Position numbers and translations under genes: made by a program. The notes under the pieces were generated by a model. That model had not been told where the DNA came from. It was given only the letters and a program-made list of their open reading frames with translations, and did not search any database. DNA of 64,000 nt from Natrononativus amylolyticus (GTDB lineage Archaea; Halobacteriota; Halobacteria; Halobacteriales; Natrialbaceae): NCBI RefSeq assembly GCF_024362525.1, contig NZ_CP101458.1:1984001-2048000 (forward strand). The letters run 5' to 3'. Numbering within the stretch: the stretch's first letter is position 1; each line of letters begins with the position of its first letter. Below, one piece after another: positions 1 through 64,000 of this stretch.

Positions 1-602
1 CACTCGGCGAGGCCGCCCAGCGGCGGCTGGTACCGACCCGGTGGTCGATCACGGCCGTCGACGACACCGTCGGCCAGTACCTCCGTGGGCGGATCCGAAA
101 CGCCCCCAGCGTCGACGAGGTGCAGGTGTGGGCCAACGAGTACATGGGAAACCGCTACTGGGTGATCCTCGCGCCCGGCACCTGGGAGTACGAACTCGTC
201 GAGATGAAGGCGCCGGGGAGCATCTGGAACCCCGACCCGGCCGGCGGAATCTGGATGGCCAGCGCCTCGGAGGGGTTCGAGGGGCGCTCGAGCTACGTCG
301 AAGAGACCGCCGGCGCCTACTACGCCGCTCGGCTGGGGGTGTTAGAGCACCTCGAGTCGGTCGGCCGCCAGGCGAAGTGTCTCGTCCTCCGGGAGGTGTC
401 CGACGACTACTGGGCACCGGTGGGCGTCTGGCAGGTCCGCGAGAGCGTCCGCAACGCCTTCGACGGCGAGTGCGGGACCGCCGAGAGCTTCCACGAGGCC
501 GTCGCCACCGTCGCCGCCCGGCTGCCAGTTGGCCACGACCGCCTCCGCCGGAAGTCGGAACTCGCGGCCGGGTTACAGTCGAACCTGAGCGCGTTCGAAT
601 GA
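1..602 (+). CDS. nreA: NreA-type DNA repair protein, C-terminal part
   Basis: The reading frame is already open at base 3, so the gene starts to the left of the window; about 199 C-terminal residues are present. The visible part opens with LGEAAQRRLVPTRWSITAVD, which I recognise as the conserved C-terminal region of archaeal Nre proteins, followed by the MGNRYWVILAP stretch. The last residues, QSNLSAFE, resemble the short PCNA-interacting (PIP) motif that ends haloarchaeal NreA proteins. Family knowledge: NreA acts in repair of DNA damage together with the sliding clamp. The N-terminal zinc-binding part is outside the window, so it cannot be checked. Assignment by recognition of family sequence, fairly sure. 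Confidence 0.8.
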   Translation, partial: LGEAAQRRLVPTRWSITAVDDTVGQYLRGRIRNAPSVDEVQVWANEYMGNRYWVILAPGTWEYELVEMKAPGSIWNPDPAGGIWMASASEGFEGRSSYVEETAGAYYAARLGVLEHLESVGRQAKCLVLREVSDDYWAPVGVWQVRESVRNAFDGECGTAESFHEAVATVAARLPVGHDRLRRKSELAAGLQSNLSAFE

Positions 603-672
603 GGGACCGGTTTACGGGGCGCCCTCGAGGGCGACCACCACCACTAAGCCCTCCCTCCCCGTCCGTCGACCT

Positions 673-849
673 ATGGCGTTCACAGCCCTCGCCTCGAGTT
701 GGCTCTCGCTCGTCGCGATTCTGGTCCTTCTCGTCGGCGTCCCGCTGTTCGTCGTCCTCGTTCTCGCGGTCGTCTCCGGCTACATCCGACACGACGCCGA
801 GCGGCTGCTCGAGGCGGAGGCGGAAGACGACGTGGACGACGAGCGGTGA
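673..849 (+). CDS. small single-span membrane protein, 58 aa
   Basis: A short open frame starts at an ATG about 70 bases after nreA. It encodes a hydrophobic segment at residues 9-33 (LVAILVLLVGVPLFVVLVLA) followed by a very acidic cytoplasmic tail ending DDVDDER. The hydrophobic-then-acidic layout is typical of real haloarchaeal small membrane proteins and not of out-of-frame GC-rich sequence, which would be rich in Arg, Pro and Ser. No function can be assigned. It runs towards the DUF302 gene on the opposite strand. Confidence 0.6.
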   Translation: MAFTALASSWLSLVAILVLLVGVPLFVVLVLAVVSGYIRHDAERLLEAEAEDDVDDER

Positions 850-873
850 GAGCGCCAGAGAGCGAAACTCACG

Positions 874-1311
874 CTACAGGTTCGCGTACGCCGTCTCGAC
901 GAGTTCGCTCGTTTCGTCGACGATCGCCTGCCACTCCTCGTCGTCTGGAGCAATCCCGAGCAGGCGGCCGATCTTCATGATCGAGACGTGGTAGACGACC
1001 TGCGTTCCCGGCTCCTCCTCCCAGACGATGACGTTACAGGGGAACAGTCCGCCCATCTCCGTCGTGACGTCGAGAACGCGGTCCGCGATTGCGGGGTTGC
1101 ACGCCCCGAGGACGTAGTAGGGGTCGCGGTCGGCGTCGACCTTCTCGTTGAGCAGTTCGGAGGGAGAGAACTCGACGGGGACGCCGAAGCCCGCGTCCGT
1201 GAACACCTCGCGGACGTGCTCGATCGCCTCCTCGTGCCCCATCTCGAGCGTCGCGCGCTTCTCGCCGTAGTGTTCGGGGTCGATCGCCGCGGGGTCGATC
1301 GGAAGTGACAT
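874..1311 (-). CDS. DUF302 family protein
   Basis: The 145-residue protein matches the DUF302 fold: a short alpha/beta domain with the motif GACNPAIADRVLDV around residues 70-82 and the LPCNV-like segment GLFPCNVIVWEE near residue 90. Members are soluble and found in bacteria and archaea, often with redox or heavy-metal genes, but their biochemical role is not settled. The single cysteines at 72 and 91 sit at the positions usually conserved in the family. It is transcribed away from the CPBP gene group, with about 60 bases between them. Identification good, function unknown. Confidence 0.8.
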   Translation of the reverse strand: MSLPIDPAAIDPEHYGEKRATLEMGHEEAIEHVREVFTDAGFGVPVEFSPSELLNEKVDADRDPYYVLGACNPAIADRVLDVTTEMGGLFPCNVIVWEEEPGTQVVYHVSIMKIGRLLGIAPDDEEWQAIVDETSELVETAYANL

Positions 1312-1371
1312 GGTCGTGCCTTCGGCCCCGGTCCTAAAAACCTGACTCCCACCGGCAACGGGTCGACGGGG

Positions 1372-2073
1372 TCACAGGGGGATCGGCAGCCACTCGAGCC
1401 ACCGGAGCGCGGGCTCTGGATCGAACAGCGGGTCGTGAAGGACGAGCCAGTCGAGCAACACGAGCCCCGCGCCGTGGGCGATCACCGAGGGGAGAATGGA
1501 GTTCGACTTGTAGTCGACGGCGCCGAAGAGGACGTCCGTCGGCCCCGACAGCAGGAACTCGATCGGCGGCTTCGATGCGTGGTGGATCATGTAGACGATG
1601 GGGCTGATGAACACCGCCTTGAACCCGATGTCCTTGACGCCGACGCAGAGCAGTCCCCGGTAGTAGGTTTCGGCGGCCAGCGCGAGCATGAACAGCATGG
1701 CCGCGTGGGGGATGAACTCCTCGGGGGCGGCCGAGGTCTCCCAGATCGGGTAGAACTCGCGGATCGTCGGCAGCGTCGATCCCACGAGGTAAAAGGGGAG
1801 GACGAACATCGAGAGCAAAACGGCGTTCCGGACCGCGAGCCGGTCGACTCGCCAGCCGATCGTTCGACCGTGTGAGAACCCGAGCGCGAGCGGCCCGACG
1901 ATGAGGAGCAGACTGTCGACGACGACCCGCGGACCGAGCTCTCGGGGGACGAACTGCATCCACAGCAGCGTCAACACCGCGCCCGTCAGCAACGACTTCT
2001 GAAACCAGGAGAGTTCGCCGAACAGGCCACGAACCCGACTGCCCGCGTCGTGATGTTCGGGTTCGTCCGACAC
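1372..2073 (-). CDS. CPBP-type intramembrane protease-like protein
   Basis: The protein has 233 residues and about six hydrophobic segments. The three CPBP/Rce1 regions can be seen: AAETYYRG near residue 134 in place of EExxxR, YMIHH near 162 in place of FxxxH, and HGAGLVLLD near 200. The first glutamate of EExxxR is alanine here and the Asn/Asp normally four residues after the last His is not in place, so proteolytic activity is doubtful (inference). Known CPBP proteins cleave or bind substrates within the membrane. The start is GTG at 2073, one base after the TAA stop of the upstream gene, which implies translational coupling with the DUF5789-like gene. Confidence 0.7.
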   Translation of the reverse strand: MSDEPEHHDAGSRVRGLFGELSWFQKSLLTGAVLTLLWMQFVPRELGPRVVVDSLLLIVGPLALGFSHGRTIGWRVDRLAVRNAVLLSMFVLPFYLVGSTLPTIREFYPIWETSAAPEEFIPHAAMLFMLALAAETYYRGLLCVGVKDIGFKAVFISPIVYMIHHASKPPIEFLLSGPTDVLFGAVDYKSNSILPSVIAHGAGLVLLDWLVLHDPLFDPEPALRWLEWLPIPL

Positions 2074-2074
2074 G

Positions 2075-2359
2075 TTACTCGTCTGCGGTTCGGACCGGGC
2101 CGGTGCCGATCACGTCACGGACGTGGGTTTCGAACTCCTGGCGGCGCTCGAAGTACGTCTCGTCGATCGACGCGATCACGTCCGAGAGTTCCCGCGGGCC
2201 GTCGGGCGTCCGGATCACGCTCTCCCCCTCGAGGCGGGCGACTTCGCTCTTCTGCTGGGGCCAGGTCAGCCGGGAGGTCACGCGAGCGAGCGGTGCGCCC
2301 TCGACGGGCGTCTCCTCACCCAGTTCGACGGCGGGTGCGTCGTCTTCCTCGTCACTCAT
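2075..2359 (-). CDS. DUF5789-like haloarchaeal protein
   Basis: A 94-residue acidic soluble protein. The segment ELGEETPVEGAPLARVTSRL followed by TWPQQKSEV is characteristic of a small protein family conserved across Halobacteria and labelled DUF5789. The ATG at 2359 is chosen because the protein then begins MSDEEDD, a typical haloarchaeal N-terminus; a longer frame starting at 2389 would add Arg-rich residues that look non-coding. No catalytic motif is visible. It is the first gene of a tight pair with the CPBP-like gene, whose GTG start follows its stop after a single base. Confidence 0.75.
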   Translation of the reverse strand: MSDEEDDAPAVELGEETPVEGAPLARVTSRLTWPQQKSEVARLEGESVIRTPDGPRELSDVIASIDETYFERRQEFETHVRDVIGTGPVRTADE

Positions 2360-2502
2360 GGACGAGCGTTCGCAAGCCCGTCGATTCAACCTTTCGTTTC
2401 GACCGAATCGCTCGCTCGAGCGGTCGGCCGGCGGCGTTCACCTCAGATAAAAATCACGTGTCTGACGTATTGTTTTGTGGAATGACTGTGTACGTCTCGA
2501 GT

Positions 2503-3405
2503 ATGACCAGTCTGGCGGAGGCGTACGAAGGGAACGCACGGGAGGTGGCAAGCCTCCGACGAGTGTACACCGGGTTCGGGCTGGTGGTTCTTGGTGCGAC
2601 GCTCGCGGTGCTCGCGATCCTCGTCGCGACGACGGAGCTCTTCGCGGGCGTCCTGACCGGCGAGTTCGCTACCCGGCGGTACGGTGGAATCCTGGGCGGT
2701 CTCGCCGTCCCTGTCGCCCTCGTCGGCGTGTTCACCGTCCTGCCGACCGGACGACGCATCCGTGCAGCGGCCGCGATCAGCGCGACGATCTGTCTGCTCG
2801 GGGTCGCACTGTTCGCCTACGCCTACCCCTCACACTGGGACGGCCACGGCCAGGATCTCACGCTGCTCGTCTCCGCGGTCTACCTCCTCGGACTGTTCAC
2901 CGCCGTCTGGTGTCTGTTCACCGCCGTCGTCAACTTCAAGACCCGCAACGACCCCGGCGGCACCCTCGAGATGCACGTCACCCGCCGCGGCGAGACGAAG
3001 ATCGTCGAGGTCGAGGGCTCGAGAAGCGGCCTGGGCGGCATCGGCTTCCTCGGCAACACGCCCGACGGAGAGGTCGAAACGCAGACGAATGTCGACGCGG
3101 GGTCGACCGGCCGGCGCACGAGCGGCAACCGATCACGGGACCGCCGGAGCGCCGCGGCGAGCGACGGCGGTTCGACCGCCGGAATCCGGTCGCCGCTCGA
3201 CGAGCGCGCGCCCGACCGCGACGGCACCGACGCCGAGATCGTCGACGGTCCCGAAACCCCGTCGCCGGCGGACCGCTACTGCGGCAACTGTCGCCACTTC
3301 GAGTACGTCCGAACGGAGTCGGGGATGACGCCCTACTGCCGGGACCGCGGCGAGACGATGAACGACATGGACGCCTGCGAGGAGTGGACGCCGAATCGGC
3401 CCTGA
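2503..3405 (+). CDS. membrane protein with C-terminal cysteine cluster
   Basis: About 300 residues. The first half holds four hydrophobic segments (roughly residues 24-45, 58-78, 84-103 and 118-140). A variable, charged linker follows, and the last 45 residues contain YCGNCRHFEY, then PYCRD and DACEEW, that is four cysteines spaced like a small zinc- or metal-binding knuckle. I recognise the arrangement as a conserved haloarchaeal family without a known role. The ATG at 2503 gives a standard N-terminus; an ATG at 2482 in the same frame is possible. The upstream DNA is locally AT-rich (near 2450-2480), consistent with a promoter. Confidence 0.7.
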   Translation: MTSLAEAYEGNAREVASLRRVYTGFGLVVLGATLAVLAILVATTELFAGVLTGEFATRRYGGILGGLAVPVALVGVFTVLPTGRRIRAAAAISATICLLGVALFAYAYPSHWDGHGQDLTLLVSAVYLLGLFTAVWCLFTAVVNFKTRNDPGGTLEMHVTRRGETKIVEVEGSRSGLGGIGFLGNTPDGEVETQTNVDAGSTGRRTSGNRSRDRRSAAASDGGSTAGIRSPLDERAPDRDGTDAEIVDGPETPSPADRYCGNCRHFEYVRTESGMTPYCRDRGETMNDMDACEEWTPNRP

Positions 3406-3527
3406 CCTCGACACGATTGGCGGGCGGCTTATTGCGTGGCCAGTGCAGAGAGTGCGCGTACGGCAGTGGGCTCGAGAATCACGATCACCGTTCACGGGGT
3501 CTATCCCTGGCTCTCCGCCGGGAGGCC

Positions 3528-3533
3528 CTTATA
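3528..3533 (+). promoter_or_regulatory. TATA box for the 63-aa membrane protein gene
   Basis: CTTATA lies about 25 bases before the ATG at 3555 in otherwise GC-rich DNA. This is the spacing expected for a leaderless haloarchaeal transcript. Confidence 0.5.
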
Positions 3534-3554
3534 CCTGCCCGAGAGAGCGACAGT

Positions 3555-3746
3555 ATGACCCTGAAAGAGAGCCTTTTGAGCGGCCTCGTCGCGTTTCTCG
3601 CCGCAGCTGTCGTCGCCAGTCTCGTCGGCGGGACGCGACTCGGGACGCGAATCGGCCTCCTGACCGGGGCGTCGGTGGCCCTGAGCACCTGGGTGTCCAG
3701 TCGTCGGAGCGCGGCGGAAACCGAACCCGCAGACGAAGTCGCGTAG
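3555..3746 (+). CDS. small two-span membrane protein, 63 aa
   Basis: MTLKESLLSGLVAFLAAAVV starts a protein with two hydrophobic stretches (residues 8-25 and 32-46) separated by a glycine-rich turn with arginines, and an acidic tail ending PADEVA. A well-placed TATA-like box precedes the ATG, which supports real expression. The product would be a helical hairpin in the membrane. I do not recognise a family. Confidence 0.6.
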   Translation: MTLKESLLSGLVAFLAAAVVASLVGGTRLGTRIGLLTGASVALSTWVSSRRSAAETEPADEVA

Positions 3747-3803
3747 TGGCGGCTCCGTTCACACGACTGGTACAACCGATCGTCGTCTTCCGACCCCGAG
3801 CGG

Positions 3804-4592
3804 CTATCGAGTGGCGCTCGAGGCGAGCGACCGGCCGGCCGTCGAAACCTCCTCGCTCGCGGCGACGATGCGAGCGGTACGATCGGTCGGCCGGACGGCG
3901 TCGCCGTCGGCCGCCAGAATCCCCTCGTCGACCAGCCTGGGCAGCCGGGAGTGAACCAGTTCCAGGCGGATGGTGTCCGAATCCGCGTCCTCGAGCGCGG
4001 CCAGCCGAGGGGCCAGCGTCTCGACCTCGAGCGGGTCCGGCGCGCGGACCACGGTTCGAACGACGTTCCACAGCCGCGGCTCCGCCGCGAGCGTCGCGAA
4101 CGCCCGTGCATCGGCGGACAGTCGCGCCCCGTCGCCGGCCGCCGCCTCGCCGGGTCGCTCGTCGACGGTCTCGGCGACGAGCGGCGTTCGGGCGCTCGAG
4201 ATTCCGGCGAACAGCGCGACGAACCCGCCGCCGAGGGCGCCGAGCAGGACGAGGAGTCCGGGCTTTGCGACGGTCGAACTGGCGAGCAGTTCGGCGGTCA
4301 CGTAGCCACCGAAGAGCACGCCTGCGGCGATCGTTCCGGTGAGATACCACGTCGCGACCCGCTGGCGCGCATCGCGGGTGCCGTGTTTTGCGAGCCAGTA
4401 GCCGCCGTACACGGTCGCCGCTGCCGGGAGGACGACGAGCGCGAATTCGACCGTCCACGCGGCGATCGGCTCGGGATGCGTGCCCAGGTACGCGAGACCG
4501 GCGATGCCGAGTACGGCACCGGTCGCCGCGATGGCTCCCGAGAACGTATCGAACTGTGCGCCCGGCCGTGGTCGACCGACAGATGTTGTCAT
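3804..4592 (-). CDS. membrane protein with C-terminal winged-helix-like domain
   Basis: 262 residues. Four hydrophobic segments occupy residues 20-40, 48-66, 82-105 and 112-132. The C-terminal half is soluble and helical, with a segment around residues 165-235 (ATLAAEPRLWNVVRTVV, then DTIRLELVHSRLPRLVDEGI) that looks like the helix-turn-helix domain many haloarchaeal regulators carry. The combination suggests a membrane-tethered regulator, an inference from layout only. It diverges from the YjiH-type pseudogene, with about 250 bases between the two starts. Confidence 0.65.
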   Translation of the reverse strand: MTTSVGRPRPGAQFDTFSGAIAATGAVLGIAGLAYLGTHPEPIAAWTVEFALVVLPAAATVYGGYWLAKHGTRDARQRVATWYLTGTIAAGVLFGGYVTAELLASSTVAKPGLLVLLGALGGGFVALFAGISSARTPLVAETVDERPGEAAAGDGARLSADARAFATLAAEPRLWNVVRTVVRAPDPLEVETLAPRLAALEDADSDTIRLELVHSRLPRLVDEGILAADGDAVRPTDRTARIVAASEEVSTAGRSLASSATR

Positions 4593-4840
4593 GGGCGTTC
4601 AGGAGAGGCTCTCTCGCCGGCCGTTATCACCTTTTCTCAGAAGAGAAGCTGACACTCACGACGGAACCCTCCTCCGGCCGAGACTGGCGGAGTCGCTCAC
4701 TACGCCGCTCGAGCCGAATCGAAGGAACACACCCGCTCTCGAAGACGTGGCGGAAAGGAGACTATTCACGCGTTCTTATAAACCCGTCTCCGCACGCTGG
4801 CAGCACTGTATTGCTCACTGCTACCACACTCCACTCATCC

Positions 4841-5528
4841 ATGTTCGACCAGGATGCGTGGAAACAGGGGGAGCAACGAACACACCGTGTCGAGAGCGCG
4901 GAGTCGGTACAGACGATCGACGACGTCGAACTCGCCGAGATCAGGGGCCGGCCCGTCACGAAGTTCGCCGTCGCGTTCGCCATCGGCTTTCTCTTCTTTC
5001 TCGTTCCGGTCCCCTGGGGCGAGCAGATCACGGTTCCGTTCGACATCGTGGTCAGCACGATCACGGACTCGTTCCCGACGCTCGCAGGAGTGTACGCGCT
5101 TCTCTTGATCCTCGCTGGAGGAATCCTGACGACGGTCGCGGAGCTTCGAAAGCGAGGCGTTCTCGACGTTTCCGAACGGACGGCAACGCGATTGACGCTC
5201 CCGTACTGGGAGACTGCCCCGGCGTTCTGGATACTTCGCGTCGCCGGCGCGATCCTGGCGACCCTGGTGTTTCTCGAGGTCGGTCCCGCGTGGCTCTACG
5301 CACCCGGGACGGGCGGATTGGTCTGGGGGACGCTGATCCTCAGCGTCGCGGTGATCATTCCGATCGGGGCGGTCTTCGTCAACCTCTTCGTCGAACTCGG
5401 GGACCTCGAGTTCGTGGGAACGATGGCGCGACCGGGATCTCGTCGTCCTGTTCGTCATACGGACGGTTATCCTCGTCCCCGTCATCGCCGCCATCACGCA
5501 CCTCGTCGCCGCCGCCGGGCTGCTGTAG
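4841..5528 (+). pseudogene. YjiH / nucleoside-recognition family membrane protein, broken by internal deletion
   Basis: The first 200 or so residues, from MFDQDAWKQGEQ to FVELGDLEFVGTMARP, read as a clean membrane protein with five hydrophobic segments, matching the N-terminal half of haloarchaeal YjiH-type proteins. After about 5435 this frame turns into Arg/Pro/His-rich noise. The frame one base over then gives RDLVVLFVIRTVILVPVIAA and ends LVAAAGLL at the TAG at 5526-5528, which looks like the true C-terminus of the same family. Full proteins are about twice as long, so roughly 200 central residues (about 0.6 kb) are missing and the two ends are out of frame. The join lies in CGACCGGG, where a few bases could belong to either side. 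The gene cannot give a normal product. Confidence 0.75.
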
Positions 5529-5529
5529 C

Positions 5530-6015
5530 TCAGATGCCGAGCGCCTGACGGCCGATCTCGTGGGCCCACTCCGGGGCCATGTAGATGAGCAGGGCCGCGG
5601 CGACCAGTTCGGCCACGGTGACCGCGACCATCACGACGTCTGCGAGTCGGCTCTTGACGGCGACGCCGGTCGGGAGGCCGAACTCGCGCTTCCAGACGGG
5701 GTAGAACAGCGCGATGCCGCGCTTGCTGCCGGCGACGTCGAGGATGTAGTGAGTCAGGATGCCGATCCAGACGAACTGGAGGTTGTCGAAGTAGAGCGGA
5801 AACGCCACGAACGCGGCGAGCACCGGCAGGTTGTGCAGGGTCTTCCGGTGGCGGCCGAAGGCGGTGTCGACGTCCGGAAACAGCGCCCCGAGCATCACCG
5901 GAACCCCGATCGCGACGATCATCGCGAACGTCGTCTCGTCGCCCGCCGGCTCGAGGAGATACCCCAGTCCAATGCTCAACAACACGGCGTTGAGAACGTG
6001 CCCCCGCTTGTTCAT
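5530..6015 (-). CDS. membrane-bound metal-dependent hydrolase, DUF457/YdjM type
   Basis: 161 residues with four hydrophobic segments. The conserved polar motifs of the family are present: FPDVDTAFGRHRKTLHN near residues 47-63 and THYILDV near 88. In the family these His and Asp residues are thought to bind a metal, and members are linked to membrane or phosphatidylglycerol-type metabolism in bacteria; the archaeal role is not known. The start at 6015 (MNKRGHVLNAV) is chosen because the preceding codons are not protein-like. Its stop lies one base after the remnant C-terminus of the YjiH-type pseudogene, so the two converge tail to tail. Confidence 0.75.
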   Translation of the reverse strand: MNKRGHVLNAVLLSIGLGYLLEPAGDETTFAMIVAIGVPVMLGALFPDVDTAFGRHRKTLHNLPVLAAFVAFPLYFDNLQFVWIGILTHYILDVAGSKRGIALFYPVWKREFGLPTGVAVKSRLADVVMVAVTVAELVAAALLIYMAPEWAHEIGRQALGI

Positions 6016-6064
6016 CACCCCCACCTGGTCGGGGAACCACCGAATAACTTTCTCTCGAGCCGAA

Positions 6065-6583
6065 CTATTCCGGCGCCTCCTCGACGGCCTCGAGTAAGTC
6101 CGCGAGCGCGCGGTCGACGGTCTTCGCGCGGACGGCCGCCCGATCGCCGTCGAAGACGTAGCGCGAGGCGGTCGCGTACGACGACTCGCTGCCCCACGGA
6201 CCGGCGTAGGCGACGCCGACGTAGACGGTGCCCACGGGGTCGTCCTCGGTGCCACCGGTGGGGCCGGCGACGCCCGTCGTCGCGACCCCCCAGGTCACGT
6301 CCGAGACGTCGCGAACGCCGCGGGCCATCTCGAGGGCGACGGGCTCTGAGACGGCGCCGTGTTCGTCGAGGGACTCCCGGCTCACCCCGAGGTGGCGGCG
6401 CTTGGCGTCGTAGGCGTAGGTCGTCAGCCCGGCGTCGAAGTAGTCGCTCGCCCCCGGGACCGCGGTGACCGCGGCGCCGATGAGTCCGCCGGTGCAGGAC
6501 TCCGCGACGGCCAGCGTCTCCTCCCGGTCGCGCAGGGCGTCCGCGACGCGCATCGGTAGCTCGCGGTCGATGTCGTCGTTCAT
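6065..6583 (-). CDS. cinA: CinA family protein, nicotinamide-nucleotide amidohydrolase domain
   Basis: 172 residues equal to the CinA C-terminal domain standing alone. Family motifs are clear: LAVAESCTGGLIGAAVTAVP at residues 24-43, and GVAGPTGGTEDDPVGTVYVG near 108-127. In bacteria this domain (PncC) removes the amide from nicotinamide mononucleotide in NAD recycling; the same activity is a reasonable guess here. The length and motif order are those of an intact single-domain member. It is followed after about 50 bases by the DUF457 gene on the same strand. Confidence 0.85.
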   Translation of the reverse strand: MNDDIDRELPMRVADALRDREETLAVAESCTGGLIGAAVTAVPGASDYFDAGLTTYAYDAKRRHLGVSRESLDEHGAVSEPVALEMARGVRDVSDVTWGVATTGVAGPTGGTEDDPVGTVYVGVAYAGPWGSESSYATASRYVFDGDRAAVRAKTVDRALADLLEAVEEAPE

Positions 6584-6647
6584 GAGTCACTCGAGGCGCG
6601 CCGGCGTTGTCAAACGTTGGGCTTGCGCCCGAGCGGCTGTCGGTCGA

Positions 6648-7028
6648 TCAGACCGTGTCCCTGTCGGTGTAGGTCCACCGGTTCGCGATCAGCCCGTCGG
6701 CGTCGAACTCGTGGTGGTCGGCGAAGCCGAAGGCGACTCGATCGCCACCCTGGACGCCGGAGAAGCGCCCGCGGACGGCGACGTGACGGCCGTCGACGAG
6801 CACGTGGACGACCTCGTGGCTGCCGTCCTCGAGCGGTCGGTCCCGCTCGTAGAACGCGCGCAGCGCCTCGATTCCCTCGATCGCCGCCTGCCCCGGCCGG
6901 TCGTAGCGAACGTCGTCGGCGAACAGTTCGAGCAATCCCTCAACGTCCTCGCGATCGACGCGGTCGTAGTACTCGCGGACGACGGCCTCGGGGTCGACGC
7001 CTGGCTTCCCGGTTTCGGTATCTGCCAT
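6648..7028 (-). CDS. SnoaL-like / NTF2-fold protein
   Basis: 126 residues. The pattern VVREYYDRVDREDVEGLLEL, then FADDVRYDRPG, then ALRAFYERDRPL is that of the SnoaL-like branch of the NTF2 cone fold, which includes small polyketide cyclases, ketosteroid-isomerase-like enzymes and many uncharacterised proteins. The ATG at 7028 gives MADTETG, a plausible start. It diverges from the aminotransferase at 7125 over a gap of about 95 bases, so the two could share a control region. Substrate unknown. Confidence 0.75.
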   Translation of the reverse strand: MADTETGKPGVDPEAVVREYYDRVDREDVEGLLELFADDVRYDRPGQAAIEGIEALRAFYERDRPLEDGSHEVVHVLVDGRHVAVRGRFSGVQGGDRVAFGFADHHEFDADGLIANRWTYTDRDTV

Positions 7029-7124
7029 GCGTAACCAGACGGTGGCGAGGGGTATGGGCGTTTGTCCTCGGGGGGATCGTGGAGTGTCGAAAGAACCACG
7101 GTTCGCGCCCGCGCAGGGACGCCC

Positions 7125-8225
7125 ATGGAGTACGAGACGCCGCTTTTCTTCCACGTGATGGGGTACGCGGCCCGCGCGGAGCGGGACGTGATCGACATGG
7201 TGAGCGGGAACCCCGACTGGGAGCCGCCCGAGGCGCTCCGGGACGGACTGCGCGAGTACGCCGACCTCGAGCCCGAGCAGTTCCAGTACCCGCCGAGCGA
7301 CGGCCTCTACGAGTTGCGCGAGGAGATCGCCGAACGACGCGGCGTCGACGTCGACCGGGTCATCATCACCCACGGGGCCGGCGAGGCCAACTACCTCGCG
7401 ATGGCGCGGGCGCTCGAGCGCGAGGCGGGGACCGAGTTCGTCCTCACTGACCCCGTCTACCCCTACTACCCCGGCAAGGCGGCGATGCTCGGCGCCACCG
7501 CGCGCTTCGTGCCGACGGCCGACGACGGCCGACTCGATCCGGACGCCGTCCGGGCGGCTGCGAGCGAGGAGACCGCGGCGATCGTCGCCAACTCGCCGAA
7601 CAACCCGACCGGAGCGGTCTACCCCGAAGAAACGGTGCGCGAACTCGTCGAGATCGCCGAGGAGCACGACGCGATCCTGGTCAGCGACGAGGTGTACGAC
7701 CACTTCGACCTCTCCGGGGCGTTCGCGAGCGCCCTGCAGTTCGACTCCGATCACTGCATCGTCACCAACGCCTTCTCGAAGTCGATGGCGATCACGGGGT
7801 TTCGGGTCGGCTACGCCGTCTTCCCGCCCGAGCTCGTCGAGAACGCCCGGAGCCGACACATGCTGGTCAACGTCGCCGGCAGCCGTCCCTCCCAGTACGC
7901 CGTCCTCCGGGCGCTCCGGGAGACCGATCCGGCCTACTACGAGGCCAACCGCGAACTGCTCACAGAGCGCGTCGAGACGTTCACCGACGCGCTCGACGCG
8001 GCGGGCGCCGACTACAGCCGCCCCGAGGGCTCGTTCTACGTGATGGCTCGCTTCGAGGGCTATCCGGGCACGCTCGAGAACGTCGAGCGGCTGATCGACG
8101 AGGCCGGCGTCGCCGGGATGCCGGGCGAGGCGTTCGGCTCCTCGCGCGAGGACTGGCTGCGCTTCGCGCTGGTCACCCCTCGCGTCGAGGAGGCCGCGGC
8201 GCGACTCGCCGACTACTTCGAGTAG
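7125..8225 (+). CDS. PLP-dependent class I/II aminotransferase
   Basis: 366 residues, a full-length fold-type I aminotransferase. Visible signatures: GNPDWEPPEALRDGL near the N-terminus, NSPNNPTGAVY (cofactor region) near 160, SDEVYDHF with the Asp that contacts the pyridine nitrogen near 190, and SKSMAITGFRVGY with the Schiff-base lysine near 220. The amino-acid specificity cannot be read from the sequence. The start at 7125 gives MEYETPLFFHVMGY, matching the family's N-terminal helix; frames upstream are not coding-like. It is the first of two aminotransferases of this class in the window; the other lies at 47672. Confidence 0.85.
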   Translation: MEYETPLFFHVMGYAARAERDVIDMVSGNPDWEPPEALRDGLREYADLEPEQFQYPPSDGLYELREEIAERRGVDVDRVIITHGAGEANYLAMARALEREAGTEFVLTDPVYPYYPGKAAMLGATARFVPTADDGRLDPDAVRAAASEETAAIVANSPNNPTGAVYPEETVRELVEIAEEHDAILVSDEVYDHFDLSGAFASALQFDSDHCIVTNAFSKSMAITGFRVGYAVFPPELVENARSRHMLVNVAGSRPSQYAVLRALRETDPAYYEANRELLTERVETFTDALDAAGADYSRPEGSFYVMARFEGYPGTLENVERLIDEAGVAGMPGEAFGSSREDWLRFALVTPRVEEAAARLADYFE

Positions 8226-8283
8226 CTGGTTCGCCCGCCCCTCCGACCGGCCACTTAAACGGCGGCGTGTGACACACGATCAG

Positions 8284-8289
8284 TTTAGA
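8284..8289 (+). promoter_or_regulatory. TATA-like box before the 105-aa membrane protein
   Basis: TTTAGA lies about 26 bases before the ATG at 8313, in a local AT-rich patch. This fits a leaderless transcript. Confidence 0.4.
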
Positions 8290-8312
8290 AAGAGTGTCTA
8301 CCCAGATGTAGT

Positions 8313-8630
8313 ATGTCGGAACTCGAGGAACTCGCCGAGACGGGGTTCGGATCGCTCGTCCTCGCCTTCGGCGTCGTTACGGGGGCGACGGTGTACTCGA
8401 GCGGATCGCTCGACGCCATCCCGATCGTGGTCGACCAGTACGCAACCGCGCTCCGGCTGGCGTTTCTCCCGGCGCTGTCGGTGGCGGTCTGGCCGAACCT
8501 CGTCGCCGGCCTGACGGGCGTCGTCGCGGCGGTGCGACTCGAGGATCGAACGACGGTTCGCGTCGCCACGTTCGTCGCGGTCTACCTGTTCCTGGCGATC
8601 GTTATTCACTACGCGGTCGCGCCGGCCTGA
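8313..8630 (+). CDS. small three-span membrane protein, 105 aa
   Basis: Hydrophobic segments at about residues 11-29, 48-73 and 84-103 with acidic N-terminus MSELEELAETG. It resembles short haloarchaeal membrane proteins of unknown role (DUF5518-like), but I am not certain of the family. A TATA-like box sits at the right distance upstream and the GC bias at third codon positions is that of a coding gene. No polar motif that would suggest transport or catalysis is visible. Confidence 0.6.
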   Translation: MSELEELAETGFGSLVLAFGVVTGATVYSSGSLDAIPIVVDQYATALRLAFLPALSVAVWPNLVAGLTGVVAAVRLEDRTTVRVATFVAVYLFLAIVIHYAVAPA

Positions 8631-8664
8631 GCGGCGAGACGACCTCGAGTCGCGACGGCGCCGG

Positions 8665-8928
8665 TCAGCGCAGCGACCCGTACCAGCCGCAGTCCGTACA
8701 GGCGAACAGGCCGGCGCCGTTGACGACGGCGTCGCCACAGGCCGGGCAGCCCCTCGAGTCGGCCGCCGGGACGGGTTCGTCGCTGGCGGTTCCCGCCGAG
8801 ACGAAGACACCTCGTGCGGTTGCGCCGGGGAGGGGACGTCCCGACTCGCCGTCGGCGTAGGGAAATGTGTCGAGGACCGGTTCCGTTGCGGACTCGTCCG
8901 GGGGTCGATGTGTGAGTTTTGGCGTCAT
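8665..8928 (-). CDS. small zinc-ribbon protein
   Basis: 87 residues. The C-terminal 30 contain CPACGDAVVNGAGLFACTDC, two CxxC pairs about 14 residues apart, the usual layout of a one-zinc ribbon, followed by GWYGSLR. The N-terminal part is acidic and probably disordered. Haloarchaea carry many such proteins; they are thought to bind nucleic acids or proteins, and a few affect motility or biofilm in Haloferax. No neighbour suggests a specific role. Confidence 0.65.
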   Translation of the reverse strand: MTPKLTHRPPDESATEPVLDTFPYADGESGRPLPGATARGVFVSAGTASDEPVPAADSRGCPACGDAVVNGAGLFACTDCGWYGSLR

Positions 8929-9114
8929 GTGTCCACCATCTGTCAGGGGACACGCCGGGCCGAGGGATAACGGTAGCCATTAAGATATTATCATCGTCTT
9001 ATTGACTCGATATCGTATGAATGCGTTAGTATGTCACTGGACGTGTGCTACCAGTGCGCCCGACGGGGGTCCGAGACCGACGAATACTCGTGTGGCCGCC
9101 GGCTACCGGGAGCT

Positions 9115-10251
9115 ATGAGCGGACTCGACGTCGAACCGGTCGACGAGGCCGACGCAGAAGGAGAGACGGAGACGGCGGACAACACCATCGAGGTGACGCC
9201 GACCGACGCCACCGAAGAGCGGACGGCGATCGACGTCGAGCCCTCGGGCGAGCCGGTCGACGGGCCCGATTACGTCCTCTACGGCGGGAAAGGCGGCGTG
9301 GGGAAAACGACGATGGCGGCGGCGACCGCCCTCGACAGCGCTCGCCGGGGCACCAAGACGCTGGTCGTCTCGACCGACCCCGCCCACTCGCTGTCGGACA
9401 CGTTCGAGCGGGAGATTTCGAGTCGACCAGAGCGCATCCTCGAGGACGCGCCGCTGTACGCCGCCGAGATCGACCCCGACGCGGCCCTCGAGGACAGCCA
9501 GGCCGCCTTCGCCGCCGAGGGCGGCGCCGGCGCCAGCGCGCTCGGCGGGCTGGGCGAGTTCATGGGCGAGGATTCCCCGATGGACGTACTGTTCGGCGGG
9601 GCGATGCCCGGCTCCGACGAGGCCGTCGCCATGCAGACGTTACTCGAGTACATGGACGACGACCGGTTCGACCGCGTGGTCGTCGACACCGCGCCGACCG
9701 GCCACACGCTCCGATTGCTCCAGCTGCCGGAGATCATGGACACGATGATGGGGCGGATGATCGCCTTCCGTCGGCGCATCGGCAGCATGGTCGACGGTAT
9801 CAAGGGAATGTTCGGCAACGAGATGCCCGAGGAGGGCGAGGACCTCCGGGACCTCGAGGTCCTCCGCGAGCGGATCGAGCGCCTGCGGGCCACCCTTCGA
9901 GACCCCGAGCGGACCGACTTCCGGATCGTCCTCGTCCCCGAACAGATGAGCGTCCTCGAGTCCAAGCGGCTGCGCGAGCAGCTCGCGGAGTTCGACATCC
10001 CGGTCGGCACCGTCGTCGTCAACCGCGTCATGGAGCCGCTGGCGGAGGTGACCGAGGACGTCCGGGGGGAGTTCCTCGAGCCGGATCTCGAGGGCTGTGA
10101 GTTCTGCCAGCGCCGCTGGGACGTCCAGCAGTCGGCGCTGACCGAAGCCCACGAGCTGTTCCGGGGAACGGACGTCAGGCGGGTACCGCTGTTCGCCGAC
10201 GAGGTCAAAGGCGAGGAGATGCTCGAGGTCGTCGCGGCCTGTCTCCGCTGA
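9115..10251 (+). CDS. ArsA/Get3-family ATPase
   Basis: 378 residues. The deviant Walker A motif YGGKGGVGKTTMAAATAL begins near residue 62, followed by STDPAHSLSDTF (switch I / A-loop) near 98 and VVDTAPTGHTLRLLQLP near 195. A CxxC pair (EGCEFCQRRWD) near 333 corresponds to the zinc-binding cysteines of the Get3 dimer. One ATPase domain, so closer to Get3 than to the double-domain bacterial ArsA. Family role: ATP-driven targeting of tail-anchored membrane proteins or arsenite export; no arsenic genes are nearby, so the first is more likely. An upstream in-frame ATG at 9031 would add a cysteine-rich leader; the start at 9115 is preferred. Confidence 0.85.
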   Translation: MSGLDVEPVDEADAEGETETADNTIEVTPTDATEERTAIDVEPSGEPVDGPDYVLYGGKGGVGKTTMAAATALDSARRGTKTLVVSTDPAHSLSDTFEREISSRPERILEDAPLYAAEIDPDAALEDSQAAFAAEGGAGASALGGLGEFMGEDSPMDVLFGGAMPGSDEAVAMQTLLEYMDDDRFDRVVVDTAPTGHTLRLLQLPEIMDTMMGRMIAFRRRIGSMVDGIKGMFGNEMPEEGEDLRDLEVLRERIERLRATLRDPERTDFRIVLVPEQMSVLESKRLREQLAEFDIPVGTVVVNRVMEPLAEVTEDVRGEFLEPDLEGCEFCQRRWDVQQSALTEAHELFRGTDVRRVPLFADEVKGEEMLEVVAACLR

Positions 10252-10315
10252 TCCGCGTCGGCGAGGACGACCGGGACAGGAACCTATTTTTGTGCGCCTC
10301 GAGATGTTTGCGTCG

Positions 10316-11140
10316 ATGAACGTCACTGTCGACAGAAAGAACGCCGTCGGAACGGTCACGGAAGCCGCCGGCTGGCTGGTGCGGAACCCGGCGCTGATCG
10401 CCGCGTTCTTCGTTCTCGGAGTCGTGCAGGCCGCCGGCGAAGAGTTCTTCCTCCTGTCGCTGTTCGGCTGGTTCCTCTCGCTGTACCTCGGCGGGATCGC
10501 GTACGTCTACGCTCGAGACGAGCTGGCGGGCGCCGACCCCGACCTCAACGAGGCGTCCTCTCAGGTCCTGCCGCGGATACTCTCGCTCGTGGGGATCTTC
10601 TTCGCCTACGGAATCGCCGTTTTCGTCGGCCTGCTGTTGTTGATTATCCCGGGGATCTACCTCAGCCTCCGGCTCGTCCTCGCGTTCCCGGCCTGCGTAC
10701 TCGACGACAAGCGGGCGATCGAGAGCCTCAAGACGAGCTGGCGCGTGGCCCACGGGAACCTGCTGAAGCTCCTCGGCATCTCGATTCTCATGTTCGTCGT
10801 CTCGCTCAGCGCCATCGTCGTCACCGCGCTGTTCACCGGGCTGGGCGACGAGTTCCTCGTCGGCCTCCTCGCCGTCACGGCCGTCCTCACCGCGTTCCTC
10901 ACGCCCATCGTCGAGATGGCCTACGCGCGCATCTACCTCGAGAACCGCGAGCCGGACGATGGCGAGTCGGACGACGACTGGGACCGCGACGACGGCGACG
11001 CGTGGGACCGCGACGAGGACGACTCGTGGGACCGCAACGAGGACGACTCGTGGGACCGCGACGACGACTGGGGCACCTCGGACGACGAGACGGATTGGTC
11101 GACCGACGACCGCGACGACCGCGACGAGTCGCGCTGGTAG
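10316..11140 (+). CDS. multi-span membrane protein with Trp-Asp repeat tail
   Basis: About 275 residues. Residues 1-205 hold five or six hydrophobic segments and resemble the YciC/GlpF-like haloarchaeal DUF7847 type of membrane protein (sequence SLKTSWRVAHGNLLKLLGIS near 142 is typical). The last 65 residues are extremely acidic and repetitive, with WDRD/WDRN recurring every eight residues. An ATTTTT stretch at about 10285-10290 lies some 28 bases before the ATG at 10316, which decides this start over the ATG at 10304 and the GTG at 10292. Function unknown; the tail probably lies in the cytoplasm. Confidence 0.65.
   Translation: MNVTVDRKNAVGTVTEAAGWLVRNPALIAAFFVLGVVQAAGEEFFLLSLFGWFLSLYLGGIAYVYARDELAGADPDLNEASSQVLPRILSLVGIFFAYGIAVFVGLLLLIIPGIYLSLRLVLAFPACVLDDKRAIESLKTSWRVAHGNLLKLLGISILMFVVSLSAIVVTALFTGLGDEFLVGLLAVTAVLTAFLTPIVEMAYARIYLENREPDDGESDDDWDRDDGDAWDRDEDDSWDRNEDDSWDRDDDWGTSDDETDWSTDDRDDRDESRW
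10966..11070 (+). repeat. tandem 24-base coding repeat, WDR(D/N) octapeptides
   Basis: Within the membrane protein gene, a 24-base unit (GAGGACGACTCGTGGGACCG plus four more bases) is repeated. It encodes the octapeptide EDDSWDRN/D at least twice exactly and with drift on either side (SDDDWDRD, GDAWDRDE). The near-identity at the DNA level suggests recent duplication by slippage. Confidence 0.65.
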
Positions 11141-11158
11141 GACCCGATCGGTCGGCGG

Positions 11159-12544
11159 TCAGGTGTCGACGACCAGCACCCGCAGATCGTTCACGTTCGT
11201 TCCCGTGTACCCCGTCTCGAGCAGCGCGTCTCGCGACTCGAGGGCGCCGTGGCTGTCGTGGGCGGCGAGGCGCCGCCGACTCGCCGCGAAGTCGGCGACC
11301 GTCTCCCGGTCGACGACGGCCCCGCAGGCGTCCGTGGGGCCGTCGATGCCGTCCGTGTCGACGCTCGCGAGGACGGCGTCGGTGTCCCGCTCGCGGAACT
11401 CGAGGGCGGCCACCAGCGCGAGTTCCTGGTTCGGGCCGCCGGTCGCATCCCCGTAATCGGGGTCGTCGTCTCCGTCCCCGTCTCGAAGCGTCACCGTCAC
11501 CTCGCCGCCGGAGAGGACGACCGCCGGTGGCTCGAGGGGGTCGCCCGTCGCCGCGATCTCCTCGGCGACGGCGGCGTGAACCCGACCCACCTCGCCGGCC
11601 TCCCCGCGGAGCCGACTCGAGAGGACGGCGGTCTCGTACCCCCGGTCCTCGGCGACCGCCCGGGCGGCGTCGATCGCCGTCCGGCCGTTCGCGAGCAGGT
11701 ACCAGTCGGGGTCGCGTCCCGAGTCGAACGCCGGATCGGTCCCGTCCGGCGTCTCCGAGACGTCGCCCGCGACGCCGGCCTCGAGTCGCTTCAGGACCGC
11801 CCCCGGAAGCGCGTCCTCGAGCGCGTAGCGATCGACGACCGCGCGGGCGTCTGCGAACGTCGTGGAGTCGGGAACCGTCGGCCCGCTGCCGATCACCGCC
11901 GGGTCGTCGCCGACGACGTCGCTGACCGCGAGCGTGACGACCGTCGCGGGGGCGGCCGCTCGCGCCAGCCCGCCGCCCTTGATCGCCGAGCAGTGCTTGC
12001 GAACGGCGTTGATCTCGTCGATCGCGGCCCCGGAGGCGAGTAACGCCTCGGTCGACGCCTCGAGGTCCGAAAGCGAGAGGCCGGCGGCGGGCGCACACCA
12101 CAGCGCGCTCGCGCCGCCGGTGACGACCGCGAGAAACAGCGTGTCGGCGCCGGCGCACTCGGCCACCTCGAGCACCCGCTCCGTCGCCGTCACGTTCCGT
12201 GTCGTGGGCGTCGGGTGGTCGCCGGGGAGATACTCGATTCGCCCGGTCGCGGACGTCGGTTGCTCCCCCGTCGAGACGACGACGCCCTCCTCGAGCCGGT
12301 CGCCGAGGAGCGACTCGAGCGCCTGCACCGCGCCCGCTGCGGCCTTCCCGCCGCCACAGAGGACGATACGGTCGTACGCCGCGAGGTCGTACTCTCGGCC
12401 GTCGATCCGCAGTTCGTCGCCTTCGAGCGCGAGTCGGTTCTTGACGGCGGTTTCGGGACTCGCCGCGCGGATTCCGGCCTCGAGGCAGGCGAGGGCGGTC
12501 TCGTGGGCGGGCGTTCTCGCGTGGTGGTCGCTGCGACGGAACAT
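11159..12544 (-). CDS. glycerate 2-kinase (MOFRL family)
   Basis: 461 residues from the ATG at 12544 (MFRRSDHHARTP). Family signatures are plain: VLCGGGKAAAGAVQALE near 65, VVTGGASALWCAPA near 127, and the C-terminal MOFRL domain with GGPNQELALVAALEF near 375 and SVDTDGIDGPTDACGAVVD near 398. The enzyme phosphorylates glycerate to 2-phosphoglycerate, feeding lower glycolysis. Haloarchaea use it for sugar acids from the semi-phosphorylative pathway or glycerol breakdown. The reading frame stays open for another 129 codons upstream into a decayed membrane-protein gene; the start is placed at the first Met that matches the family's normal N-terminus. Confidence 0.85.
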   Translation of the reverse strand: MFRRSDHHARTPAHETALACLEAGIRAASPETAVKNRLALEGDELRIDGREYDLAAYDRIVLCGGGKAAAGAVQALESLLGDRLEEGVVVSTGEQPTSATGRIEYLPGDHPTPTTRNVTATERVLEVAECAGADTLFLAVVTGGASALWCAPAAGLSLSDLEASTEALLASGAAIDEINAVRKHCSAIKGGGLARAAAPATVVTLAVSDVVGDDPAVIGSGPTVPDSTTFADARAVVDRYALEDALPGAVLKRLEAGVAGDVSETPDGTDPAFDSGRDPDWYLLANGRTAIDAARAVAEDRGYETAVLSSRLRGEAGEVGRVHAAVAEEIAATGDPLEPPAVVLSGGEVTVTLRDGDGDDDPDYGDATGGPNQELALVAALEFRERDTDAVLASVDTDGIDGPTDACGAVVDRETVADFAASRRRLAAHDSHGALESRDALLETGYTGTNVNDLRVLVVDT

Positions 12545-13068
12545 CCTGTTTCGTTCGGCCACCGGGTCGGTATTGGCGTTACCGGTCGCCGTCTCGCTCG
12601 AGGAGCGGGCCCGCTCCCCGTCGACCAGCGCCGCCTCCTCACGCTGGTCACTCGCGTCGCTCGCGCCGGCGAGACCCAGTTCGTCGGTCGCACACTCGAG
12701 ACAGTAGTGGTTGTACCCCTCCGAACGGGTGTACACCGGGACGCCGGCGACGGCGTACTCCTCGCGGTAGCGGCGGACGAGTCCGCGGTCGACCCCGCGG
12801 CCGAACTCCGAGCGGCCGTGACGTCGGTTCAGCCGTCGCCGAAAGCGGGGGTTGACGAAGACGCCCAGCGCGACCAGAACGAACGCGGTGAGCAGCCAGA
12901 GCGCCGAGAGAACTGCCGCGCCAGTCGTCACGCCGCCCTGTGCGAGCTGTCCGAGGACGACGGCCGCGGCGACGACCCGAACCCCATCGAGAGCCAGCCG
13001 ACGACGCCGTAGAGGAGGGCGGAAACTCGGTCTGCGAGCCGGACGATTTCAGTGCCATCGTCTGACAC
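12545..13068 (-). pseudogene. decayed membrane/zinc-knuckle gene fused in frame to glycerate kinase
   Basis: From the GTG at 13068 one frame reads MSDDGTEIVRLADRVSALLY and GVVGWLSMG, then becomes Ser/Pro-rich and stops at 12928. One base over, the frame reads VRVVAAAVVLGQLAQGG and continues into a second hydrophobic segment (SALWLLTAFVLVALGVFVN), then VDRGLVRRYREEYAVAGVPV and YNHYCLECATDELG. A one-base frameshift near 12985-13005 would join these into a single protein with two membrane spans and a cysteine motif. Only one CxxC is present; a zinc knuckle would need a second. There is no stop before glycerate kinase, so the remnant reads straight into it. Decay is the simplest explanation; programmed frameshifting is not excluded. 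Confidence 0.55.
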
Positions 13069-13136
13069 GGTAGCCCTCGGTTCGTTTCCTGCAGAACCGA
13101 ATAAGCCTTCTGACGGGGTTTACGGCAGGATCGAAC

Positions 13137-14093
13137 TCACACCAGCCGTCGGAGGAGCCCGTAGGCGGCGTCGCGGAGGCTGTCCGGGAGGTATCGGACG
13201 TATATCCCGTACTCCGCCAGCGGGCCGACGGGGTAGCGTGCGGGGGGCTCCGGACAGGTTCCCGCGTGGAGGATCGCCGCGGCGACCTCCTCGGGGGAGA
13301 TCGCGAGCGGCCCGCTGCCGCCGATCAGCCGCGCCTCCTCGATCATCTCGTACAGCGACTCGTACGCCGGCGTTCGCGTCTCCTCCGGGGGGAGTTCGTC
13401 GTCGACGCGCTCGGTGAACTCCGTCTCGACCGTCCCCGGCTCGATCAAGACCACCTCGACGCCGAACTCCTCGGCTTCGGCTCTAAGGGCGTCGCTCATC
13501 GCCTCGAGGGCGTGTTTCGCCCCCGAGTAGGCGCCGGTGCCGGCGAACGCCATCCGCCCGAGAACGCTCGAGACGTTGACGATCCGTCCCTTTCCCTGGG
13601 CGCGCATGTGCGGCAGCGCGGCGCGTGTCAGTCGGTGGGGGCCGTAGACGTTGACGTCGAACTGGCGGTGGAGTTCGGCTGTCGAGACGTCCTCGAGCGG
13701 CCCCATCTGCCCGTAGCCCGCGTTGTTCACGAGGCAGTCGATCGCGCCGCCGAGGTCGACCGTCCGCTCGACGACCGAGGCGACCTGTTCGGGGTCCGTG
13801 ACGTCAAGGGCGAGCGTCTCACAGCCGAGTTCGTCGAGGTCCGCGATGTCCTCGGGGTCCCGAGAGGTCGCGACGACCAGCCACTCGTTCTGGAGGAACG
13901 CCCTGGCGGTCGCGCGTCCGATCCCGGACGAACAGCCGGTGATCAGGACGCACCGCTTGCGGGTGTAGCGTCCGTCGTCCGCGGTGTCCGTCGTCGTCCC
14001 CTCGTCCGTGCCGGTGTCCGTACTCGAGCCCACAGCGGTCGAGCCGACGGCCCCGTCCTCGTCGGTTTCCTCGGCTTCCTCAGCGATGGCCAT
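13137..14093 (-). CDS. short-chain dehydrogenase/reductase
   Basis: 318 residues. After a 45-residue Thr/Asp/Glu-rich N-terminal extension the classical SDR core begins: TGCSSGIGRATA (NAD(P) binding) near 53, DVTDP near 97, NNAGYGQMGPLED near 122, and the catalytic Ser...YxxxK as SSVLGR...YSGAK near 175-193. Arg in SRDP after the second strand hints at NADP preference. The substrate cannot be told; the branch resembles SDRs acting on lipid or retinoid-like alcohols. The extension is unusual for the family but codes in the same frame without a break; a shorter start is not obvious. Confidence 0.85.
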   Translation of the reverse strand: MAIAEEAEETDEDGAVGSTAVGSSTDTGTDEGTTTDTADDGRYTRKRCVLITGCSSGIGRATARAFLQNEWLVVATSRDPEDIADLDELGCETLALDVTDPEQVASVVERTVDLGGAIDCLVNNAGYGQMGPLEDVSTAELHRQFDVNVYGPHRLTRAALPHMRAQGKGRIVNVSSVLGRMAFAGTGAYSGAKHALEAMSDALRAEAEEFGVEVVLIEPGTVETEFTERVDDELPPEETRTPAYESLYEMIEEARLIGGSGPLAISPEEVAAAILHAGTCPEPPARYPVGPLAEYGIYVRYLPDSLRDAAYGLLRRLV

Positions 14094-14193
14094 GCCTGTC
14101 TCGTTCGAGAGAGGGAACCTAAGTATCGACGGTTTGTCGCGCCGGCCGGAGCGGGGTCCGACCCCGCCGCGAGCCGAGCGGCGCCGGTCCGCG

Positions 14194-14934
14194 CTACTGG
14201 TACATCCGGAGGGGGCGCGCCTGCGAACTCTCCTCCTGGCCGGCCTGTTGCATGCGCTGGGCGAACTGCTCGCGCTGTTCGCGGATCTCCTCGGCGCTGT
14301 CGACCAGCCCGCTCACGTCGACTTCGAAGCCGGCGATCGGACCGATACCGTCCTCGAGCAGGACGCTCGCTGCCTCCGGATCGGGGAACTGCGGCTCCGT
14401 CTCGACGATCAGCCCGAGGCTGTCGGAGCCGACCTGGGCGGCCCGGTTGAGCAACGCCCCGGTCGGTCCGCTAACGACGCCGTCCTCGCCGGGGGTGTCG
14501 ATCCCGTGGTCCTCGAGGACCGACGCCGCGTCGCCGGTCGCGACGCCGGTGAGCGCCGGGCGGCCGTCGCGCTCGGCCGGCAGCCCGCTGAGGTAGATCG
14601 GACGCGCGTCGTGTTCGTCCACCCAACTGGTCACGCAGTCGGCGACGACGCTGACCGCCTGCGAGGCGATCGGGACGTCGCTCTGGAGCGCGAACAGGTC
14701 GTGTTCCTCGCTGACGTACAGCCGGACCGGCGGCCTGACCGTCGCGTCGCCGCCGCGGTAGATACCGACCCGCGGCAGTCCGTCGCAGTGGACGCTCGCG
14801 TAGTAGCGCATCTCGAGGCGGTCGACGAGGTGGTCGGTCGCGATCTTGCCGACGAGGCCGAGCCCCGGGAACCCCTCGACGAGCACCGGTTCCTCGAGGT
14901 CGACCGCCTCTCCGTGGGTGCGAATCCGTGGCAT
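14194..14934 (-). CDS. PAC2-family proteasome assembly chaperone-like protein
   Basis: 246 residues. VLVEGFPGLGLVGKIATDHL near residues 17-36 is the hallmark of the PAC2 family, and YLSGLPAERDGRPALTGVAT near 118 is the usual second block. The C-terminal 40 residues form a Gln/Glu-rich helix (QREQFAQRMQQAGQEE) ending LRMYQ, similar to the HbYX-like tails of eukaryotic and archaeal proteasome-binding chaperones. Role in archaea: presumed 20S proteasome assembly or ATP-independent activation. The start at 14934 gives MPRIRTHGEAV, standard for the family. Confidence 0.85.
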   Translation of the reverse strand: MPRIRTHGEAVDLEEPVLVEGFPGLGLVGKIATDHLVDRLEMRYYASVHCDGLPRVGIYRGGDATVRPPVRLYVSEEHDLFALQSDVPIASQAVSVVADCVTSWVDEHDARPIYLSGLPAERDGRPALTGVATGDAASVLEDHGIDTPGEDGVVSGPTGALLNRAAQVGSDSLGLIVETEPQFPDPEAASVLLEDGIGPIAGFEVDVSGLVDSAEEIREQREQFAQRMQQAGQEESSQARPLRMYQ

Positions 14935-15036
14935 ACGGGTGTCAACTCGGGGCCGGCATAAAAATGCGCGGTCGACGGCGGGTGCGAGGCGCGGGCTTCG
15001 AAACCCACAAACGCCGGGCCCTCGAAGCCGGGTGCA

Positions 15037-15945
15037 ATGGAGACACTCGAGCGGTATCGGCCGATCATCGACGACTTCGAGGCGTTTCTCGACGCCTGCG
15101 AGCGCCCCCTCGGGAACGTCGTTCGCGTGAACGCGATCAAGGCCACCCCGGAGCGGGCGATGGCCGCGCTCGAAGAGGAGGGCGTCGGCTACGAGCAGGC
15201 CGACTGGAACCCCCGCGTTCTCGAACTCGAGACCGACTCCCCGGGATCGACGTGGGCCTCCTTTCTCGGCTTCACGCACGGCCAGGAGGCGGTGTCGGCG
15301 GTCCCGGCGGGCGTGCTCGACCCCCGGCCCGGCGAGCGCGTCTGGGACGCCTGTGGGGCCCCCGGCGGGAAGGCCACGCAGCTCGCAGCGCTGATGGACG
15401 ACCGCGGAACGGTCGTCGCCAACGACAGCAACCTCGGACGGCTGTCGGCGCTACGGTTCAACGCCGAACGGCTCGGCGCGACCAGCCTCGCGGTCACCCA
15501 CCAGGACGCCCGCAACTACTCGCTGAAGCCCCTCGAGTTCGACGCGTTCGACCGGGCGCTCGTCGACGCACCCTGCTCCTGTGAGGGGACGATCCGGAAG
15601 AACCCCGACGCGCTCGACGAGTGGACCGAGGATCACGTCCACTCCGTCGCGGGCATCCAGAAGGGGATCCTCCGGCGGGCGGTCCAGACCACCCGCGAGG
15701 GCGGCACCGTCGTCTACTCGACGTGTACGTTCGCCCCCGAGGAGAACGAGGCCGTCGTCCAGCACGCCCTCGAGGCGGAAGACTGCCGCGTCGTCGACTT
15801 CGACCTCGACCTCGAGTACGCCCCCGGCGTCACCGAGTGGGAGGGCGAGGAGTACGACGGGAGCGTCTCGAAGGCGGCCCGGATCTACCCCCACCACAAC
15901 GACACGGGCGGGTTCTTCGTGGCGAAACTCGAGGTGACCGCCTGA
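15037..15945 (+). CDS. RsmB/NOP-type RNA (cytosine-5) methyltransferase
   Basis: 302 residues. Short N-terminal region, then the SAM-binding domain with motif I DACGAPGGKATQLAALM near 109, motif IV DAPCSCEGTIRKNP near 176 carrying one catalytic Cys, and motif VI STCTFAPEENEAVVQ near 230 carrying the second. These are the two cysteines used by m5C RNA methyltransferases of the NOP2/NSUN group. Target (rRNA or tRNA) is not evident. The next gene begins inside this gene's stop codon and appears to be the domain that is normally fused C-terminally in RsmF-like enzymes. Confidence 0.88.
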   Translation: METLERYRPIIDDFEAFLDACERPLGNVVRVNAIKATPERAMAALEEEGVGYEQADWNPRVLELETDSPGSTWASFLGFTHGQEAVSAVPAGVLDPRPGERVWDACGAPGGKATQLAALMDDRGTVVANDSNLGRLSALRFNAERLGATSLAVTHQDARNYSLKPLEFDAFDRALVDAPCSCEGTIRKNPDALDEWTEDHVHSVAGIQKGILRRAVQTTREGGTVVYSTCTFAPEENEAVVQHALEAEDCRVVDFDLDLEYAPGVTEWEGEEYDGSVSKAARIYPHHNDTGGFFVAKLEVTA

Positions 15946-16466
15946 TGGCGGGCGACTCCGACGGGAACGTCGGCCAGCGGTTCGACCGCCTTCCGGAGAC
16001 GGCCGCCGACCGCGTCGTCGAGGGGCGGGCGACCCGCGAGGAGGTCGTCGGGTACTTCGCCGACCGGTTCGGCGTTCCGCCGGGGACGTTCGACGAGTAC
16101 ACGTTCTGGGAGAAGGGCGCCGGCAAGATCTGGGTGTACGCCGGCGAGGCGCCCTCCCTCGCCGAACTCGAGGCGCTGGGGATGACCTGCCTTCGAACCC
16201 GCCAGGAACACTGGAAGCCGACGACGGACGCCGTCCAGCGCTTCGGGCGGCACGCGGACTCGTGCGTCGTCGAACTGGACCGCGAGCGGGCGGCCCGGTT
16301 CGCCGCCGGCGAGGACCAGGAACTCGAGTGGGACGGCGACTGGGGCTACCTGATCGTCGCCTGCGAGGTCGTCGGCGACCTCGAGCCCCTGGGCGTCGGG
16401 CTCTACGTCCACGGCGAACTCCGGTCGGTAGTGCCGAAGGGGAGACAGCGGGATCTCGAGGCGTAG
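15945..16466 (+). CDS. RsmF C-terminal-domain-like protein (DUF7122)
   Basis: 173 residues. Start and stop overlap by one base with the methyltransferase (TGATG), so translation is probably coupled. The protein contains PPGTFDEYTFWEKGAGKIWV and a C-terminal LGVGLYVHGELRSVVPKGRQ, a pattern seen in the PUA-like domain that follows the catalytic domain in NOP/RsmF RNA methyltransferases. It likely helps that enzyme bind its RNA. The family is known from haloarchaea as a stand-alone protein; role inferred from position and resemblance. Confidence 0.75.
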   Translation: MAGDSDGNVGQRFDRLPETAADRVVEGRATREEVVGYFADRFGVPPGTFDEYTFWEKGAGKIWVYAGEAPSLAELEALGMTCLRTRQEHWKPTTDAVQRFGRHADSCVVELDRERAARFAAGEDQELEWDGDWGYLIVACEVVGDLEPLGVGLYVHGELRSVVPKGRQRDLEA

Positions 16467-16473
16467 CGTTCCG

Positions 16474-17163
16474 TCAGCCCGCGAGCCCGCTCACCAGCAG
16501 GCGCCCCCCGAGCGCGATCAGGACCGCGCCCGCGAGCCACTGGACGGCGCGGGCGACCGCCGGGCGGGCGGCCAGCAGGTGTCGAACCGCGCTCGAGCCG
16601 AGCGCGACGCCGCCGAGGTACGCCATCGTGAGCAGCGCGTAGAGCCCGCCGAGAACCGAGAGCTGGATCGGGACGTGGCCCGCGGCGTCAACGAACTGCG
16701 GGAGAAACGCCAGGAAGAACACCGCCACCTGGGGGTTGAGGACGTTGACGACGACGGCCTCCCGGAACGGCGCGCCGCTCGCCCCGCCGCCCTCGAGCAA
16801 CAGCGCCTCCTCGCGGATCGTCCGCACCCCGAGGTAGACGAGGTAGGCCGCCCCGACGGCGGTGACGAGACCGAACGCGAACTCGGAGGTGCGAAACAGC
16901 GCCGAGAGCCCGAGGGCGGCCGCGAGCGTGTGGACGAGAACGCCGGCGCTGATCCCCGCGGCGGAGGCGACGCCCGCAACCCGCCCGTCGCCGACGCTGC
17001 GAGTCAGGACGTAGATCGTGTCCGGACCGGGCGAGAGGATCATCGCGCCGGCCGCGAGCAGGTAGAGCCCGAGCAGCCGCGGGTCGAACGGGGCGGCCGA
17101 GGCCGCCTCGAGCGCGCCGAGCGCCGCGTCGACCGACGACAACTGGAGCGGGTCACCGGACAT
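16474..17163 (-). CDS. LysE/RhtB-family amino-acid exporter
   Basis: 229 residues with six hydrophobic segments. The family's N-terminal motif is seen as LLAAGAMILSPGPDTIYVLT near residues 35-54, and the mid-protein VVVNVLNPQVAVFFLAFLPQ near 140-159 is equally characteristic. Members export amino acids or related small solutes using the proton or sodium gradient; the substrate is not predictable. Its ATG lies three bases after the stop of the Bax1-like gene, so the two are probably co-transcribed, although no functional link is apparent. It converges with the methyltransferase pair. Confidence 0.85.
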   Translation of the reverse strand: MSGDPLQLSSVDAALGALEAASAAPFDPRLLGLYLLAAGAMILSPGPDTIYVLTRSVGDGRVAGVASAAGISAGVLVHTLAAALGLSALFRTSEFAFGLVTAVGAAYLVYLGVRTIREEALLLEGGGASGAPFREAVVVNVLNPQVAVFFLAFLPQFVDAAGHVPIQLSVLGGLYALLTMAYLGGVALGSSAVRHLLAARPAVARAVQWLAGAVLIALGGRLLVSGLAG

Positions 17164-17166
17164 CCG

Positions 17167-18669
17167 TCAGCGCTCCTCGAGGGTGCCGCCGCTCAACCCC
17201 TCCCAGGCGACGCGGTAGCCGAGCGCCGAGAGAGCGGCGCTCGAGTCGGAGATCCCTCGCTCCCCGAGGACCGCCTCGGCCTCGGAGAGAGCCATTCCCG
17301 CCTCGATCTCCTCGGCCAGCGCCTCGAGAACCACCGGGCGGATCAGCGTTCGTCCGACGAGGTCGTGGTCGGGGAACGCCACCCCGTCGAGGGCGTCCTC
17401 GCTGACGCCGTGGCTGGCGGCGACGTCCTCGAGGGTGACGACGTCCGCGTCGGGGGTGAGCGCCTCGGGCAGCGCCAGCGCGCTCTCGGCGACCAGCGCG
17501 CGCTCGTACTCCCGGAGGACGTCCGCGACGTCCTTGATGCGGACCGATCCCGTGTAGGGGATCGCCCGGTGATCGCGGGCGGCGATCTCCTCGCCGACGC
17601 CCAGCGACTCGTCGACGGCGACGACCATGTCGACGTCCTCGAGGTCCGCGAGCTGTGCGAGCTTCTTCTCGACGTACTCGGGCGTCCAGAATCCCATGAT
17701 CTCGAAGTAGACTCGGAAGTCGGCGTGGCTGTAGTCGAACGCGAAGTCGGGGATCATCACCCGCGTACCGGTCGCCAGGGGCTCGGGTTCGCGGATCAGG
17801 TCCCACTCGAGGTCGAGCCCCGAGAACCGGGCCGCGAAGTCGGCCTCGACGGCACTGTCGAACGAAACCTCCGCGACGGGCGCTGCGGTCGGAACCGAAA
17901 CGGGGTCGGCGTCGGAGAGGACGAGGGTGCGTTCGGTGCCCCGGTCATCGATCGTCGCCTCGAGGCGCCACTCCTCGGCGCCGGCCACCGTCCGGAGGAG
18001 GCGAGCGAAGCGGGTGCCGTAGCGGCGGGTGGCCCGAAAGAGCCGCGTCGGTCCCGTGACGACCACTTCGCGGCCCGCGTCCGTCTTCCGGATCTCGTAC
18101 ATCAGCCGCAGGCGTTTGACCGCCGAGACGAGCGCCTTCGGGTCCGAGGATCGGACCCGAAGCTCCGTCGCGTCGAACAGCGCCGTCTGGGCCAGCGAGA
18201 GGTTGTACTGCGCCACGAGTTCGTCGGGGCCCCACCGCGAGTCGAGCTCGGTGAGCACCTGGCGCTCCTCCAGATCGGCGTACAGCGACGCCTCGAGGTC
18301 GTCCGCCGAGACGCCGAGGGCCTCGCCGGCGCGAACCAGCGCCATCGCCCGGTCGTCGTCGCCGACGACGCCGACCGCCTCGGCGGCCTCGAACGCCGCC
18401 CGGCGGGCGCGGACGGGGTCGACCGGCGCGCGCGTCTCGAACGTCGCCTCGCGCTCGAGCAGCGCGGCGAACCCGCGAACCAGCTTGAAGTGGTCCGCCT
18501 CGGGTTCGAGGTCGGCGAGGGCGGCCTCGAGGCGCTCGCGGGGCTCGTCGACGTGGCCCTGAAACGTCCCGATCACCCGCGCGGCGAGCGGGCGGTGCTC
18601 GCGGCCGGCGAACCGGGGGCGGTAGCCGCCGCCGGCTCGAGAGACCCGCAGCAGGTCCTTCGTCAGCAT
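17167..18669 (-). CDS. bax1: Bax1-like nuclease (DUF790), partner of XPB
   Basis: 500 residues starting MLTKDLLRVSRAGGGYRPRF, the conserved start of DUF790 proteins. The C-terminal half carries the nuclease-like core MIPDFAFDYSHADFRVYFEI followed by MGFWTPEYVEKKLAQL near residues 300-335, with the Asp, Glu and Lys expected of a metal-dependent nuclease. Known archaeal homologues (Bax1) bind the XPB helicase and cut DNA next to unwound damage. Here the XPB gene lies 400 bases upstream on the same strand, with a small gene on the other strand between them. The last gene of the string is a LysE exporter. Confidence 0.85.
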   Translation of the reverse strand: MLTKDLLRVSRAGGGYRPRFAGREHRPLAARVIGTFQGHVDEPRERLEAALADLEPEADHFKLVRGFAALLEREATFETRAPVDPVRARRAAFEAAEAVGVVGDDDRAMALVRAGEALGVSADDLEASLYADLEERQVLTELDSRWGPDELVAQYNLSLAQTALFDATELRVRSSDPKALVSAVKRLRLMYEIRKTDAGREVVVTGPTRLFRATRRYGTRFARLLRTVAGAEEWRLEATIDDRGTERTLVLSDADPVSVPTAAPVAEVSFDSAVEADFAARFSGLDLEWDLIREPEPLATGTRVMIPDFAFDYSHADFRVYFEIMGFWTPEYVEKKLAQLADLEDVDMVVAVDESLGVGEEIAARDHRAIPYTGSVRIKDVADVLREYERALVAESALALPEALTPDADVVTLEDVAASHGVSEDALDGVAFPDHDLVGRTLIRPVVLEALAEEIEAGMALSEAEAVLGERGISDSSAALSALGYRVAWEGLSGGTLEER

Positions 18670-18866
18670 TCGGTCTGAGTCGGTGCGGCGAGACCAAAAG
18701 TCGCCCGACTGGCCGCCGTCGCTCGCGCGACGAACGCGTCGCTCGGTGGCGTGGCGGAGGAGCGCACCGAAAAGGGATAAGTACCGCATCGGCGTACTGT
18801 ACATGGTGGTCGGTAGCACGGCACACAGACTCCGCTACACCATCGAACGTACCCGAGGAGAATACC

Positions 18867-19040
18867 ATGTCGACAGCCCACAAACTCGACTGCGAGGCGG
18901 CGGAGAACGACTGCCGGTTCATCATCCAGTCGGAAAACGAAGGCGAAGCGATCGAACTGGCGCGAGACCACATGCTGGAAGTCCACGGAAAGGAGTACAC
19001 GGACGACGAACTGCGGGAGAAACACCTGCAGTCGGTGTGA
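18867..19040 (+). CDS. DUF1059 family small protein, 57 aa
   Basis: A 57-residue protein starting MSTAHKLDCEAAENDCRFII, with a good ribosome-binding sequence (GAGGAGA) eight bases before the ATG. The pattern of an N-terminal Cys, a second Cys near residue 16, and HMLEVHGKEYTDDELREKH near the C-terminus is that of DUF1059. The family is small, soluble and widespread; its function is unknown. It sits on the plus strand in the space between XPB and Bax1, which are both on the minus strand, and so interrupts what would otherwise be an operon. The gene is short but its identity is clear. Confidence 0.8.
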   Translation: MSTAHKLDCEAAENDCRFIIQSENEGEAIELARDHMLEVHGKEYTDDELREKHLQSV

Positions 19041-19066
19041 CGACGATCACTTTTTGAGGCCGCGGG

Positions 19067-20500
19067 CTACCGCCGCCGGTCCGAGACGCGGCGCTCGCCG
19101 GTCTCTTCGCTGATAACCTCGTAGAGCAGCGCGCGGCTCCCGTCCGACTTCGGCCGCAGGATCCGCCCCAGTCGCTGGGTGAACTCCCGCTCGCTGGCGC
19201 TGCCCGAGAGTACGACGGCGACGGAGGCGTCGGGGACGTCGACGCCCTCGTCCAGCACGTTCGAGGTGACCACGCGGGAGTACGTTCCCTCGCGGAACCG
19301 CGACAGGATCTCCCGGCGCTCGGCGGCGCCGGTCTGGTGGGTGATCGCCGGGAGCAAGAACCGCTCTGCGACGTCGTAGGCGAGGTCGTTGTGGGCGGTG
19401 AACACGATGGTTCGCTCGCCGGGGTGGTCGGCGAGGATCCCCTCGAGCGCCTCGAGTTTGCCCGCGCTGCCGAGCATGATCTCGCGGGCGCGCTGGCGGG
19501 CGAGCAGCGCCTCGCGGGCCGCGGGGTCGTTCCCGGAGCGCTTGACGAGTTCCTGGTAGTCCGAACCGCTGTTCATCGAGATGTTCGAGCGGGCGAGGTA
19601 GCTCGCGAACACCTCCTGGTTGGCCTCGTACTCCTCGCGCTCGGCGGCGGTGAGCGAGACCTCGAGGCGCTTGACGTCGTAGGGGGCCAGGTGCTCGCCG
19701 GCCAGGTCGTCGACGTCGACGCGGTGGACGAGCGGGCCGACGACCGCCGCGATCACCTCGTGGGCGTCGTCGGGGCGCTCGAAGGTCGCGGTGAGACCCA
19801 GCCGGGCGGGAGCGGCGAGCAGGCGAGCGATCTCGCGGTAGCCCTCCCCGCCGAGGTGGTGGACCTCGTCGAAGACGACGAGTCCGAACCGGTCGCCGAC
19901 GGCGTCGGCCTTGAGGTACGCTGAGTCGTACGTCGAGACGGTGATCGCCTCGAGTCGCTGTTCGCCGCCGCCGAACTGCCCCACGGGAACCGAGAACTCC
20001 CGCTCGAGTTCGCGGCGCCACTGCTCGAGCAAGTCGATCGTGGGAACGACGACGAGCGTCGGCACCGCGAGGCGTTCGATCGCCTTCAGGGCGATCACCG
20101 TCTTGCCGCTGCCGGTCGGCAGTTCGAGGACGCCCGCGGGAGCGCGCTCCGGCGGGCGGACCTCGCTCGCAGCCGACGGCGCGTCGGCCCAGCGGTCCGT
20201 CGCGAGCCAGTCGTCGAGCGCCGCTCGCTGGTACCCCCGGAGTTCGTAGGCCGACTCGAGCGCCGGCAGGGTCTCGAGGTCGAGGACGCGGTCCTCGACG
20301 GCGTCGAACTCGTCGCCGAGGGCAGACAGCAGCGACGCGTACCGAAACGCGGGCGCGCGGCCCGTCTCGGTCCGCGGGTCGAACTCGAGGCCCGGCGCGT
20401 CGGGAACGCTCCGCTCCGGCGGGAGGCCCTCGAGCCGGATCGTGCCGTCCTCGTAGCGGAGCGTGATCGGTTCCGAACCTGTCGTCGCGTTCGAGACCAC
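19067..20500 (-). CDS. rad25: XPB/Rad25-type DNA helicase
   Basis: 477 residues. Superfamily 2 helicase motifs in order: the DRD-like N-terminal region, YQRAALDDWL (Q-motif region) near 92, Walker A LPTGSGKTVIALKAI near 127, DEVHH near 211, LTATFERPDD near 235, VFTAHNDLAYDVAERFL near 372, and motif VI SASEREFTQRLGRILRP near 435. These define the XPB branch. Archaeal XPB unwinds damaged DNA in partnership with Bax1, whose gene lies next on this strand. GTG start at 20500, with a TATA box 26 bases before it, suggests a leaderless transcript beginning on GTG. Confidence 0.9.
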   Translation of the reverse strand: MVSNATTGSEPITLRYEDGTIRLEGLPPERSVPDAPGLEFDPRTETGRAPAFRYASLLSALGDEFDAVEDRVLDLETLPALESAYELRGYQRAALDDWLATDRWADAPSAASEVRPPERAPAGVLELPTGSGKTVIALKAIERLAVPTLVVVPTIDLLEQWRRELEREFSVPVGQFGGGEQRLEAITVSTYDSAYLKADAVGDRFGLVVFDEVHHLGGEGYREIARLLAAPARLGLTATFERPDDAHEVIAAVVGPLVHRVDVDDLAGEHLAPYDVKRLEVSLTAAEREEYEANQEVFASYLARSNISMNSGSDYQELVKRSGNDPAAREALLARQRAREIMLGSAGKLEALEGILADHPGERTIVFTAHNDLAYDVAERFLLPAITHQTGAAERREILSRFREGTYSRVVTSNVLDEGVDVPDASVAVVLSGSASEREFTQRLGRILRPKSDGSRALLYEVISEETGERRVSDRRR

Positions 20501-20522
20501 GTGCGACGATAGCGGGTGCGGT

Positions 20523-20530
20523 ACATATAC
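20523..20530 (-). promoter_or_regulatory. TATA box for the XPB gene
   Basis: On the minus strand GTATATGT is centred about 26 bases before the GTG start at 20500, the expected position for a leaderless archaeal transcript. Confidence 0.55.
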
Positions 20531-20676
20531 ACCTGCTCATACTTCGTTCGTCGCTCGAGTGCCAGGCGGCGTCTCGAAACGCGTTCACACAGCGAGTCAG
20601 CCGACGAGACCGGTGACTGGACGATGACCCGGTGTCCAGTTCCCGCGCAACCGGACGACGGGCCGTACCTCAACCC

Positions 20677-20684
20677 TTTTATTA
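20677..20684 (+). promoter_or_regulatory. TATA box for grpE
   Basis: TTTTATTA is centred about 25 bases before the grpE ATG at 20706, consistent with leaderless transcription. Confidence 0.55.
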
Positions 20685-20705
20685 CCGCTGTGCCTTGAGT
20701 CGGAC

Positions 20706-21575
20706 ATGAGCGAAGACGAGGGCATGAACGCAGCCAGTCAGGATGTCCCGTCAGGGAAGGAACCCGACGAGGAAACCGACGCCGAAGCGACCCGAGAGTC
20801 GCCGTCCGAGAGCGACCTCGAGGCGGAGATCGCTCCCGAGACGAGCGACGACGTCCAGGACGTCCTGGACCGGGTCGCCCAGTACGACGACGACCTCGCA
20901 CGCGAGGTGGGTTCGATCGCCGAGACCGCCCGGGAGACCGTCTCGAGCCAGCGCGCCGAACTCGAGGACCTGCGCGAGCGCGTCGACGCCCAGGCCGAGA
21001 CGATCGAGGAACTCCAGGAAGAACTCGAGGCCCGCGAGCGGACGCTGTCCGAGCGCGACGAGCAGATCGAGGAGCTGACGTCGACGGTCAAGCGCACGCA
21101 GGCCGACTTCCAGAACTACAAGAAGCGGGCGAAAAAGCGCCAGAACCAGCTCGAGGAGCGGGCGACCGAGGACCTCGTCTCGCGGCTCGTCGGGGTGCGC
21201 GACAACCTCAAACGCGCCCTCGAGGAGGAGAGCGACGACGTAGAGAGCCTCCGCGAGGGCGTCGAGATGACGATGCGGGAGTTCGACCGGGTGCTCGAGG
21301 AGGAGAACGTCGCCGAGATCGAACCCGAGCCGGGAGCGGCCGTCGACCCCCAGCGCCACGAGGTGATGGTGCAAGTCGACAGCGCCCACCCCGAGGGGAC
21401 CGTCGCCGACGTCTTCACGCCCGGCTACGAGATGGGCGGCAAGGTCATCCAGAACGCGCAGGTGACGGTGAGCAACGGCGAACTCGACGGGGAGCCGTCG
21501 GCGGAGGAGTCCGAGACCGACGAGGCGTCGGCCGGCGACCGCGACGACGCGGCCCCGTCCTCGAGGGACGAATAA
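20706..21575 (+). CDS. grpE: GrpE, nucleotide exchange factor for DnaK
   Basis: 289 residues. A long acidic N-terminal region (about 95 residues) precedes a strong coiled coil (LRERVDAQAETIEELQEELE), then TQADFQNYKKRAKKRQNQLE near 137 and the beta domain ending in VFTPGYEMGGKVIQNAQVTV near 238. GrpE speeds release of ADP from DnaK. It is longer than bacterial GrpE because of acidic extensions at both ends, as is usual in haloarchaea. dnaK follows after about 150 bases with its own promoter, and dnaJ after that, giving the full Hsp70 system at one locus. Confidence 0.92.
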   Translation: MSEDEGMNAASQDVPSGKEPDEETDAEATRESPSESDLEAEIAPETSDDVQDVLDRVAQYDDDLAREVGSIAETARETVSSQRAELEDLRERVDAQAETIEELQEELEARERTLSERDEQIEELTSTVKRTQADFQNYKKRAKKRQNQLEERATEDLVSRLVGVRDNLKRALEEESDDVESLREGVEMTMREFDRVLEEENVAEIEPEPGAAVDPQRHEVMVQVDSAHPEGTVADVFTPGYEMGGKVIQNAQVTVSNGELDGEPSAEESETDEASAGDRDDAAPSSRDE

Positions 21576-21690
21576 CCGCCTCGATCCGCGGCTGTCGAAG
21601 CCCCGATTTTCCGGCTCTCTACCCTCGAACAGCGGCGTCGCGGATCGGTGACCGATAATTTTATTCGCCGCCACGCGTGGTGTAGCAACC

Positions 21691-21697
21691 TTTAAAA
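21691..21697 (+). promoter_or_regulatory. TATA box for dnaK
   Basis: TTTAAAA lies about 29 bases before the dnaK ATG at 21723 and is preceded by CAACC. A second AT-rich stretch (ATAATTTTATT, 21654-21664) lies further upstream. Strong TATA boxes of this type are usual for archaeal heat-shock genes. Confidence 0.55.
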
Positions 21698-21722
21698 CAA
21701 AGTGCGCACAAGTGCATCCCAG

Positions 21723-23630
21723 ATGGCTAGTAACAAGATCCTCGGCATCGACCTCGGGACGACGAACAGCGCCTTCGCGGTGATGGAGGGTGGCGATCCG
21801 GAGATCATCGTGAACGCGGAAGGTGACCGGACGACGCCCTCCGTCGTCGCCTTCACCGACGACGACGAGCGACTCGTCGGGAAGCCGGCGAAAAACCAGG
21901 CGATTCAGAACCCCGAGAAGACGATCGCCTCGATCAAGCGCCACATGGGCGAGGACGACTACACCGTCGAGGTGGAGGGCGAGGAGTACACGCCCCAGCA
22001 GATCTCGGCGATGATCCTCCAGAAGTTAAAACGCGACGCCGAGGAGTATCTCGGCGACGACGTCGAGAAAGCCGTCATCACGGTGCCGGCGTACTTCTCG
22101 GACCGCCAGCGGCAGGCGACCAAAGACGCCGGCGAGATCGCCGGCTTCGAGGTCGAGCGCATCATCAACGAGCCGACGGCGGCGTCGATGGCGTACGGAC
22201 TGGACGACGACTCCGACCAGACCGTCCTCGTCTACGACCTCGGCGGGGGCACCTTCGACGTCTCCATCCTCGACCTGGGCGGCGGCGTCTACGAGGTCGT
22301 CGCCACCAACGGCGACAACGACCTCGGCGGGGACGACTGGGACCACGCGATCATCGACTGGCTGGCCGAGGAGTTCGAGGCCGACCACGGCATCGATCTC
22401 CGGGAGGACCGCCAGGCCCTCCAGCGGCTCAAGGACGCCGCCGAGGACGCCAAGATCGAGCTCTCCTCGCGCAAGGAGACGGAGATCAACCTCCCGTTCG
22501 TCACGGCGACCGACGACGGCCCGGTCCACCTCGAGAAATCGCTCACCCGCGCGAAGTTCGAGTCGCTCACCAGCGACCTGATCGACCGCACCGTCGAACC
22601 GACCGAGCAGGCCCTAGAGGACGCGGGCTACGGAAAGGACGACATCGACGAGGTGTTGCTCGTCGGCGGCTCGACCCGGATGCCCCAGGTAGCCGAGAAG
22701 GTCGAGGAACTCATCGGCGAGGAGCCCCAGAAGAACGTCAACCCCGACGAGGCCGTCGCGCTGGGCGCGGCGATCCAGGGCGGCGTCCTCGGCGGCGAGG
22801 TCGACGACATCGTGCTGCTCGACGTCACGCCGCTCTCGCTGGGAATCGAGGTCAAAGGCGGCCTCTTCGAGCGGCTCATCGAGAAGAACACGACGATCCC
22901 GACCGAGGAAAGTAAAATCTTCACCACGGCGGCGGACAACCAGACCTCGGTGCAGGTCCGGGTGTTCCAGGGCGAGCGCGAACTCGCCGAGAAGAACGAG
23001 CTGCTCGGCGAGTTCCACCTGACCGGCATCCCGCCGGCGCCCGCCGGAACCCCGCAGATCGAAGTGTCGTTCTCGATCGACGAGAACGGCATCGTCAACG
23101 TGAGCGCCGAGGACAAAGGCACCGGCACGAGCGAGGAGATCACCATCGAGGGCGGCGCCGGCCTCTCCGACGCCGAGATCGAGCAGATGCAGGCCGAAGC
23201 CGAGGAGCACGCCGAAGAGGACAAACAGCGCCGCGAACGCATCGAAGCCCGCAACACCGCCGAGGCGACGATCCAGCGCGCCGAGACGTTGCTCGAGGAG
23301 AACGACGAGCAGGTCGACGACGACCTCCGCGAGAGCATCGAGGCGGCCGTCGAGGACCTCGAGGAGACGATCGACGACACCGACGCCGGCGCGGAGGAGA
23401 TCGAAACCGCGACCGAGAGGCTGAGCAAGGAGCTCCAGGAGATCGGCAAGCAGATCTACCAGCAACAGGAGGCCGCAGCGGGCGCGGGCGGTGCCGGCGC
23501 GGCGGGCGCCGGAATGGGCGGCATGGGCGGCGGCCCGAACCCCGGCCCCGACGCCGACGAGGGCGAGGAGTTCGTCGACGCCGACTTCGAGGACGTCGAG
23601 TTCGACGAGGACGACGAGAGCGAGGAGTAG
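21723..23630 (+). CDS. dnaK: DnaK, Hsp70 chaperone
   Basis: 635 residues, normal length. The ATPase domain has the phosphate-1 motif [11 protein letters not shown] at 7-17, [19 protein letters not shown] near 170, and [20 protein letters not shown] near 313. The interdomain linker [19 protein letters not shown] is at about 361, followed by the substrate-binding domain. The tail is Gly/Ala-rich then acidic, with no EEVD, as expected for prokaryotic DnaK. With GrpE and DnaJ it refolds and protects proteins in the cytoplasm. The ATG at 21723 fits the family start ([12 protein letters not shown]); its own promoter suggests separate heat induction. Confidence 0.95.
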
Positions 23631-23739
23631 TCGAGCGGGACTCGCCGCGGCGACTCCATCGAAGACGGCAGACGGCGCGTGCGCGCCGCGACCGCGCCAC
23701 CAGCGGTATCGAGCGCGCAGCGGTTCCGGACGGAGTCGC

Positions 23740-23943
23740 TCAGCGTGACCGGTGCCCGTTCCGTTCGAATCCGATCCGGAGAAGCACCAAGAGCAACAGC
23801 GAGACGAGTGCGACACCGAGGTACAGGCCCGCGCCCGGGAGCCACGCCTCCGCGTTCACCGCCAGAACCCCCAGCCACGCGACGAGCACGCTGCCGACGA
23901 CGGTCGTACCCACCACCAGTGCCAGCAGCCAGGGTCTGTCCAT
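23740..23943 (-). CDS. small two-span membrane protein, 67 aa
   Basis: Encoded on the minus strand between dnaK and dnaJ. Residues 5-26 (WLLALVVGTTVVGSVLVAWL) and 38-58 (LYLGVALVSLLLLVLLRIGF) are hydrophobic; the tail is basic (ERNGHRSR), so the loop is likely outside and both ends inside. I do not recognise a family. Its composition is protein-like and not a shadow of another gene, since nothing is coded on the plus strand here. Confidence 0.5.
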   Translation of the reverse strand: MDRPWLLALVVGTTVVGSVLVAWLGVLAVNAEAWLPGAGLYLGVALVSLLLLVLLRIGFERNGHRSR

Positions 23944-24109
23944 CGCGCGACGTTCGATCCCGTTGCGAAAGAGCGTGTCCCTGGACGTGCAAGCACCGGC
24001 GACCGGGCGCGGTCGACCTCGAGAGCGGTTCCCGGAGTCGCCACACCGATCCGGACCGGGCGGAGAACGGTCGTTTCAAGTGGCTCAACGGAGTATCGGT
24101 GGATAACGA

Positions 24110-25252
24110 ATGAGCGAGGACTTCTACGACGTACTCGGCGTGAGTCCCGACGCCTCCGCCGAGGATATCAAACAGGCGTACCGGAAGAAGGCCACCGAAT
24201 ACCATCCGGACGTCAGCGACGACCCGGACGCCGAGGAGAAGTTCAAGAAGATACAGAAGGCCAAACAGGTACTCACCGACGAGGAGAAGCGACAGGCGTA
24301 CGACCGGATGGGACACGACCGGTTCGAGCAGGCCGAAAAGCACGGCTTCGACGCCGGCGCCGGCGGCGACCCGTTCGGCGGGATGGGCGGTGGCGGCATG
24401 GGCGGCGGCCTCGGCGACATCTTCGAGCAGGTGTTCGGCGGCGGAATGGGCGGTCGCGGCCGGAGCCGCCCCCGAAAGGGGCGAGATCTCCGGACCGGCC
24501 TCGAGATCGACCTCGAGGAGGCGTTCTCCGGCGCGAAAAAGCAGTTCACCGTCGAACGCCCCGAGGCGTGTGACACCTGCGACGGCGAGGGGCACCCGCC
24601 CGACGCCGACGCCCGGTCGTGTCCGGAGTGCCAGGGTCGCGGTCAGGTGACCCAGGTCCAGCAGACGCCCCTCGGCCGGGTCCAGCAGACGACGACCTGC
24701 CCGCGGTGTGAGGGCGCGGGAACGCTCTACTCCGAAACCTGCAGCGACTGTCGCGGCGAGGGGTACACCCGCGAGGAGGCGACGCTCACCGTCGACGTCC
24801 CCGCGGGGATCCGCGACGGCCAGACGCTCCGGATGGAACGCGAGGGGGCGCCGAGCCCGGACGGCGGCCCGCGCGGCGACCTGCTGATCGACGTCTCGAT
24901 CCGCGCCCACCCCGAGTTCGACCGCGACGGCGACGACCTCCGGTACCGGCTACCGATCTCGTTTCCCCAGGCGACCTTCGGCGACACGGTCGAGGTGCCG
25001 ACCCTCGAGGGCGCCGTCGAGTTCGAGGTTCCGCGAGCGACCCAGAGCGGCGAGACGTTCCGGCTGGAGGGTAAGGGAATGCCCCGCCTCCAGCGCCGGG
25101 GCCACGGCGACCTCTACGTCCAGGTGCAGATCGTCACCCCCGAGAACCTGAACGAGGAGCAGCGCGAGGCCCTCGAGGCGTTCGCCGAGGCCGGCGGCGA
25201 GGAGATCGACGTCAAGGAAGGGTTCTTCGAAAAGATCAAGCGGACGTTCTGA
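24110..25252 (+). CDS. dnaJ: DnaJ, Hsp40 co-chaperone
   Basis: 380 residues, a type I DnaJ. J-domain at 1-70 with the HPD tripeptide in ATEYHPDVSDDPDA near residue 35; Gly/Phe-rich region with repeated GGMGGG at 80-120; four zinc-binding repeats CDTCDGEG, CPECQGRG, CPRCEGAG and CSDCRGEG between about 155 and 225; then the C-terminal substrate-binding domains. It stimulates DnaK ATP hydrolysis and delivers unfolded substrates. It is separated from dnaK by a small gene on the other strand, so it must have its own promoter. Confidence 0.95.
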   Translation: MSEDFYDVLGVSPDASAEDIKQAYRKKATEYHPDVSDDPDAEEKFKKIQKAKQVLTDEEKRQAYDRMGHDRFEQAEKHGFDAGAGGDPFGGMGGGGMGGGLGDIFEQVFGGGMGGRGRSRPRKGRDLRTGLEIDLEEAFSGAKKQFTVERPEACDTCDGEGHPPDADARSCPECQGRGQVTQVQQTPLGRVQQTTTCPRCEGAGTLYSETCSDCRGEGYTREEATLTVDVPAGIRDGQTLRMEREGAPSPDGGPRGDLLIDVSIRAHPEFDRDGDDLRYRLPISFPQATFGDTVEVPTLEGAVEFEVPRATQSGETFRLEGKGMPRLQRRGHGDLYVQVQIVTPENLNEEQREALEAFAEAGGEEIDVKEGFFEKIKRTF

Positions 25253-25361
25253 CCGCTCGAGGCGACGGTCCAGTCGCCCGAACGGTGATCGCCCCCTCGA
25301 GGACCTCGCCGCGACTTATGCGGCCGATAAGTAAGGCGGTCGCTTCCGTGCAGTGAGTCTG

Positions 25362-26519
25362 ATGGATATCGCAGGCGCCTACCTGACGGCGACGCAGTGG
25401 CAGAAACTCGTCCGCGAGGAGCGAGCGTCCGGGCCGACGTTCGACCGACCCCTGCGACGCCGGCTGTGGCTGTACCGCCGCGGCTTTCTCAGCAAGTCCG
25501 ACGTCGTCTACGAGCTCGAGTCCAACGACCACCGCGAGTACCTGAGCGACTACGCCCGCTACATCGGAACCAAGCGCATCAACGGCACGTGGGCGTACCA
25601 GCTCGACAACAAGCTCGCCTTCCACCAGCTCCTCGGCGAGTTTCCGGCCCACCGACCGGCCGTCCACGGGCTGATCCAGAACGGCCGCGTCCACGAGTTC
25701 GACGTCGGCGGGACGGGCTCGCGGGCGGGCACCGGCAAGGTCGCGAGCGACGGCGGCGTCCAGTTCGCCGAGTCGACGGCGAGCGGCGCCCGCGGAACCA
25801 GACACGTCGTCGACTGGCTCGACGACCACCTCAGAGACGGCGACGTCGAGACGGTGGTGCTGAAGTGGTTCAGCGGCGGCGGCGGACAGAACGTCCACAT
25901 CTGCTCGTACGACGAGGACGCGGGTTCGTACGTCCTCGACGGACGCCACGTCGACCGGCCGGCGTTCGCGGCGACGGTGACGGACCTCGAGGAGTACATG
26001 ATCTGTGAGTTCGTCGAGCAGGCGCCCTACGCCGCGGCAGTCTACCCCGAGACGACGAACACGATTCGGGCGCTGACGATGTTCGACGAGCGCGCCGACG
26101 AGGCGTTCGTCCCGATCGCCGTCCACCGCTTCGGCTCGAGCTCCTCGCGCCCGGTCGACAACTTCTCCGACGGCGGCTTCAGCGTCGAGATCGACCGCGA
26201 GACGGGCGAACTGGGACGCGCGGCGGGCTACCCGGACGACGGGACGGTCAGCTGGCACGAGCGCCACCCGGAGACGAAAACGCAGATCGAGGGGACGGCG
26301 GTGCCCGGCTGGCCCGCGATCCGCAACCGGCTGTGCGAACTCGCCACGACGTTCTCGCACCTGCCGTACGTCGGCTGGGACCTCGTCGTCACCGACGAGG
26401 GCGAGTTCGAGATCATCGAGGCGAACAGCTACCCCGGGATGGTCTCTCTGCAGGTCCACCGGCCGCTGCTGGCCGACGACCGCGTCCGCCGGTTCTACCG
26501 GCGTCACGGCGTGCTCTGA
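25362..26519 (+). CDS. sugar-transfer-associated ATP-grasp protein
   Basis: 385 residues. The sequence NKLAFHQLLGEFPAHRPAVH near 85 resembles the pre-ATP-grasp region, VVLKWFSGGGGQNVHICSYD near 167 the ATP-binding glycine-rich loop, and the end carries PYVGWDLVVTDEGEFEIIEA then NSYPGM, with the metal-binding Glu and Asn typical of ATP-grasp enzymes. The closest recognised group is the ATP-grasp family linked to sugar or polysaccharide transfer genes. Such enzymes join a carboxylate to an amine or thiol. It forms a run with the truncated adenylate-forming protein and the SAMP-like gene downstream. A GTG at 25353 is an alternative start. Confidence 0.75.
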   Translation: MDIAGAYLTATQWQKLVREERASGPTFDRPLRRRLWLYRRGFLSKSDVVYELESNDHREYLSDYARYIGTKRINGTWAYQLDNKLAFHQLLGEFPAHRPAVHGLIQNGRVHEFDVGGTGSRAGTGKVASDGGVQFAESTASGARGTRHVVDWLDDHLRDGDVETVVLKWFSGGGGQNVHICSYDEDAGSYVLDGRHVDRPAFAATVTDLEEYMICEFVEQAPYAAAVYPETTNTIRALTMFDERADEAFVPIAVHRFGSSSSRPVDNFSDGGFSVEIDRETGELGRAAGYPDDGTVSWHERHPETKTQIEGTAVPGWPAIRNRLCELATTFSHLPYVGWDLVVTDEGEFEIIEANSYPGMVSLQVHRPLLADDRVRRFYRRHGVL

Positions 26520-26569
26520 GTCGACGCGCGATCCGCGCCCTTTTCCCCCGACGCGCGAAACGCCACCGC

Positions 26570-27298
26570 ATGAACACCGTCGGAGACCTCTTCGCCCGCG
26601 AGCGGCGCAGCGACCGGCCGGCGCTCGTCGACGCGACCGGCCGCGTGTACGACTACCACTGGCTCTGTACCTCCGCCTGGAAGGCCGGCAACTTCCTCCG
26701 TCACAGCGGCGTTCGCCGCGGCGTCTCGGTCGGAGTCGTCGGCGACGGACCGCTCGCGCTGCTCTCGTTTTTCGGCACCGCGCTGCTCGAGGGGACGACC
26801 CGATTCGAACCGCCGCGGGGCGACGGGGCGACCGCCGACCTCCGCGCGCTCGTCGCCCCGGTCGACGTCCTCGAGTCCTACAACCTCGCGCCGGGCGCCC
26901 AGCGGATCGGCTACGGCGGACAGCCCGACGATCCGGGGGTACACCACCTCGAGGCCGGCCTCTGGAGCGAGAACCCCTCGTTCCCCCCGCTCGAGACCGA
27001 TCCGGAGGCGGCGCTGCTCGCCGCCGGCGAGCGGTCCTACAGCCACGCCGCGGTGCTCGCGGCCGCTCGGGACGTCGTCGACGAGTACGGCCTCGAAAGC
27101 GGCGACCGCGTGCGGGTGCTGGCACCGCTGTCTGAGCCGCGGTCGGTCGCGGCCGGCGTCGTCGCGCCGCTGCTCGCCGGCGCGGTGATCGAACTGCCCG
27201 GCGGCGACGGCGGCGAGTCGGCGCTCGCGGTCGTGACCGACGGCCGCGAGACGGGCGCAGACACCCGACGCCTCGACTGCGCCGACGTGAGCCTCTGA
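26570..27298 (+). CDS. truncated acyl-CoA-synthetase-like protein
   Basis: 242 residues. It begins like an adenylate-forming (ANL) enzyme, MNTVGDLFARERRSDRPALV with LCTSAWKAGNFLRHSGVRRG, and later has SYSHAAVLAAARDVVDEYGL and APLLAGAVIELPGG, which match the region just after the P-loop of acyl-CoA synthetases. The P-loop itself (SSGTTGxPKG), the adenylate-binding motifs and the whole C-terminal domain are missing. The frame is clean with no internal stop, so this looks like a stable reduced protein and not a fresh pseudogene. It may have lost catalysis and act as a binding protein; I would not assign a reaction. Confidence 0.6.
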   Translation: MNTVGDLFARERRSDRPALVDATGRVYDYHWLCTSAWKAGNFLRHSGVRRGVSVGVVGDGPLALLSFFGTALLEGTTRFEPPRGDGATADLRALVAPVDVLESYNLAPGAQRIGYGGQPDDPGVHHLEAGLWSENPSFPPLETDPEAALLAAGERSYSHAAVLAAARDVVDEYGLESGDRVRVLAPLSEPRSVAAGVVAPLLAGAVIELPGGDGGESALAVVTDGRETGADTRRLDCADVSL

Positions 27299-27360
27299 GC
27301 GGCCAACGGGAGCGAAACGCAACCGTCGGATACAAGAGCCGACGCCCGGTACAGACCGGC

Positions 27361-27636
27361 GTGCAACTCGAGTGCGTCTTTTTCGGTCCGTTTCGCGAGG
27401 ACCTCGGCGAGAAGACCGTCCGCGTCGACACCGACGCCGAGACGGTCGGCGGCCTCCTCGAGGACCTCGAAGCCGACTACCCCGCCCTCGAGGGCCGTCT
27501 CGTCGACGGCGACGACCTCGCGGGGAAGACGGTCGTGACGAAGAACAAAACCGACGTGCGCCACCTCGACGGGCTCGAGACGGTGCTCGAGGAGGGCGAC
27601 GTGTTTCGGCTCGTTCCGTCGGTGTACGGCGGCTGA
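27361..27636 (+). CDS. MoaD/ThiS-like beta-grasp protein, SAMP type
   Basis: 91 residues from a GTG start. The beta-grasp fold pattern FFGPFREDLGEKTVRVDTDA, then ETVGGLLEDL, ends LVPSVYGG with the C-terminal di-glycine needed for adenylation and thiocarboxylate or isopeptide formation. Haloarchaeal relatives serve as sulfur carriers for molybdopterin/tungstopterin and as protein modifiers (SAMPs). Its position two genes from a tungsten-dependent aldehyde oxidoreductase favours pterin cofactor synthesis, while the modifier role stays possible. TTTTT at 27376-27381 is inside the gene. Start: GTG at 27361 gives MQLECVFFG; no other suitable start exists. Confidence 0.8.
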   Translation: MQLECVFFGPFREDLGEKTVRVDTDAETVGGLLEDLEADYPALEGRLVDGDDLAGKTVVTKNKTDVRHLDGLETVLEEGDVFRLVPSVYGG

Positions 27637-27698
27637 GGCGGCTGCCGAGCGAGCGGAGAAGACAACGCTTTTTTGCGGGGGTGTGGAGCCTCGAGACG

Positions 27699-29045
27699 AT
27701 GAGCACCGACTCCGGCGATCGGGTCTACTACGTGATCAGCGACCTCCACATCGGCGGCGACGAACAGCTCGAGGAGGTCGACTTTCTCGAGGAGCTGCTC
27801 GCGTTCCTCGACCGGCTGGAAGAGACCGACGAAAACGCCGAGTTGATTATCAACGGCGACGCCTTCGGGCTCTGGGAGTTCACGACCGTCGAGGGAATCG
27901 AGAAGTTCGACGTGCTCGAGGAGACGTACCCGGAGCTGTTCGAGGCGTTCCGACGAACCGGCGAGAACGTCCCGATCACGCTGTTGCCGGGCAACCACGA
28001 CCACGAACTCGCCGCCTACGACGAGTACGTCGAGCGCTTCGCGGCGTACAACGTCGATCTGGTCCAGGAGCAGTCGATCACGAGACCCGTCGGCGACCAG
28101 GCGATCCACTTCGAACACGGCCACCAGCAGGACCCGAACAACCGGATCGAAGACTGGGGGAACCCCCACGCGACGCCGCTCGGCTACTACTACAACACCC
28201 TCGTCACCAGCCGGGCGGGCCAGCTTTCGGATCGGGGGCGGTACAACTGGCTGAAGGACGTCCAGGCGGTGACGCCGACCGAACGGATGCCGGTCTGGCT
28301 GCTCTCGAAGTACTTCTACCGGGAGATGAACCCCCTCCTTCGGTACTCGATGGTTCCGTTCCTGTTGCTGTTCAACATCAGCGCCATCCTCGCCGTGTTC
28401 GCGGGGCTGGATCTCGTCGGCGTCTGGTCGGCCCCGGTCGACCGGACGACGGCGTTTCTCGGGCAGTTCGGAACGGCCGGAACCGCGGCCTGGTTCTTCC
28501 TCGCGATCAACGTGGCCGTCGCCGGCCTGCTGTTGCTCGTCGGTATCCCGCTGTACTTCATCCGGCGGGACGTCAGAAAGACCGTCGACCGCTTCGGCGT
28601 GTTCGAAACGGATCTCACCGTCGACGCGGAAGCGCCGTACGTAGAGGCCGCCAGCGAGGTGCTCTCCGCGGAGCCCGAGACGACGATCTTCTGTTACGGA
28701 CACACGCACAGACCGACCATCCGGGAGGTCGACGGCGGGCTCCTCGTGAACACCGGGACGTGGCTCAAGCGCCTCCACCGGCGGGACGGCATCACCGGCA
28801 TTCTGCCGCCGGTCTTCTACCCCTCCTACCAGCTCGCCGCCGTCCGCATCGCGCCCGAACGGGAGGGCGTCGCCGTGGAGTTCGAGCGGTTCACGAAGCC
28901 GAGCCCCGCCTCCGAGGAACTCACGCGCACCGAGCGGTTCTTCACCGTCGGCCGGGAGCCCGAGCCCGAACTCCCGGACCGACACGTCATCGAGACGAAC
29001 GCGAAGACCGAGGCGGCGGTCTCCGTTCCGGAGCCCACCGACTAA
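27699..29045 (+). CDS. membrane metallophosphoesterase
   Basis: 448 residues. Calcineurin-type metal motifs in order: YYVISDLHIGGD (DxH) near 9-20, INGDAFGLWE (GD) near 50, LLPGNHDHE (GNHD) near 90, HFEHGHQQDPNN near 137, and CYGHTHRPT (GHTH) near 331. Two hydrophobic segments, near 215-240 and 264-290, are inserted in the middle of the phosphoesterase domain, so the enzyme is anchored in the membrane with the catalytic parts before and after the hairpin. Substrate unknown; UDP-sugar or lipid phosphate hydrolysis is common in this superfamily. It lies between the SAMP-like gene and the AOR gene, which is on the other strand. Confidence 0.8.
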   Translation: MSTDSGDRVYYVISDLHIGGDEQLEEVDFLEELLAFLDRLEETDENAELIINGDAFGLWEFTTVEGIEKFDVLEETYPELFEAFRRTGENVPITLLPGNHDHELAAYDEYVERFAAYNVDLVQEQSITRPVGDQAIHFEHGHQQDPNNRIEDWGNPHATPLGYYYNTLVTSRAGQLSDRGRYNWLKDVQAVTPTERMPVWLLSKYFYREMNPLLRYSMVPFLLLFNISAILAVFAGLDLVGVWSAPVDRTTAFLGQFGTAGTAAWFFLAINVAVAGLLLLVGIPLYFIRRDVRKTVDRFGVFETDLTVDAEAPYVEAASEVLSAEPETTIFCYGHTHRPTIREVDGGLLVNTGTWLKRLHRRDGITGILPPVFYPSYQLAAVRIAPEREGVAVEFERFTKPSPASEELTRTERFFTVGREPEPELPDRHVIETNAKTEAAVSVPEPTD

Positions 29046-29239
29046 CGTTTCAGTCGGCGACGAGCCTCCGCAAGCGAGAGGCCGGTTCGATCGGGAGCAG
29101 CCGCCAGGTCCCGGCCGGAAGCCGGCCGGGGCGTAACGCTCGAGTCGCGAAGACCCGACTGGCGACGGACGGACTCCTGTCAGTTTCGGCGCACCGTCTC
29201 GTCTGTGACTGTGCCGGGAAACCGAGACCGCAGACCGTC

Positions 29240-30907
29240 TCAGTCCGCAGCGGGCGCCGGCGACTCGATCGCGCCGTCGGGAACCGTCCCGTCGTCGTTC
29301 CAGCCGCGGGCGGCGTAGTACTCCTCGATCGCAGCCTCGAGGTCCGGCAGTTCGTACGGCAGGCCGTCGTCGTCGGCACCGAACCCGCGCTGGTTGTTGA
29401 AGTGGCGCTCGCGCTCGACGGTGCGGGCGCCGACGGCCATCAGCTCCTCGTAGTCGGCGTCGAACAGGTCGGCGAGACGCTCGTCGGTGACGTAGTCGCC
29501 GCCGAAGGCACAGACGATGCCCGAGTCGCGGAACGCCGCGTAGTTCTCCTGGTCGACCAGCGTCTCGGCCTTGCCGAGGGTGCCCTCGGGGTCGAGTTCG
29601 CCGCTGTACTCGAGGCTCAGCATTCCCGCGTACATGTGGTCGCCGCCGCGGTTCGCGACGGCGTAGGAGAGTCCCTGGCCGTGGAGCACGCGGCCGTCGT
29701 GGGCGGCGAACTCGACGCCCTTGACGGTGTAGTCGTCGACCCCCAACTCCTCGTGGCTGCGGTGGACCCCCTCGGCGAGCGTGTCGCCGATCCCTTCGCG
29801 GTACGCGATCTTCTCGGTGATCTCCCGGGCCAGTTCGGCGTTGCCGAACTCCGCTTCGCTCTTGAGGTAGGCAGCTACGGTGACGCCCGCGGAGATGGTG
29901 TCCATCCCGAAGTTGTCGCACAGCTCGTTCGACTTCATCACGTCGACGATGTCGCCGACGCCCTGCAGGGAGCCGAAGGCGTACACGGTCTCGAACTCCG
30001 GCCCCTCGGTTTCGATCCCCTCCTCCTCGTCGCGCGTGGGGAGCTTGCAGGCGTAGGCGCAGGCCGAGCAGGCGCCCTTCTTGTACTTCTTCTCCTCGAC
30101 GGCGTTGCCGCCGATGCCGGCGGCGTGCTCGAACTCGTACTCCTCGAAGTACCTCGTCGGGAGGGAGAAGTTGTCGTTGATGAACTCCGTGCCCCCGGTG
30201 GTTCCCTGGCGTTTCATCCGGTCGTCGGACTGGGCGGCCTCGCGGTGGACGTCCATCTCCGGCGGATTCGGAATCTCGACGGTCGGCGGCGACTCCCCGG
30301 CGAACGTGACGCACTTGACGTTCTTCGATCCGAGCACGGCGCCGAGGCCGCCGCGGCCGAACGCCCGCGAATCGAAGGTCATCACGCTGGCGAAGCGCAC
30401 GAGGTTCTCGCCGGCGGGGCCGATGGCGAGGCAGTGTTCGGCGTCGAGGCCGTGGTTCTCGGCCATGTAGTCGGAGACCTCGGGAACCGTGGCCGCCTCG
30501 AGGTCCGGTACCTCCTCGAACTCCACGCCCTCGTCGGTGACGTGGATCGCGAGCAACTCGTCGCTCGCGCCGGCGACCTCGAGGACGCTGATCCCGGCCC
30601 CGGCGAAGTTCCGAGAGAGGTAGCCACCGGCGTTCGTCGAGGCCAACCCATCGGAAAGGGGCGAGAGGGCGGTCATGTTCATCCGGCCGGTGAAGGACAT
30701 CTGGGAGAGCTGCAGCGGGCCGGTCGAGAGGTACGCCCGGTTCTCGGGGCCGAACGGATCGGCGTCGAAGGGGATGCGTTCGTGGGCCAGCGCGGTCGCG
30801 AGCGCGCGACCGCCGACGGTGCGCTCGAGCAGCTCGTCGATCTCGATTCTCTCTGCCGTCCGCTCGCCGACGTCGACGGCGAGCAGGGGGCCTTCGGCGT
30901 GGAGCAT
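29240..30907 (-). CDS. tungsten-dependent aldehyde:ferredoxin oxidoreductase family
   Basis: 555 residues, usual length. N-terminal domain with GRALATALAHERIPFDADPF and SFTGRMNMTALSPLSDGLAS near 70-90 (pterin and substrate region). The [4Fe-4S] cysteines appear as CSACAYACK near 279 with the fourth in IVCAFGGDYV near 463. AFGRGGLGAVLGSKNVKCV near 182 is the classical pterin-binding block. The enzyme oxidises aldehydes to acids with ferredoxin as acceptor, using a tungsten bis-pterin. The nearby MoaD-like gene fits cofactor supply. The exact aldehyde is not predictable from sequence. Confidence 0.9.
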   Translation of the reverse strand: MLHAEGPLLAVDVGERTAERIEIDELLERTVGGRALATALAHERIPFDADPFGPENRAYLSTGPLQLSQMSFTGRMNMTALSPLSDGLASTNAGGYLSRNFAGAGISVLEVAGASDELLAIHVTDEGVEFEEVPDLEAATVPEVSDYMAENHGLDAEHCLAIGPAGENLVRFASVMTFDSRAFGRGGLGAVLGSKNVKCVTFAGESPPTVEIPNPPEMDVHREAAQSDDRMKRQGTTGGTEFINDNFSLPTRYFEEYEFEHAAGIGGNAVEEKKYKKGACSACAYACKLPTRDEEEGIETEGPEFETVYAFGSLQGVGDIVDVMKSNELCDNFGMDTISAGVTVAAYLKSEAEFGNAELAREITEKIAYREGIGDTLAEGVHRSHEELGVDDYTVKGVEFAAHDGRVLHGQGLSYAVANRGGDHMYAGMLSLEYSGELDPEGTLGKAETLVDQENYAAFRDSGIVCAFGGDYVTDERLADLFDADYEELMAVGARTVERERHFNNQRGFGADDDGLPYELPDLEAAIEEYYAARGWNDDGTVPDGAIESPAPAAD

Positions 30908-30991
30908 GGGAAGGTGTTACGGACACAGGCTCTTAGCTGTGTGCGAGGCGGAACCGGTCTTCGACGGGCGAAACGGAGCCGGCCTGTCGAC

Positions 30992-31990
30992 TCAGGAGTC
31001 CTCTTCCCGGTCTTCCGGCGGCACAAACGGGCCGACCGAGACGGTCCGCCTGCCGATCGTCGCCGCCCGGAGAATGTAGGCGATGAAGATCGTCAACGGC
31101 GTGAGAATGATGCCGAGCCCGACGCTCACGACGAGCGGTGCGTACGCCGGATCGATCATCATCCCCTCGGGGCGGTACAGCAGCGTGAGCACGATGCTGG
31201 TGAGCAGCGCGACGAACCCCGTGTAGGCGACGACCCGGGACAGCCTCGCGAAGTCCTGTTGCAGCGAGAGCGTCTTGAAGAACTGCCGGGTGATCGCGAT
31301 CGACTCGAGCAGGTCGTCGATCGCCTCGAGTTCCTCGCTGGCCTCCTCCGAGAGCGACTCCTCGAGTTCCTGGCCGATGTACTCGGTCGCGGTGAGGTTT
31401 CGGGCGTACTCGGTGCCGATGATGACGACGAGGACGTCGACGATGTTCGTGCCGTTCTCGATCTTTTCGTCGATGCTCTCGCCGTACGAGCGAATGCCCT
31501 CGGCGTACGAACGCACCGACGGCTCCCCGTCGACGGAGCCCCCCGCTGTCGTTTCGAATCGGTCTGCGTGGTCGGACAACGTTTCGGCGATGAGTGAGAG
31601 AAACTCCGCCGGATCGTTGGGTGTCGCGGATTCGCCCGCGTGATCTCGGACGCGCGTGCGAAGTTCCCGAGTCCCGTCGAGTTTGTCCCGCAACCCGTCG
31701 GGGGAGCCGAACACGCGCGAGAGGATCAGCTGGTTGATCGAGAGCGCGACGGTGACGAGCGTCAGGGTTCCGGAGATCAACCCGCTACCGAACGCCGTTT
31801 CGGCCACGCTGTCAGGACCGACGGTGATGACGTCGGCCTGGATCAGCCCGTACACGACGAGAATCGCCACGACCGTGAGCCCGATCGCGACGAGCAGTCG
31901 GTTTCCGGTGAGCAAGAGCCAGTTGAGCCCCCGATCGACGGCTCCGTCCGCGTCTCTGACCGAACTCGCGGTCGAGACTCCGTCACTCAT
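30992..31990 (-). CDS. four-span membrane protein, haloarchaeal, function unknown
   Basis: 332 residues. Hydrophobic pairs at about 28-52 and 68-92 and again at 250-275 and 283-310 flank a soluble helical middle with a repeat-like acidic stretch (EESLSEEASEELEAIDDLLE near 210). The symmetric layout with a large cytoplasmic helical domain is reminiscent of small ion-channel-like or bestrophin-like haloarchaeal proteins, but I cannot name a family. It sits between AOR and the MATE exporter, all on the minus strand, with gaps of about 85-100 bases. Confidence 0.65.
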   Translation of the reverse strand: MSDGVSTASSVRDADGAVDRGLNWLLLTGNRLLVAIGLTVVAILVVYGLIQADVITVGPDSVAETAFGSGLISGTLTLVTVALSINQLILSRVFGSPDGLRDKLDGTRELRTRVRDHAGESATPNDPAEFLSLIAETLSDHADRFETTAGGSVDGEPSVRSYAEGIRSYGESIDEKIENGTNIVDVLVVIIGTEYARNLTATEYIGQELEESLSEEASEELEAIDDLLESIAITRQFFKTLSLQQDFARLSRVVAYTGFVALLTSIVLTLLYRPEGMMIDPAYAPLVVSVGLGIILTPLTIFIAYILRAATIGRRTVSVGPFVPPEDREEDS

Positions 31991-32089
31991 CGTCCCGAAG
32001 GCGTCGAGGTTCCGGCGCTGTCGACGTGATCGTCATACCTCCCCCGACATCGTCCGCTCACAATAATGTGCGGTTCGCGGAACGATCGC

Positions 32090-33610
32090 TCACCGGTCTC
32101 GAGAGCCGGCGTCGGAGACGCGTCTCGAGCCGCCCGTTTCGCTCCCGCTCGTGGTCGATTTCTCGCGCCGTTCGACGACGCCCTCCGTCCACGTCCCCCG
32201 GAGGAAGTAGAGGCCGGCGAGGACGACCATGCAGACGTTGGCGATCGCCTCGCCGTACCAGACCCCGGTCGCGCCGAGGTCCATCGGAACCGCCAGCGTG
32301 TAGGCGAACACCGCCCGGAAGACGATGAAGCCGACGATGGCGAACGCCATCGCGACGCGCGTGCTGCCGCTGCCGCGGAACCCGCCCTGAACGACGTAGA
32401 AGACCCCGAGGAAGACGTACGAGAGACTCACGATCCGGAGGTACTCGCCGCCGATGTCGACCACCGTTTCGGCGCCCGAACCGGCGACGAAGACGTCGAC
32501 CAGCAGGTACGCGGAGACGTACACCGCGACGGTAAACAGGAGCAGGGCACCCGTGATGAGGACGACACCGGCGTAGACGCCGCGCTTGGCTCGCTCGACC
32601 TGTTCGGCGCCGAGGTTCTGGCCGACGACGGTTTCGACGCCGCGGGCCAGCCCCAGCGCGGGGAGGACGACCACCGACGTGATCCGGGAGCCGATCCCGT
32701 ACGCCGCGACGGCCTCGGCCCCGGCGAGCGCGACGAGCGCGGTCAGGATCGTCACGCTCGCCGCGCTGGTGCTCACCTCGACGCTCGCGGGCGCGCCGAT
32801 GGTGACGATCTTCTTGACCGTCTCTCGCTCGAGCAACAGGTCCGACGGCGAGAGGTGGATGCCGACGCGACCCGAGAGCAACAGCCAGAGTCCGACCACT
32901 GCGACGAGCGTTCGCGAGATGATTGTCGCGACCGCCGCGCCCATCACCGCCAGCCCGTCGAAGCCGGTCGCCTCGTAGAGGGTCGCCTCGAGGGCCTCGA
33001 GGCCGAACCAGGCGAAGACGACATTGTCCTGAAAGCCGAGGATGAAGAACGGGTCGATGACGACGTTGAGGGCGACGCTTCCCGCCATGAGGTAGAGCGG
33101 GGTTCGAGTATCGCCCCACCCCTGAAGCAGCGACTGGAAGATGAAGAAGGCGAAGATGAAGGGCATCCCGAGGAACTCCACGCGAACGTACTGGAGGGCG
33201 TAGGTGTACTCGAGGGTGCCGGGCTCCGCACCGACGAGTTGGAGCAGCCACGGCGAGAGCGCGTAGCCGATCGCGCCCAACAGCCCGGAGAGCAGGAGGA
33301 CGAACGTGATCGTCCCCCCGGCGACGCCGCTGACCCGGTCGAGGTTCCCTGCACCCTTGTTCTGGGCGATCAGCACCGTTCCGGCGACGTTGAACCCGAT
33401 CGCGAAGCTGATGACGAGGAAGACGATCGCCCACGCGTACGAGAGCGCGGAGACGCCCTCCTGGCCGAGGCGTCCGACCCAGAAGGTGTCCGCGAGGTTG
33501 TAGCCGACGAGCAACATATTCGTCAGCACGATCGGCACCGAGAGGACGATCAGCGGCCACACCAGGCCGCCGTCGATGAGGTCGACCGAGCGGTCGCTCC
33601 CCCTGCTCAT
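32090..33610 (-). CDS. MATE-family multidrug/cation antiporter
   Basis: 506 residues with twelve hydrophobic segments in two similar halves. The start of the first half (GGLVWPLIVLSVPIVLTNML, LVGYNLADTFWVGRLG) and its mirror in the second (KKIVTIGAPASVEVSTSAAS) match MatE domains. Other family residues: SFAIGFNVAGTVLIAQNKGAG near 75 and GLARGVETVVGQNLGAEQ near 310. MATE proteins export cationic drugs or flavins in exchange for sodium or protons. A charged C-terminal tail of about 30 residues follows the last helix. ATG at 33610. Confidence 0.9.
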   Translation of the reverse strand: MSRGSDRSVDLIDGGLVWPLIVLSVPIVLTNMLLVGYNLADTFWVGRLGQEGVSALSYAWAIVFLVISFAIGFNVAGTVLIAQNKGAGNLDRVSGVAGGTITFVLLLSGLLGAIGYALSPWLLQLVGAEPGTLEYTYALQYVRVEFLGMPFIFAFFIFQSLLQGWGDTRTPLYLMAGSVALNVVIDPFFILGFQDNVVFAWFGLEALEATLYEATGFDGLAVMGAAVATIISRTLVAVVGLWLLLSGRVGIHLSPSDLLLERETVKKIVTIGAPASVEVSTSAASVTILTALVALAGAEAVAAYGIGSRITSVVVLPALGLARGVETVVGQNLGAEQVERAKRGVYAGVVLITGALLLFTVAVYVSAYLLVDVFVAGSGAETVVDIGGEYLRIVSLSYVFLGVFYVVQGGFRGSGSTRVAMAFAIVGFIVFRAVFAYTLAVPMDLGATGVWYGEAIANVCMVVLAGLYFLRGTWTEGVVERREKSTTSGSETGGSRRVSDAGSRDR

Positions 33611-34174
33611 GTCTCGCCTCCGGTCGTCGCTCGAGCGGCCGCGTCGGACACGCGAGGCTCACGCGGCGGTCGCGGCCGGTTCATACAGAGAAAGCGGGCG
33701 GCCGACGATTAGGCGTTACGGTACCGCGGATCCGCTCGCGGTGAGCGCGGGAACGCCGCGCTCCCTCGCGGTCGAACCGCCGCCTCCAGAGACGGCTCCT
33801 GTGGTACGACTGTGACGACGTACGGACGACGGCGAGGACACCTGTACCGTACAGGCAACGGCGAGGGTGGTAGCGCTGTGTGAGACAACGTCGGTGGATC
33901 CCTCGCCGGGTGAACGGAGGGACTCCTGAGCCAAGAAGGCCACTGGTACGGTAACACAACATCCATCCGATATTTCGCGGCAGTGCGTGCGCGAAAAAAC
34001 TGCGACCTCGAGTGCCCCGATGCGAGAACGGCCGCACCGGGCCCGCTGGACCGCCGTCTAGACGCCGCCGAACAGTCTCCCTCTCGAGACACTATCTCGA
34101 AAGGAATAGTCTGGGAGTTACACCGCCGTCGGGTGGGTTCGCCTGTTCGAGTCGCGGGTGGAAGCCGCTCGCGG
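33611..34174. other. 564-base gap without a recognised gene
   Basis: Short open frames exist on both strands, but all are rich in Arg, Pro and Ser and none shows a family or a convincing start. An inverted repeat with six-base arms (TTCGCG at 33974 and CGCGAA at 33991) is present, followed by an A-run. I see no tRNA cloverleaf and could not recognise a known structured RNA; a small RNA cannot be excluded. Confidence 0.5.
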
Positions 34175-36190
34175 CTATCGGGCGTCCTCGAGGGCCTCGA
34201 GCGCGTCCGGGTTCTCGAGACTCGAGAGGTCGCCTAAGTCCTCGCCGGTGTAGGCAGCCTGGACCGCCCGTCGAATGATCTTACCCGACTGCGTTTTGGG
34301 GAACTCGTCGACGAACAGGATCTCACGCGGGCGGAACGGCTTTCCGAGCTCCTCGCCGACCTGCTCGCGGAGTTCCGCACGGAGGTCTTCGCTCTCGTCG
34401 GCGCCGGCCTCGAGGATGGCGTAGGCCACGACGGCGGTGCCCGTGGTCTCGTCGGGCGCGCCGACGGCGGCGGCCTGGTTCACCGCAGGGTGGTCGATCA
34501 GGGCGCCCTCGACCTCCGCCGGTCCCACTTTTCGGCCCGCCACGTTGAGTGCGTCGTCGGCTCGCCCGTGGAGGAACCAGAATCCGTCGGCGTCCTTCTG
34601 GGCCCAGTCGCCGTGGTCCCACAGCGGCGGGTCCTCGAAGGTCGACCAGTACTCCTCTATGTAGCGCTCGTCGCCCGACCAGAGGCTCTTCGTCATCGAG
34701 GGACAGGAGTCCCTGGCGACGAGGAAGCCCCGTTCGCCCTCGTCGGCGACGGACTCGCCCGACGAGTCGACGATGTCGATGTCCATCCCGAGCCCCGGCC
34801 CACCGAGCGTACAGGGTTTCAGCGGCTGGGTCGGCATCGGCATCAGGAAGCAGCCGCAGATCTCCGTGCCGCCGGAGATGTTGATGATCGGCGCCCGGCC
34901 GCCGCCGACGCGCTCGTAAAACCAGCGCCAGGATTCTGGGTCCCAGGGCTCGCCGGTCGAGCCCAGAATCCGAAGCGAGGAGAGGTCGTGGCCCTCGAGC
35001 GGCTCGTCGCCGTACTTGCGGAGCGCGCGGATGGCGGTCGGCGAGATGCCGAACTGGGTGAGCTTGTGGCGGTCGATCATCGCCCAGAAGCGGTCGGGGT
35101 TCGGGTAGTCGGGTGCGCCTTCGTACATGAAGACGGTGCCCCCGAAGGTGTGGACGCCGATCAGGGTCCACGGCCCCATCATCCAGCCGATGTCGCTCAC
35201 CCAGAAGAAGCGGTCGGCGGGTTTGAGGTCGAAGCCGAAGTAGAGCTCCTTGGCGCACTGCGTCTGGACGCCCGCGTGGGTGTGGACGATCCCCTTCGGC
35301 GTCCCCGTCGTCCCCGACGAGTAGAGGAGCATCGACTCCTGGCTCGAGGGCAGCGATTTGGTCTCGTAGTCGGCTGATTGCTCGCCGACGGCGTCGGCCC
35401 ACCACTCGTCGCGATCGTCGTTCCAGGGGATCTCTCCCGCACCGCCGGCCGCTTCGTCCCGCGAGCCGAGCCGATCGAAGACGATCGCGTGCTCGACGCG
35501 TCCGGCCTGTTCGATCGCCTCGTCGGCCAACTCCTTCAGGTAGATCGGACTCCCCCGCCGGAGGAAGCCGTCGCCCGTAAAGAGCACCGAGGGCTCGCTG
35601 TCTTCGATTCGGGTCGCCACCGCGTCGACGCCGAAGCCCGAGAAGATCGGCACCGCGATCGCGCCGACCTTGAAACAGCCGTAGAGGATCGAGACGACCT
35701 CGGGAACCATCGGCATGTAGAGCCCGACGGTGTCGCCGGTTTCGATCCCCCGCTCCTCGAGGGCGTTCGCCACCCGGTTCGCGTCGCGGTGGAGCTCGTG
35801 GTAGGTGGTCTCCCGCACCTCGCCGTCCTCGCCCTCCCAGATGGTCGCGACCCGGTTTCTGGTCGCGTTCTCGAGGTCGGCGTGGCGGTCGAGGACGTTG
35901 TGGGCGACGTTGAGCTCCCCGCCGGGGTACCAGTCGGTGAACTGCGGGCCGTCCGCGTCATCTCTAACGGTTTCGTAAGGCTCGTAGAACTCGATATCGA
36001 GGTAATCGACGAGCTCGTCCCAGAACCAGTCGACGCCCGACTCGCCGTCGCCGCGGTCGGTCGTGGTCCGCTCGATGAGGTCGTCGTAGTCGTCGATCCC
36101 GTACGCCTGCATGAACGCGTGGACGTTCGTCGACTCGACGAACGCCTCGGACGGCTCGTGGACCACCTCGTCGGTGAGTTCCTGTTCCAT
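34175..36190 (-). CDS. AMP-forming acyl-CoA synthetase (acetyl/propionyl-CoA type)
   Basis: 671 residues. Adenylate-forming motifs: LLYSSGTTGTPKGIVHTHAG near 288 (P-loop), ISGGTEICGCF near 440, HGDWAQKDADGFWFLHGRAD near 545 with the Asp that binds ribose, and PKTQSGKIIRR near 632 with the catalytic Lys. The N-terminal 120 residues with VDWFWDELVDYL and NVAHNVLDRH belong to the ACS-type entry domain. It activates a short carboxylic acid to its CoA thioester. With methylmalonyl-CoA mutase and epimerase nearby, propionate or a related acid is a reasonable guess. The ATG at 36190 begins the family sequence; an upstream extension of the frame to 36475 is not coding-like. Confidence 0.88.
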   Translation of the reverse strand: MEQELTDEVVHEPSEAFVESTNVHAFMQAYGIDDYDDLIERTTTDRGDGESGVDWFWDELVDYLDIEFYEPYETVRDDADGPQFTDWYPGGELNVAHNVLDRHADLENATRNRVATIWEGEDGEVRETTYHELHRDANRVANALEERGIETGDTVGLYMPMVPEVVSILYGCFKVGAIAVPIFSGFGVDAVATRIEDSEPSVLFTGDGFLRRGSPIYLKELADEAIEQAGRVEHAIVFDRLGSRDEAAGGAGEIPWNDDRDEWWADAVGEQSADYETKSLPSSQESMLLYSSGTTGTPKGIVHTHAGVQTQCAKELYFGFDLKPADRFFWVSDIGWMMGPWTLIGVHTFGGTVFMYEGAPDYPNPDRFWAMIDRHKLTQFGISPTAIRALRKYGDEPLEGHDLSSLRILGSTGEPWDPESWRWFYERVGGGRAPIINISGGTEICGCFLMPMPTQPLKPCTLGGPGLGMDIDIVDSSGESVADEGERGFLVARDSCPSMTKSLWSGDERYIEEYWSTFEDPPLWDHGDWAQKDADGFWFLHGRADDALNVAGRKVGPAEVEGALIDHPAVNQAAAVGAPDETTGTAVVAYAILEAGADESEDLRAELREQVGEELGKPFRPREILFVDEFPKTQSGKIIRRAVQAAYTGEDLGDLSSLENPDALEALEDAR

Positions 36191-36316
36191 AGCTGGTGGC
36201 AACGTTTGCCGGCCCGCACGATGAAAGTACCGTCCTCGACGCTGGCCGCGCCCGAGAGAACCGACCGGTCGTGATCGTCCACAAACGCTTTTGGCCCAGG
36301 TGACGTACGTCGAATT

Positions 36317-36904
36317 ATGTACGTACGGGACGCGAAAAACCGGGAGGAGGTCTGGCTTCTCGATCAGATCGAGGCGATGGGGCTCGACGACACGGCGTTC
36401 CGATCTCGCGACTACGTCCTCGCCATCGACGAGGACTCGGGTGCGAAAGCCGGCTTCGGCCGGATTCGCGTCCACAAGCCCTCCGACGGCGAGGACGTCT
36501 GCGAGCTAACCAGCATCGGCGTTCTCGAGGAGTGGCGCGGCCAGGGCGTCGGCGCGCACGTGATCGAACGGCTCCTCGAGTACGCGGGCGACGAGGGGTT
36601 CGAGCGCGTCTACTCGCTGACGGGCGAGTCGGCGTACCTCGCGCAGTTCGGCTTCCGGCGCATCGACGTCGACGACCTGCCGCCGGTGTTACGGACGCGA
36701 CTCGAGGACAAGCGCGAGCGGACCGATCCGGAGGCGGTTCCGCTCTCGATCGGTATCGACGAGTTCCGGATGCCCGACCGGCTGCGGTCGGCGTTCAAGC
36801 GCGCGAGCGAGCGCGCCGACGAGACGAGCGACGACGTCGAGTCGCCCGAGGACTTCGGGATCGATCCGGACCGGGCGACCTACAAGTACGACACCGGGCG
36901 GTAA
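36317..36904 (+). CDS. GNAT-family N-acetyltransferase
   Basis: 195 residues. The GNAT acetyl-CoA loop is LTSIGVLEEWRGQGVGAHVI near residues 63-82, containing the RGQGVG motif (R/QxxGxG/A), followed by GFERVYSLTGESAYLAQFGF at 95-114. The C-terminal 60 residues are acidic and not part of the catalytic fold. The substrate (protein N-terminus, amino acid or other amine) is unknown. The gene diverges from the acyl-CoA synthetase with 126 bases between starts; a regulatory link between acyltransferases and AMP-forming synthetases exists in bacteria, but here it is only a suggestion. Confidence 0.8.
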   Translation: MYVRDAKNREEVWLLDQIEAMGLDDTAFRSRDYVLAIDEDSGAKAGFGRIRVHKPSDGEDVCELTSIGVLEEWRGQGVGAHVIERLLEYAGDEGFERVYSLTGESAYLAQFGFRRIDVDDLPPVLRTRLEDKRERTDPEAVPLSIGIDEFRMPDRLRSAFKRASERADETSDDVESPEDFGIDPDRATYKYDTGR

Positions 36905-36923
36905 CCCGGCGACCGCGGCCGAC

Positions 36924-37154
36924 TCACCGCCCTCCCGCCCGCCCGCGGTCGTGGAAGTCGTGGCGGAACGCGATCCAGCCGATGAGCGTGATACAGAGGA
37001 TCGGCGGCAGGATCGCGAACGCCCACAGCGGGTCGAGCCCCCACCCGAGGAGGGTGACGAGGTTCGCCAGCCCGAGTGTGAGAAAGGGGAGCACGTACAG
37101 CGTCGCTCGACGCCGGTCGGTCGTCCCGTCGTCCGTCGGCAACGCCGTTCCCAT
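36924..37154 (-). CDS. small two-span membrane protein, about 76 aa
   Basis: Starting at the ATG at 37154 (MGTALPTDDGTTDRRR) the protein has two hydrophobic segments, residues 18-36 (LYVLPFLTLGLANLVTLLGW) and 40-60 (PLWAFAILPPILCITLIGWI), then RHDFHDRGRAGGR. The short acidic-then-hydrophobic layout is frequent among haloarchaeal small membrane proteins. It converges with the GNAT gene. No known motif. Confidence 0.6.
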   Translation of the reverse strand: MGTALPTDDGTTDRRRATLYVLPFLTLGLANLVTLLGWGLDPLWAFAILPPILCITLIGWIAFRHDFHDRGRAGGR

Positions 37155-37344
37155 ACCACTCGCGTCGACGCCGATCGGCAAAAAGCCGCGTTGACCGTCG
37201 AGGCGACAGTCTCGAGGCGGTGACGGTCGGCGTCGACTCCCGCCGCGGCGGCCGCTCCGGCGGGACGCCAGACCGGCCGCTGGCCCCGCCGGGCGACGAC
37301 TCGTTTCTCAAGTTTCAAGCCGCGGGGAACCGTCGGGGTCGATA

Positions 37345-39024
37345 ATGTTCGATTCCGACGACCTCGAGGAGATCCGTGCCGGCGCCGAGGAGTGGCACGA
37401 GGCGGAGGTCGAGCCCGTTCTCGAGCGATTCGGCGAGCGAAAGGAGACGTTCACGACCGACACCGGCGGCCAGGAGGTCGAGCGGCTGTACACGCCCGCC
37501 GACGTCGCCGACCTCGAGTACGACGAGGATCTCGGCTTCCCCGGCGAGGCGCCGTACACGCGCGGCGTCTACTCGACCGGCTACCGCGGTCGGCTGTGGA
37601 CGATGCGCCAGTACGCGGGCTTTTCGACCCCCGAGGATACGAACGAGCGGTTTCACTACCTGCTCGAGCAGGGCCAGACCGGGCTCTCGATGGCGTTCGA
37701 CCTGCCGACCCAGATGGGGTACGACTCCGACGCGACCATGGCGGCGGGCGAGGTCGGGAAGGCCGGAGTCGCCATCGACTCGCTGGCCGACATGGAGACG
37801 GTGTTCGACGGCATTCCGCTCGACGAGGTGAGCACCTCGATGACGATCAACGCGCCCGCGTCGGTGCTGCTCGCGATGTACATCGCCGTCGGCGACCGTC
37901 AGGGAGTCGACCGGGCCGACCTCCGGGGGACCATCCAGAACGACCTGCTGAAGGAGTACATCGCCCGGAACACCTACATCTACCCGCCCGGTCCCTCGAT
38001 GCGGATCATCACGGACATCTTCGAGTTCTGTGCCGACGAGGTCCCGAAGTTCAACACCATCTCCATCTCGGGCTACCACATCCGCGAGGCGGGTGCGACC
38101 GCCGCCCAGGAGCTCGCCTTCACCCTCGGTGACGGGATCGAGTACGTCGAGGCCGCCGTCGACGCCGGGCTGGACGTCGACGACTTCGCCCCCCAGTTAT
38201 CGTTCTTTTTCAACGGTCACAACAACATCTTCGAGGAGGTCGCGAAGTTCCGCGCGGCGCGCCGAATGTGGCACGATATCATGGAGGAACGGTTCGACGC
38301 GCAGAATCCCAAATCCAAGCAGCTCAAGTTCCACACGCAGACCGCAGGTTCGATGCTCACCGCCCAGCAGATCGAGAACAACGTCGTTCGAGTGGCCTAC
38401 CAGGCGCTCGCTGCCGTCCTCGGGGGGACACAGAGCCTCCACACGAACGGGAAGGACGAGGCGCTCGCCCTCCCCACCGAGGAGTCCGTCAGGACCGCCC
38501 TGCGAACCCAGCAGATCCTCGCACACGAATCGGGTGCGGCAGATACGATCGATCCGCTCGCGGGCAGCTACTACGTCGAGAGCCTGACCGACGAAGTGGA
38601 GGCGGAAGCCTACGACCTCCTCGAGGAGGTCGACTCCCGCGGCGGGATGCTCGAGGCCGTCGAGTCCCAGTGGGTCCAGCGCCAGATCCAGGACACCGCC
38701 TTCGACCGCCAGCGCGAGATCGAGGAGGGCGAGCGGATCATCGTGGGCGTCAACGAGTTCGAGGTCGACGAGGAGCCCACGATGGACGTTCAGGCGGTCA
38801 CCGAGGAGGATGAACGCCGCCAGCTCGAGCGCCTCGAGTCCGTCCGCGAGGGGCGCGACGACGAAGCGACGGCGGCGGCGCTCGAGGCGCTGGGCGAGGC
38901 GGCGCGCGGGGAGGAGAACGTGATGCCGTACATCGTCGACGCGGTGAAGGCCGAGGGAACCGTCGGCGAGATCTGTACCGTCTTCCGCGACGAGTTCGGG
39001 GAGTACCACCCGGGCGGCGTGTGA
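37345..39024 (+). CDS. mutA: methylmalonyl-CoA mutase, large (catalytic) subunit
   Basis: 559 residues, the usual length of the archaeal catalytic subunit without the B12-binding domain. Conserved blocks: [20 protein letters not shown] near 70, [20 protein letters not shown] near 92, [18 protein letters not shown] near 113, and [20 protein letters not shown] near 408. The enzyme interconverts (R)-methylmalonyl-CoA and succinyl-CoA using adenosylcobalamin. The B12-binding small subunit is not in the window and must be elsewhere. The epimerase that supplies the right stereoisomer is about 1.4 kb downstream on the same strand. Confidence 0.9.
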
Positions 39025-39136
39025 TCGATCCGTCGAGGATCGGAGCCCAACACTGGTACTCACGGCCGCGGTTCGGTCGCTGCGGTGACACCACCGGGCA
39101 GCCTTGATTACTGGTGGCGCTAAACCCCCCCTCTCG

Positions 39137-39976
39137 ATGACGACACACCCGACCGACATCACCGCCGTCGGAGGGCTGACGTCTCCGATGCCCGCTCTCG
39201 GGTTCGGCACCGCTCAGCTCACCGGCGACGACTGCCGCGGAGCCGTCGAACTCGCCCTCGAGACCGGCTACCGCCACCTCGACACCGCACAGCTGTACGG
39301 CAACGAATCCGCCGTCGGCGACGCCCTCGCCTCGAGCCCCGTCCCCCGCGAGGACGTGTACCTCGTCACGAAGGTCCACCCCGACGACGCCGCGCCCGAA
39401 GACGTCCACCGCACCACGCGGGAGAGCCTCGAGCGCCTCGGAACCGGGATCGACCTCCTCTTGCTCCACGGGCCGAGCGACGAGGCGCCCCTCGAGGAGA
39501 CGATCGCCGCGATGAACGACCTCCAGGAGGAGGGGGCCGTCGACCGGATCGGCGTGAGCAACTTCTCGGTCACCCAGCTCGAGGCGGCCGTCGCGGCCTC
39601 CTCGACCCCGATCGTCACGAACCAGGTGAAGTACCACCCGTACCACCGCCAGGACGACCTCCTGTCGTACTGTCTCGAGAACGGGATCGTGCTGACGGCG
39701 TACAGCCCCCTCGCGAAGGGGTCGGTCGTCGGCGACGAGCGCCTCGAGGCGCTCGGCGATCGGTACGGAAAGTCGGCGGCGCAGGTGGCCCTGCGGTGGC
39801 TGCTCCAGCAGCCGGGGGTGGCGGCGATTCCGAAGGCCTCGAGCCGCGAGCACGTCGAGGCCAACGCCGACGTGTTCGACTTCGAACTGACCGACGAGGA
39901 GATGCGAGGGGTGTTCGTACTCGGCGGCGAGGAGGCGCCGCCGTCGGCGCTGTCGGACCGACTCGGCCTGTCGTGA
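39137..39976 (+). CDS. aldo/keto reductase
   Basis: 279 residues. AKR features: MPALGFGTAQL near 17, HLDTAQLYGNESAVGDAL near 45-62 with the catalytic Asp and Tyr, a Lys in VTKVHPDD near 78, the His in LLLHGPSD near 113, and ISNFSV-like GVSNFSVTQLE near 140. The C-terminal AIPKASSREHVEANADVFDF carries the NADP-binding Lys/Arg. It reduces an aldehyde or ketone with NADPH; the substrate cannot be read. It lies between the mutase and the epimerase genes, but may be unrelated to that pathway. The ATG at 39137 gives a normal N-terminus. Confidence 0.87.
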   Translation: MTTHPTDITAVGGLTSPMPALGFGTAQLTGDDCRGAVELALETGYRHLDTAQLYGNESAVGDALASSPVPREDVYLVTKVHPDDAAPEDVHRTTRESLERLGTGIDLLLLHGPSDEAPLEETIAAMNDLQEEGAVDRIGVSNFSVTQLEAAVAASSTPIVTNQVKYHPYHRQDDLLSYCLENGIVLTAYSPLAKGSVVGDERLEALGDRYGKSAAQVALRWLLQQPGVAAIPKASSREHVEANADVFDFELTDEEMRGVFVLGGEEAPPSALSDRLGLS

Positions 39977-40035
39977 GAGGACGAGAACGCTTCGGGACGT
40001 GGGCCGCTCGAGGACGTCCCGGTCGGCAACCGGCG

Positions 40036-40350
40036 CTATCGGAGACGGACGGCCGTTCCGTACGCCAGCACTTCGGAGCCGCCTTCGGTGATCGACGAGG
40101 TATCAAGCCGGAGGTTGACGACCGCGTCGGCCCCCATCTCCTCGGCGTCGGCCTCCAGCCGCCTGATAGCCTCGTCGCGGGATTTCGAGAGGAGATCCGA
40201 GTACGCCTTGAGTTCGCCGCCGAAGACGTTTCGGATCCCCTGGGTGATGTCGCGGCCGGCGTTTTTCGCCTCGACCGTGTTGCCGCGGGCCACGCCGAGC
40301 ACCTCGACGATCTCTCGATCCGGAACGGTTTCCGTAGTCGTTATCAGCAT
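40036..40350 (-). CDS. YbjQ/DUF74 family protein
   Basis: 104 residues, starting MLITTTETVPDREIVEVLGV, followed by NVFGGELKAYSDLLSKSRDE near 42 and ADAVVNLRLDTSSI near 73. This is the complete YbjQ (DUF74) family pattern; the fold forms a pentamer and has been annotated as heavy-metal binding on weak grounds. The start at 40350 matches the family. It is on the opposite strand to its neighbours, between the aldo/keto reductase and the epimerase. Confidence 0.85.
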   Translation of the reverse strand: MLITTTETVPDREIVEVLGVARGNTVEAKNAGRDITQGIRNVFGGELKAYSDLLSKSRDEAIRRLEADAEEMGADAVVNLRLDTSSITEGGSEVLAYGTAVRLR

Positions 40351-40458
40351 GTACGCTGCGCTTCTCAGCCCCCCGACATATACGTTACTCCGACGGCGGG
40401 GGCCGACGCGACCGGCGGAGCGGAAGAGTAACGCCGCCGGCCGTCCCAGGGCGAACCG

Positions 40459-40842
40459 ATGCGATTCGATCACGCGGGTATCGCGACCGACGACGCGGCG
40501 GCACTCGCCGACCTGTTCTCGAGCCTGTTCGACGCCGAAATCGCCCACGATGAGACGTTCGATGGGATGCGGGTCGTCTTCCTCGCACTCGAGAACGGCT
40601 ACTTCGAACTCTTAGAACCGCTCGAGGAGGGGACGATCGCGGGCTACCTCGAGCGACACGGCCCCGGTATCCATCACCTCGCAGTCGAAACGGACGATGT
40701 CGAGGCCGCCCTCGAGACCGCCCGCGAGGCGGGGATCGAACTCGTCGACGAGGAGCCCCGGCCCGGCGCGTGGGGTCACTCCGTCGCCTTTCTCCACCCG
40801 CGAGACACCGGCGGCGTGTTGCTCGAGTTCGTCGAGCACTGA
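40459..40842 (+). CDS. mce: methylmalonyl-CoA epimerase
   Basis: 127 residues of the glyoxalase/vicinal-oxygen-chelate fold. Metal ligands appear as His in MRFDHAGIATDD (residue 5), Glu in YFELLEPL near 53, His in GIHHLAVETDD near 75, and Glu near the C-terminus in GVLLEFVEH. The length and layout match methylmalonyl-CoA epimerase, which converts (S)- to (R)-methylmalonyl-CoA. It complements the mutase gene at 37345, though two unrelated genes lie between them. A glyoxalase of other specificity is the alternative, but the FELLEPL and HHLAVE motifs favour the epimerase. Confidence 0.85.
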   Translation: MRFDHAGIATDDAAALADLFSSLFDAEIAHDETFDGMRVVFLALENGYFELLEPLEEGTIAGYLERHGPGIHHLAVETDDVEAALETAREAGIELVDEEPRPGAWGHSVAFLHPRDTGGVLLEFVEH

Positions 40843-40882
40843 CCGCGCGGCCGGGACCGTGCGAGCGCTCCTCGACGGTCGC

Positions 40883-41701
40883 TCAGCACCGGAACTCGGC
40901 GACCGTACGGCGCTCGCCCATGGTCTCGTGAACAACGACCACGGACTCCGGCGGCGGGTCGGGACGATCGACGACGGCGGTGTAGGGAACCGCTCCGAGA
41001 CACTCGATACAGACGTCGGCCGCGGGGTCGTCGACCCCGACGACGACCTCGAGCGTCTCCCGATCCGTCTCGAGGGAAGCCAGCGAGAGGCGGTGACACG
41101 GCGTCGGCGTCTCGACGACGCCCTCGATCCTGATAACGTCGTCCTCGAGGTCGATCCTCGCGCGGTCGGTCGCGCCGGCGGTCGCACACTCGCCCTCGCC
41201 GAACTCGAACTCTGAGCCCTCGGCGCCCTCCTCCGACGGACAGTCGCCGCTGGTGTGCGCCGTCCGGGTCGCGACGCCGCCCCGACGGAGGGTCACGACC
41301 GTCTCGGACTCGGTACAGTCCGTCGACGCTCCCTCGAGGGCGAGGTCGACGCTCGAGTCCTCCGACTCGAGAGCGAGGCGGTAACCGGTCGGTTCGACGA
41401 GTCGGAACTCGAGGCGGTCGCCCGCGGCGAGGTCGAGGATGTCCTCGAACGCTGGCTCGTCGTCGATCGCGATCTCGATCGTCACCTCGCGGCCCTCGTC
41501 GGCGTCGTTCTCGAGGACGAGTCGGTGTGAAACCGTGCCCTCCGCCTCGGCGGGCTCTCCGATCTCGTAGTACCCGTCAGACGCCGTCACCGAGTCGTCG
41601 TCGCTCCCGGGAGCGGCGAGGTCGCGGCCGCTCGCGAGACAGCCAGCGGTTCCGACGGCCGCGCCGCCGGCAACGGCTGCGAGGAGGGTACGTCGGCGCA
41701 T
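40883..41701 (-). CDS. Tat-exported lipoprotein, function unknown
   Basis: 272 residues. The N-terminus has the twin arginine in MRRRTLLAAV and a lipobox GTAGC with the Cys at residue 20, so the protein is predicted to be exported folded by Tat and anchored by a lipid. The mature part is acidic and beta-rich (HRLVLENDADEGREVTIEIA) with six more Cys that could form disulfides outside the cell. I do not recognise the domain; repeated Ig-like or transthyretin-like architecture is likely. It is one of three such lipoproteins within 7 kb. Confidence 0.75.
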   Translation of the reverse strand: MRRRTLLAAVAGGAAVGTAGCLASGRDLAAPGSDDDSVTASDGYYEIGEPAEAEGTVSHRLVLENDADEGREVTIEIAIDDEPAFEDILDLAAGDRLEFRLVEPTGYRLALESEDSSVDLALEGASTDCTESETVVTLRRGGVATRTAHTSGDCPSEEGAEGSEFEFGEGECATAGATDRARIDLEDDVIRIEGVVETPTPCHRLSLASLETDRETLEVVVGVDDPAADVCIECLGAVPYTAVVDRPDPPPESVVVVHETMGERRTVAEFRC

Positions 41702-41794
41702 AGCTGACGAAACGCGAACCGGACGGTAAACCTTTTTTACGCGACCAGAAGAGAGTGATCGAGCAGTGACTGTCGTCCGTCGACGACGGTCGAC

Positions 41795-42433
41795 TCAGCC
41801 GAAGTTCTCGATCAGCGCCTCGTCCGAATCGCCGCCGGCGTCGTCGATCGCGTCCGCGACCGCGTGGACGAAGTCGCTGAAACCGAAGACGTAATAGCGA
41901 CCGTCCTCGAGGTGGGTCGCGACCGCCTCCGCGACCGCCTCGTCCTCGCCGTCGTCGATAACCACCACGTCCGCACCGGCGTCGGTGAGCGCCTCGAGGC
42001 GGTCCTCGTGGGCCGGGTCGTCGTCCTGATAGATCACGACGGCGTCGTGGCCGGCCTCGTGGGCCGCCTCGGCGATGGCGACCGCGGGGCCGACGCCGGG
42101 ACCGCCCGCGACCGCGACGACGTCCTCCTCGCCCTCGTAGGTGATCGTCCCGAAGGGGCCCTCGACGTGGACCGTCTCGCCGCCCTCGAGGTCGGCGAGC
42201 CACGGCGAGAGGGTGCCGTCGGGATCGACGCCGACGGTGAGTTCGAACGTCTCCTCGACCGACGGCGAGGAGAGGGTGTAGTGGCGGCTGATCACCTCGT
42301 CCTCGGGGGCGGCCCGCAACAGGACGAACTGGCCCGGAAGCGCGTCGAATCCGTCGGGCGTCTCCAGTTCGAGTGCGATCGTATCGGCTCCGACCTCGCG
42401 AACGTCGGCGACGGGTACCTCGGTTCCTTCCAT
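41795..42433 (-). CDS. flavin/NAD(P) oxidoreductase, ferredoxin-reductase type
   Basis: 212 residues. FNR-type FAD domain with EVISRHYTLSSPSVEETFEL near 48-67 (RxYS/T flavin-binding motif), then PFGTITYEGEEDVVAVAGGP followed by GVGPAVA near 92-118, the nucleotide-binding start of the NAD(P) domain. No iron-sulfur domain is attached. It could pass electrons between NAD(P)H and ferredoxin. It is divergent from korA over about 150 bases; ferredoxin reduced by korAB would be a natural partner (inference from position). The ATG at 42433 begins MEGTEVPVADV. Confidence 0.85.
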   Translation of the reverse strand: MEGTEVPVADVREVGADTIALELETPDGFDALPGQFVLLRAAPEDEVISRHYTLSSPSVEETFELTVGVDPDGTLSPWLADLEGGETVHVEGPFGTITYEGEEDVVAVAGGPGVGPAVAIAEAAHEAGHDAVVIYQDDDPAHEDRLEALTDAGADVVVIDDGEDEAVAEAVATHLEDGRYYVFGFSDFVHAVADAIDDAGGDSDEALIENFG

Positions 42434-42553
42434 AGCCGGTCCTTCGCAGGGGTGATTGAAAGCCGTTGGCTCTCCGGAGCGAGGGATCGAAAAACTCACT
42501 CCGGACCGGGTAGCGGTTCGGTCGTCGTCCAGACGGGTGGGGTTTCAGAAGCC

Positions 42554-42563
42554 TTTTCATTTA
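42554..42563 (+). promoter_or_regulatory. TATA-like element for korAB
   Basis: TTTTCATTTA is centred about 28 bases before the korA ATG at 42587, in a GC-rich divergent intergenic region. It fits a leaderless transcript for the korAB operon. Confidence 0.45.
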
Positions 42564-42586
42564 CTGGAGGCAAGGGTCGCTACGAC

Positions 42587-44341
42587 ATGACCGAGGACTT
42601 AAACTGGGCTATCGGGGGCGAGGCCGGCGACGGCATCGACTCCACGGGCAAGATCTTCGCCCAGGCACTCTCCCGAGCCGGACGACACGTCTTCACGTCG
42701 AAGGACTTCGCGTCGCGGATCCGCGGCGGCTACACCGCCTACAAGATCCGCACCTCCGTCGACCAGGTCCAGAGCGTCGTCGACCGGCTGGACATCCTGG
42801 TGGCGCTCACGCAGCGAACCATCGACGAGAACCTCGACGAACTGCACGACGGCAGCGCGATCATCTACGACGGCGAGCGTTCCTGGGAAGCCAACATTCC
42901 CGAGGAGGCGACCGCCGTCGACGTCCCCCTCAAATCCCTCGCCGAGGAGGCCGGCGGCGCGATCATGCGAAACACCGTCGCCCTCGGTGCGGCCTGCGAG
43001 ATCACCGGCTTCGACGTCGAGTACCTCGACGAATCGCTCGAGAAGCGCTTCGGCGGGAAGGGGTCGAAGATCGTCGAGAACAACCGCGAAGCCGCCCGCC
43101 TCGGTCAGGAGTACGTCCAGGAGAACTACGACGTCGACCTGGGCTACGACCTCGAGACGACCGACAACGACTACGTCCTGTTGAACGGCGACGAGGCGAT
43201 CGGCATGGGCGCCCTCGCCGCCGGCTGTCGGTTCTACGCCGGCTACCCGATCACGCCCGCGACGAACGTGATGGAGTACCTCACGGGACGGATCGAACGC
43301 TACGGCGGCCACGTCGTCCAGGCCGAAGACGAACTCTCCGCGATCAACATGGCCCTCGGCGCCGCCCGCGCCGGGGCGCGATCGATGACGGCCACCTCGG
43401 GGCCGGGCATCGACCTGATGGCCGAGACGTTCGGGCTGATCGCGACCAGCGAGACGCCGCTCGTGATCTGTGACGTGATGCGCTCCGGGCCGTCGACCGG
43501 GATGCCGACGAAACAGGAGCAGGGCGACCTCAACATGACGCTGTACGGCGGCCACGGCGAGGTTCCCCGGTTCGTCATCACCCCGACGACCATCTCGGAG
43601 TGTTTCTGGAAGACCGTCGAGGCGTTCAACTACGCCGAGAAGTACCAGACGCCCGTCTACCTGGTCGCCGACCTCGCGCTCGCGGTCACCGAACAGACGT
43701 TCCCGCCGGAGGCGTTCGACATGGACGCCGTCGAGATCGACCGCGGCAAACTCGTCGACGACGACACCGTCGACGAGTGGCTCGACGAGCAGGGACGGTT
43801 CCGCGCCCACGCGAACACCGACGACGGGATCAGCCCCCGCGCGATTCCGGGAACGATCGACGGCGCCCACATGAGCACCGGTCTCGAGCACGACGAACTC
43901 GGCCGTCGAACCGAGGAGACGGACGTGCGCGTCGAGCAGGTCGACAAGCGAAACCGCAAGGTAGAGACCGCCCAGGCCGAGGAGGACTGGGATTACCGCG
44001 AGTTCGGCAGCCCCGACGCGGAGAACCTCGTCATCTCCTGGGGGTCGAACGAGGGCGCGCTCGTCGAGGCGCTCGACTACCTCGAGGAGGAAGGTGTCGA
44101 CGTCCGCGTCGTCTCGGTCCCCTACATCTTCCCGCGACCCGACCTCACCGACGACGTCGAGGCCGCCGAGGACGTGATCGTCGTCGAGTGTAACGCAACC
44201 GGCCAGTTCGCCGACGTGCTCGAGCGCGACACGCTCACCCGACTCAAGCGGATCAACAAGTACACCGGCGTCCGTTTCAAGGCGGACGAACTCGCAGAGG
44301 CGATTCAGACGAAACTCACCGAGGAGGTGCCAGCACAATGA
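42587..44341 (+). CDS. korA: 2-oxoacid:ferredoxin oxidoreductase, alpha subunit (gamma-alpha fusion)
   Basis: 584 residues. The N-terminal 190 are the gamma domain (LNWAIGGEAGDGIDSTGKIF near 5, KDFASRIRGGYTAYKIRTS near 39), and from about 200 the alpha domain (DEAIGMGALAAGCRFYAGYP, then ITPATNVMEYL). QAEDELSAINMALGAARAGA near 245 is the thiamine-pyrophosphate-facing region. With the beta subunit it oxidatively decarboxylates a 2-oxoacid to acyl-CoA and reduces ferredoxin. The TAYKIR gamma type is the one I associate with 2-oxoglutarate in haloarchaea, though pyruvate is not excluded. Its stop overlaps the start of korB by four bases (ATGA). Confidence 0.88.
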   Translation: MTEDLNWAIGGEAGDGIDSTGKIFAQALSRAGRHVFTSKDFASRIRGGYTAYKIRTSVDQVQSVVDRLDILVALTQRTIDENLDELHDGSAIIYDGERSWEANIPEEATAVDVPLKSLAEEAGGAIMRNTVALGAACEITGFDVEYLDESLEKRFGGKGSKIVENNREAARLGQEYVQENYDVDLGYDLETTDNDYVLLNGDEAIGMGALAAGCRFYAGYPITPATNVMEYLTGRIERYGGHVVQAEDELSAINMALGAARAGARSMTATSGPGIDLMAETFGLIATSETPLVICDVMRSGPSTGMPTKQEQGDLNMTLYGGHGEVPRFVITPTTISECFWKTVEAFNYAEKYQTPVYLVADLALAVTEQTFPPEAFDMDAVEIDRGKLVDDDTVDEWLDEQGRFRAHANTDDGISPRAIPGTIDGAHMSTGLEHDELGRRTEETDVRVEQVDKRNRKVETAQAEEDWDYREFGSPDAENLVISWGSNEGALVEALDYLEEEGVDVRVVSVPYIFPRPDLTDDVEAAEDVIVVECNATGQFADVLERDTLTRLKRINKYTGVRFKADELAEAIQTKLTEEVPAQ

Positions 44342-45201
44342 GCTCAGAGGTTCGATTCACCGACTTCAAATCCGACAAGCAGCCGACGTGGTGTCCCGGA
44401 TGCGGCGACTTCGGGACGATGAACGGCATGATGAAAGCGCTAGCCAACACCGGCAACGACCCCGACAACACGTTCGTGGTCGCCGGAATCGGCTGTTCCG
44501 GAAAGATCGGGACCTACATGCACAGCTACGCCCTCCACGGGGTTCACGGCCGTGCGCTCCCGGTCGGACAGGGCGTCAAGATGGCCCGTCCCGACATCGA
44601 AGTGATGGTCGCCGGCGGCGACGGCGACGGCTACTCGATCGGCGCCGGCCACTTCGTCCACGCCGTCCGACGGAACGTCGACATGTCCTACGTCGTCATG
44701 GACAACCGCATCTACGGGCTGACGAAGGGCCAGGCCTCGCCGACCTCGAGATCCGATTTCGAGACCTCAACGACCCCCGAGGGACCGAAACAGCCCCCGG
44801 TCAACCCGCTCGCGCTCGCGCTCGCCTCCGGGGCGACGTTCATCGCCCAGTCGTTCGCCTCCGACGCGATGCGCCACGCCGAGATCGTCCAGGAAGCGAT
44901 CGAACACGACGGCTTCGGCTTCGTCAACGTCTTCAGCCCCTGCGTGACGTTCAACGACGTCGACACCTACGACTACTTCCGGGACACCCTGGTCGACTTA
45001 GAGGAGGAGGGTCACGACCGCCACGACTACGAGGCGGCCAAGGAGGTCATCCTCGACGCCGGAAAGGAGTACCAGGGCGTGATGTACCAGAACGAGAACT
45101 CGGTTCCCTATCACGAACAGCACGGCGTCACCGAGGATATGTCCGAGATTCCCGACGGCGCCCCCGAGGACGCGATGGACCTCGTCCGCGAGTTCTACTG
45201 A
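44338..45201 (+). CDS. korB: 2-oxoacid:ferredoxin oxidoreductase, beta subunit
   Basis: 287 residues. PTWCPGCGDFGTMNGMMKAL near 16-35 holds cysteines CPGC; GIGCSGKIGTYMHSYALHGV near 50-69 and VAGGDGDGYSIGAGHFVHAV near 90-109 contain the GDG...N thiamine-pyrophosphate motif (GDGDG with N in MDNRIYGLTKGQ near 121). There is no ferredoxin-like domain with two clusters, as usual for haloarchaeal KorB. It forms the active site together with korA. Translation is coupled to korA through the ATGA overlap. The last 7 bases overlap the end of the lipoprotein gene on the opposite strand. Confidence 0.9.
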   Translation: MSSEVRFTDFKSDKQPTWCPGCGDFGTMNGMMKALANTGNDPDNTFVVAGIGCSGKIGTYMHSYALHGVHGRALPVGQGVKMARPDIEVMVAGGDGDGYSIGAGHFVHAVRRNVDMSYVVMDNRIYGLTKGQASPTSRSDFETSTTPEGPKQPPVNPLALALASGATFIAQSFASDAMRHAEIVQEAIEHDGFGFVNVFSPCVTFNDVDTYDYFRDTLVDLEEEGHDRHDYEAAKEVILDAGKEYQGVMYQNENSVPYHEQHGVTEDMSEIPDGAPEDAMDLVREFY

Positions 45202-45953
45202 TCGCCGGTTTCGTTCCCTTCTTTCGTCGAATCGTCGTCTTCGACCGGCCGCACCTCGAGTTCGAATCCCCAGACGAACGTCGCGTCGGGGTCGTCCCGA
45301 ACGTTCCGCTCGTCGGTCGCGACCGCGACCTCGTTCTCGAAGCGGTAGGTCCCGGCCTCGAGATAGCCCGCCGTCCGGTAGTCGTCCCAGACCGCGTAGA
45401 CGTTCGTGATCGACTCGTCGGCGCTGAACTCCCGGCCCGCACAGCCGTAGCCGTCGTAAGCTCGCGGCTCGTCGGGGTCGACGTCTCGAGTCCACCGCTC
45501 GCCGTCGCGGCCGTCGGGGTCCGCGACGGCTTCTCGCTTGAGCACCAGTCCGCCGTCGACGCTCACGCCGTCGGCCCGGTCGAACAGGCTACACTGGCCC
45601 TCCTCGACGGAGAGCAGCCGCTCGTCGCCCGCGTTCGTCGTCGTCACGGCCACGCGCGCCGTCTCCTCAGGACCGATCCCCTCGATCAGGAGGTCGACGT
45701 CGATCACGAGGTCGTACTCCTCGGGAACGGCGTCGACGGTCGCGACCGAGACGGTGTGAGTCGGACGGTCGGGCTCTGTCGGGTCAGGGTCCGACTCCGT
45801 CGTCTCCGGGTCGTCACTCGCACCTTCGGCGTCGTCTACCGGTTCGGGCTCGAGTTCGTCGTCGGTCGTCGCGGGCGGGTCCGCAGACTCCGACTGGAGG
45901 CAGCCGGCCAGCGCCGTCGTGACGACGCCCGCGAGCACACCGCGTCTGTTCAT
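45195..45953 (-). CDS. Tat-exported lipoprotein, function unknown
   Basis: 252 residues. The start at 45953 gives MNRRGVLAGVVTTALAGCLQ, with twin arginine at 3-4 and lipobox Cys at 18. A 50-residue Asp/Glu/Pro/Thr-rich linker follows, then a beta-rich domain (SVATVDAVPEEYDLVIDVDL). Predicted to be anchored on the outside of the cell. Its C-terminal codons overlap the end of korB by 7 bases on the other strand, so the pair share a terminator region. No known domain recognised; the layout is like the lipoproteins at 40883 and 46895. Confidence 0.7.
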   Translation of the reverse strand: MNRRGVLAGVVTTALAGCLQSESADPPATTDDELEPEPVDDAEGASDDPETTESDPDPTEPDRPTHTVSVATVDAVPEEYDLVIDVDLLIEGIGPEETARVAVTTTNAGDERLLSVEEGQCSLFDRADGVSVDGGLVLKREAVADPDGRDGERWTRDVDPDEPRAYDGYGCAGREFSADESITNVYAVWDDYRTAGYLEAGTYRFENEVAVATDERNVRDDPDATFVWGFELEVRPVEDDDSTKEGNETGDQ

Positions 45954-46105
45954 ACTGCAATCGTATTCGACTCGACAATAAGTTTCGTGGTCGGTCAAAG
46001 GGCGATTTCACCTATCGTGGTTGCGGCTCCCGACGGTCGAACTCGGGCGGTACAATCCCTGACGGAGTCACGAGCTTTACCTGTCGGGCCGACGAACCAC
46101 CGGTC

Positions 46106-46885
46106 GTGTCCCTTACCGCGGACTATCACGTTCACACGAACTACTCCGACGGCCGCCCGCTCCCGGAGATGCTCTCCGCCGCCGCGGACGCGGGCCTCGA
46201 GGCGGTCGGCTTCGCCGATCACTGCAACGTCTCCGAGCGATCGCCGCTGGCGGCGACCAAGCGGGAACTGGGGTTCAACCTCGATCTGACCTACGAGCGG
46301 CGGCGGGCCGCACTCGAGGCGCTCGCCGCAGAGACCGGCTTGCGGCTCTACGACGCGGTGGAACTGGACTACGACCCGCGCGACGAGGCGGCGATCGAGG
46401 CGTTCCTCGAGGAAGCCGGATTCGAGTACGCCATCGGAAGCGTCCACGAGATGGACGGCACGGTGATCTTCGACCAGGACCACTTCGCGGCGAAGTCCGA
46501 GTCGGCGATCGTCGACCTGATCGACGACTACTACGCTCGACTCTGTGCGCTGATCGAATCGGAGCTGTTCGACGTCGTGGCTCACCTCGACGCGATCGAG
46601 CGCACGCCGGCGCTGCGAGGGTACACGACCGCCAACCACTGGCAAGCGGTGGCGGATGCGCTCGCCGCCTCGTCGACGCTTCCCGAGATCAACGCGGGCG
46701 CGATCGACGGCTACGGCGAGTACCACCCCGAGCCGGCGTTTCTCGAGGCGCTCCGCGCCGCGGACGTCTCGTTCGTTCCCGGAACGGATTCCCACCGGGG
46801 GCCGGAACTCGAGGCGCGAACGGCGGCGCTGGCGACGCGGTTCGGCGAGCTGGGACTCGAGCCGGCGGCGCCGCCGTCGCTGTAA
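46106..46885 (+). CDS. PHP-domain phosphoesterase, histidinol-phosphatase-like
   Basis: 259 residues. Starts MSLTADYHVHTNYSDGRPLP with the HxH metal site; FADHCNVSER near 36 has the Asp-His pair; GSVHEMDG near 112 and DVVAHLDAIERTP near 153 have further metal-binding His; VPGTDSHRG near 228 has the terminal Asp-His. These form the trinuclear metal centre of PHP proteins. The closest group is histidinol-phosphatase-like (HisK type), but a histidine gene cluster is not in sight, so other phosphate esters are possible. The GTG start at 46106 fits the family N-terminus. Confidence 0.82.
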   Translation: MSLTADYHVHTNYSDGRPLPEMLSAAADAGLEAVGFADHCNVSERSPLAATKRELGFNLDLTYERRRAALEALAAETGLRLYDAVELDYDPRDEAAIEAFLEEAGFEYAIGSVHEMDGTVIFDQDHFAAKSESAIVDLIDDYYARLCALIESELFDVVAHLDAIERTPALRGYTTANHWQAVADALAASSTLPEINAGAIDGYGEYHPEPAFLEALRAADVSFVPGTDSHRGPELEARTAALATRFGELGLEPAAPPSL

Positions 46886-46894
46886 CTGCCGCAG

Positions 46895-47548
46895 CTACGG
46901 CAGGCGTTCGACCGACTCCATCAGTAGCTCGACGTTGACACCCTCGTCGGCAAGCGGCTCCGGGTAGCCGCCGAGCAACACGACGAAGTCGTCGCCGTGA
47001 TCGAACGCGGTGAGCAACAGGACGACGTCGACGTCCTCGCCGTCGAACGTCGTGGTTCCGCGAAACCGATCGACCGAGCGGTCCGCGCCGAGAACCGGGA
47101 GCGCGATCGTCGCGGCGTACTCGAGGTCCCCGAGGTCGCCGTAGCCGCCGTCGAACTCCGACTGGAGCTCCGCCAGTAGCTCCTCGCTGTCGAGTTCTGC
47201 GAGCGGATTGTACGACGATCCCAGGATCTCCAGCGCCGGCATCGAGACGGCGGCGACCGTCGCCGCCTCCCGCGTCTCGCCCAGGAGTTCGACCTCCTTC
47301 TCGGAGACCGACAGCCAGTAGCTCGCCCGCACGTCGCGCTCGAGGCCGGCCTCGACGGTTTCCTCGTGAGTCTGTCGTTCGGCTACCGTCTCCTCGTATC
47401 CGGTTTCCGCGAGCGCCGCCTCGCTCGGAGCGACCCGCGTCGCGTCGAACTCGAGGGCGTTCCGTCCGAGCGCGAAGTCGAGACAGCCGGCCGAGAGCGC
47501 GAGAGCGCAGGCAGTTCCGCCTGCGAGAATACGTCTCCGGGTAGTCAT
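46895..47548 (-). CDS. Tat-exported lipoprotein, DUF6517 type
   Basis: 217 residues. MTTRRRILAGGTACALALSA followed by GC: twin arginine and lipobox Cys at 22. The mature domain starts LDFALGRNALEFDATRVAPS with AALAETGYEETVAERQTHEE, which I recognise from a haloarchaeal lipoprotein family called DUF6517. It is presumably held at the outer face of the membrane. It ends 9 bases from the end of the PHP gene on the opposite strand. Confidence 0.75.
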   Translation of the reverse strand: MTTRRRILAGGTACALALSAGCLDFALGRNALEFDATRVAPSEAALAETGYEETVAERQTHEETVEAGLERDVRASYWLSVSEKEVELLGETREAATVAAVSMPALEILGSSYNPLAELDSEELLAELQSEFDGGYGDLGDLEYAATIALPVLGADRSVDRFRGTTTFDGEDVDVVLLLTAFDHGDDFVVLLGGYPEPLADEGVNVELLMESVERLP

Positions 47549-47600
47549 ACCACGGGTGTCGGCGGGCCAGCGCCATATTCATTCCGGAGAATCAGTACAT

Positions 47601-47608
47601 CTTATAAG
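47601..47608 (+). promoter_or_regulatory. TATA box upstream of aminotransferase
   Basis: CTTATAAG lies about 67 bases before the ATG at 47672. Transcription would begin near 47630, leaving a leader of about 40 bases, unlike the leaderless starts elsewhere in the window. Confidence 0.5.
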
Positions 47609-47647
47609 ACAGTTTGTGGCGAACGGGCCCATACATCAAGAGTTATC

Positions 47648-47669
47648 GGGGGCTGTCCCCCCTAGTAGG
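47648..47669 (+). promoter_or_regulatory. two mutually exclusive small hairpins in the leader
   Basis: Directly before the start codon, GGGGG (47648-47652) can pair with CCCCC (47657-47661) over a CTGT loop, or CCCT (47660-47663) can pair with AGGG (47666-47669). Both use the same C-run, so only one can form. The second would hide the only purine-rich sequence (AGGG) in ribosome-binding position. A switch is possible but not shown. Confidence 0.35.
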
Positions 47670-47671
47670 GC

Positions 47672-48793
47672 ATGACGGAGTTTGCAGACCGCGTCGAGCA
47701 GGTGTCGATCAGCGGCATTCGCGAGGTGTTCGAAGCCGCCGGCGAGGACGCGATCAACCTCGGCATCGGGCAGCCGGACTTCCCCACGCCGGAGCACGCC
47801 CGCCGGGCCGCCGTCAACGCGGTGGAAGCGGGAAAAGCCGACGCCTACACCTCTAACAAGGGGATTCTCGAGCTCCGGGAGGCGATTTCGGCGAAGTACG
47901 ACCGGGACTACGGGCTCGCCGTCGACCCGGGCGATGCCATCGTCACTGCCGGCGGCAGCGAGGCGTTGCACTTGGCGCTCGAGGCCCACGTCGATCCCGG
48001 CGAGGAGGTGATCTTTCCCGATCCAGGGTTCGTCGCGTACGACGCGCTGACCCGGATCGCCGGCGGCACGCCGAAGCCCGTCGCCCTCCGCGACGATCTC
48101 ACCCTCGATCCCGCCGCCGTCGAGGAGGCCATCACCGACGACACCGCGGTTTTCATCGTCAACAGCCCCGGCAACCCCACCGGTGCGGTCCAGAGCGAGG
48201 ACGACGTCCGGGAGTTCGCCCGGATCGCCGACGAGCACGACGTGCTCTGTCTCTCAGACGAGGTGTACGAGCACATCGTCTTCGACGGCGTTCACCGCTC
48301 GCCGATGGAGTTTTCGAACACCGACAACGTCGTCGTCGTCAGCGCCTGCTCGAAGACGTACTCGATGACCGGCTGGCGGCTGGGCTGGATCGTCGGCTCC
48401 AACCGCCGGATCGAGCGGATGCTCCGCGTCCACCAGTACTGCCAGGCCTGCGCGAGCGCGCCGGCACAGTACGCCGCCGAGGCGGCCCTCTCGGGCCCCC
48501 AGGACGCCGTCTCCCAGATGGTCCAGGCGTTCGAGCGCCGCCGCGACACCGTCGTCGACGGCCTCGAGGACGCCGGACTCACGGTTCCGACCCCCCAGGG
48601 GGCGTTCTACGCGATGCCGGAGGTTCCCGAGGGCTGGTGCGACGAGGTGCTCGAGCGCGGCGTCGTCGTCGTCCCCGGCGAGGCCTTCGGCGAGAACGGC
48701 GCGGGGTACGCCCGCCTCTCCTACGCGACGGCGATGGACGAACTGAAGGAGGCCCTCGAGATCATCGACGACGCGACGGCGGCCGTTCGGTAG
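47672..48793 (+). CDS. PLP-dependent class I/II aminotransferase
   Basis: 373 residues. Motifs: INLGIGQPDFPTPEHARRAA near 28-47, TAGGSEALHLALEAHVDPG near 90, NSPGNPTGAVQ near 168, CLSDEVYEHIVF near 192, SACSKTYSMTGWRLGWIVG near 228 with the Schiff-base Lys. This is the AspC/aromatic aminotransferase branch. The exact amino donor is unknown. A TATA box and a short structured leader precede it, so control may differ from the other aminotransferase at 7125. Confidence 0.88.
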   Translation: MTEFADRVEQVSISGIREVFEAAGEDAINLGIGQPDFPTPEHARRAAVNAVEAGKADAYTSNKGILELREAISAKYDRDYGLAVDPGDAIVTAGGSEALHLALEAHVDPGEEVIFPDPGFVAYDALTRIAGGTPKPVALRDDLTLDPAAVEEAITDDTAVFIVNSPGNPTGAVQSEDDVREFARIADEHDVLCLSDEVYEHIVFDGVHRSPMEFSNTDNVVVVSACSKTYSMTGWRLGWIVGSNRRIERMLRVHQYCQACASAPAQYAAEAALSGPQDAVSQMVQAFERRRDTVVDGLEDAGLTVPTPQGAFYAMPEVPEGWCDEVLERGVVVVPGEAFGENGAGYARLSYATAMDELKEALEIIDDATAAVR

Positions 48794-49003
48794 CGACGAC
48801 CGCCGAAGTCGTCCCGAGACGGGCGTGACACGTGGCCCGATGTCCGACGGGCGAACCGAACGGATTTGTAACGCGTCGTCCAACCCTCACGAAATGAGAG
48901 CCGACTCGACGGCGACACCACCGACGGAGACACCGAGTGCCCGACTTCCCGCCGGCGTCGGAGCCGGGACGAACCGCGGTCGAAATCGCGGCGGTGTCCG
49001 GCG

Positions 49004-49228
49004 ATGACGGACGCGAGACGGTCGGTTCTCGAACTCCTCGAGGAAACCGACGTCGCCCTCCCGGTGGCCGTCCTGGACAACGAACTCGAGCCGCCCCACG
49101 CGACGGTTTCTCGCACCCTCACCGAACTCGAGCGGGACGGGCTCGTCGAACGGGACGAGCGGTACGAGGCGTTCTACCGAATCACCGACAGCGGGTGTGC
49201 GTACCTCGAGGAAGAGTCCGTGGATTGA
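49004..49228 (+). CDS. winged-helix transcriptional regulator, 74 aa
   Basis: 74 residues forming only the DNA-binding domain: RRSVLELLEETDVALPVAVL as helix 1-2, HATVSRTLTELERDGLVERD near 32-51 as recognition helix and start of the wing, and YRITDSGCAYLEEE at the end of the wing. The ArsR/MarR-like fold is common in haloarchaea. No dimerisation or ligand domain is attached. The regulated genes are not known. It lies alone between an aminotransferase and a cupin gene. Confidence 0.75.
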   Translation: MTDARRSVLELLEETDVALPVAVLDNELEPPHATVSRTLTELERDGLVERDERYEAFYRITDSGCAYLEEESVD

Positions 49229-49295
49229 CAGCGTCCGGTGGTGAAACGACACAGGACGACGCGATGGTGCTTCAAGGCGCGACCGTCCCGCGAGT

Positions 49296-49931
49296 TCACT
49301 CGCCCGTCGAACCGTCGCTCCCGTTTCGAACCGGAAGCGGTTCGTCGGGGATCCGGAGTCGCTTGAGCCGACCGATGCTCGAGAGCACCGCGACGAGGAG
49401 TTTCAGCCGAACGCCGTCCGACGGCGGGGCGATCATCAGGCCGTGGCGCTTCGCGACGAGGGCGAAGTACGGGAGGTTCAACCCGCTCTCTGGGTAGTCG
49501 CTGGCGCCGAGCGCGTGTTCGGAGACGACGAACTCCTTGAACTCGAGCCCGGGCGTCATGCTCACCGCGAGGACGGCGCTGTCGTCGCCGACGACCTCGT
49601 AACCGTGAGGGACGCCGGGAGCGATCGACTCGTTGTCACCCACCTCGAGGAGGCGGTCCTCGCCGTCGATGGTGGCCCGGATCGCCCCCCGGTTGACGGT
49701 GATCGTCTCCGTCTGCTCGGGGTGGGTGTGCTCGCCGACCTCGTGGCCCGCGTCGAGATGGAATTTCAGCGTGAGCGGTCCATTCGACGGATCGTCGGGT
49801 TCGTTGAGGAACTCGACGCGTTCACCGCGGACCGGGTGGCAGGTGATCGTCACGTCCCGCCCCCCTCGAGACTCGATCCACTGCTGGTCGTTGCCGCGCG
49901 GGACGGACCACGTCGTGCGGGTGGAATCCAT
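49296..49931 (-). CDS. cupin-domain protein
   Basis: 211 residues. A single cupin: PLTLKFHLDAGHEVGEHTHP near 52-71 with the metal ligands of motif 1 (G(X)5HXH with following Glu: EHTHPEQTE), and IAPGVPHGYEVVGDDSAVLA near 103-122 with the His of motif 2. The C-terminal 70 residues (HGLMIAPPSDGVRLKLLVAV onward) are hydrophobic and probably helical, an addition not usual in small cupins. The ligand is unknown. A strong TATA box lies 28 bases before the start. Confidence 0.82.
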   Translation of the reverse strand: MDSTRTTWSVPRGNDQQWIESRGGRDVTITCHPVRGERVEFLNEPDDPSNGPLTLKFHLDAGHEVGEHTHPEQTETITVNRGAIRATIDGEDRLLEVGDNESIAPGVPHGYEVVGDDSAVLAVSMTPGLEFKEFVVSEHALGASDYPESGLNLPYFALVAKRHGLMIAPPSDGVRLKLLVAVLSSIGRLKRLRIPDEPLPVRNGSDGSTGE

Positions 49932-49953
49932 GACCCCTGGACGTCATATCCGC

Positions 49954-49965
49954 TAATAAATATAT
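49954..49965 (-). promoter_or_regulatory. TATA box for the cupin gene
   Basis: On the minus strand ATATATTTATTA is centred about 28 bases before the cupin ATG at 49931. It is the strongest TATA-like element outside the low-GC island. Confidence 0.6.
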
Positions 49966-50113
49966 CTCGAGTACGTGACTATCGGGAGACCGTTATTACC
50001 GACGCGCGTTCGTGGTTCAGGCGGTGGCCCCGGAAACGCGACTCGCCCGCTATCGCCGCCGCGATCGGCCCGCTCGGGAAGCGAAACACGTCTCAGACCC
50101 GGCCCCACTCACG

Positions 50114-50422
50114 CTACCGCCCCGTTTCGTCGCGACCGGCCAGAATCTCCGCACAGAGCTCGTGGGCCGCCCCCAGGTGCTCGTCGGCTCGCTCGTCGCC
50201 GGTTTCGCCGGCCTCCTCGAGCAGGTGTCGAGCCTGACCGACCCGCTTTCTGACGGTGGCGTCGTCCAGGTCGTTCTCGGCCGCGTCACGGACGACGGCC
50301 TCGGCCTCGCCGAGCCAGCGGTTGGTCCGGTGGTCGATCGGTAGCGAGGCGGTGGCCTCGAGGTGGTCGTGGAGGGCGCGTACCTGCGCCTCGAGCGGGT
50401 CATCCGGACTATCAGCGGTCAT
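50114..50422 (-). CDS. small helical protein of haloarchaeal DUF7553 type
   Basis: 102 residues, acidic and mostly helical. Sequence blocks DPLEAQVRALHDHLEATASL near 9 and RWLGEAEAVVRDAAENDLDD near 35 form amphipathic helices with no membrane segment and no metal motif. The pattern is recognised as a small conserved haloarchaeal family with no assigned role. The start at 50422 diverges from the FAD oxidoreductase at 50516. Confidence 0.6.
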   Translation of the reverse strand: MTADSPDDPLEAQVRALHDHLEATASLPIDHRTNRWLGEAEAVVRDAAENDLDDATVRKRVGQARHLLEEAGETGDERADEHLGAAHELCAEILAGRDETGR

Positions 50423-50515
50423 ACCTCAGCTGTCGGTTTCCGAGAGCGTGGTCGTTTCGGTGGCGACTCCCGCCGCGTCGAAAACCTTCATACGCCGCCT
50501 CCCCCATGAGCAGGT

Positions 50516-51934
50516 ATGACACGCGACTGCTCGTTTCTCGAGGACCTGTCGCTCGCGGCCGACCAGGTCTCGTTCGCGACCGGGCCCCGAGAGAGCCGCG
50601 CTGCAGACTGGGGCGCCGAGCGCTACGGCCGGCGCGTGACCCCCGACGCGGTCGTCTGGCCCGAGTCGACGGCCGACGTCGCCGCGGTCCTCGAAGCGGC
50701 CACCGACCGGGGCGTGCCGGTGACGCCCTACGCCGCCGGCACGGGACTCGAGGGGAACGCCGTGCCCGCCCGCCGCGGCATCAGCCTCGATCTGACCCGA
50801 ATGGACAACGTCCGCGACTACCGTCCAGACGACTTCCAGATCGACGTCGGCCCCGGAATCATCGGCTCGGCTGTCGACGAGTACGTCGCGAGCGACGGCC
50901 TGTTCTTCCCGCCGCTTCCCTCCTCTGGCGACGTCGCGACCGTCGGCGGGATGCTCGCGACCGACGCCAGCGGGATGCGGACCGTGAAGTACGGCGAGGT
51001 CTCCGACTGGACGCGTCGCCTCGAGGTCGTTCTCGCCGACGGCACCGTCATCGAGACCGGCACGCGAGCGGCGAAGTCCTCGAGCGGCTACAACCTCACC
51101 GACCTGTTCGTCGGCAGCGAGGGCACCCTGGGCGTGATCACCGAGGCGACGCTCGAACTCGCCGGCCGCCCGGAGCAGATCCGCGGCGGCCGGGCGGTGT
51201 TCGGCTCCCTGGACGACGCGACCGCCGCCGTCTCGGACGCGATCCGGTCGGGCGTCGACGTCGCGACCATCGAGCTGATCGACGAACTGAGCGCCCGGAT
51301 GGCGAACGCCTACCTCGACGCCGCGCTTCCGGCGTCGCCGATGGTCTTCCTCGAGTTCCACGCGAACCACGGCGTCGACGCGGAGATCGACCTCTGTGAG
51401 CTCATCTTCGAGGACCACGGCGTCGAGCGGTTCGAAATCGCCGACGAGGCGGCGATGACGGAGCTCTGGACCGCGCGGACCGAACTCGCCCCCGCCACCT
51501 CCGCGTACGACCCCGACCGCGAGATGATCCACCCCGGCGACGTGACGGTGCCAATCAGCGCCTACGCGGACCTCGTCCGCTTCGCCAAGGATCTCGAGGC
51601 CGACCACGACCTGTTGATCCCCTGTTTCGGCCACGCTGGCGACGGCAACCTCCACTACACGGTGCTGGTCGACCACGACGACCCCGAGGAGCTCGCGCTA
51701 GGCGAGGACCTCTACCGGCGGGTCGTCCGCCGGGCGATCGACCTCGACGGCACCGCCACGGGCGAGCACGGGATCGGCGCCGGCAAGCAGGCCTACCTCG
51801 AGCTCGAGCACGGCGACGCCGTCGACGTCATGCGGGCGATCAAGCTGGCCCTCGACCCGACGGACACGCTGAACCCGGGGAAGCTCTTTCCGGAGACTCG
51901 AGCGGGCGGGCGGATCGAGGGCCGACGACGGTAG
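50516..51934 (+). CDS. FAD-binding oxidase, D-lactate/glycolate dehydrogenase type (GlcD)
   Basis: 472 residues. PCMH-type FAD domain with VWPESTADVAAVLEAATDRG near 46-65, PYAAGTGLEGNAVPARRGIS near 71-90, and GTLGVITEATLELAG near 203. The C-terminal FAD-oxidase domain has CFGHAGDGNLHYTVLVDH near 371 and GEHGIGAGKQAYLELEHG near 418, both with metal or substrate His. It oxidises a 2-hydroxyacid such as D-lactate or glycolate, passing electrons to the respiratory chain. Length is normal; the neighbouring glcE/F-type genes of bacteria are absent. Confidence 0.87.
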   Translation: MTRDCSFLEDLSLAADQVSFATGPRESRAADWGAERYGRRVTPDAVVWPESTADVAAVLEAATDRGVPVTPYAAGTGLEGNAVPARRGISLDLTRMDNVRDYRPDDFQIDVGPGIIGSAVDEYVASDGLFFPPLPSSGDVATVGGMLATDASGMRTVKYGEVSDWTRRLEVVLADGTVIETGTRAAKSSSGYNLTDLFVGSEGTLGVITEATLELAGRPEQIRGGRAVFGSLDDATAAVSDAIRSGVDVATIELIDELSARMANAYLDAALPASPMVFLEFHANHGVDAEIDLCELIFEDHGVERFEIADEAAMTELWTARTELAPATSAYDPDREMIHPGDVTVPISAYADLVRFAKDLEADHDLLIPCFGHAGDGNLHYTVLVDHDDPEELALGEDLYRRVVRRAIDLDGTATGEHGIGAGKQAYLELEHGDAVDVMRAIKLALDPTDTLNPGKLFPETRAGGRIEGRRR

Positions 51935-52021
51935 GCGAGCCCCACCGCGGGAGAGAGCGGACTCGAGGCGACCATTGCCGTCTCGCCGGGGTTTAGGGTC
52001 CCGGCACGACAGCACTCGAGT

Positions 52022-52936
52022 ATGGCCGATCAGCTGCTGGTACTCAACAAGGATTCGGACACCATGTCGGTGCTCGACGCCGACACCGGCGAAACCGACG
52101 CCGTCGTCGAGACGGACTTCAACCCCCACGAGATCGCCGTCACGCCCGACGGCGAGAAAGTCTACGTCACCTGCTCGCTCGGCGGCTCGCTGCTCGTCTT
52201 CGACACCGACGGCTGGGAGCTCCTCGAGCGGATCGAACACGAGGAGTTCGACTTCCCCCACGGGCTCGCGATCCGGGAGTCGGCGGGCGAACTGTGGCTC
52301 GCCTCCACCTACAGCAGCCGGGTGTACGTCGTCGACACCGAGACCGACGAGATCATCGAGCACTCCCCGACCCACCAGGACAAGTCCCACATGGTCGCGC
52401 TCACGCCCGACGAGTCGCGGGCCTTTATCGCGAACATCGGCAGCGACAACGTGACGGCGATCGACTGCGAGGAGCGCCGGATTCTGGCCGATCCGATCGT
52501 CGGCGAAGAGCCCGAGGGAATCGAGGTCCACCCCGAGGGCGGCCTGCTCGTGGCGAACCAGGGCGACGGGATGCTCTCGGTGCTCGATCCCGAAACGTTC
52601 GAACAGACCGGGCGCGCGCTGCTCGGCGAGAACCCGATCCGCGTGGTGTCCTCGCCGGACGGCCGCCACGTCCTCGTGCCGAATCGCGAGGGCGACGACG
52701 TCTCGCTGATCGACACCGAACACGTCCGCGACGGCGAGCAACGATCCTGGGAGGTAAAGCGGATCGGCGTCGGCATCTGGCCCGGCGGCACCGTCTTCGC
52801 CCCCGACGGCGAGCGGGCGTTCGTCGCGAACAACAAGACCAACGACGTGAGCGTCATCGACTGCGAGTCGTGGACCGAGGTCGACCGCTACGGTACTGAA
52901 CTCCACCCCGACGGGATCGCCTACCTCCCCCGGTAG
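52022..52936 (+). CDS. YncE-like beta-propeller protein
   Basis: 304 residues built from seven repeats of about 40 residues of YVTN type, such as HEIAVTPDGEKVYVTCSLGG near 37, HMVALTPDESRAFIANIGSD near 122, and GGTVFAPDGERAFVANNKTN near 258. The protein has no signal sequence, so it is probably cytoplasmic, unlike many periplasmic YncE proteins. Binding or scaffolding role likely, partner unknown. It follows the FAD oxidoreductase by about 90 bases and could be co-transcribed. Confidence 0.8.
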   Translation: MADQLLVLNKDSDTMSVLDADTGETDAVVETDFNPHEIAVTPDGEKVYVTCSLGGSLLVFDTDGWELLERIEHEEFDFPHGLAIRESAGELWLASTYSSRVYVVDTETDEIIEHSPTHQDKSHMVALTPDESRAFIANIGSDNVTAIDCEERRILADPIVGEEPEGIEVHPEGGLLVANQGDGMLSVLDPETFEQTGRALLGENPIRVVSSPDGRHVLVPNREGDDVSLIDTEHVRDGEQRSWEVKRIGVGIWPGGTVFAPDGERAFVANNKTNDVSVIDCESWTEVDRYGTELHPDGIAYLPR

Positions 52937-53019
52937 CCCGGCAGTCGCCGGTTCGAGTCGCCACCGGCGTCTCGCTCGAGAGACGCAAGGAGTATGACGT
53001 CGGGGCGCGCGTTTCCCCT

Positions 53020-53445
53020 ATGACTCCCGACTACCCGGTCGTCGAGAAGGCCTACGCCTACGCGACCCGCGAGCGACGGACTGGCCTCGAGGTGCTCGTC
53101 TTCGACCACCCGGCTGCCGACGGCGGTCCCCAGATCCCCAAGGGGACCGTCGACGAGGGGGAGACGCCCGCCGAGGCCGTCGTCCGCGAACTCGAGGAGG
53201 AAAGCGGCGTCTCCGAGCCGCTCGACGTGGTTCACCTCGAGACCGACCGCTGGCTCCACGAGCACCACGAGCAGTTGTACCGGCGTCACTTCTTTCACGT
53301 TCCGCTCGAGGAGGAGCGCGACGCCTGGGACCACCGGGTGACGGGCGACGGCGAGGACGACGGGATGGTCTTCTCGTACTACTGGGTCGTCCCGCCGGTC
53401 TCGCTGGCTCGAGAGATGGACGCCTACCTCCACGCGCTGGACTAG
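53020..53445 (+). CDS. Nudix hydrolase
   Basis: 141 residues. The Nudix box GTVDEGETPAEAVVRELEEE (G5xE7xREUxEExGU) is complete at about residues 42-64, ending with SGV. The first residues VEKAYAYATRERRTGLEVLV form the beta sheet before it. Such enzymes cleave nucleoside diphosphates linked to another group; the substrate cannot be told. It precedes the UbiA-type gene by 58 bases, which holds a TATA box, so it probably ends its own transcript. Confidence 0.87.
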   Translation: MTPDYPVVEKAYAYATRERRTGLEVLVFDHPAADGGPQIPKGTVDEGETPAEAVVRELEEESGVSEPLDVVHLETDRWLHEHHEQLYRRHFFHVPLEEERDAWDHRVTGDGEDDGMVFSYYWVVPPVSLAREMDAYLHALD

Positions 53446-53472
53446 TCGCCCCCGAGCGCATGCCACCCCCGG

Positions 53473-53480
53473 TATTATAC
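53473..53480 (+). promoter_or_regulatory. TATA box for the UbiA-type gene
   Basis: TATTATAC is centred about 27 bases before the ATG at 53504, indicating a leaderless transcript for the prenyltransferase. Confidence 0.55.
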
Positions 53481-53503
53481 TTCAGGTCGTCGTCACTCGA
53501 GGC

Positions 53504-54364
53504 ATGTCTCTCGCGCGAGACGGATCGGGTCTCGAGCCGACGGTGCGGGCGTACCTCTCGCAGGTCCACCCCGTCTTCATGCTGCCGCCGCTGGCGGCGT
53601 CGCTGTTTGGGGCGATCCTCGCCCAGGCGGTCGATCCAGTTCTCGCGGGAGTTCACGTCGTCGCGATGTTTACGGCGGTGTACACCGCCCACGTCAAGGA
53701 CGGCTACGTCGACTTCTACGTCCGCGGGGAGGACGACGACCACCCGATGACCGAGTGGGGCTGTCACGTCGGCCTCGCGCTGTCGACGGGGCTGTTCGCG
53801 CTCTGCTGTGCGCTCCTGTTCGTCCTCGTCGACTGGGTCGCCGTCGCACTCACCCTCCCGACGTGGCTCATCGCCTACCACCACGCCCCCCAGCTCGACA
53901 TGAACCCGGTGACTGCCACCACGGGCTACCCGATGGGGATCGCACTCGCGATTCTCGGCGGCTTCTACGTACAGGCCGGCACGATCGCCGCCGTCCCGCT
54001 CGGCTTCGCCGTCGTTTTCCTCGCGTTGCTCTCGGGGATCAAGGTGATCGACGACGCCCAGGACTACGACTACGACAGGTCGATCCGAAAGCGCACCGTC
54101 GCCGTCGTCGTCGGCCCCGATCGTGCGTACACCGTGGCCTACGCGCTGATGGTGGCCGGCCTGCTCGCGGTCGTCGCCTTCGCCGTCGCTCAGGTGTTCC
54201 CCCCGACCGCCGTCCTCGCGGTGCTGGCGTTCGGCGCCGTTGCGCTCCTGGCGAGTCGGGCCGAACCGGACGTGGCGACGATGCTTCTCATCCGCGGCTC
54301 GTACGTCTTCCTCGCGGTGCTCGTCGCGGCGGTGTGGTTCGAACCGCTCGCCGGGTTCGTGTAG
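53504..54364 (+). CDS. UbiA-family prenyltransferase
   Basis: 286 residues with eight or nine hydrophobic segments. UbiA enzymes have two Asp-rich loops. The second is clear: KVIDDAQDYDYDRSIRKRTV near 178-197. The first is atypical, KDGYVDFYVRGEDDDHPMTE near 64-83, in place of NDxxDxxxD. The rest of the membrane pattern fits the family, which attaches isoprenoid chains to aromatic rings or to glycerol phosphate. Substrate unknown; haloarchaea use members for menaquinone, haem and archaeol lipid synthesis. It is the last GC-rich gene before the low-GC island. Confidence 0.75.
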   Translation: MSLARDGSGLEPTVRAYLSQVHPVFMLPPLAASLFGAILAQAVDPVLAGVHVVAMFTAVYTAHVKDGYVDFYVRGEDDDHPMTEWGCHVGLALSTGLFALCCALLFVLVDWVAVALTLPTWLIAYHHAPQLDMNPVTATTGYPMGIALAILGGFYVQAGTIAAVPLGFAVVFLALLSGIKVIDDAQDYDYDRSIRKRTVAVVVGPDRAYTVAYALMVAGLLAVVAFAVAQVFPPTAVLAVLAFGAVALLASRAEPDVATMLLIRGSYVFLAVLVAAVWFEPLAGFV

Positions 54365-54412
54365 GAGTGACGGCTCTGTCGATCCCCGGGACACTGATAG
54401 AAAGGACGTGCC

Positions 54413-54440
54413 GAATACAGAGGATGAGTGCAGCACGACG
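54413..54440 (+). repeat. 28-base repeat, copy 1
   Basis: GAATACAGAGGATGAGTGCA followed by GCACGACG. It is identical over 28 bases to copy 2 at 54912, 499 bases downstream, in the same orientation. The 66-residue membrane protein gene lies between them. Confidence 0.85.
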
Positions 54441-54569
54441 ACTTCGTGTGTTTCACGCTGAAACCGGTGAAGCACCCGCTCACTTCACCTGCGTACTGAC
54501 CGGCTGTTGTCCATAGATCGATTTCAACTACGCAGGAAGAGGTATGCTGCTCGTTTTCCATTCAGTGAC

Positions 54570-54770
54570 ATGGCTAAATTTCCCGAAGGAGCGAGCGACG
54601 GTGAATTACTCGCCTACTGTGTGGCCTTCGGTATCGTTCTCGGAGCGGTGCTCGGGTTTTTCATCGGATCGTTTACCAGCAATTCGTATATCGGGCCGAT
54701 GGGGCCTGCGATAGGCATCTTTGTCGGACTTGCAGCCTGGTTCATATTGTCTGATCAAACTGGCTTGTAA
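54570..54770 (+). CDS. small two-span membrane protein, 66 aa
   Basis: MAKFPEGASDGELLAYCVAF begins a protein with two hydrophobic segments (13-32, AYCVAFGIVLGAVLGFFIGS, and 43-60) rich in glycine spaced like a helix-packing zipper. It is AT-rich compared with neighbours. The gene sits between two perfect 28-base direct repeats, so it may have been carried as a unit. No known function or family. An upstream in-frame codon at 54507 exists, but the preceding residues are basic and unlike a haloarchaeal N-terminus. Confidence 0.6.
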   Translation: MAKFPEGASDGELLAYCVAFGIVLGAVLGFFIGSFTSNSYIGPMGPAIGIFVGLAAWFILSDQTGL

Positions 54771-55129
54771 GCCTCGGTACACTGGTCTACTGCCGTCCTG
54801 TACCGAACGATCTCCGCCTTCGTAAACCACGCCGAGTCTTATACGACATTCTCGCTGTGAGTTCGGTAGAACGTGATCGAGCTACCGAATTATTACCAAG
54901 AGAGAACTGCTGAATACAGAGGATGAGTGCAGCACGACGGTTGGCTTTATTTCACCCTATTCCTCCTGAACTACCCGGTATAGAACCTGCGAACTGATCG
55001 CAGGGATAAAATAAAATATTAGATGTTTTCACCGAGGCGTACAGAACACAACGTACAATACTCTGGCGTAGTCAGCGTATGTGGATCGCCTGAAAAAACG
55101 TCTTTTGGGTTCGTCCCGTAACGGTACAT
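54771..55129. other. 359-base AT-rich gap before the Lrp gene
   Basis: Contains the second 28-base repeat copy (54912-54939) and, just before the Lrp start, the sequence AAAAAACGTCTTTTGGG that may include its promoter. No credible protein-coding frame is seen on either strand. Confidence 0.6.
54912..54939 (+). repeat. 28-base repeat, copy 2
   Basis: Identical to copy 1 at 54413 over 28 bases. The wider context CTGCTGAATA (54907-54916) is shared with an inverted, degenerate copy at 56145. Confidence 0.85.
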
Positions 55130-55618
55130 ATGGCCTCCGACGAGATCGATCATGTAGACAAAGGGATTATCTATCTCCTCCAACAGGACGCCCGAAAACG
55201 AACGGTCGCCGATATTGGCGAGAAAGTTGGTGTCTCCTCCAGTACGGTCGCCAATCGCATCGACAGGCTCGAAGAACAGGGTATCATTAAGGGCTTCCAC
55301 ACAATCGTTGACTACACGAAAGCTGGGTTAGGCCATCATCTCCTTGTAACTGCGACAGTTCCCCTAACGGAAAGAGAGGAACTGTTAGATGAAATTATGG
55401 AAATATCTGGTGTTGTGAGCGCACGTGAATTATTGACAAATAACGAGAATTTGTCGTTAGAAATAGTTGGAGCCTCTCAAGAGGACATAGAGGAGAGTCT
55501 TACAGAACTGGATTCACATGGCGTTCATATAGAACGAATGGAGATAATGAAACAGGAACGAGCCCAACCCTACAACCACTATGGCCAAAAATTTGCAAAT
55601 GAGGATAACACTGGCTGA
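55130..55618 (+). CDS. Lrp/AsnC-family transcriptional regulator
   Basis: 162 residues. The helix-turn-helix is DARKRTVADIGEKVGVSSST followed by VANRIDRLEEQGIIKGF at residues 20-56, the Lrp/AsnC signature. The C-terminal RAM-type ligand domain follows: HLLVTATVPLTEREELLDEI near 70-89 and EISGVVSARELLTNNENLSL near 91. Length is normal. Such proteins sense amino acids or small effectors and bind upstream of target genes. It is AT-rich, stands alone inside the low-GC island, and could regulate the HalOD1 gene 78 bases downstream, but no operator is seen. Confidence 0.88.
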   Translation: MASDEIDHVDKGIIYLLQQDARKRTVADIGEKVGVSSSTVANRIDRLEEQGIIKGFHTIVDYTKAGLGHHLLVTATVPLTEREELLDEIMEISGVVSARELLTNNENLSLEIVGASQEDIEESLTELDSHGVHIERMEIMKQERAQPYNHYGQKFANEDNTG

Positions 55619-55696
55619 TTTCCAGACCCATTTAAGTATCGCCGGATATTGTTTATTATCCAACATTTTTAAGAGTGGTGACGGACTAAGGGCTTC

Positions 55697-55948
55697 ATGA
55701 ACAAGATACAGGCCGAAGTAGCAGAGGAGAGTTGTGTCAGTCAAAAAATAGTTGAAGCAATTGCTGAAGCGGAAGAAACCGAGCCTATCGAACTCACTCC
55801 CCCCTTGTATGAGGTCATAGACCCTGAGGCCTTGGAGAACCTCTTTGCCAATAACCAGACACTTGGAAAAGTTGTCTTTAACTATAATAGTTGTGAGGTT
55901 ACGGTTTTCTCCGATGGCTATATTTCTGTCAAGAAGGCGTGTATATAA
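55697..55948 (+). CDS. HalOD1 output-domain protein, 83 aa
   Basis: The protein is a stand-alone HalOD1 domain: SQKIVEAIAEAEETEPIELT then PPLYEVIDPEALENLF near 15-50 and VVFNYNSCEVTVFSDGYISV near 58-77. In haloarchaea this domain occurs as an output module attached to signal receivers and also alone; its action is not known. TATA-like TTTTTAAGAG lies about 28 bases before the ATG at 55697. AT-rich codon use matches the island. Confidence 0.82.
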   Translation: MNKIQAEVAEESCVSQKIVEAIAEAEETEPIELTPPLYEVIDPEALENLFANNQTLGKVVFNYNSCEVTVFSDGYISVKKACI

Positions 55949-56344
55949 TCATGATCATCAAGTTATGATCATCAAGTGGTAGACCTAGTTGATTTGACCG
56001 AGATAGAGCGCAATCTTCTGCTGAGTTTAATCCCCTCTCCTCAGTACGTGGCTATTGAATGAGCCAAGATAGATTGTAGCCCGTCACGTTACGTCGCTCC
56101 CCTGTACTGAGCGTTCGACCCCTCGCGTTGACCACGGTCCGCTGTGTTCCACACTCGCGCGATCTATTCAGCAGACACTGGACGAACTACCGAACCGCTT
56201 GCAGAAGTAGCGTGCGAGACTCAGAGCATCTCTGCAGCACAGCGGCACCGTTTGTTTCGTGCCCAATTCACTGAATCAGACGGCCAGTACATCTGCGTAT
56301 TTAACGAAAAGTTCTTAGCCAAGTACATTTGGGTATTATTAGAT
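55949..56344. other. 396-base gap with one degenerate repeat
   Basis: No convincing gene. The frame preceding the membrane protein is open from 56144, but it lacks protein-like composition before 56345. The degenerate inverted repeat at 56145-56174 is here. A duplicated phrase ATGATCATCAAGT occurs near 55950-55975, a local 14-base tandem repeat. Confidence 0.55.
56145..56174 (-). repeat. degenerate CTGAATA-type repeat, inverted, copy 3
   Basis: On the minus strand it reads CTGCTGAATAGATCGCGCGA followed by GTG. The first 10 bases and the GAGTG core match copy 2 at 54907; the middle differs. It faces copy 4 across the second membrane-protein gene. Confidence 0.55.
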
Positions 56345-56731
56345 ATGCGACAATCAATTTGGCTTTATGTACTAATCGGAATTGCACTGATCAGATTTGG
56401 CTGGTCGCTTGCTGGCACCGTGTTCTTGGATGGGGTCATGGACGCTGGTGGAGGTGTAGTTGCTCTATACGCTATCTTCGGGCTACTTGGGCTGTTACTC
56501 GTACCGGTATTTTTCATCGCGCTCTACTTGGATGCTGGTACCGTACGAAAAAGTTCCTCGCCGTGGAACCCGGATCGCCGTTTCTGGGTAGGTGGTGGGA
56601 TTGTTATTTCCCTTCTCTCATATGCAGTTGCTTACAATCCCTCAATCGAAATTATCGCGGCAGTTTACCTTTTCTACCGGTTCAGAAATCCGAGTCCGAA
56701 AGACTCCAACAACGACCCACATATAACATAA
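56345..56731 (+). CDS. three-span membrane protein, 128 aa
   Basis: MRQSIWLYVLIGIALIRFGW begins the first membrane segment; others are near 36-60 (GGVVALYAIFGLLGLLLVPV) and 88-110 (GGGIVISLLSYAVAYNPSIE). The C-terminal tail is short and polar. AT-rich and without a known family. The ATG at 56345 is chosen because the frame upstream of it is polar and not membrane-like. It lies between two inverted CTGAATA-type repeats, as the 66-residue protein lies between two direct ones. Confidence 0.6.
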   Translation: MRQSIWLYVLIGIALIRFGWSLAGTVFLDGVMDAGGGVVALYAIFGLLGLLLVPVFFIALYLDAGTVRKSSSPWNPDRRFWVGGGIVISLLSYAVAYNPSIEIIAAVYLFYRFRNPSPKDSNNDPHIT

Positions 56732-56815
56732 CGAATCCAATATATTTGTGCTGGTTTGCTCAGTAAACAATCTGGACTGACCGATCGCTCCCTTCCGTAG
56801 ATCGAGTCAGATGAC

Positions 56816-56841
56816 GTGCGACGTTCGCGCTGTGTATTCAG
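56816..56841 (-). repeat. degenerate CTGAATA-type repeat, inverted, copy 4
   Basis: On the minus strand CTGAATACACAGCGCGAACG then TCGCAC. It matches CTGAATACAGAG of copy 2 with one mismatch in the first 12 bases and again ends in GCAC. The island's right edge lies just after it. Confidence 0.55.
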
Positions 56842-56889
56842 TCCAGTTACTAGAACATAGCATCTATCGAGGGAATCAACGAAACCCGT

Positions 56890-57582
56890 CTACTCGCCCC
56901 GCCACCGACAGACGTACTCCGCGTAGAATCCGCGCGAGTAGGTCGCTTCGAGCACCTCGAACCCCGTCTCCTCGAGCATCGACTCGAGAAGGAAGTCGTA
57001 CGTGCTGAACTCCTCGCGGAAGTGCGCGTGAAGCTCCTCGGTGGTGAACTCGGTCGGTTCCATACCCTCGAGCCACGACTCGATCTCCTCGCGGCTGTCC
57101 CGCGGATCGAACGAGTAGACGAGGTCGCGCAGTCGGAAGATCCCGCCGGGCTCGAGCGTGTCGCCGACGGTCTTCAGCGCCTCGACCTTCCAGAAGTCGG
57201 GGAGGTGGTGCAGCGCGTTCTTCGAGAAGACGAACCCCGCGGGCTCGCCCCGGTGGTCGTAGCTCACGAAGCCGTCGTGGACGAGGTCGACGTTGTCGGC
57301 TTCGTGATCCTCGAATTTCTCCCGTGTGGCCTCGAGCATCGTCTCGCTCACGTCGACGGCGACCACGCGCTCGCAGTGCTCGGAAACGGCGAGCGGAAAC
57401 ACGCCCGTTCCGGCTCCGAAGTCGACGACCGTATCCTCGGCGGAGAGGCCGTACTCGCACAGCAGGTCGATCTCTCCCGCCGGATCGAACGGGATCTTCT
57501 CGTCGTAGCGAGCGACCTGTGCCGGGTCGACGTGTTCCTCGCCCGCGTGGCACCGCTCGTCTATCATCCAGTCCGGACTCAT
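56890..57582 (-). CDS. class I SAM-dependent methyltransferase
   Basis: 230 residues. SAM motif I is VVDFGAGTGVFPLAVSEHCE near 47-66, followed by VVAVDVSETMLEATREKFED near 70-89 (motif II), and GFVFSKNALHHLPDFWKVEA near 115 (motif IV). The rest of the fold, LEPGGIFRLRDLVYSFDP near 144, is standard. No substrate-specific domain is present. GC-rich codon use marks the return to the core genome after the island. The start at 57582 (MSPDWMIDERC) is chosen over a longer Arg/Thr-rich extension. Confidence 0.85.
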   Translation of the reverse strand: MSPDWMIDERCHAGEEHVDPAQVARYDEKIPFDPAGEIDLLCEYGLSAEDTVVDFGAGTGVFPLAVSEHCERVVAVDVSETMLEATREKFEDHEADNVDLVHDGFVSYDHRGEPAGFVFSKNALHHLPDFWKVEALKTVGDTLEPGGIFRLRDLVYSFDPRDSREEIESWLEGMEPTEFTTEELHAHFREEFSTYDFLLESMLEETGFEVLEATYSRGFYAEYVCRWRGE

Positions 57583-57762
57583 GGTTCCGGTGTCACTTTC
57601 GCGGTGGGTTACAAAACACTGTGTGCGGCGTGCCAACGTTGCACTCCCGTGACCGAACCGGTACGCCGTTCGGCGGCGGTCTCATCCAGTAGGGGTGGAC
57701 GAACTAACCGGCGACTCGTCTAACCTAAACGATTACCCGTAAGTCGAGACGATACTCCAACT

Positions 57763-57903
57763 ATGGCGACCGAGGAAGGTTCAGGGTCCGGTTCCCCGCT
57801 TGACGAAGTAATGGGCGACATCCGACGTGAACCCGTCCAGCGGGTAGCAGCGGCTGACCGGGACGCGAACCGGGAGGTACACGGCGCGCTCAAAAACGAG
57901 TAG
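57763..57903 (+). CDS. possible small hydrophilic protein, 46 aa
   Basis: An ATG at 57763 opens a 46-residue frame, MATEEGSGSGSPLDEVMGDI, rich in Glu/Asp and ending LKNE at a TAG. The acidic composition suits a haloarchaeal cytosolic protein and nothing is encoded opposite. A weak AT-rich patch (CCTAAACGATTA) is about 30 bases upstream. No homologue recognised; it may still be chance. Confidence 0.45.
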   Translation: MATEEGSGSGSPLDEVMGDIRREPVQRVAAADRDANREVHGALKNE

Positions 57904-57923
57904 CGTGCTCGACTCCGGTTTTA

Positions 57924-59102
57924 TCAGTTCGTACTTACGATCTTGATCACGTCGCCCTCCTCGAGTTCGTACCCGTCACCCACCTCCCGACTCGTCTTCG
58001 CGTTGACCGCGTGGAGGTAGCCGTCGCCGATGTCCGAGTGGACGGCGTAGGCCAGGTCGACCGGCGTCGACCCGCGCGGCAGGAGGAAGGCGTCGGGGAG
58101 GACGTTCCCGGTGCCGTCGGTCCACTTCGAGGCGTCCTGGACGGGGTACGCGGTGAGGTGATCGAGCAGTTCGTACACCGCGTAGTCGAGCGCCGCCTGG
58201 ACGCCCGTTCCGCCCCACTCGGCCATCGTCGCCTCGAGGCCCTCGAGCGCCTCCCGTTGCGCGTCGTTCACGCCGTCGCCGATCTCGAGGCGCTCGTCGC
58301 CGGGATCGTAGTCGGCCAGTCCACCTTCGGCCGCCCGGCGGAGCGCGAGTTCCCCCTCCGCGGTCGTCGGGATGACGGGTTTCTCGAGTTCGAGCAGGCG
58401 CTCGACGTTCTCCTGGGGTGCGACGTCGATCTTGTTCGCCGCGACGACGATCGGTTTCGTACGCTGGCGAATCTCGCGGGCCAGCGCCTCGCGGTGGTCG
58501 TCCTCCCACTGGATGGGGTCTTCGGGGTAGTCGATCTCCCGCAGCGTGCGGGCGACGTCGGTGGAAGATGCTCCGAAGCCGGTCAACATCTCCGCGAGCG
58601 CGTCGTCGATGTCGAAGCCGGGGGAGCGCGACTGGCGTTCGACCGACTCCCAGTTGCGGTCGACGATTCCGGCGAGCCAGAGGTCCATCTCCTCTTCGAC
58701 GAAGTCGATGTCCTCGAGCGGGTCGTGCTCGCCGATCTCGACGGGTTCGCCCTTCGCGTTCGTCCCGCCGGAGGCGTCGATCACGTTGACGATCACGTCG
58801 GCGTTCGTGAGCTCGTCGAGGAACTGGTTGCCGAGCCCCTTCCCCTCGTGGGCGCCGGGGACCAGACCGGCGACGTCGAGGAGCTCGATCGGGACGTAGC
58901 GCTTGCCGTTCCGACAGTTCTCGTTCCCGCAGCGCTCCTCGCGCTCGAGACAGGGACACTCGGTTCGGACGTGGCTCACCCCGCGGTTGGCGTCGATCGT
59001 CGTGAACGGGTAGTTGGCAACGTCCACCTCGGCCATCGTCGCCGCGGTGTAGAACGTGGACTTGCCGGCGTTGGGCTTTCCGGCAAGCGCGATCGAGAGC
59101 AT
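57924..59102 (-). CDS. YchF/OLA1-type OBG-family GTPase/ATPase
   Basis: 392 residues. P-loop GKPNAGKST at 8-16, the archaeal cysteine insertion CPCLEREERCGNENCRNG near 49-66, G3 DVAGLVPGAHEGKGLGNQFL near 75-94, and NKID in AANKIDVAPQ near 221. The C-terminal 80 residues are a TGS domain ending VGDGYELEEGDVIKIVSTN. OBG-family proteins bind ribosomes or translation factors; members of the YchF branch prefer ATP to GTP. The gene is universal in archaea and of ordinary length. It starts at 59102, diverging from the DUF2267-like gene at 59204. Confidence 0.9.
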   Translation of the reverse strand: MLSIALAGKPNAGKSTFYTAATMAEVDVANYPFTTIDANRGVSHVRTECPCLEREERCGNENCRNGKRYVPIELLDVAGLVPGAHEGKGLGNQFLDELTNADVIVNVIDASGGTNAKGEPVEIGEHDPLEDIDFVEEEMDLWLAGIVDRNWESVERQSRSPGFDIDDALAEMLTGFGASSTDVARTLREIDYPEDPIQWEDDHREALAREIRQRTKPIVVAANKIDVAPQENVERLLELEKPVIPTTAEGELALRRAAEGGLADYDPGDERLEIGDGVNDAQREALEGLEATMAEWGGTGVQAALDYAVYELLDHLTAYPVQDASKWTDGTGNVLPDAFLLPRGSTPVDLAYAVHSDIGDGYLHAVNAKTSREVGDGYELEEGDVIKIVSTN

Positions 59103-59203
59103 GGCTCTCCGTTGCGCCGTTCGGGAAAACTGTCTTTCGGTTCCGGCGGTCGCTTTCAGAGTAAGGGGCCACCGTCTTGCAGGCGGACGGTGGGACTCCG
59201 CGT

Positions 59204-59611
59204 ATGCAGTACGACGAATTCATCGGCGAGGTTCAACACCGTGCACAGCTCGACTCGCGCGAGGCGGCCCTCAGCGTCAGCCGGGCGACGCTCACCACCC
59301 TCTCCGAACGGGTCCAGCCGGGCGAAGCCGAGAACCTCGCGGGACAGCTCCCCGAGGAACTCGCCCGCCACCTCGAGAAGGTCGACGACGTCGAGGGGTT
59401 CGACTTCGAGGAGTTCGCAGACCGCGTCGCCGACCGCGAGGAACTCGGCGAGAACGACCCGGCGGACGCGGCGTTTCACGCGCAGGTGGTCGTGGAGGTA
59501 CTCGACGAGGCGACCACCGGCGACACGCTCGCGGAGCTTCGAACCCAGTTCCCCGACGACGAGTACGACGAGCTCTTCGAACTGGTCGACAGCGAAGGGA
59601 GCCCTGCCTGA
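59204..59611 (+). CDS. DUF2267-family protein
   Basis: 135 residues. MQYDEFIGEVQHRAQLDSRE and a repeated pattern of about 60 residues (LARHLEKVDDVEGFDFEEFA, then VADREELGENDPADAAFHAQ) identify DUF2267, a small helical fold with two similar halves. The family is common in haloarchaea and many bacteria; function unknown. The start at 59204 is the family's conserved N-terminus. Confidence 0.8.
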   Translation: MQYDEFIGEVQHRAQLDSREAALSVSRATLTTLSERVQPGEAENLAGQLPEELARHLEKVDDVEGFDFEEFADRVADREELGENDPADAAFHAQVVVEVLDEATTGDTLAELRTQFPDDEYDELFELVDSEGSPA

Positions 59612-59671
59612 CGGGTGGCTGCGGCGCTCGAGTCGACGGGACGACAAAGGTGCACCGAAAAGCGGTCGTGA

Positions 59672-60403
59672 CTACAGCTCGAGGGCCATCATCACTTCGT
59701 CGACGTAGTGGCCGTTGAGCTTGTAGTGGTCCTCGCGTACGGCTTCGGTCTCCCAGCCGTGTTCCTCGAGGAACGCGATCGCCTCCTCGTTGGTCGAGGG
59801 GACGCTGTTGTACACCTTCTCGTAGCCGTTCGCGCCGGCCCACTCGAGGCCGCGCGAGAGCAGGTGCGAGCCGATGCCGTGGCCGCGGTACTCCTCGATG
59901 ACGCCGACGGTGAGCTCGGCGGTGTGGCTGAGCTTGTCGAGTTCGGGACCCCGGAGGTGGACCCAGCCGACGACCTCGCCGTTGACCGTCGCGACGAAGA
60001 ACATTCGCGCCTCGAGTTCGTTGTGCCGGAGCAGGGCGTTCTCGTGGTCGATCTCGTCGGCGACGCTCTCGGCGACGATGTAGGTCTTCTCCTCGGCGAC
60101 CTGCCGGATCGCGCCGACGATCCCGGAGAGGTCCTCCTGGCGGGCGGGCCGGATGTGGAACTCGAGGTCCTCGGAGACGTACTCCTCCTCGGCGCCGGCG
60201 TCGATGGTGACCCGGAGCGTGCCGTTTTCGATCTCGAGGCGTCCGTCGCGCTTCAGGATGGCGACGTGGTGGCGAAAGCCGCCGGGATCGATACCCAGGC
60301 GATCCTGAACGTCGTCCGGATCCACGGCACCGTGTCGCTCGACGTACTCGTAGATTCGCTTGCGGTCCTCGTGTCCGAACTCGTGTTCCTCGGCGAATGC
60401 CAT
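59672..60403 (-). CDS. winged-helix plus GNAT acetyltransferase fusion
   Basis: 243 residues. The first 70 form a helix-turn-helix: DRKRIYEYVERHGAVDPDDV and QDRLGIDPGGFRHHVAILKR, then LEIENGTLRV. From about 80 a GNAT domain starts (DLEFHIRPARQEDLSGIVGA), with the acetyl-CoA loop VGVIEEYRGHGIGSHLLSRG near 166-185 and ALEFLEEHGW-like AIAFLEEHGWETEAV near 210. Fusion of a DNA-binding-like domain to an acetyltransferase suggests control of transcription or modification of a DNA-bound protein. A haloarchaeal family with this layout is known; its target is not. Confidence 0.82.
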   Translation of the reverse strand: MAFAEEHEFGHEDRKRIYEYVERHGAVDPDDVQDRLGIDPGGFRHHVAILKRDGRLEIENGTLRVTIDAGAEEEYVSEDLEFHIRPARQEDLSGIVGAIRQVAEEKTYIVAESVADEIDHENALLRHNELEARMFFVATVNGEVVGWVHLRGPELDKLSHTAELTVGVIEEYRGHGIGSHLLSRGLEWAGANGYEKVYNSVPSTNEEAIAFLEEHGWETEAVREDHYKLNGHYVDEVMMALEL

Positions 60404-60583
60404 GGCATGGGATAGCCTCCCACAGCACTTAATCCTTGTCCGGACTCACAGGAGCGCTTTTAATGTCGAAACACGTGAATCCGTGGTCGTTTGGAGAGTC
60501 ACGCCAGCTAGTAGAGGTGTGGTGGCCGTGAACCAACGGATTGATAGGCGATTCCTCGAACCAGAAGATATCCCGGACGAACG

Positions 60584-61030
60584 ATGATCGGAACGGACGC
60601 GCTCGTCGCCGGCTGTGCCCTCCTGCTCGCGGTGGGGGGCGGTCTCGTCGCCCACGAGTGGTCACACGCCCTGGCGCTCAAGCTCGCTCGCGTCGAGTAC
60701 ACGGTTTCGTACTTCCCCGACAGGACCGACGGCGTCCTCGCCATGCTGGCGAGTTGTCCCTGGGCGGCGGTTCACCCGCAGCCGACCGGCCGGGAGCCGC
60801 CCTGGTTGCTCAGACTCGCCGCGATGATGCCGCTGGTCCTCGCACTCCCCGTTCTCGTCCTCGGGGCGGCCGGCTCGCTGCCGACGGACCACGCGGCCGG
60901 CACCGCGTTCGTCATCGGCTGGCTCGCGTGTACGATCCCGAGCCCGCAGGACTTCTCCGTGGCCTTCTACGCCCACCGGGCGCTTCGAGACGCCGACGAC
61001 GCCGGACTGATCGACACGCAGCCGCGATAA
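60584..61030 (+). CDS. membrane metalloprotease-like protein with HEWSH motif
   Basis: 148 residues with three or four hydrophobic segments. GGGLVAHEWSHALALKLARV at about 18-37 contains HEWSH, an HExxH zinc motif inside the first membrane segment, as in site-2 proteases (M50) and the DUF3267 group. A second metal-ligand block is not obvious: NPxDG/LDG typical of M50 is absent, though a Pro-Asp-containing SPQDFSVAFYAH segment near 122 could provide the Asp. It is short for an M50 protease. Activity is uncertain. Confidence 0.6.
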   Translation: MIGTDALVAGCALLLAVGGGLVAHEWSHALALKLARVEYTVSYFPDRTDGVLAMLASCPWAAVHPQPTGREPPWLLRLAAMMPLVLALPVLVLGAAGSLPTDHAAGTAFVIGWLACTIPSPQDFSVAFYAHRALRDADDAGLIDTQPR

Positions 61031-61052
61031 CGATCCGCTCGAGCCCGCGGCC

Positions 61053-61436
61053 TCAACCGCGGGCGGGCTCGGTTTCCCGCGTTCGATCCGGGACCCGCGT
61101 GAGCAACTGAGCGGTGTCGAAGACGTTTCGCGTCTCGAGCAACAGCTCCGCCGCCTCGCGAACCGTGAACTCCGCCTCGAGCGAGACGCCGTGACACCGG
61201 GCGTACAGCTCGAGCCAGTCGTTCATCGCGCCCTCGAGCGCCGAAAACTCGGCCTCCGAAAACGGCACCAGCCGGCCCCCGGTGCGGGCCTCGACGTAGA
61301 GCCAGATCGCCGGCCCCGCGCCCTCGCGCAGGTACGCCGGCGCGTCGGCTGGCTCGGCCGCGTCGGCGGCGAACGCCTCGCGGTCGCGCTCGGCGGCTCG
61401 CTCGAGGGCGGCGATACGAGGGCCGTATCGACTCAT
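61053..61436 (-). CDS. unknown protein in the ETF operon, 127 aa
   Basis: 127 residues, MSRYGPRIAALERAAERDRE at the start (ATG 61436), followed by LREGAGPAIWLYVEARTGGR and LVPFSEAEFSALEGAMNDWL near 55-80, and a helical end VREAAELLLETRNVFDTAQL. Acidic and soluble, no Cys cluster. The gene starts 10 bases after the stop of the ETF-quinone oxidoreductase gene, so it is probably the third gene of that operon. I recognise it only as conserved in haloarchaea at this position; the link suggests assembly or regulation of the electron-transfer flavoprotein system. Confidence 0.7.
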   Translation of the reverse strand: MSRYGPRIAALERAAERDREAFAADAAEPADAPAYLREGAGPAIWLYVEARTGGRLVPFSEAEFSALEGAMNDWLELYARCHGVSLEAEFTVREAAELLLETRNVFDTAQLLTRVPDRTRETEPARG

Positions 61437-61446
61437 CCTTCGTCCA

Positions 61447-63129
61447 CTAGCCCTCGCGGAACTCGACGCCCTTGCCGCCGCGGGGGTGTTCCCACTCCGT
61501 GTCGGCGACGATAGCGCACGTGCCACACTCCACGCAGGGCTGGGTGTCCAGGCTGACGAGCGTCTCCTCGCCGCCGTTCGTCTTCACCGTCTCCGCGCGG
61601 TAGCAGCCGCCGCCGAAGTCCTCGGCGCTGACCGGACAGGCGTAGACGGCCGCCCCGCTGGCCTCGAAGGACTCGTCGCGCAGCCGGATGTGGGGGTTGC
61701 CGACGTCGGTGTCGTAGGTCAGGTCGCCGATGCGCTCCTCGAGGCTCGGCGGCTCGACCTCGCTCTCCCAGTGGATCGACCGGCCGTGTTCCTCGCCGAT
61801 GACCGACGGCAGGGTGACGTACCCCGTGGCGGTGTCGGGCAGCATCGAGACGAGAAACGGCGAGTTGTACGCCCGCTCGAGCAGCCGGCTCGCGACCGGG
61901 TTGCCGACGGCGACGCCGCCGACCCGGGACTCGAGGACGGTGTCGACGACCTGCGTGACCCGATCCCGCTCGCCGACGGTCCGGGCGAGGTCGTACCGGC
62001 GGGGGCGGAGTTTCTTCATCGTCCCGCTGTCCTCGAGCATCTTCGTGTAGCGCCTGCCGGCCGACTCCGGGTCAGCGTTGCCCTGGGAGACGACGAAGGC
62101 GTCGGCCGCGAGTGCGCCGGCGGTGACGGCGTGGTTCATTCCCTTGATGATCGGTCCCTGGGCCTGCATCTGGCCGCCGGCGTCGCCGACGAGCACCAGC
62201 CGGTCGCGGTAGGGTTCGCGGTGGGCCACTTTCTTCGAGTCGGGAACGAGTTTGGCCGAGTACTCGCGCTCGTCGTACTCGTCGCGCAGCCACTGGGCGA
62301 GCAGCGGGTGGGTGAGCAGCGAATCGAGCAGCTGGTGGGGTTCGGCTCGCTGCTCGACGAGGCTATCGAGGTGGAAGACGGTCCCAATCGACAGCGAGTC
62401 CTCGTTGGTGTAGAGGAAGCCGCCCCCGCGGACGTCCTCGAAGAGATCGCCCGAGAACAGGTGAGCGACCCCCTCGTCGGCGTCGATCGAGAACCGGTCG
62501 TCGATCGCGTCGGCGTCCATGTCGACGACGGCCTTGACGCCCTGGAACCACTCGTCGGGCTCCTCCCAGTCCATCAGCCCGGCGTCGCGGGCGAGTTCGG
62601 AGTTGACCCCGTCGGCGGCGACGATGAGGTCCGCCGTGATGGGGTCGAGTTCGTCGCAGGTGACGCCCACGATCTCGCCGTTCTCCCGCAGGAGGCCGTT
62701 GACACGGACGTCGGTGAGCACCCCGCCGCCAGTCTCGCTGGTCTTCTCGTGGACTCGCTCTTCGAGCCAGGAGTCCATCGGCCGACGGAGCACGGCGTCA
62801 CACCAGTCCGTGTCGTGTTCGTGGAGGTCGGTCAGGTCGTACGTCTTGACCTTGTTGCCGGCGATGTTGTGAATGTAGTAGTCGGTGATCGGCCGTTCGG
62901 CCGCTGCCTCCCGAAAGTCGGGAAAGAGGTCGTCGATCGTGTACGGTGCGGATTCCTCGGCGTAGATCAAGCCGCCGGAGACGTTCTTCGAGCCGGCCTC
63001 GACGCCGCGTTCGAGGACGAGCGTCTCGACGCCGTGGTCGGCCAGCCGCGCCGCGGCGGCCGCCCCGCCGGGTCCGCAGCCGACGACGACCGCCTCGTAG
63101 TGTTCGTACTCCTCAGTATCGGCGCCCAT
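61447..63129 (-). CDS. fixC: electron-transfer flavoprotein:quinone oxidoreductase, FixC with fused FixX
   Basis: 560 residues. FAD dinucleotide fold VVGCGPGGAAAAARLADHGV near 13-32, VIAADGVNSELARDAG-like ADLIVAADGVNSELARDAGL near 155, and LVGDAGGQMQAQGPIIKGMN near 300-319. The last 90 residues match FixX, a ferredoxin-like iron-sulfur protein, with ACPVSAEDFGGGCYRAE and TQPCVECGTCAIVAD (CxxC and CxxCxxC-like spacing). So the quinone-reducing flavoprotein and its ferredoxin are one chain. Its ATG overlaps the stop of etfA (TGATG). Electrons from ETF pass to menaquinone. Confidence 0.88.
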   Translation of the reverse strand: MGADTEEYEHYEAVVVGCGPGGAAAAARLADHGVETLVLERGVEAGSKNVSGGLIYAEESAPYTIDDLFPDFREAAAERPITDYYIHNIAGNKVKTYDLTDLHEHDTDWCDAVLRRPMDSWLEERVHEKTSETGGGVLTDVRVNGLLRENGEIVGVTCDELDPITADLIVAADGVNSELARDAGLMDWEEPDEWFQGVKAVVDMDADAIDDRFSIDADEGVAHLFSGDLFEDVRGGGFLYTNEDSLSIGTVFHLDSLVEQRAEPHQLLDSLLTHPLLAQWLRDEYDEREYSAKLVPDSKKVAHREPYRDRLVLVGDAGGQMQAQGPIIKGMNHAVTAGALAADAFVVSQGNADPESAGRRYTKMLEDSGTMKKLRPRRYDLARTVGERDRVTQVVDTVLESRVGGVAVGNPVASRLLERAYNSPFLVSMLPDTATGYVTLPSVIGEEHGRSIHWESEVEPPSLEERIGDLTYDTDVGNPHIRLRDESFEASGAAVYACPVSAEDFGGGCYRAETVKTNGGEETLVSLDTQPCVECGTCAIVADTEWEHPRGGKGVEFREG

Positions 63130-64000
63130 CAGTTCTCACCTCCGTCGGCCACGGCCTCGAGATCCAGTTCGCCCGACTCGAGCGCGTCAGTGAGCCGCGG
63201 CAGTACGTCGAACAGGTCGCCCTCGATGAAGTAGTCGGTGAAGTCCCTGATTCTGGCATCGGTATCGGTGTTGATCGTCACGATCGTCCCTGATTCGTCC
63301 ATTCCGACTTTGTGCTGGACCGCCCCCGAGACGCCGGCGGCGATGTAGAGGTCGGGGGCGACGACCTGGCCGGTCTCCCCGATCTGGCGCTCTTCTTTCG
63401 CGTACCGTTCGACGTGGCCATCGAACTGGTAGGAGGAGGTGACGATCCCCCGCGTGATCCCGAGGACGGCGTCGTCGAAAGCGTCGACCAGTTCGAGGCC
63501 GAGTTCCATCCCCGTCGTCGGGTCGTCGCCGATCCCGCGGCCGAGACAGACCACGACCTCGTGGCCCGTGAGATCGACGCCCTCCTCGAGCGTGTCGTGT
63601 TCGGTGATCTCGACGCGGAACCAGCTGTCGTCGAGCTCCATGTCGTGTTCGACGACGAGCCCCTCCCGATCGTAGTCGGGCTCCATCGGCTCGAAGCTGC
63701 CCGGAATCACCGACGCCCCCTGTGGGTGGAAGTCCCGGTCGGGGTTGTCCAGACAGAGAATCGTCGAGTACTCGAAGCCGGAGAAGTCCGGTCGTTTCAT
63801 GTGAAGAACGCGCTCGAACGTCTTCTTGACGCCCGGCTCGCCCGTCTTCACGGGGTTCGAGATCTTCGTGGCCTCGATGAAGAGGTCAGAACAGTCCGAG
63901 GCGAGCCCGGAGTCGAGTTCGGCCTGCACCTTCGCCGAGAGGTCGCGGCCGTTGTTCGTCGCCGGAAAGAGGACGTACCGCGGTTCGTCGTACTCTCGCC
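63129..64000 (-). CDS. etfA: electron-transfer flavoprotein, alpha subunit (partial)
   Basis: The frame stays open to the right edge, so the N-terminal part lies outside the window; about 290 residues are visible. TGHEVVVCLGRGIGDDPTTG near the middle and GIVTSSYQFDGHVERYAKEE, GETGQVVAPDLYIAAGVSGA and VQHKVGMDESGTIVTINTDT form the FAD-binding C-terminal domain of EtfA/FixB, the last three segments being diagnostic. The protein pairs with EtfB to take electrons from acyl-CoA dehydrogenases or other donors. It overlaps fixC by one base at its stop. The beta subunit gene is expected to the right. Confidence 0.92.
   Translation of the reverse strand, partial: REYDEPRYVLFPATNNGRDLSAKVQAELDSGLASDCSDLFIEATKISNPVKTGEPGVKKTFERVLHMKRPDFSGFEYSTILCLDNPDRDFHPQGASVIPGSFEPMEPDYDREGLVVEHDMELDDSWFRVEITEHDTLEEGVDLTGHEVVVCLGRGIGDDPTTGMELGLELVDAFDDAVLGITRGIVTSSYQFDGHVERYAKEERQIGETGQVVAPDLYIAAGVSGAVQHKVGMDESGTIVTINTDTDARIRDFTDYFIEGDLFDVLPRLTDALESGELDLEAVADGGEN

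Follow-up and report, generated by a model that had tools for sequence, protein, structure and literature searches.

The question raised by this locus is how its glycerate 2-kinase is made. Within the window (the whole stretch of DNA analysed here, 64,000 nt), the gene is preceded by the remains of a membrane protein gene that stay in the kinase's frame up to its first codon. An initial annotation of the locus offered two readings: a membrane-tethered kinase translated from an upstream GTG, or a simple remnant followed by a kinase that begins at its own ATG, 12544. We therefore compared the locus (Table 1) with related loci.

Table 1. Features of the locus, with positions in the window.
Feature	Position	Strand	Basis or remark
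SDR (short-chain dehydrogenase)	14093-13137	-	Pfam adh_short, E 5.8e-50; upstream neighbour common to UP or kinase in relatives (synteny)
Possible TATA-like stretch, CTTATTC	13099..13105	-	31-37 bases before UP start; by eye, without statistical test
UP, first piece	12928..13068	-	GTG start 13068, 46 codons, stop TGA 12930-12928
One-base frame shift in UP	12976..12985	-	End of first membrane helix
GTGA overlap	12928..12931	-	First-piece stop overlaps GTG 12931, which opens 129 codons
UP, second piece	12545..12979	-	145 codons in kinase frame, stop-free
Junction of in-frame 24-codon loss (first CxxC)	12794..12799	-	Alignment to relatives
CLEC, remaining CxxC of UP remnant	12703-12692	-	Sequence
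Glycerate 2-kinase, 461 aa	11159..12544	-	ATG 12544; DUF4147 8.7e-77, MOFRL 4.6e-26
Convergent membrane protein, acidic repeat tail	10292..11140	+	Flanks locus
ArsA-like ATPase (presumed)	9031..10251	+	Flank found behind SDR-kinase and SDR-UP loci alike

A broken UP gene upstream of the kinase

We use the label UP for a haloarchaeal membrane protein with two helices and four cysteines that is encoded beside an SDR. Eight intact relatives from the family (L002-L009) measure 172-210 residues from their likely starts, carry two CxxC pairs and have a stop codon of their own. The two membrane helices are predicted from hydrophobic stretches together with a low-confidence structure model of one intact member, in which helices are followed by three strands (mean pLDDT 63.6, pTM 0.31). 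When two intact members were compared with Pfam and NCBIfam, no model scored above its cut-off. An order-wide search found UP matches at E <= 1e-38 in 21 genomes of other families, and all eight loci fetched from these families have neither SDR nor kinase beside UP. Locus L174, in a genome of another family, holds two tandem UP-like genes (941-1384 and 1543-2010).

In the window, the initial 31 residues of the first UP piece match the intact relatives and the remainder of that piece is out of frame. From about 12979 UP resumes in a different frame, which stays free of stops into the kinase; this second piece comprises the second membrane helix, a basic stretch, CLEC and a hydrophilic tail, with 42-55% identity to 11 relatives. 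In the intact relatives a single frame covers both pieces. The frameshifted remnant described in the initial annotation is borne out, as are its coordinates for remnant and kinase, the lack of a stop across the second piece and the count of exactly 129 codons between GTG 12931 and ATG 12544. The single CxxC that it reported is likewise present, and the accompanying loss had gone unnoticed: 24 conserved alignment columns, including the first CxxC, are absent from the window UP, in a deletion that preserves the reading frame. One CxxC pair is left instead of two, so that two of the four cysteines are missing; by alignment count 37 of 38 relatives have all four, and L179 has three. Unlike the intact relatives, the window UP has no single uninterrupted frame closed by its own stop, and its disabling lesions are the frameshift, the loss of the conserved cysteine pair and the missing stop.

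The remnant is nevertheless well conserved against what the SDR would predict. Averaged across 101 core columns, it is 58.1% identical to relatives versus 49.4% expected from the SDR, a residual of +8.7 that is the highest of 30 genomes, with the reservations that the pairs are not independent and that rapid evolution of the window's SDR would produce a like residual. Positions 11161-12979 form a single coding stretch under a codon-usage model, and G+C at third positions amounts to 0.85 for the remnant as against 0.91 for the kinase. Conservation above the SDR expectation, together with the coding signal, leaves two options: lesions of very recent date, or continued selection for some product. 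This conservation speaks against a long decay; a recent one would not show. Towards its end the remnant departs from the codon-position G+C of a gene: the 146 bases at 12545-12690 have 0.73 at third and 0.85 at second positions where the kinase has 0.91 and 0.53. A search for a same-genus genome with which to date the lesions returned only the window's own genome.

The kinase and its start codon

The kinase appears full length from its domain matches, which span DUF4147 positions 2-234 of 234 and MOFRL positions 2-106 of 106; its match to NCBIfam GlyK_Thmprot reaches 218.6 bits, under the curated 550. It is the sole match in its own genome at E <= 1e-30. With both Pfam domains complete it resembles other DUF4147/MOFRL glycerate 2-kinases, and it is 54-66% identical to 16 family kinases that directly follow an SDR. 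What sets it apart is the run of 145 in-frame remnant codons before it.

The start of close kinase relatives corresponds to ATG 12544 and gives the same Met-Phe, and a start codon followed by Phe is found in 19 of the 23 other kinases whose match extends from residue 1 (three of them duplicate records). Only one codon separates an in-frame stop from the kinase start in L033 and L040, and three codons do so in L036. These starts and stops favour the second reading of the initial annotation, a remnant with the kinase starting at 12544, over the first. Long upstream frames also occur elsewhere: the frame ahead of the kinase is open for 168 codons or more in three of 29 relatives, 168 being the figure for the window itself, although some of these lengths were measured from a match that begins a few residues into the protein. 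Of 2000 dinucleotide shuffles of the remnant, 10.4% were free of stops over 145 codons and 13.5% over 129. Upstream open frames are thus common by composition and the open frame alone is unremarkable; as it is matched in both shuffles and relatives, it is weak evidence for a longer protein. Judged from the sequences, the kinase very probably starts at its usual ATG.

Could the remnant tether the kinase to the membrane?

A longer product would require translation to begin at GTG 13068, terminate at TGA 12930 and resume at the overlapping GTG 12931, yielding a protein of 590 residues, and we regard this as improbable. The layout predicted for it, one membrane helix, a basic flank and a cytoplasmic kinase, is likewise unlikely, even though a strong helix (mean hydropathy 2.52) is indeed followed by RFRRRLNRR. 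The GTGA overlap sits exactly at the first-piece stop, the 24-codon loss leaves the frame intact, and the conservation of the remnant above expectation would suit a product under selection. In Haloferax volcanii and E. coli, 13 of 14 tested overlapping gene pairs are strictly coupled according to the abstract of PMC6728339. The window shares with these pairs a stop and a start codon overlapping by four bases. It differs in that its overlap is GTGA, created by a frameshift inside one gene, and that coupling is putative; the pairs described in the available part of that paper are AUGA with strong Shine-Dalgarno motifs, and "GTGA" is absent from that text. By eye, no Shine-Dalgarno motif was found before GTG 12931. 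Any NTGA in this register, where N is A, G or T, creates an overlap, which makes GTGA a weak coincidence. The conserved kinase start, the loss of half of the cysteine domain and the un-gene-like end of the remnant also count against a tethered enzyme, and no membrane-anchored archaeal glycerate kinase turned up in a literature search. That the frameshift made a coupled pair through GTGA, and with it a new fusion enzyme in the form of a tethered glycerate kinase beside the soluble one, therefore seems doubtful to us.

A sequencing error is more doubtful still. The frameshift would then be an artefact and the true gene a continuous UP-kinase fusion without the first CxxC, a reading that would fit the short G runs adjoining the shift and the unusual conservation of the remnant; the cysteine-pair loss and the missing stop would, however, persist. 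Across 464 kb of the window genome the codon-usage model gave 36 frame changes on the same strand: 34 were accompanied by a stop and a start close by, and 2 were frameshift-like places that lacked an overlapping stop and start. In 400 kb of a control genome (G009), 58 changes were of the first kind and 2 of the second. So few places indicate that the assembly is not generally rich in such errors, in a test that is weak because its overlap rule is lenient and the UP case, with its short first piece, went unflagged. The two other frameshift-like places in the window genome are in L190 near 2466 and in L197 near 2175.

UP or kinase behind the same SDR

We then examined the neighbourhoods of 30 family UP loci (L062-L091) and 29 non-window kinase loci (L032-L060), each with about 1.5 kb of flank on either side. 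An SDR lies directly upstream of UP in 29 of the 30 UP loci, the remaining one (L091) having neither SDR nor kinase, and a kinase was found within the 1.5 kb flanks of none of the 30. Directly upstream of the kinase, the SDR is present in 16 of the 29 kinase loci and not in 13, and none of the 29 has UP within its 1.5 kb flanks. UP and kinase thus occur together in 0 of 59 loci, and SDR, UP and kinase are all present only in the window among the loci examined. Between SDR and kinase matches lie only 6-126 nt, which leaves no room for UP, and a search at loose thresholds for kinase remnants behind UP gave a best weak match of E 1.5.

The relatives therefore show intact, separate UP genes with their own stop, a pattern that the initial annotation had itself named as one half of the case against a tethered kinase. 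Nor did the wider family supply a second case of UP before a kinase: in tables for 125 family genomes (kinase at E <= 1e-30 and UP at 1e-15, weaker copies uncounted), positions compared by eye showed, outside the window, no contig on which a full-length UP and a kinase lie 50 kb or less apart, in a comparison that would miss neighbours split across draft-genome contigs. The nearest UP-kinase distance outside the window is about 53 kb.

Further downstream, the gene at 9031..10251, which we take to be ArsA-like from inspection of its sequence by eye, has counterparts behind 9 of 16 SDR-kinase loci and 6 of 29 SDR-UP loci within 1.5 kb flanks. Three named haloarchaea that are more distant than the family members used (L098, L115 and L123) likewise have it after SDR-kinase. 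From this named-genome collection 12 of 80 loci were used (L092-L101, L115, L123) and 68 were dropped as distant or bacterial; no very near relative was found in the collection, which may omit such records. The slot between SDR and ArsA-like gene (9031-14093 in the window) holds UP in some family genomes and glycerate kinase in others. The tail of the convergent membrane protein contains a 24-base tandem repeat (4.2 copies, 10969-11068) coding for an acidic stretch rich in D, W and R. A CTTATAT, seen by eye, stands before some intact UP genes (L074, L075, L077, L087) at a spot similar to that of the window's CTTATTC. Promoter and terminator scans of the locus with bacterial models, to which archaeal promoters are foreign, returned nothing.

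On a tree of the SDR (50 rows, four exact duplicates removed), the UP label changes 4 times, 3 of these changes being forced by well-supported branches, and genera g2 and g18 each contain both SDR-UP and SDR-kinase types. Several deep forks of this tree are open, it carries a long-branch warning, and the window's own placement is not settled. The kinase tree (37 rows, five duplicates removed) places the window in a group of 16 with support 89/94, in which the SDR is next door in 15. Together with synteny, the two trees suggest an old SDR-kinase arrangement in which UP later took a place between the two, followed by the loss of either UP or the kinase from different lineages. Repeated insertion or replacement at the SDR slot is a possible alternative history.

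Discussion

We consider it likely that a separate UP gene decayed recently at this locus, with the kinase made from its own ATG and the remnant merely sharing its frame. A gene for two membrane helices and a four-cysteine, zinc-ribbon-like domain would once have stood between SDR and kinase. Comparison with relatives indicates that it was recently broken by the frameshift and the loss of the first cysteine pair, and that the stop before the kinase is gone. As start conservation implies, the kinase would be translated as in its relatives, the 129 upstream in-frame codons would be leftovers, and remnant and kinase would share a frame by chance. Synteny and trees point to a window that retains the order SDR-UP-kinase where other lineages kept SDR-UP or SDR-kinase only. 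Among the loci examined, it alone keeps both UP and kinase, with UP now broken.

In the main, then, the locus shows a gene decaying in an ordinary way, and what is of interest is its either-or history. An upstream remnant that stays in frame, as here, can lead annotators astray, towards a fused membrane kinase. Should the tethered form prove true after all, it would show how stop loss can create a new membrane enzyme, and the fusion would have been caught at birth. For the biology of the group, this is a site where members of one haloarchaeal family carry either UP or the kinase after the same SDR, and where a single genome has both.
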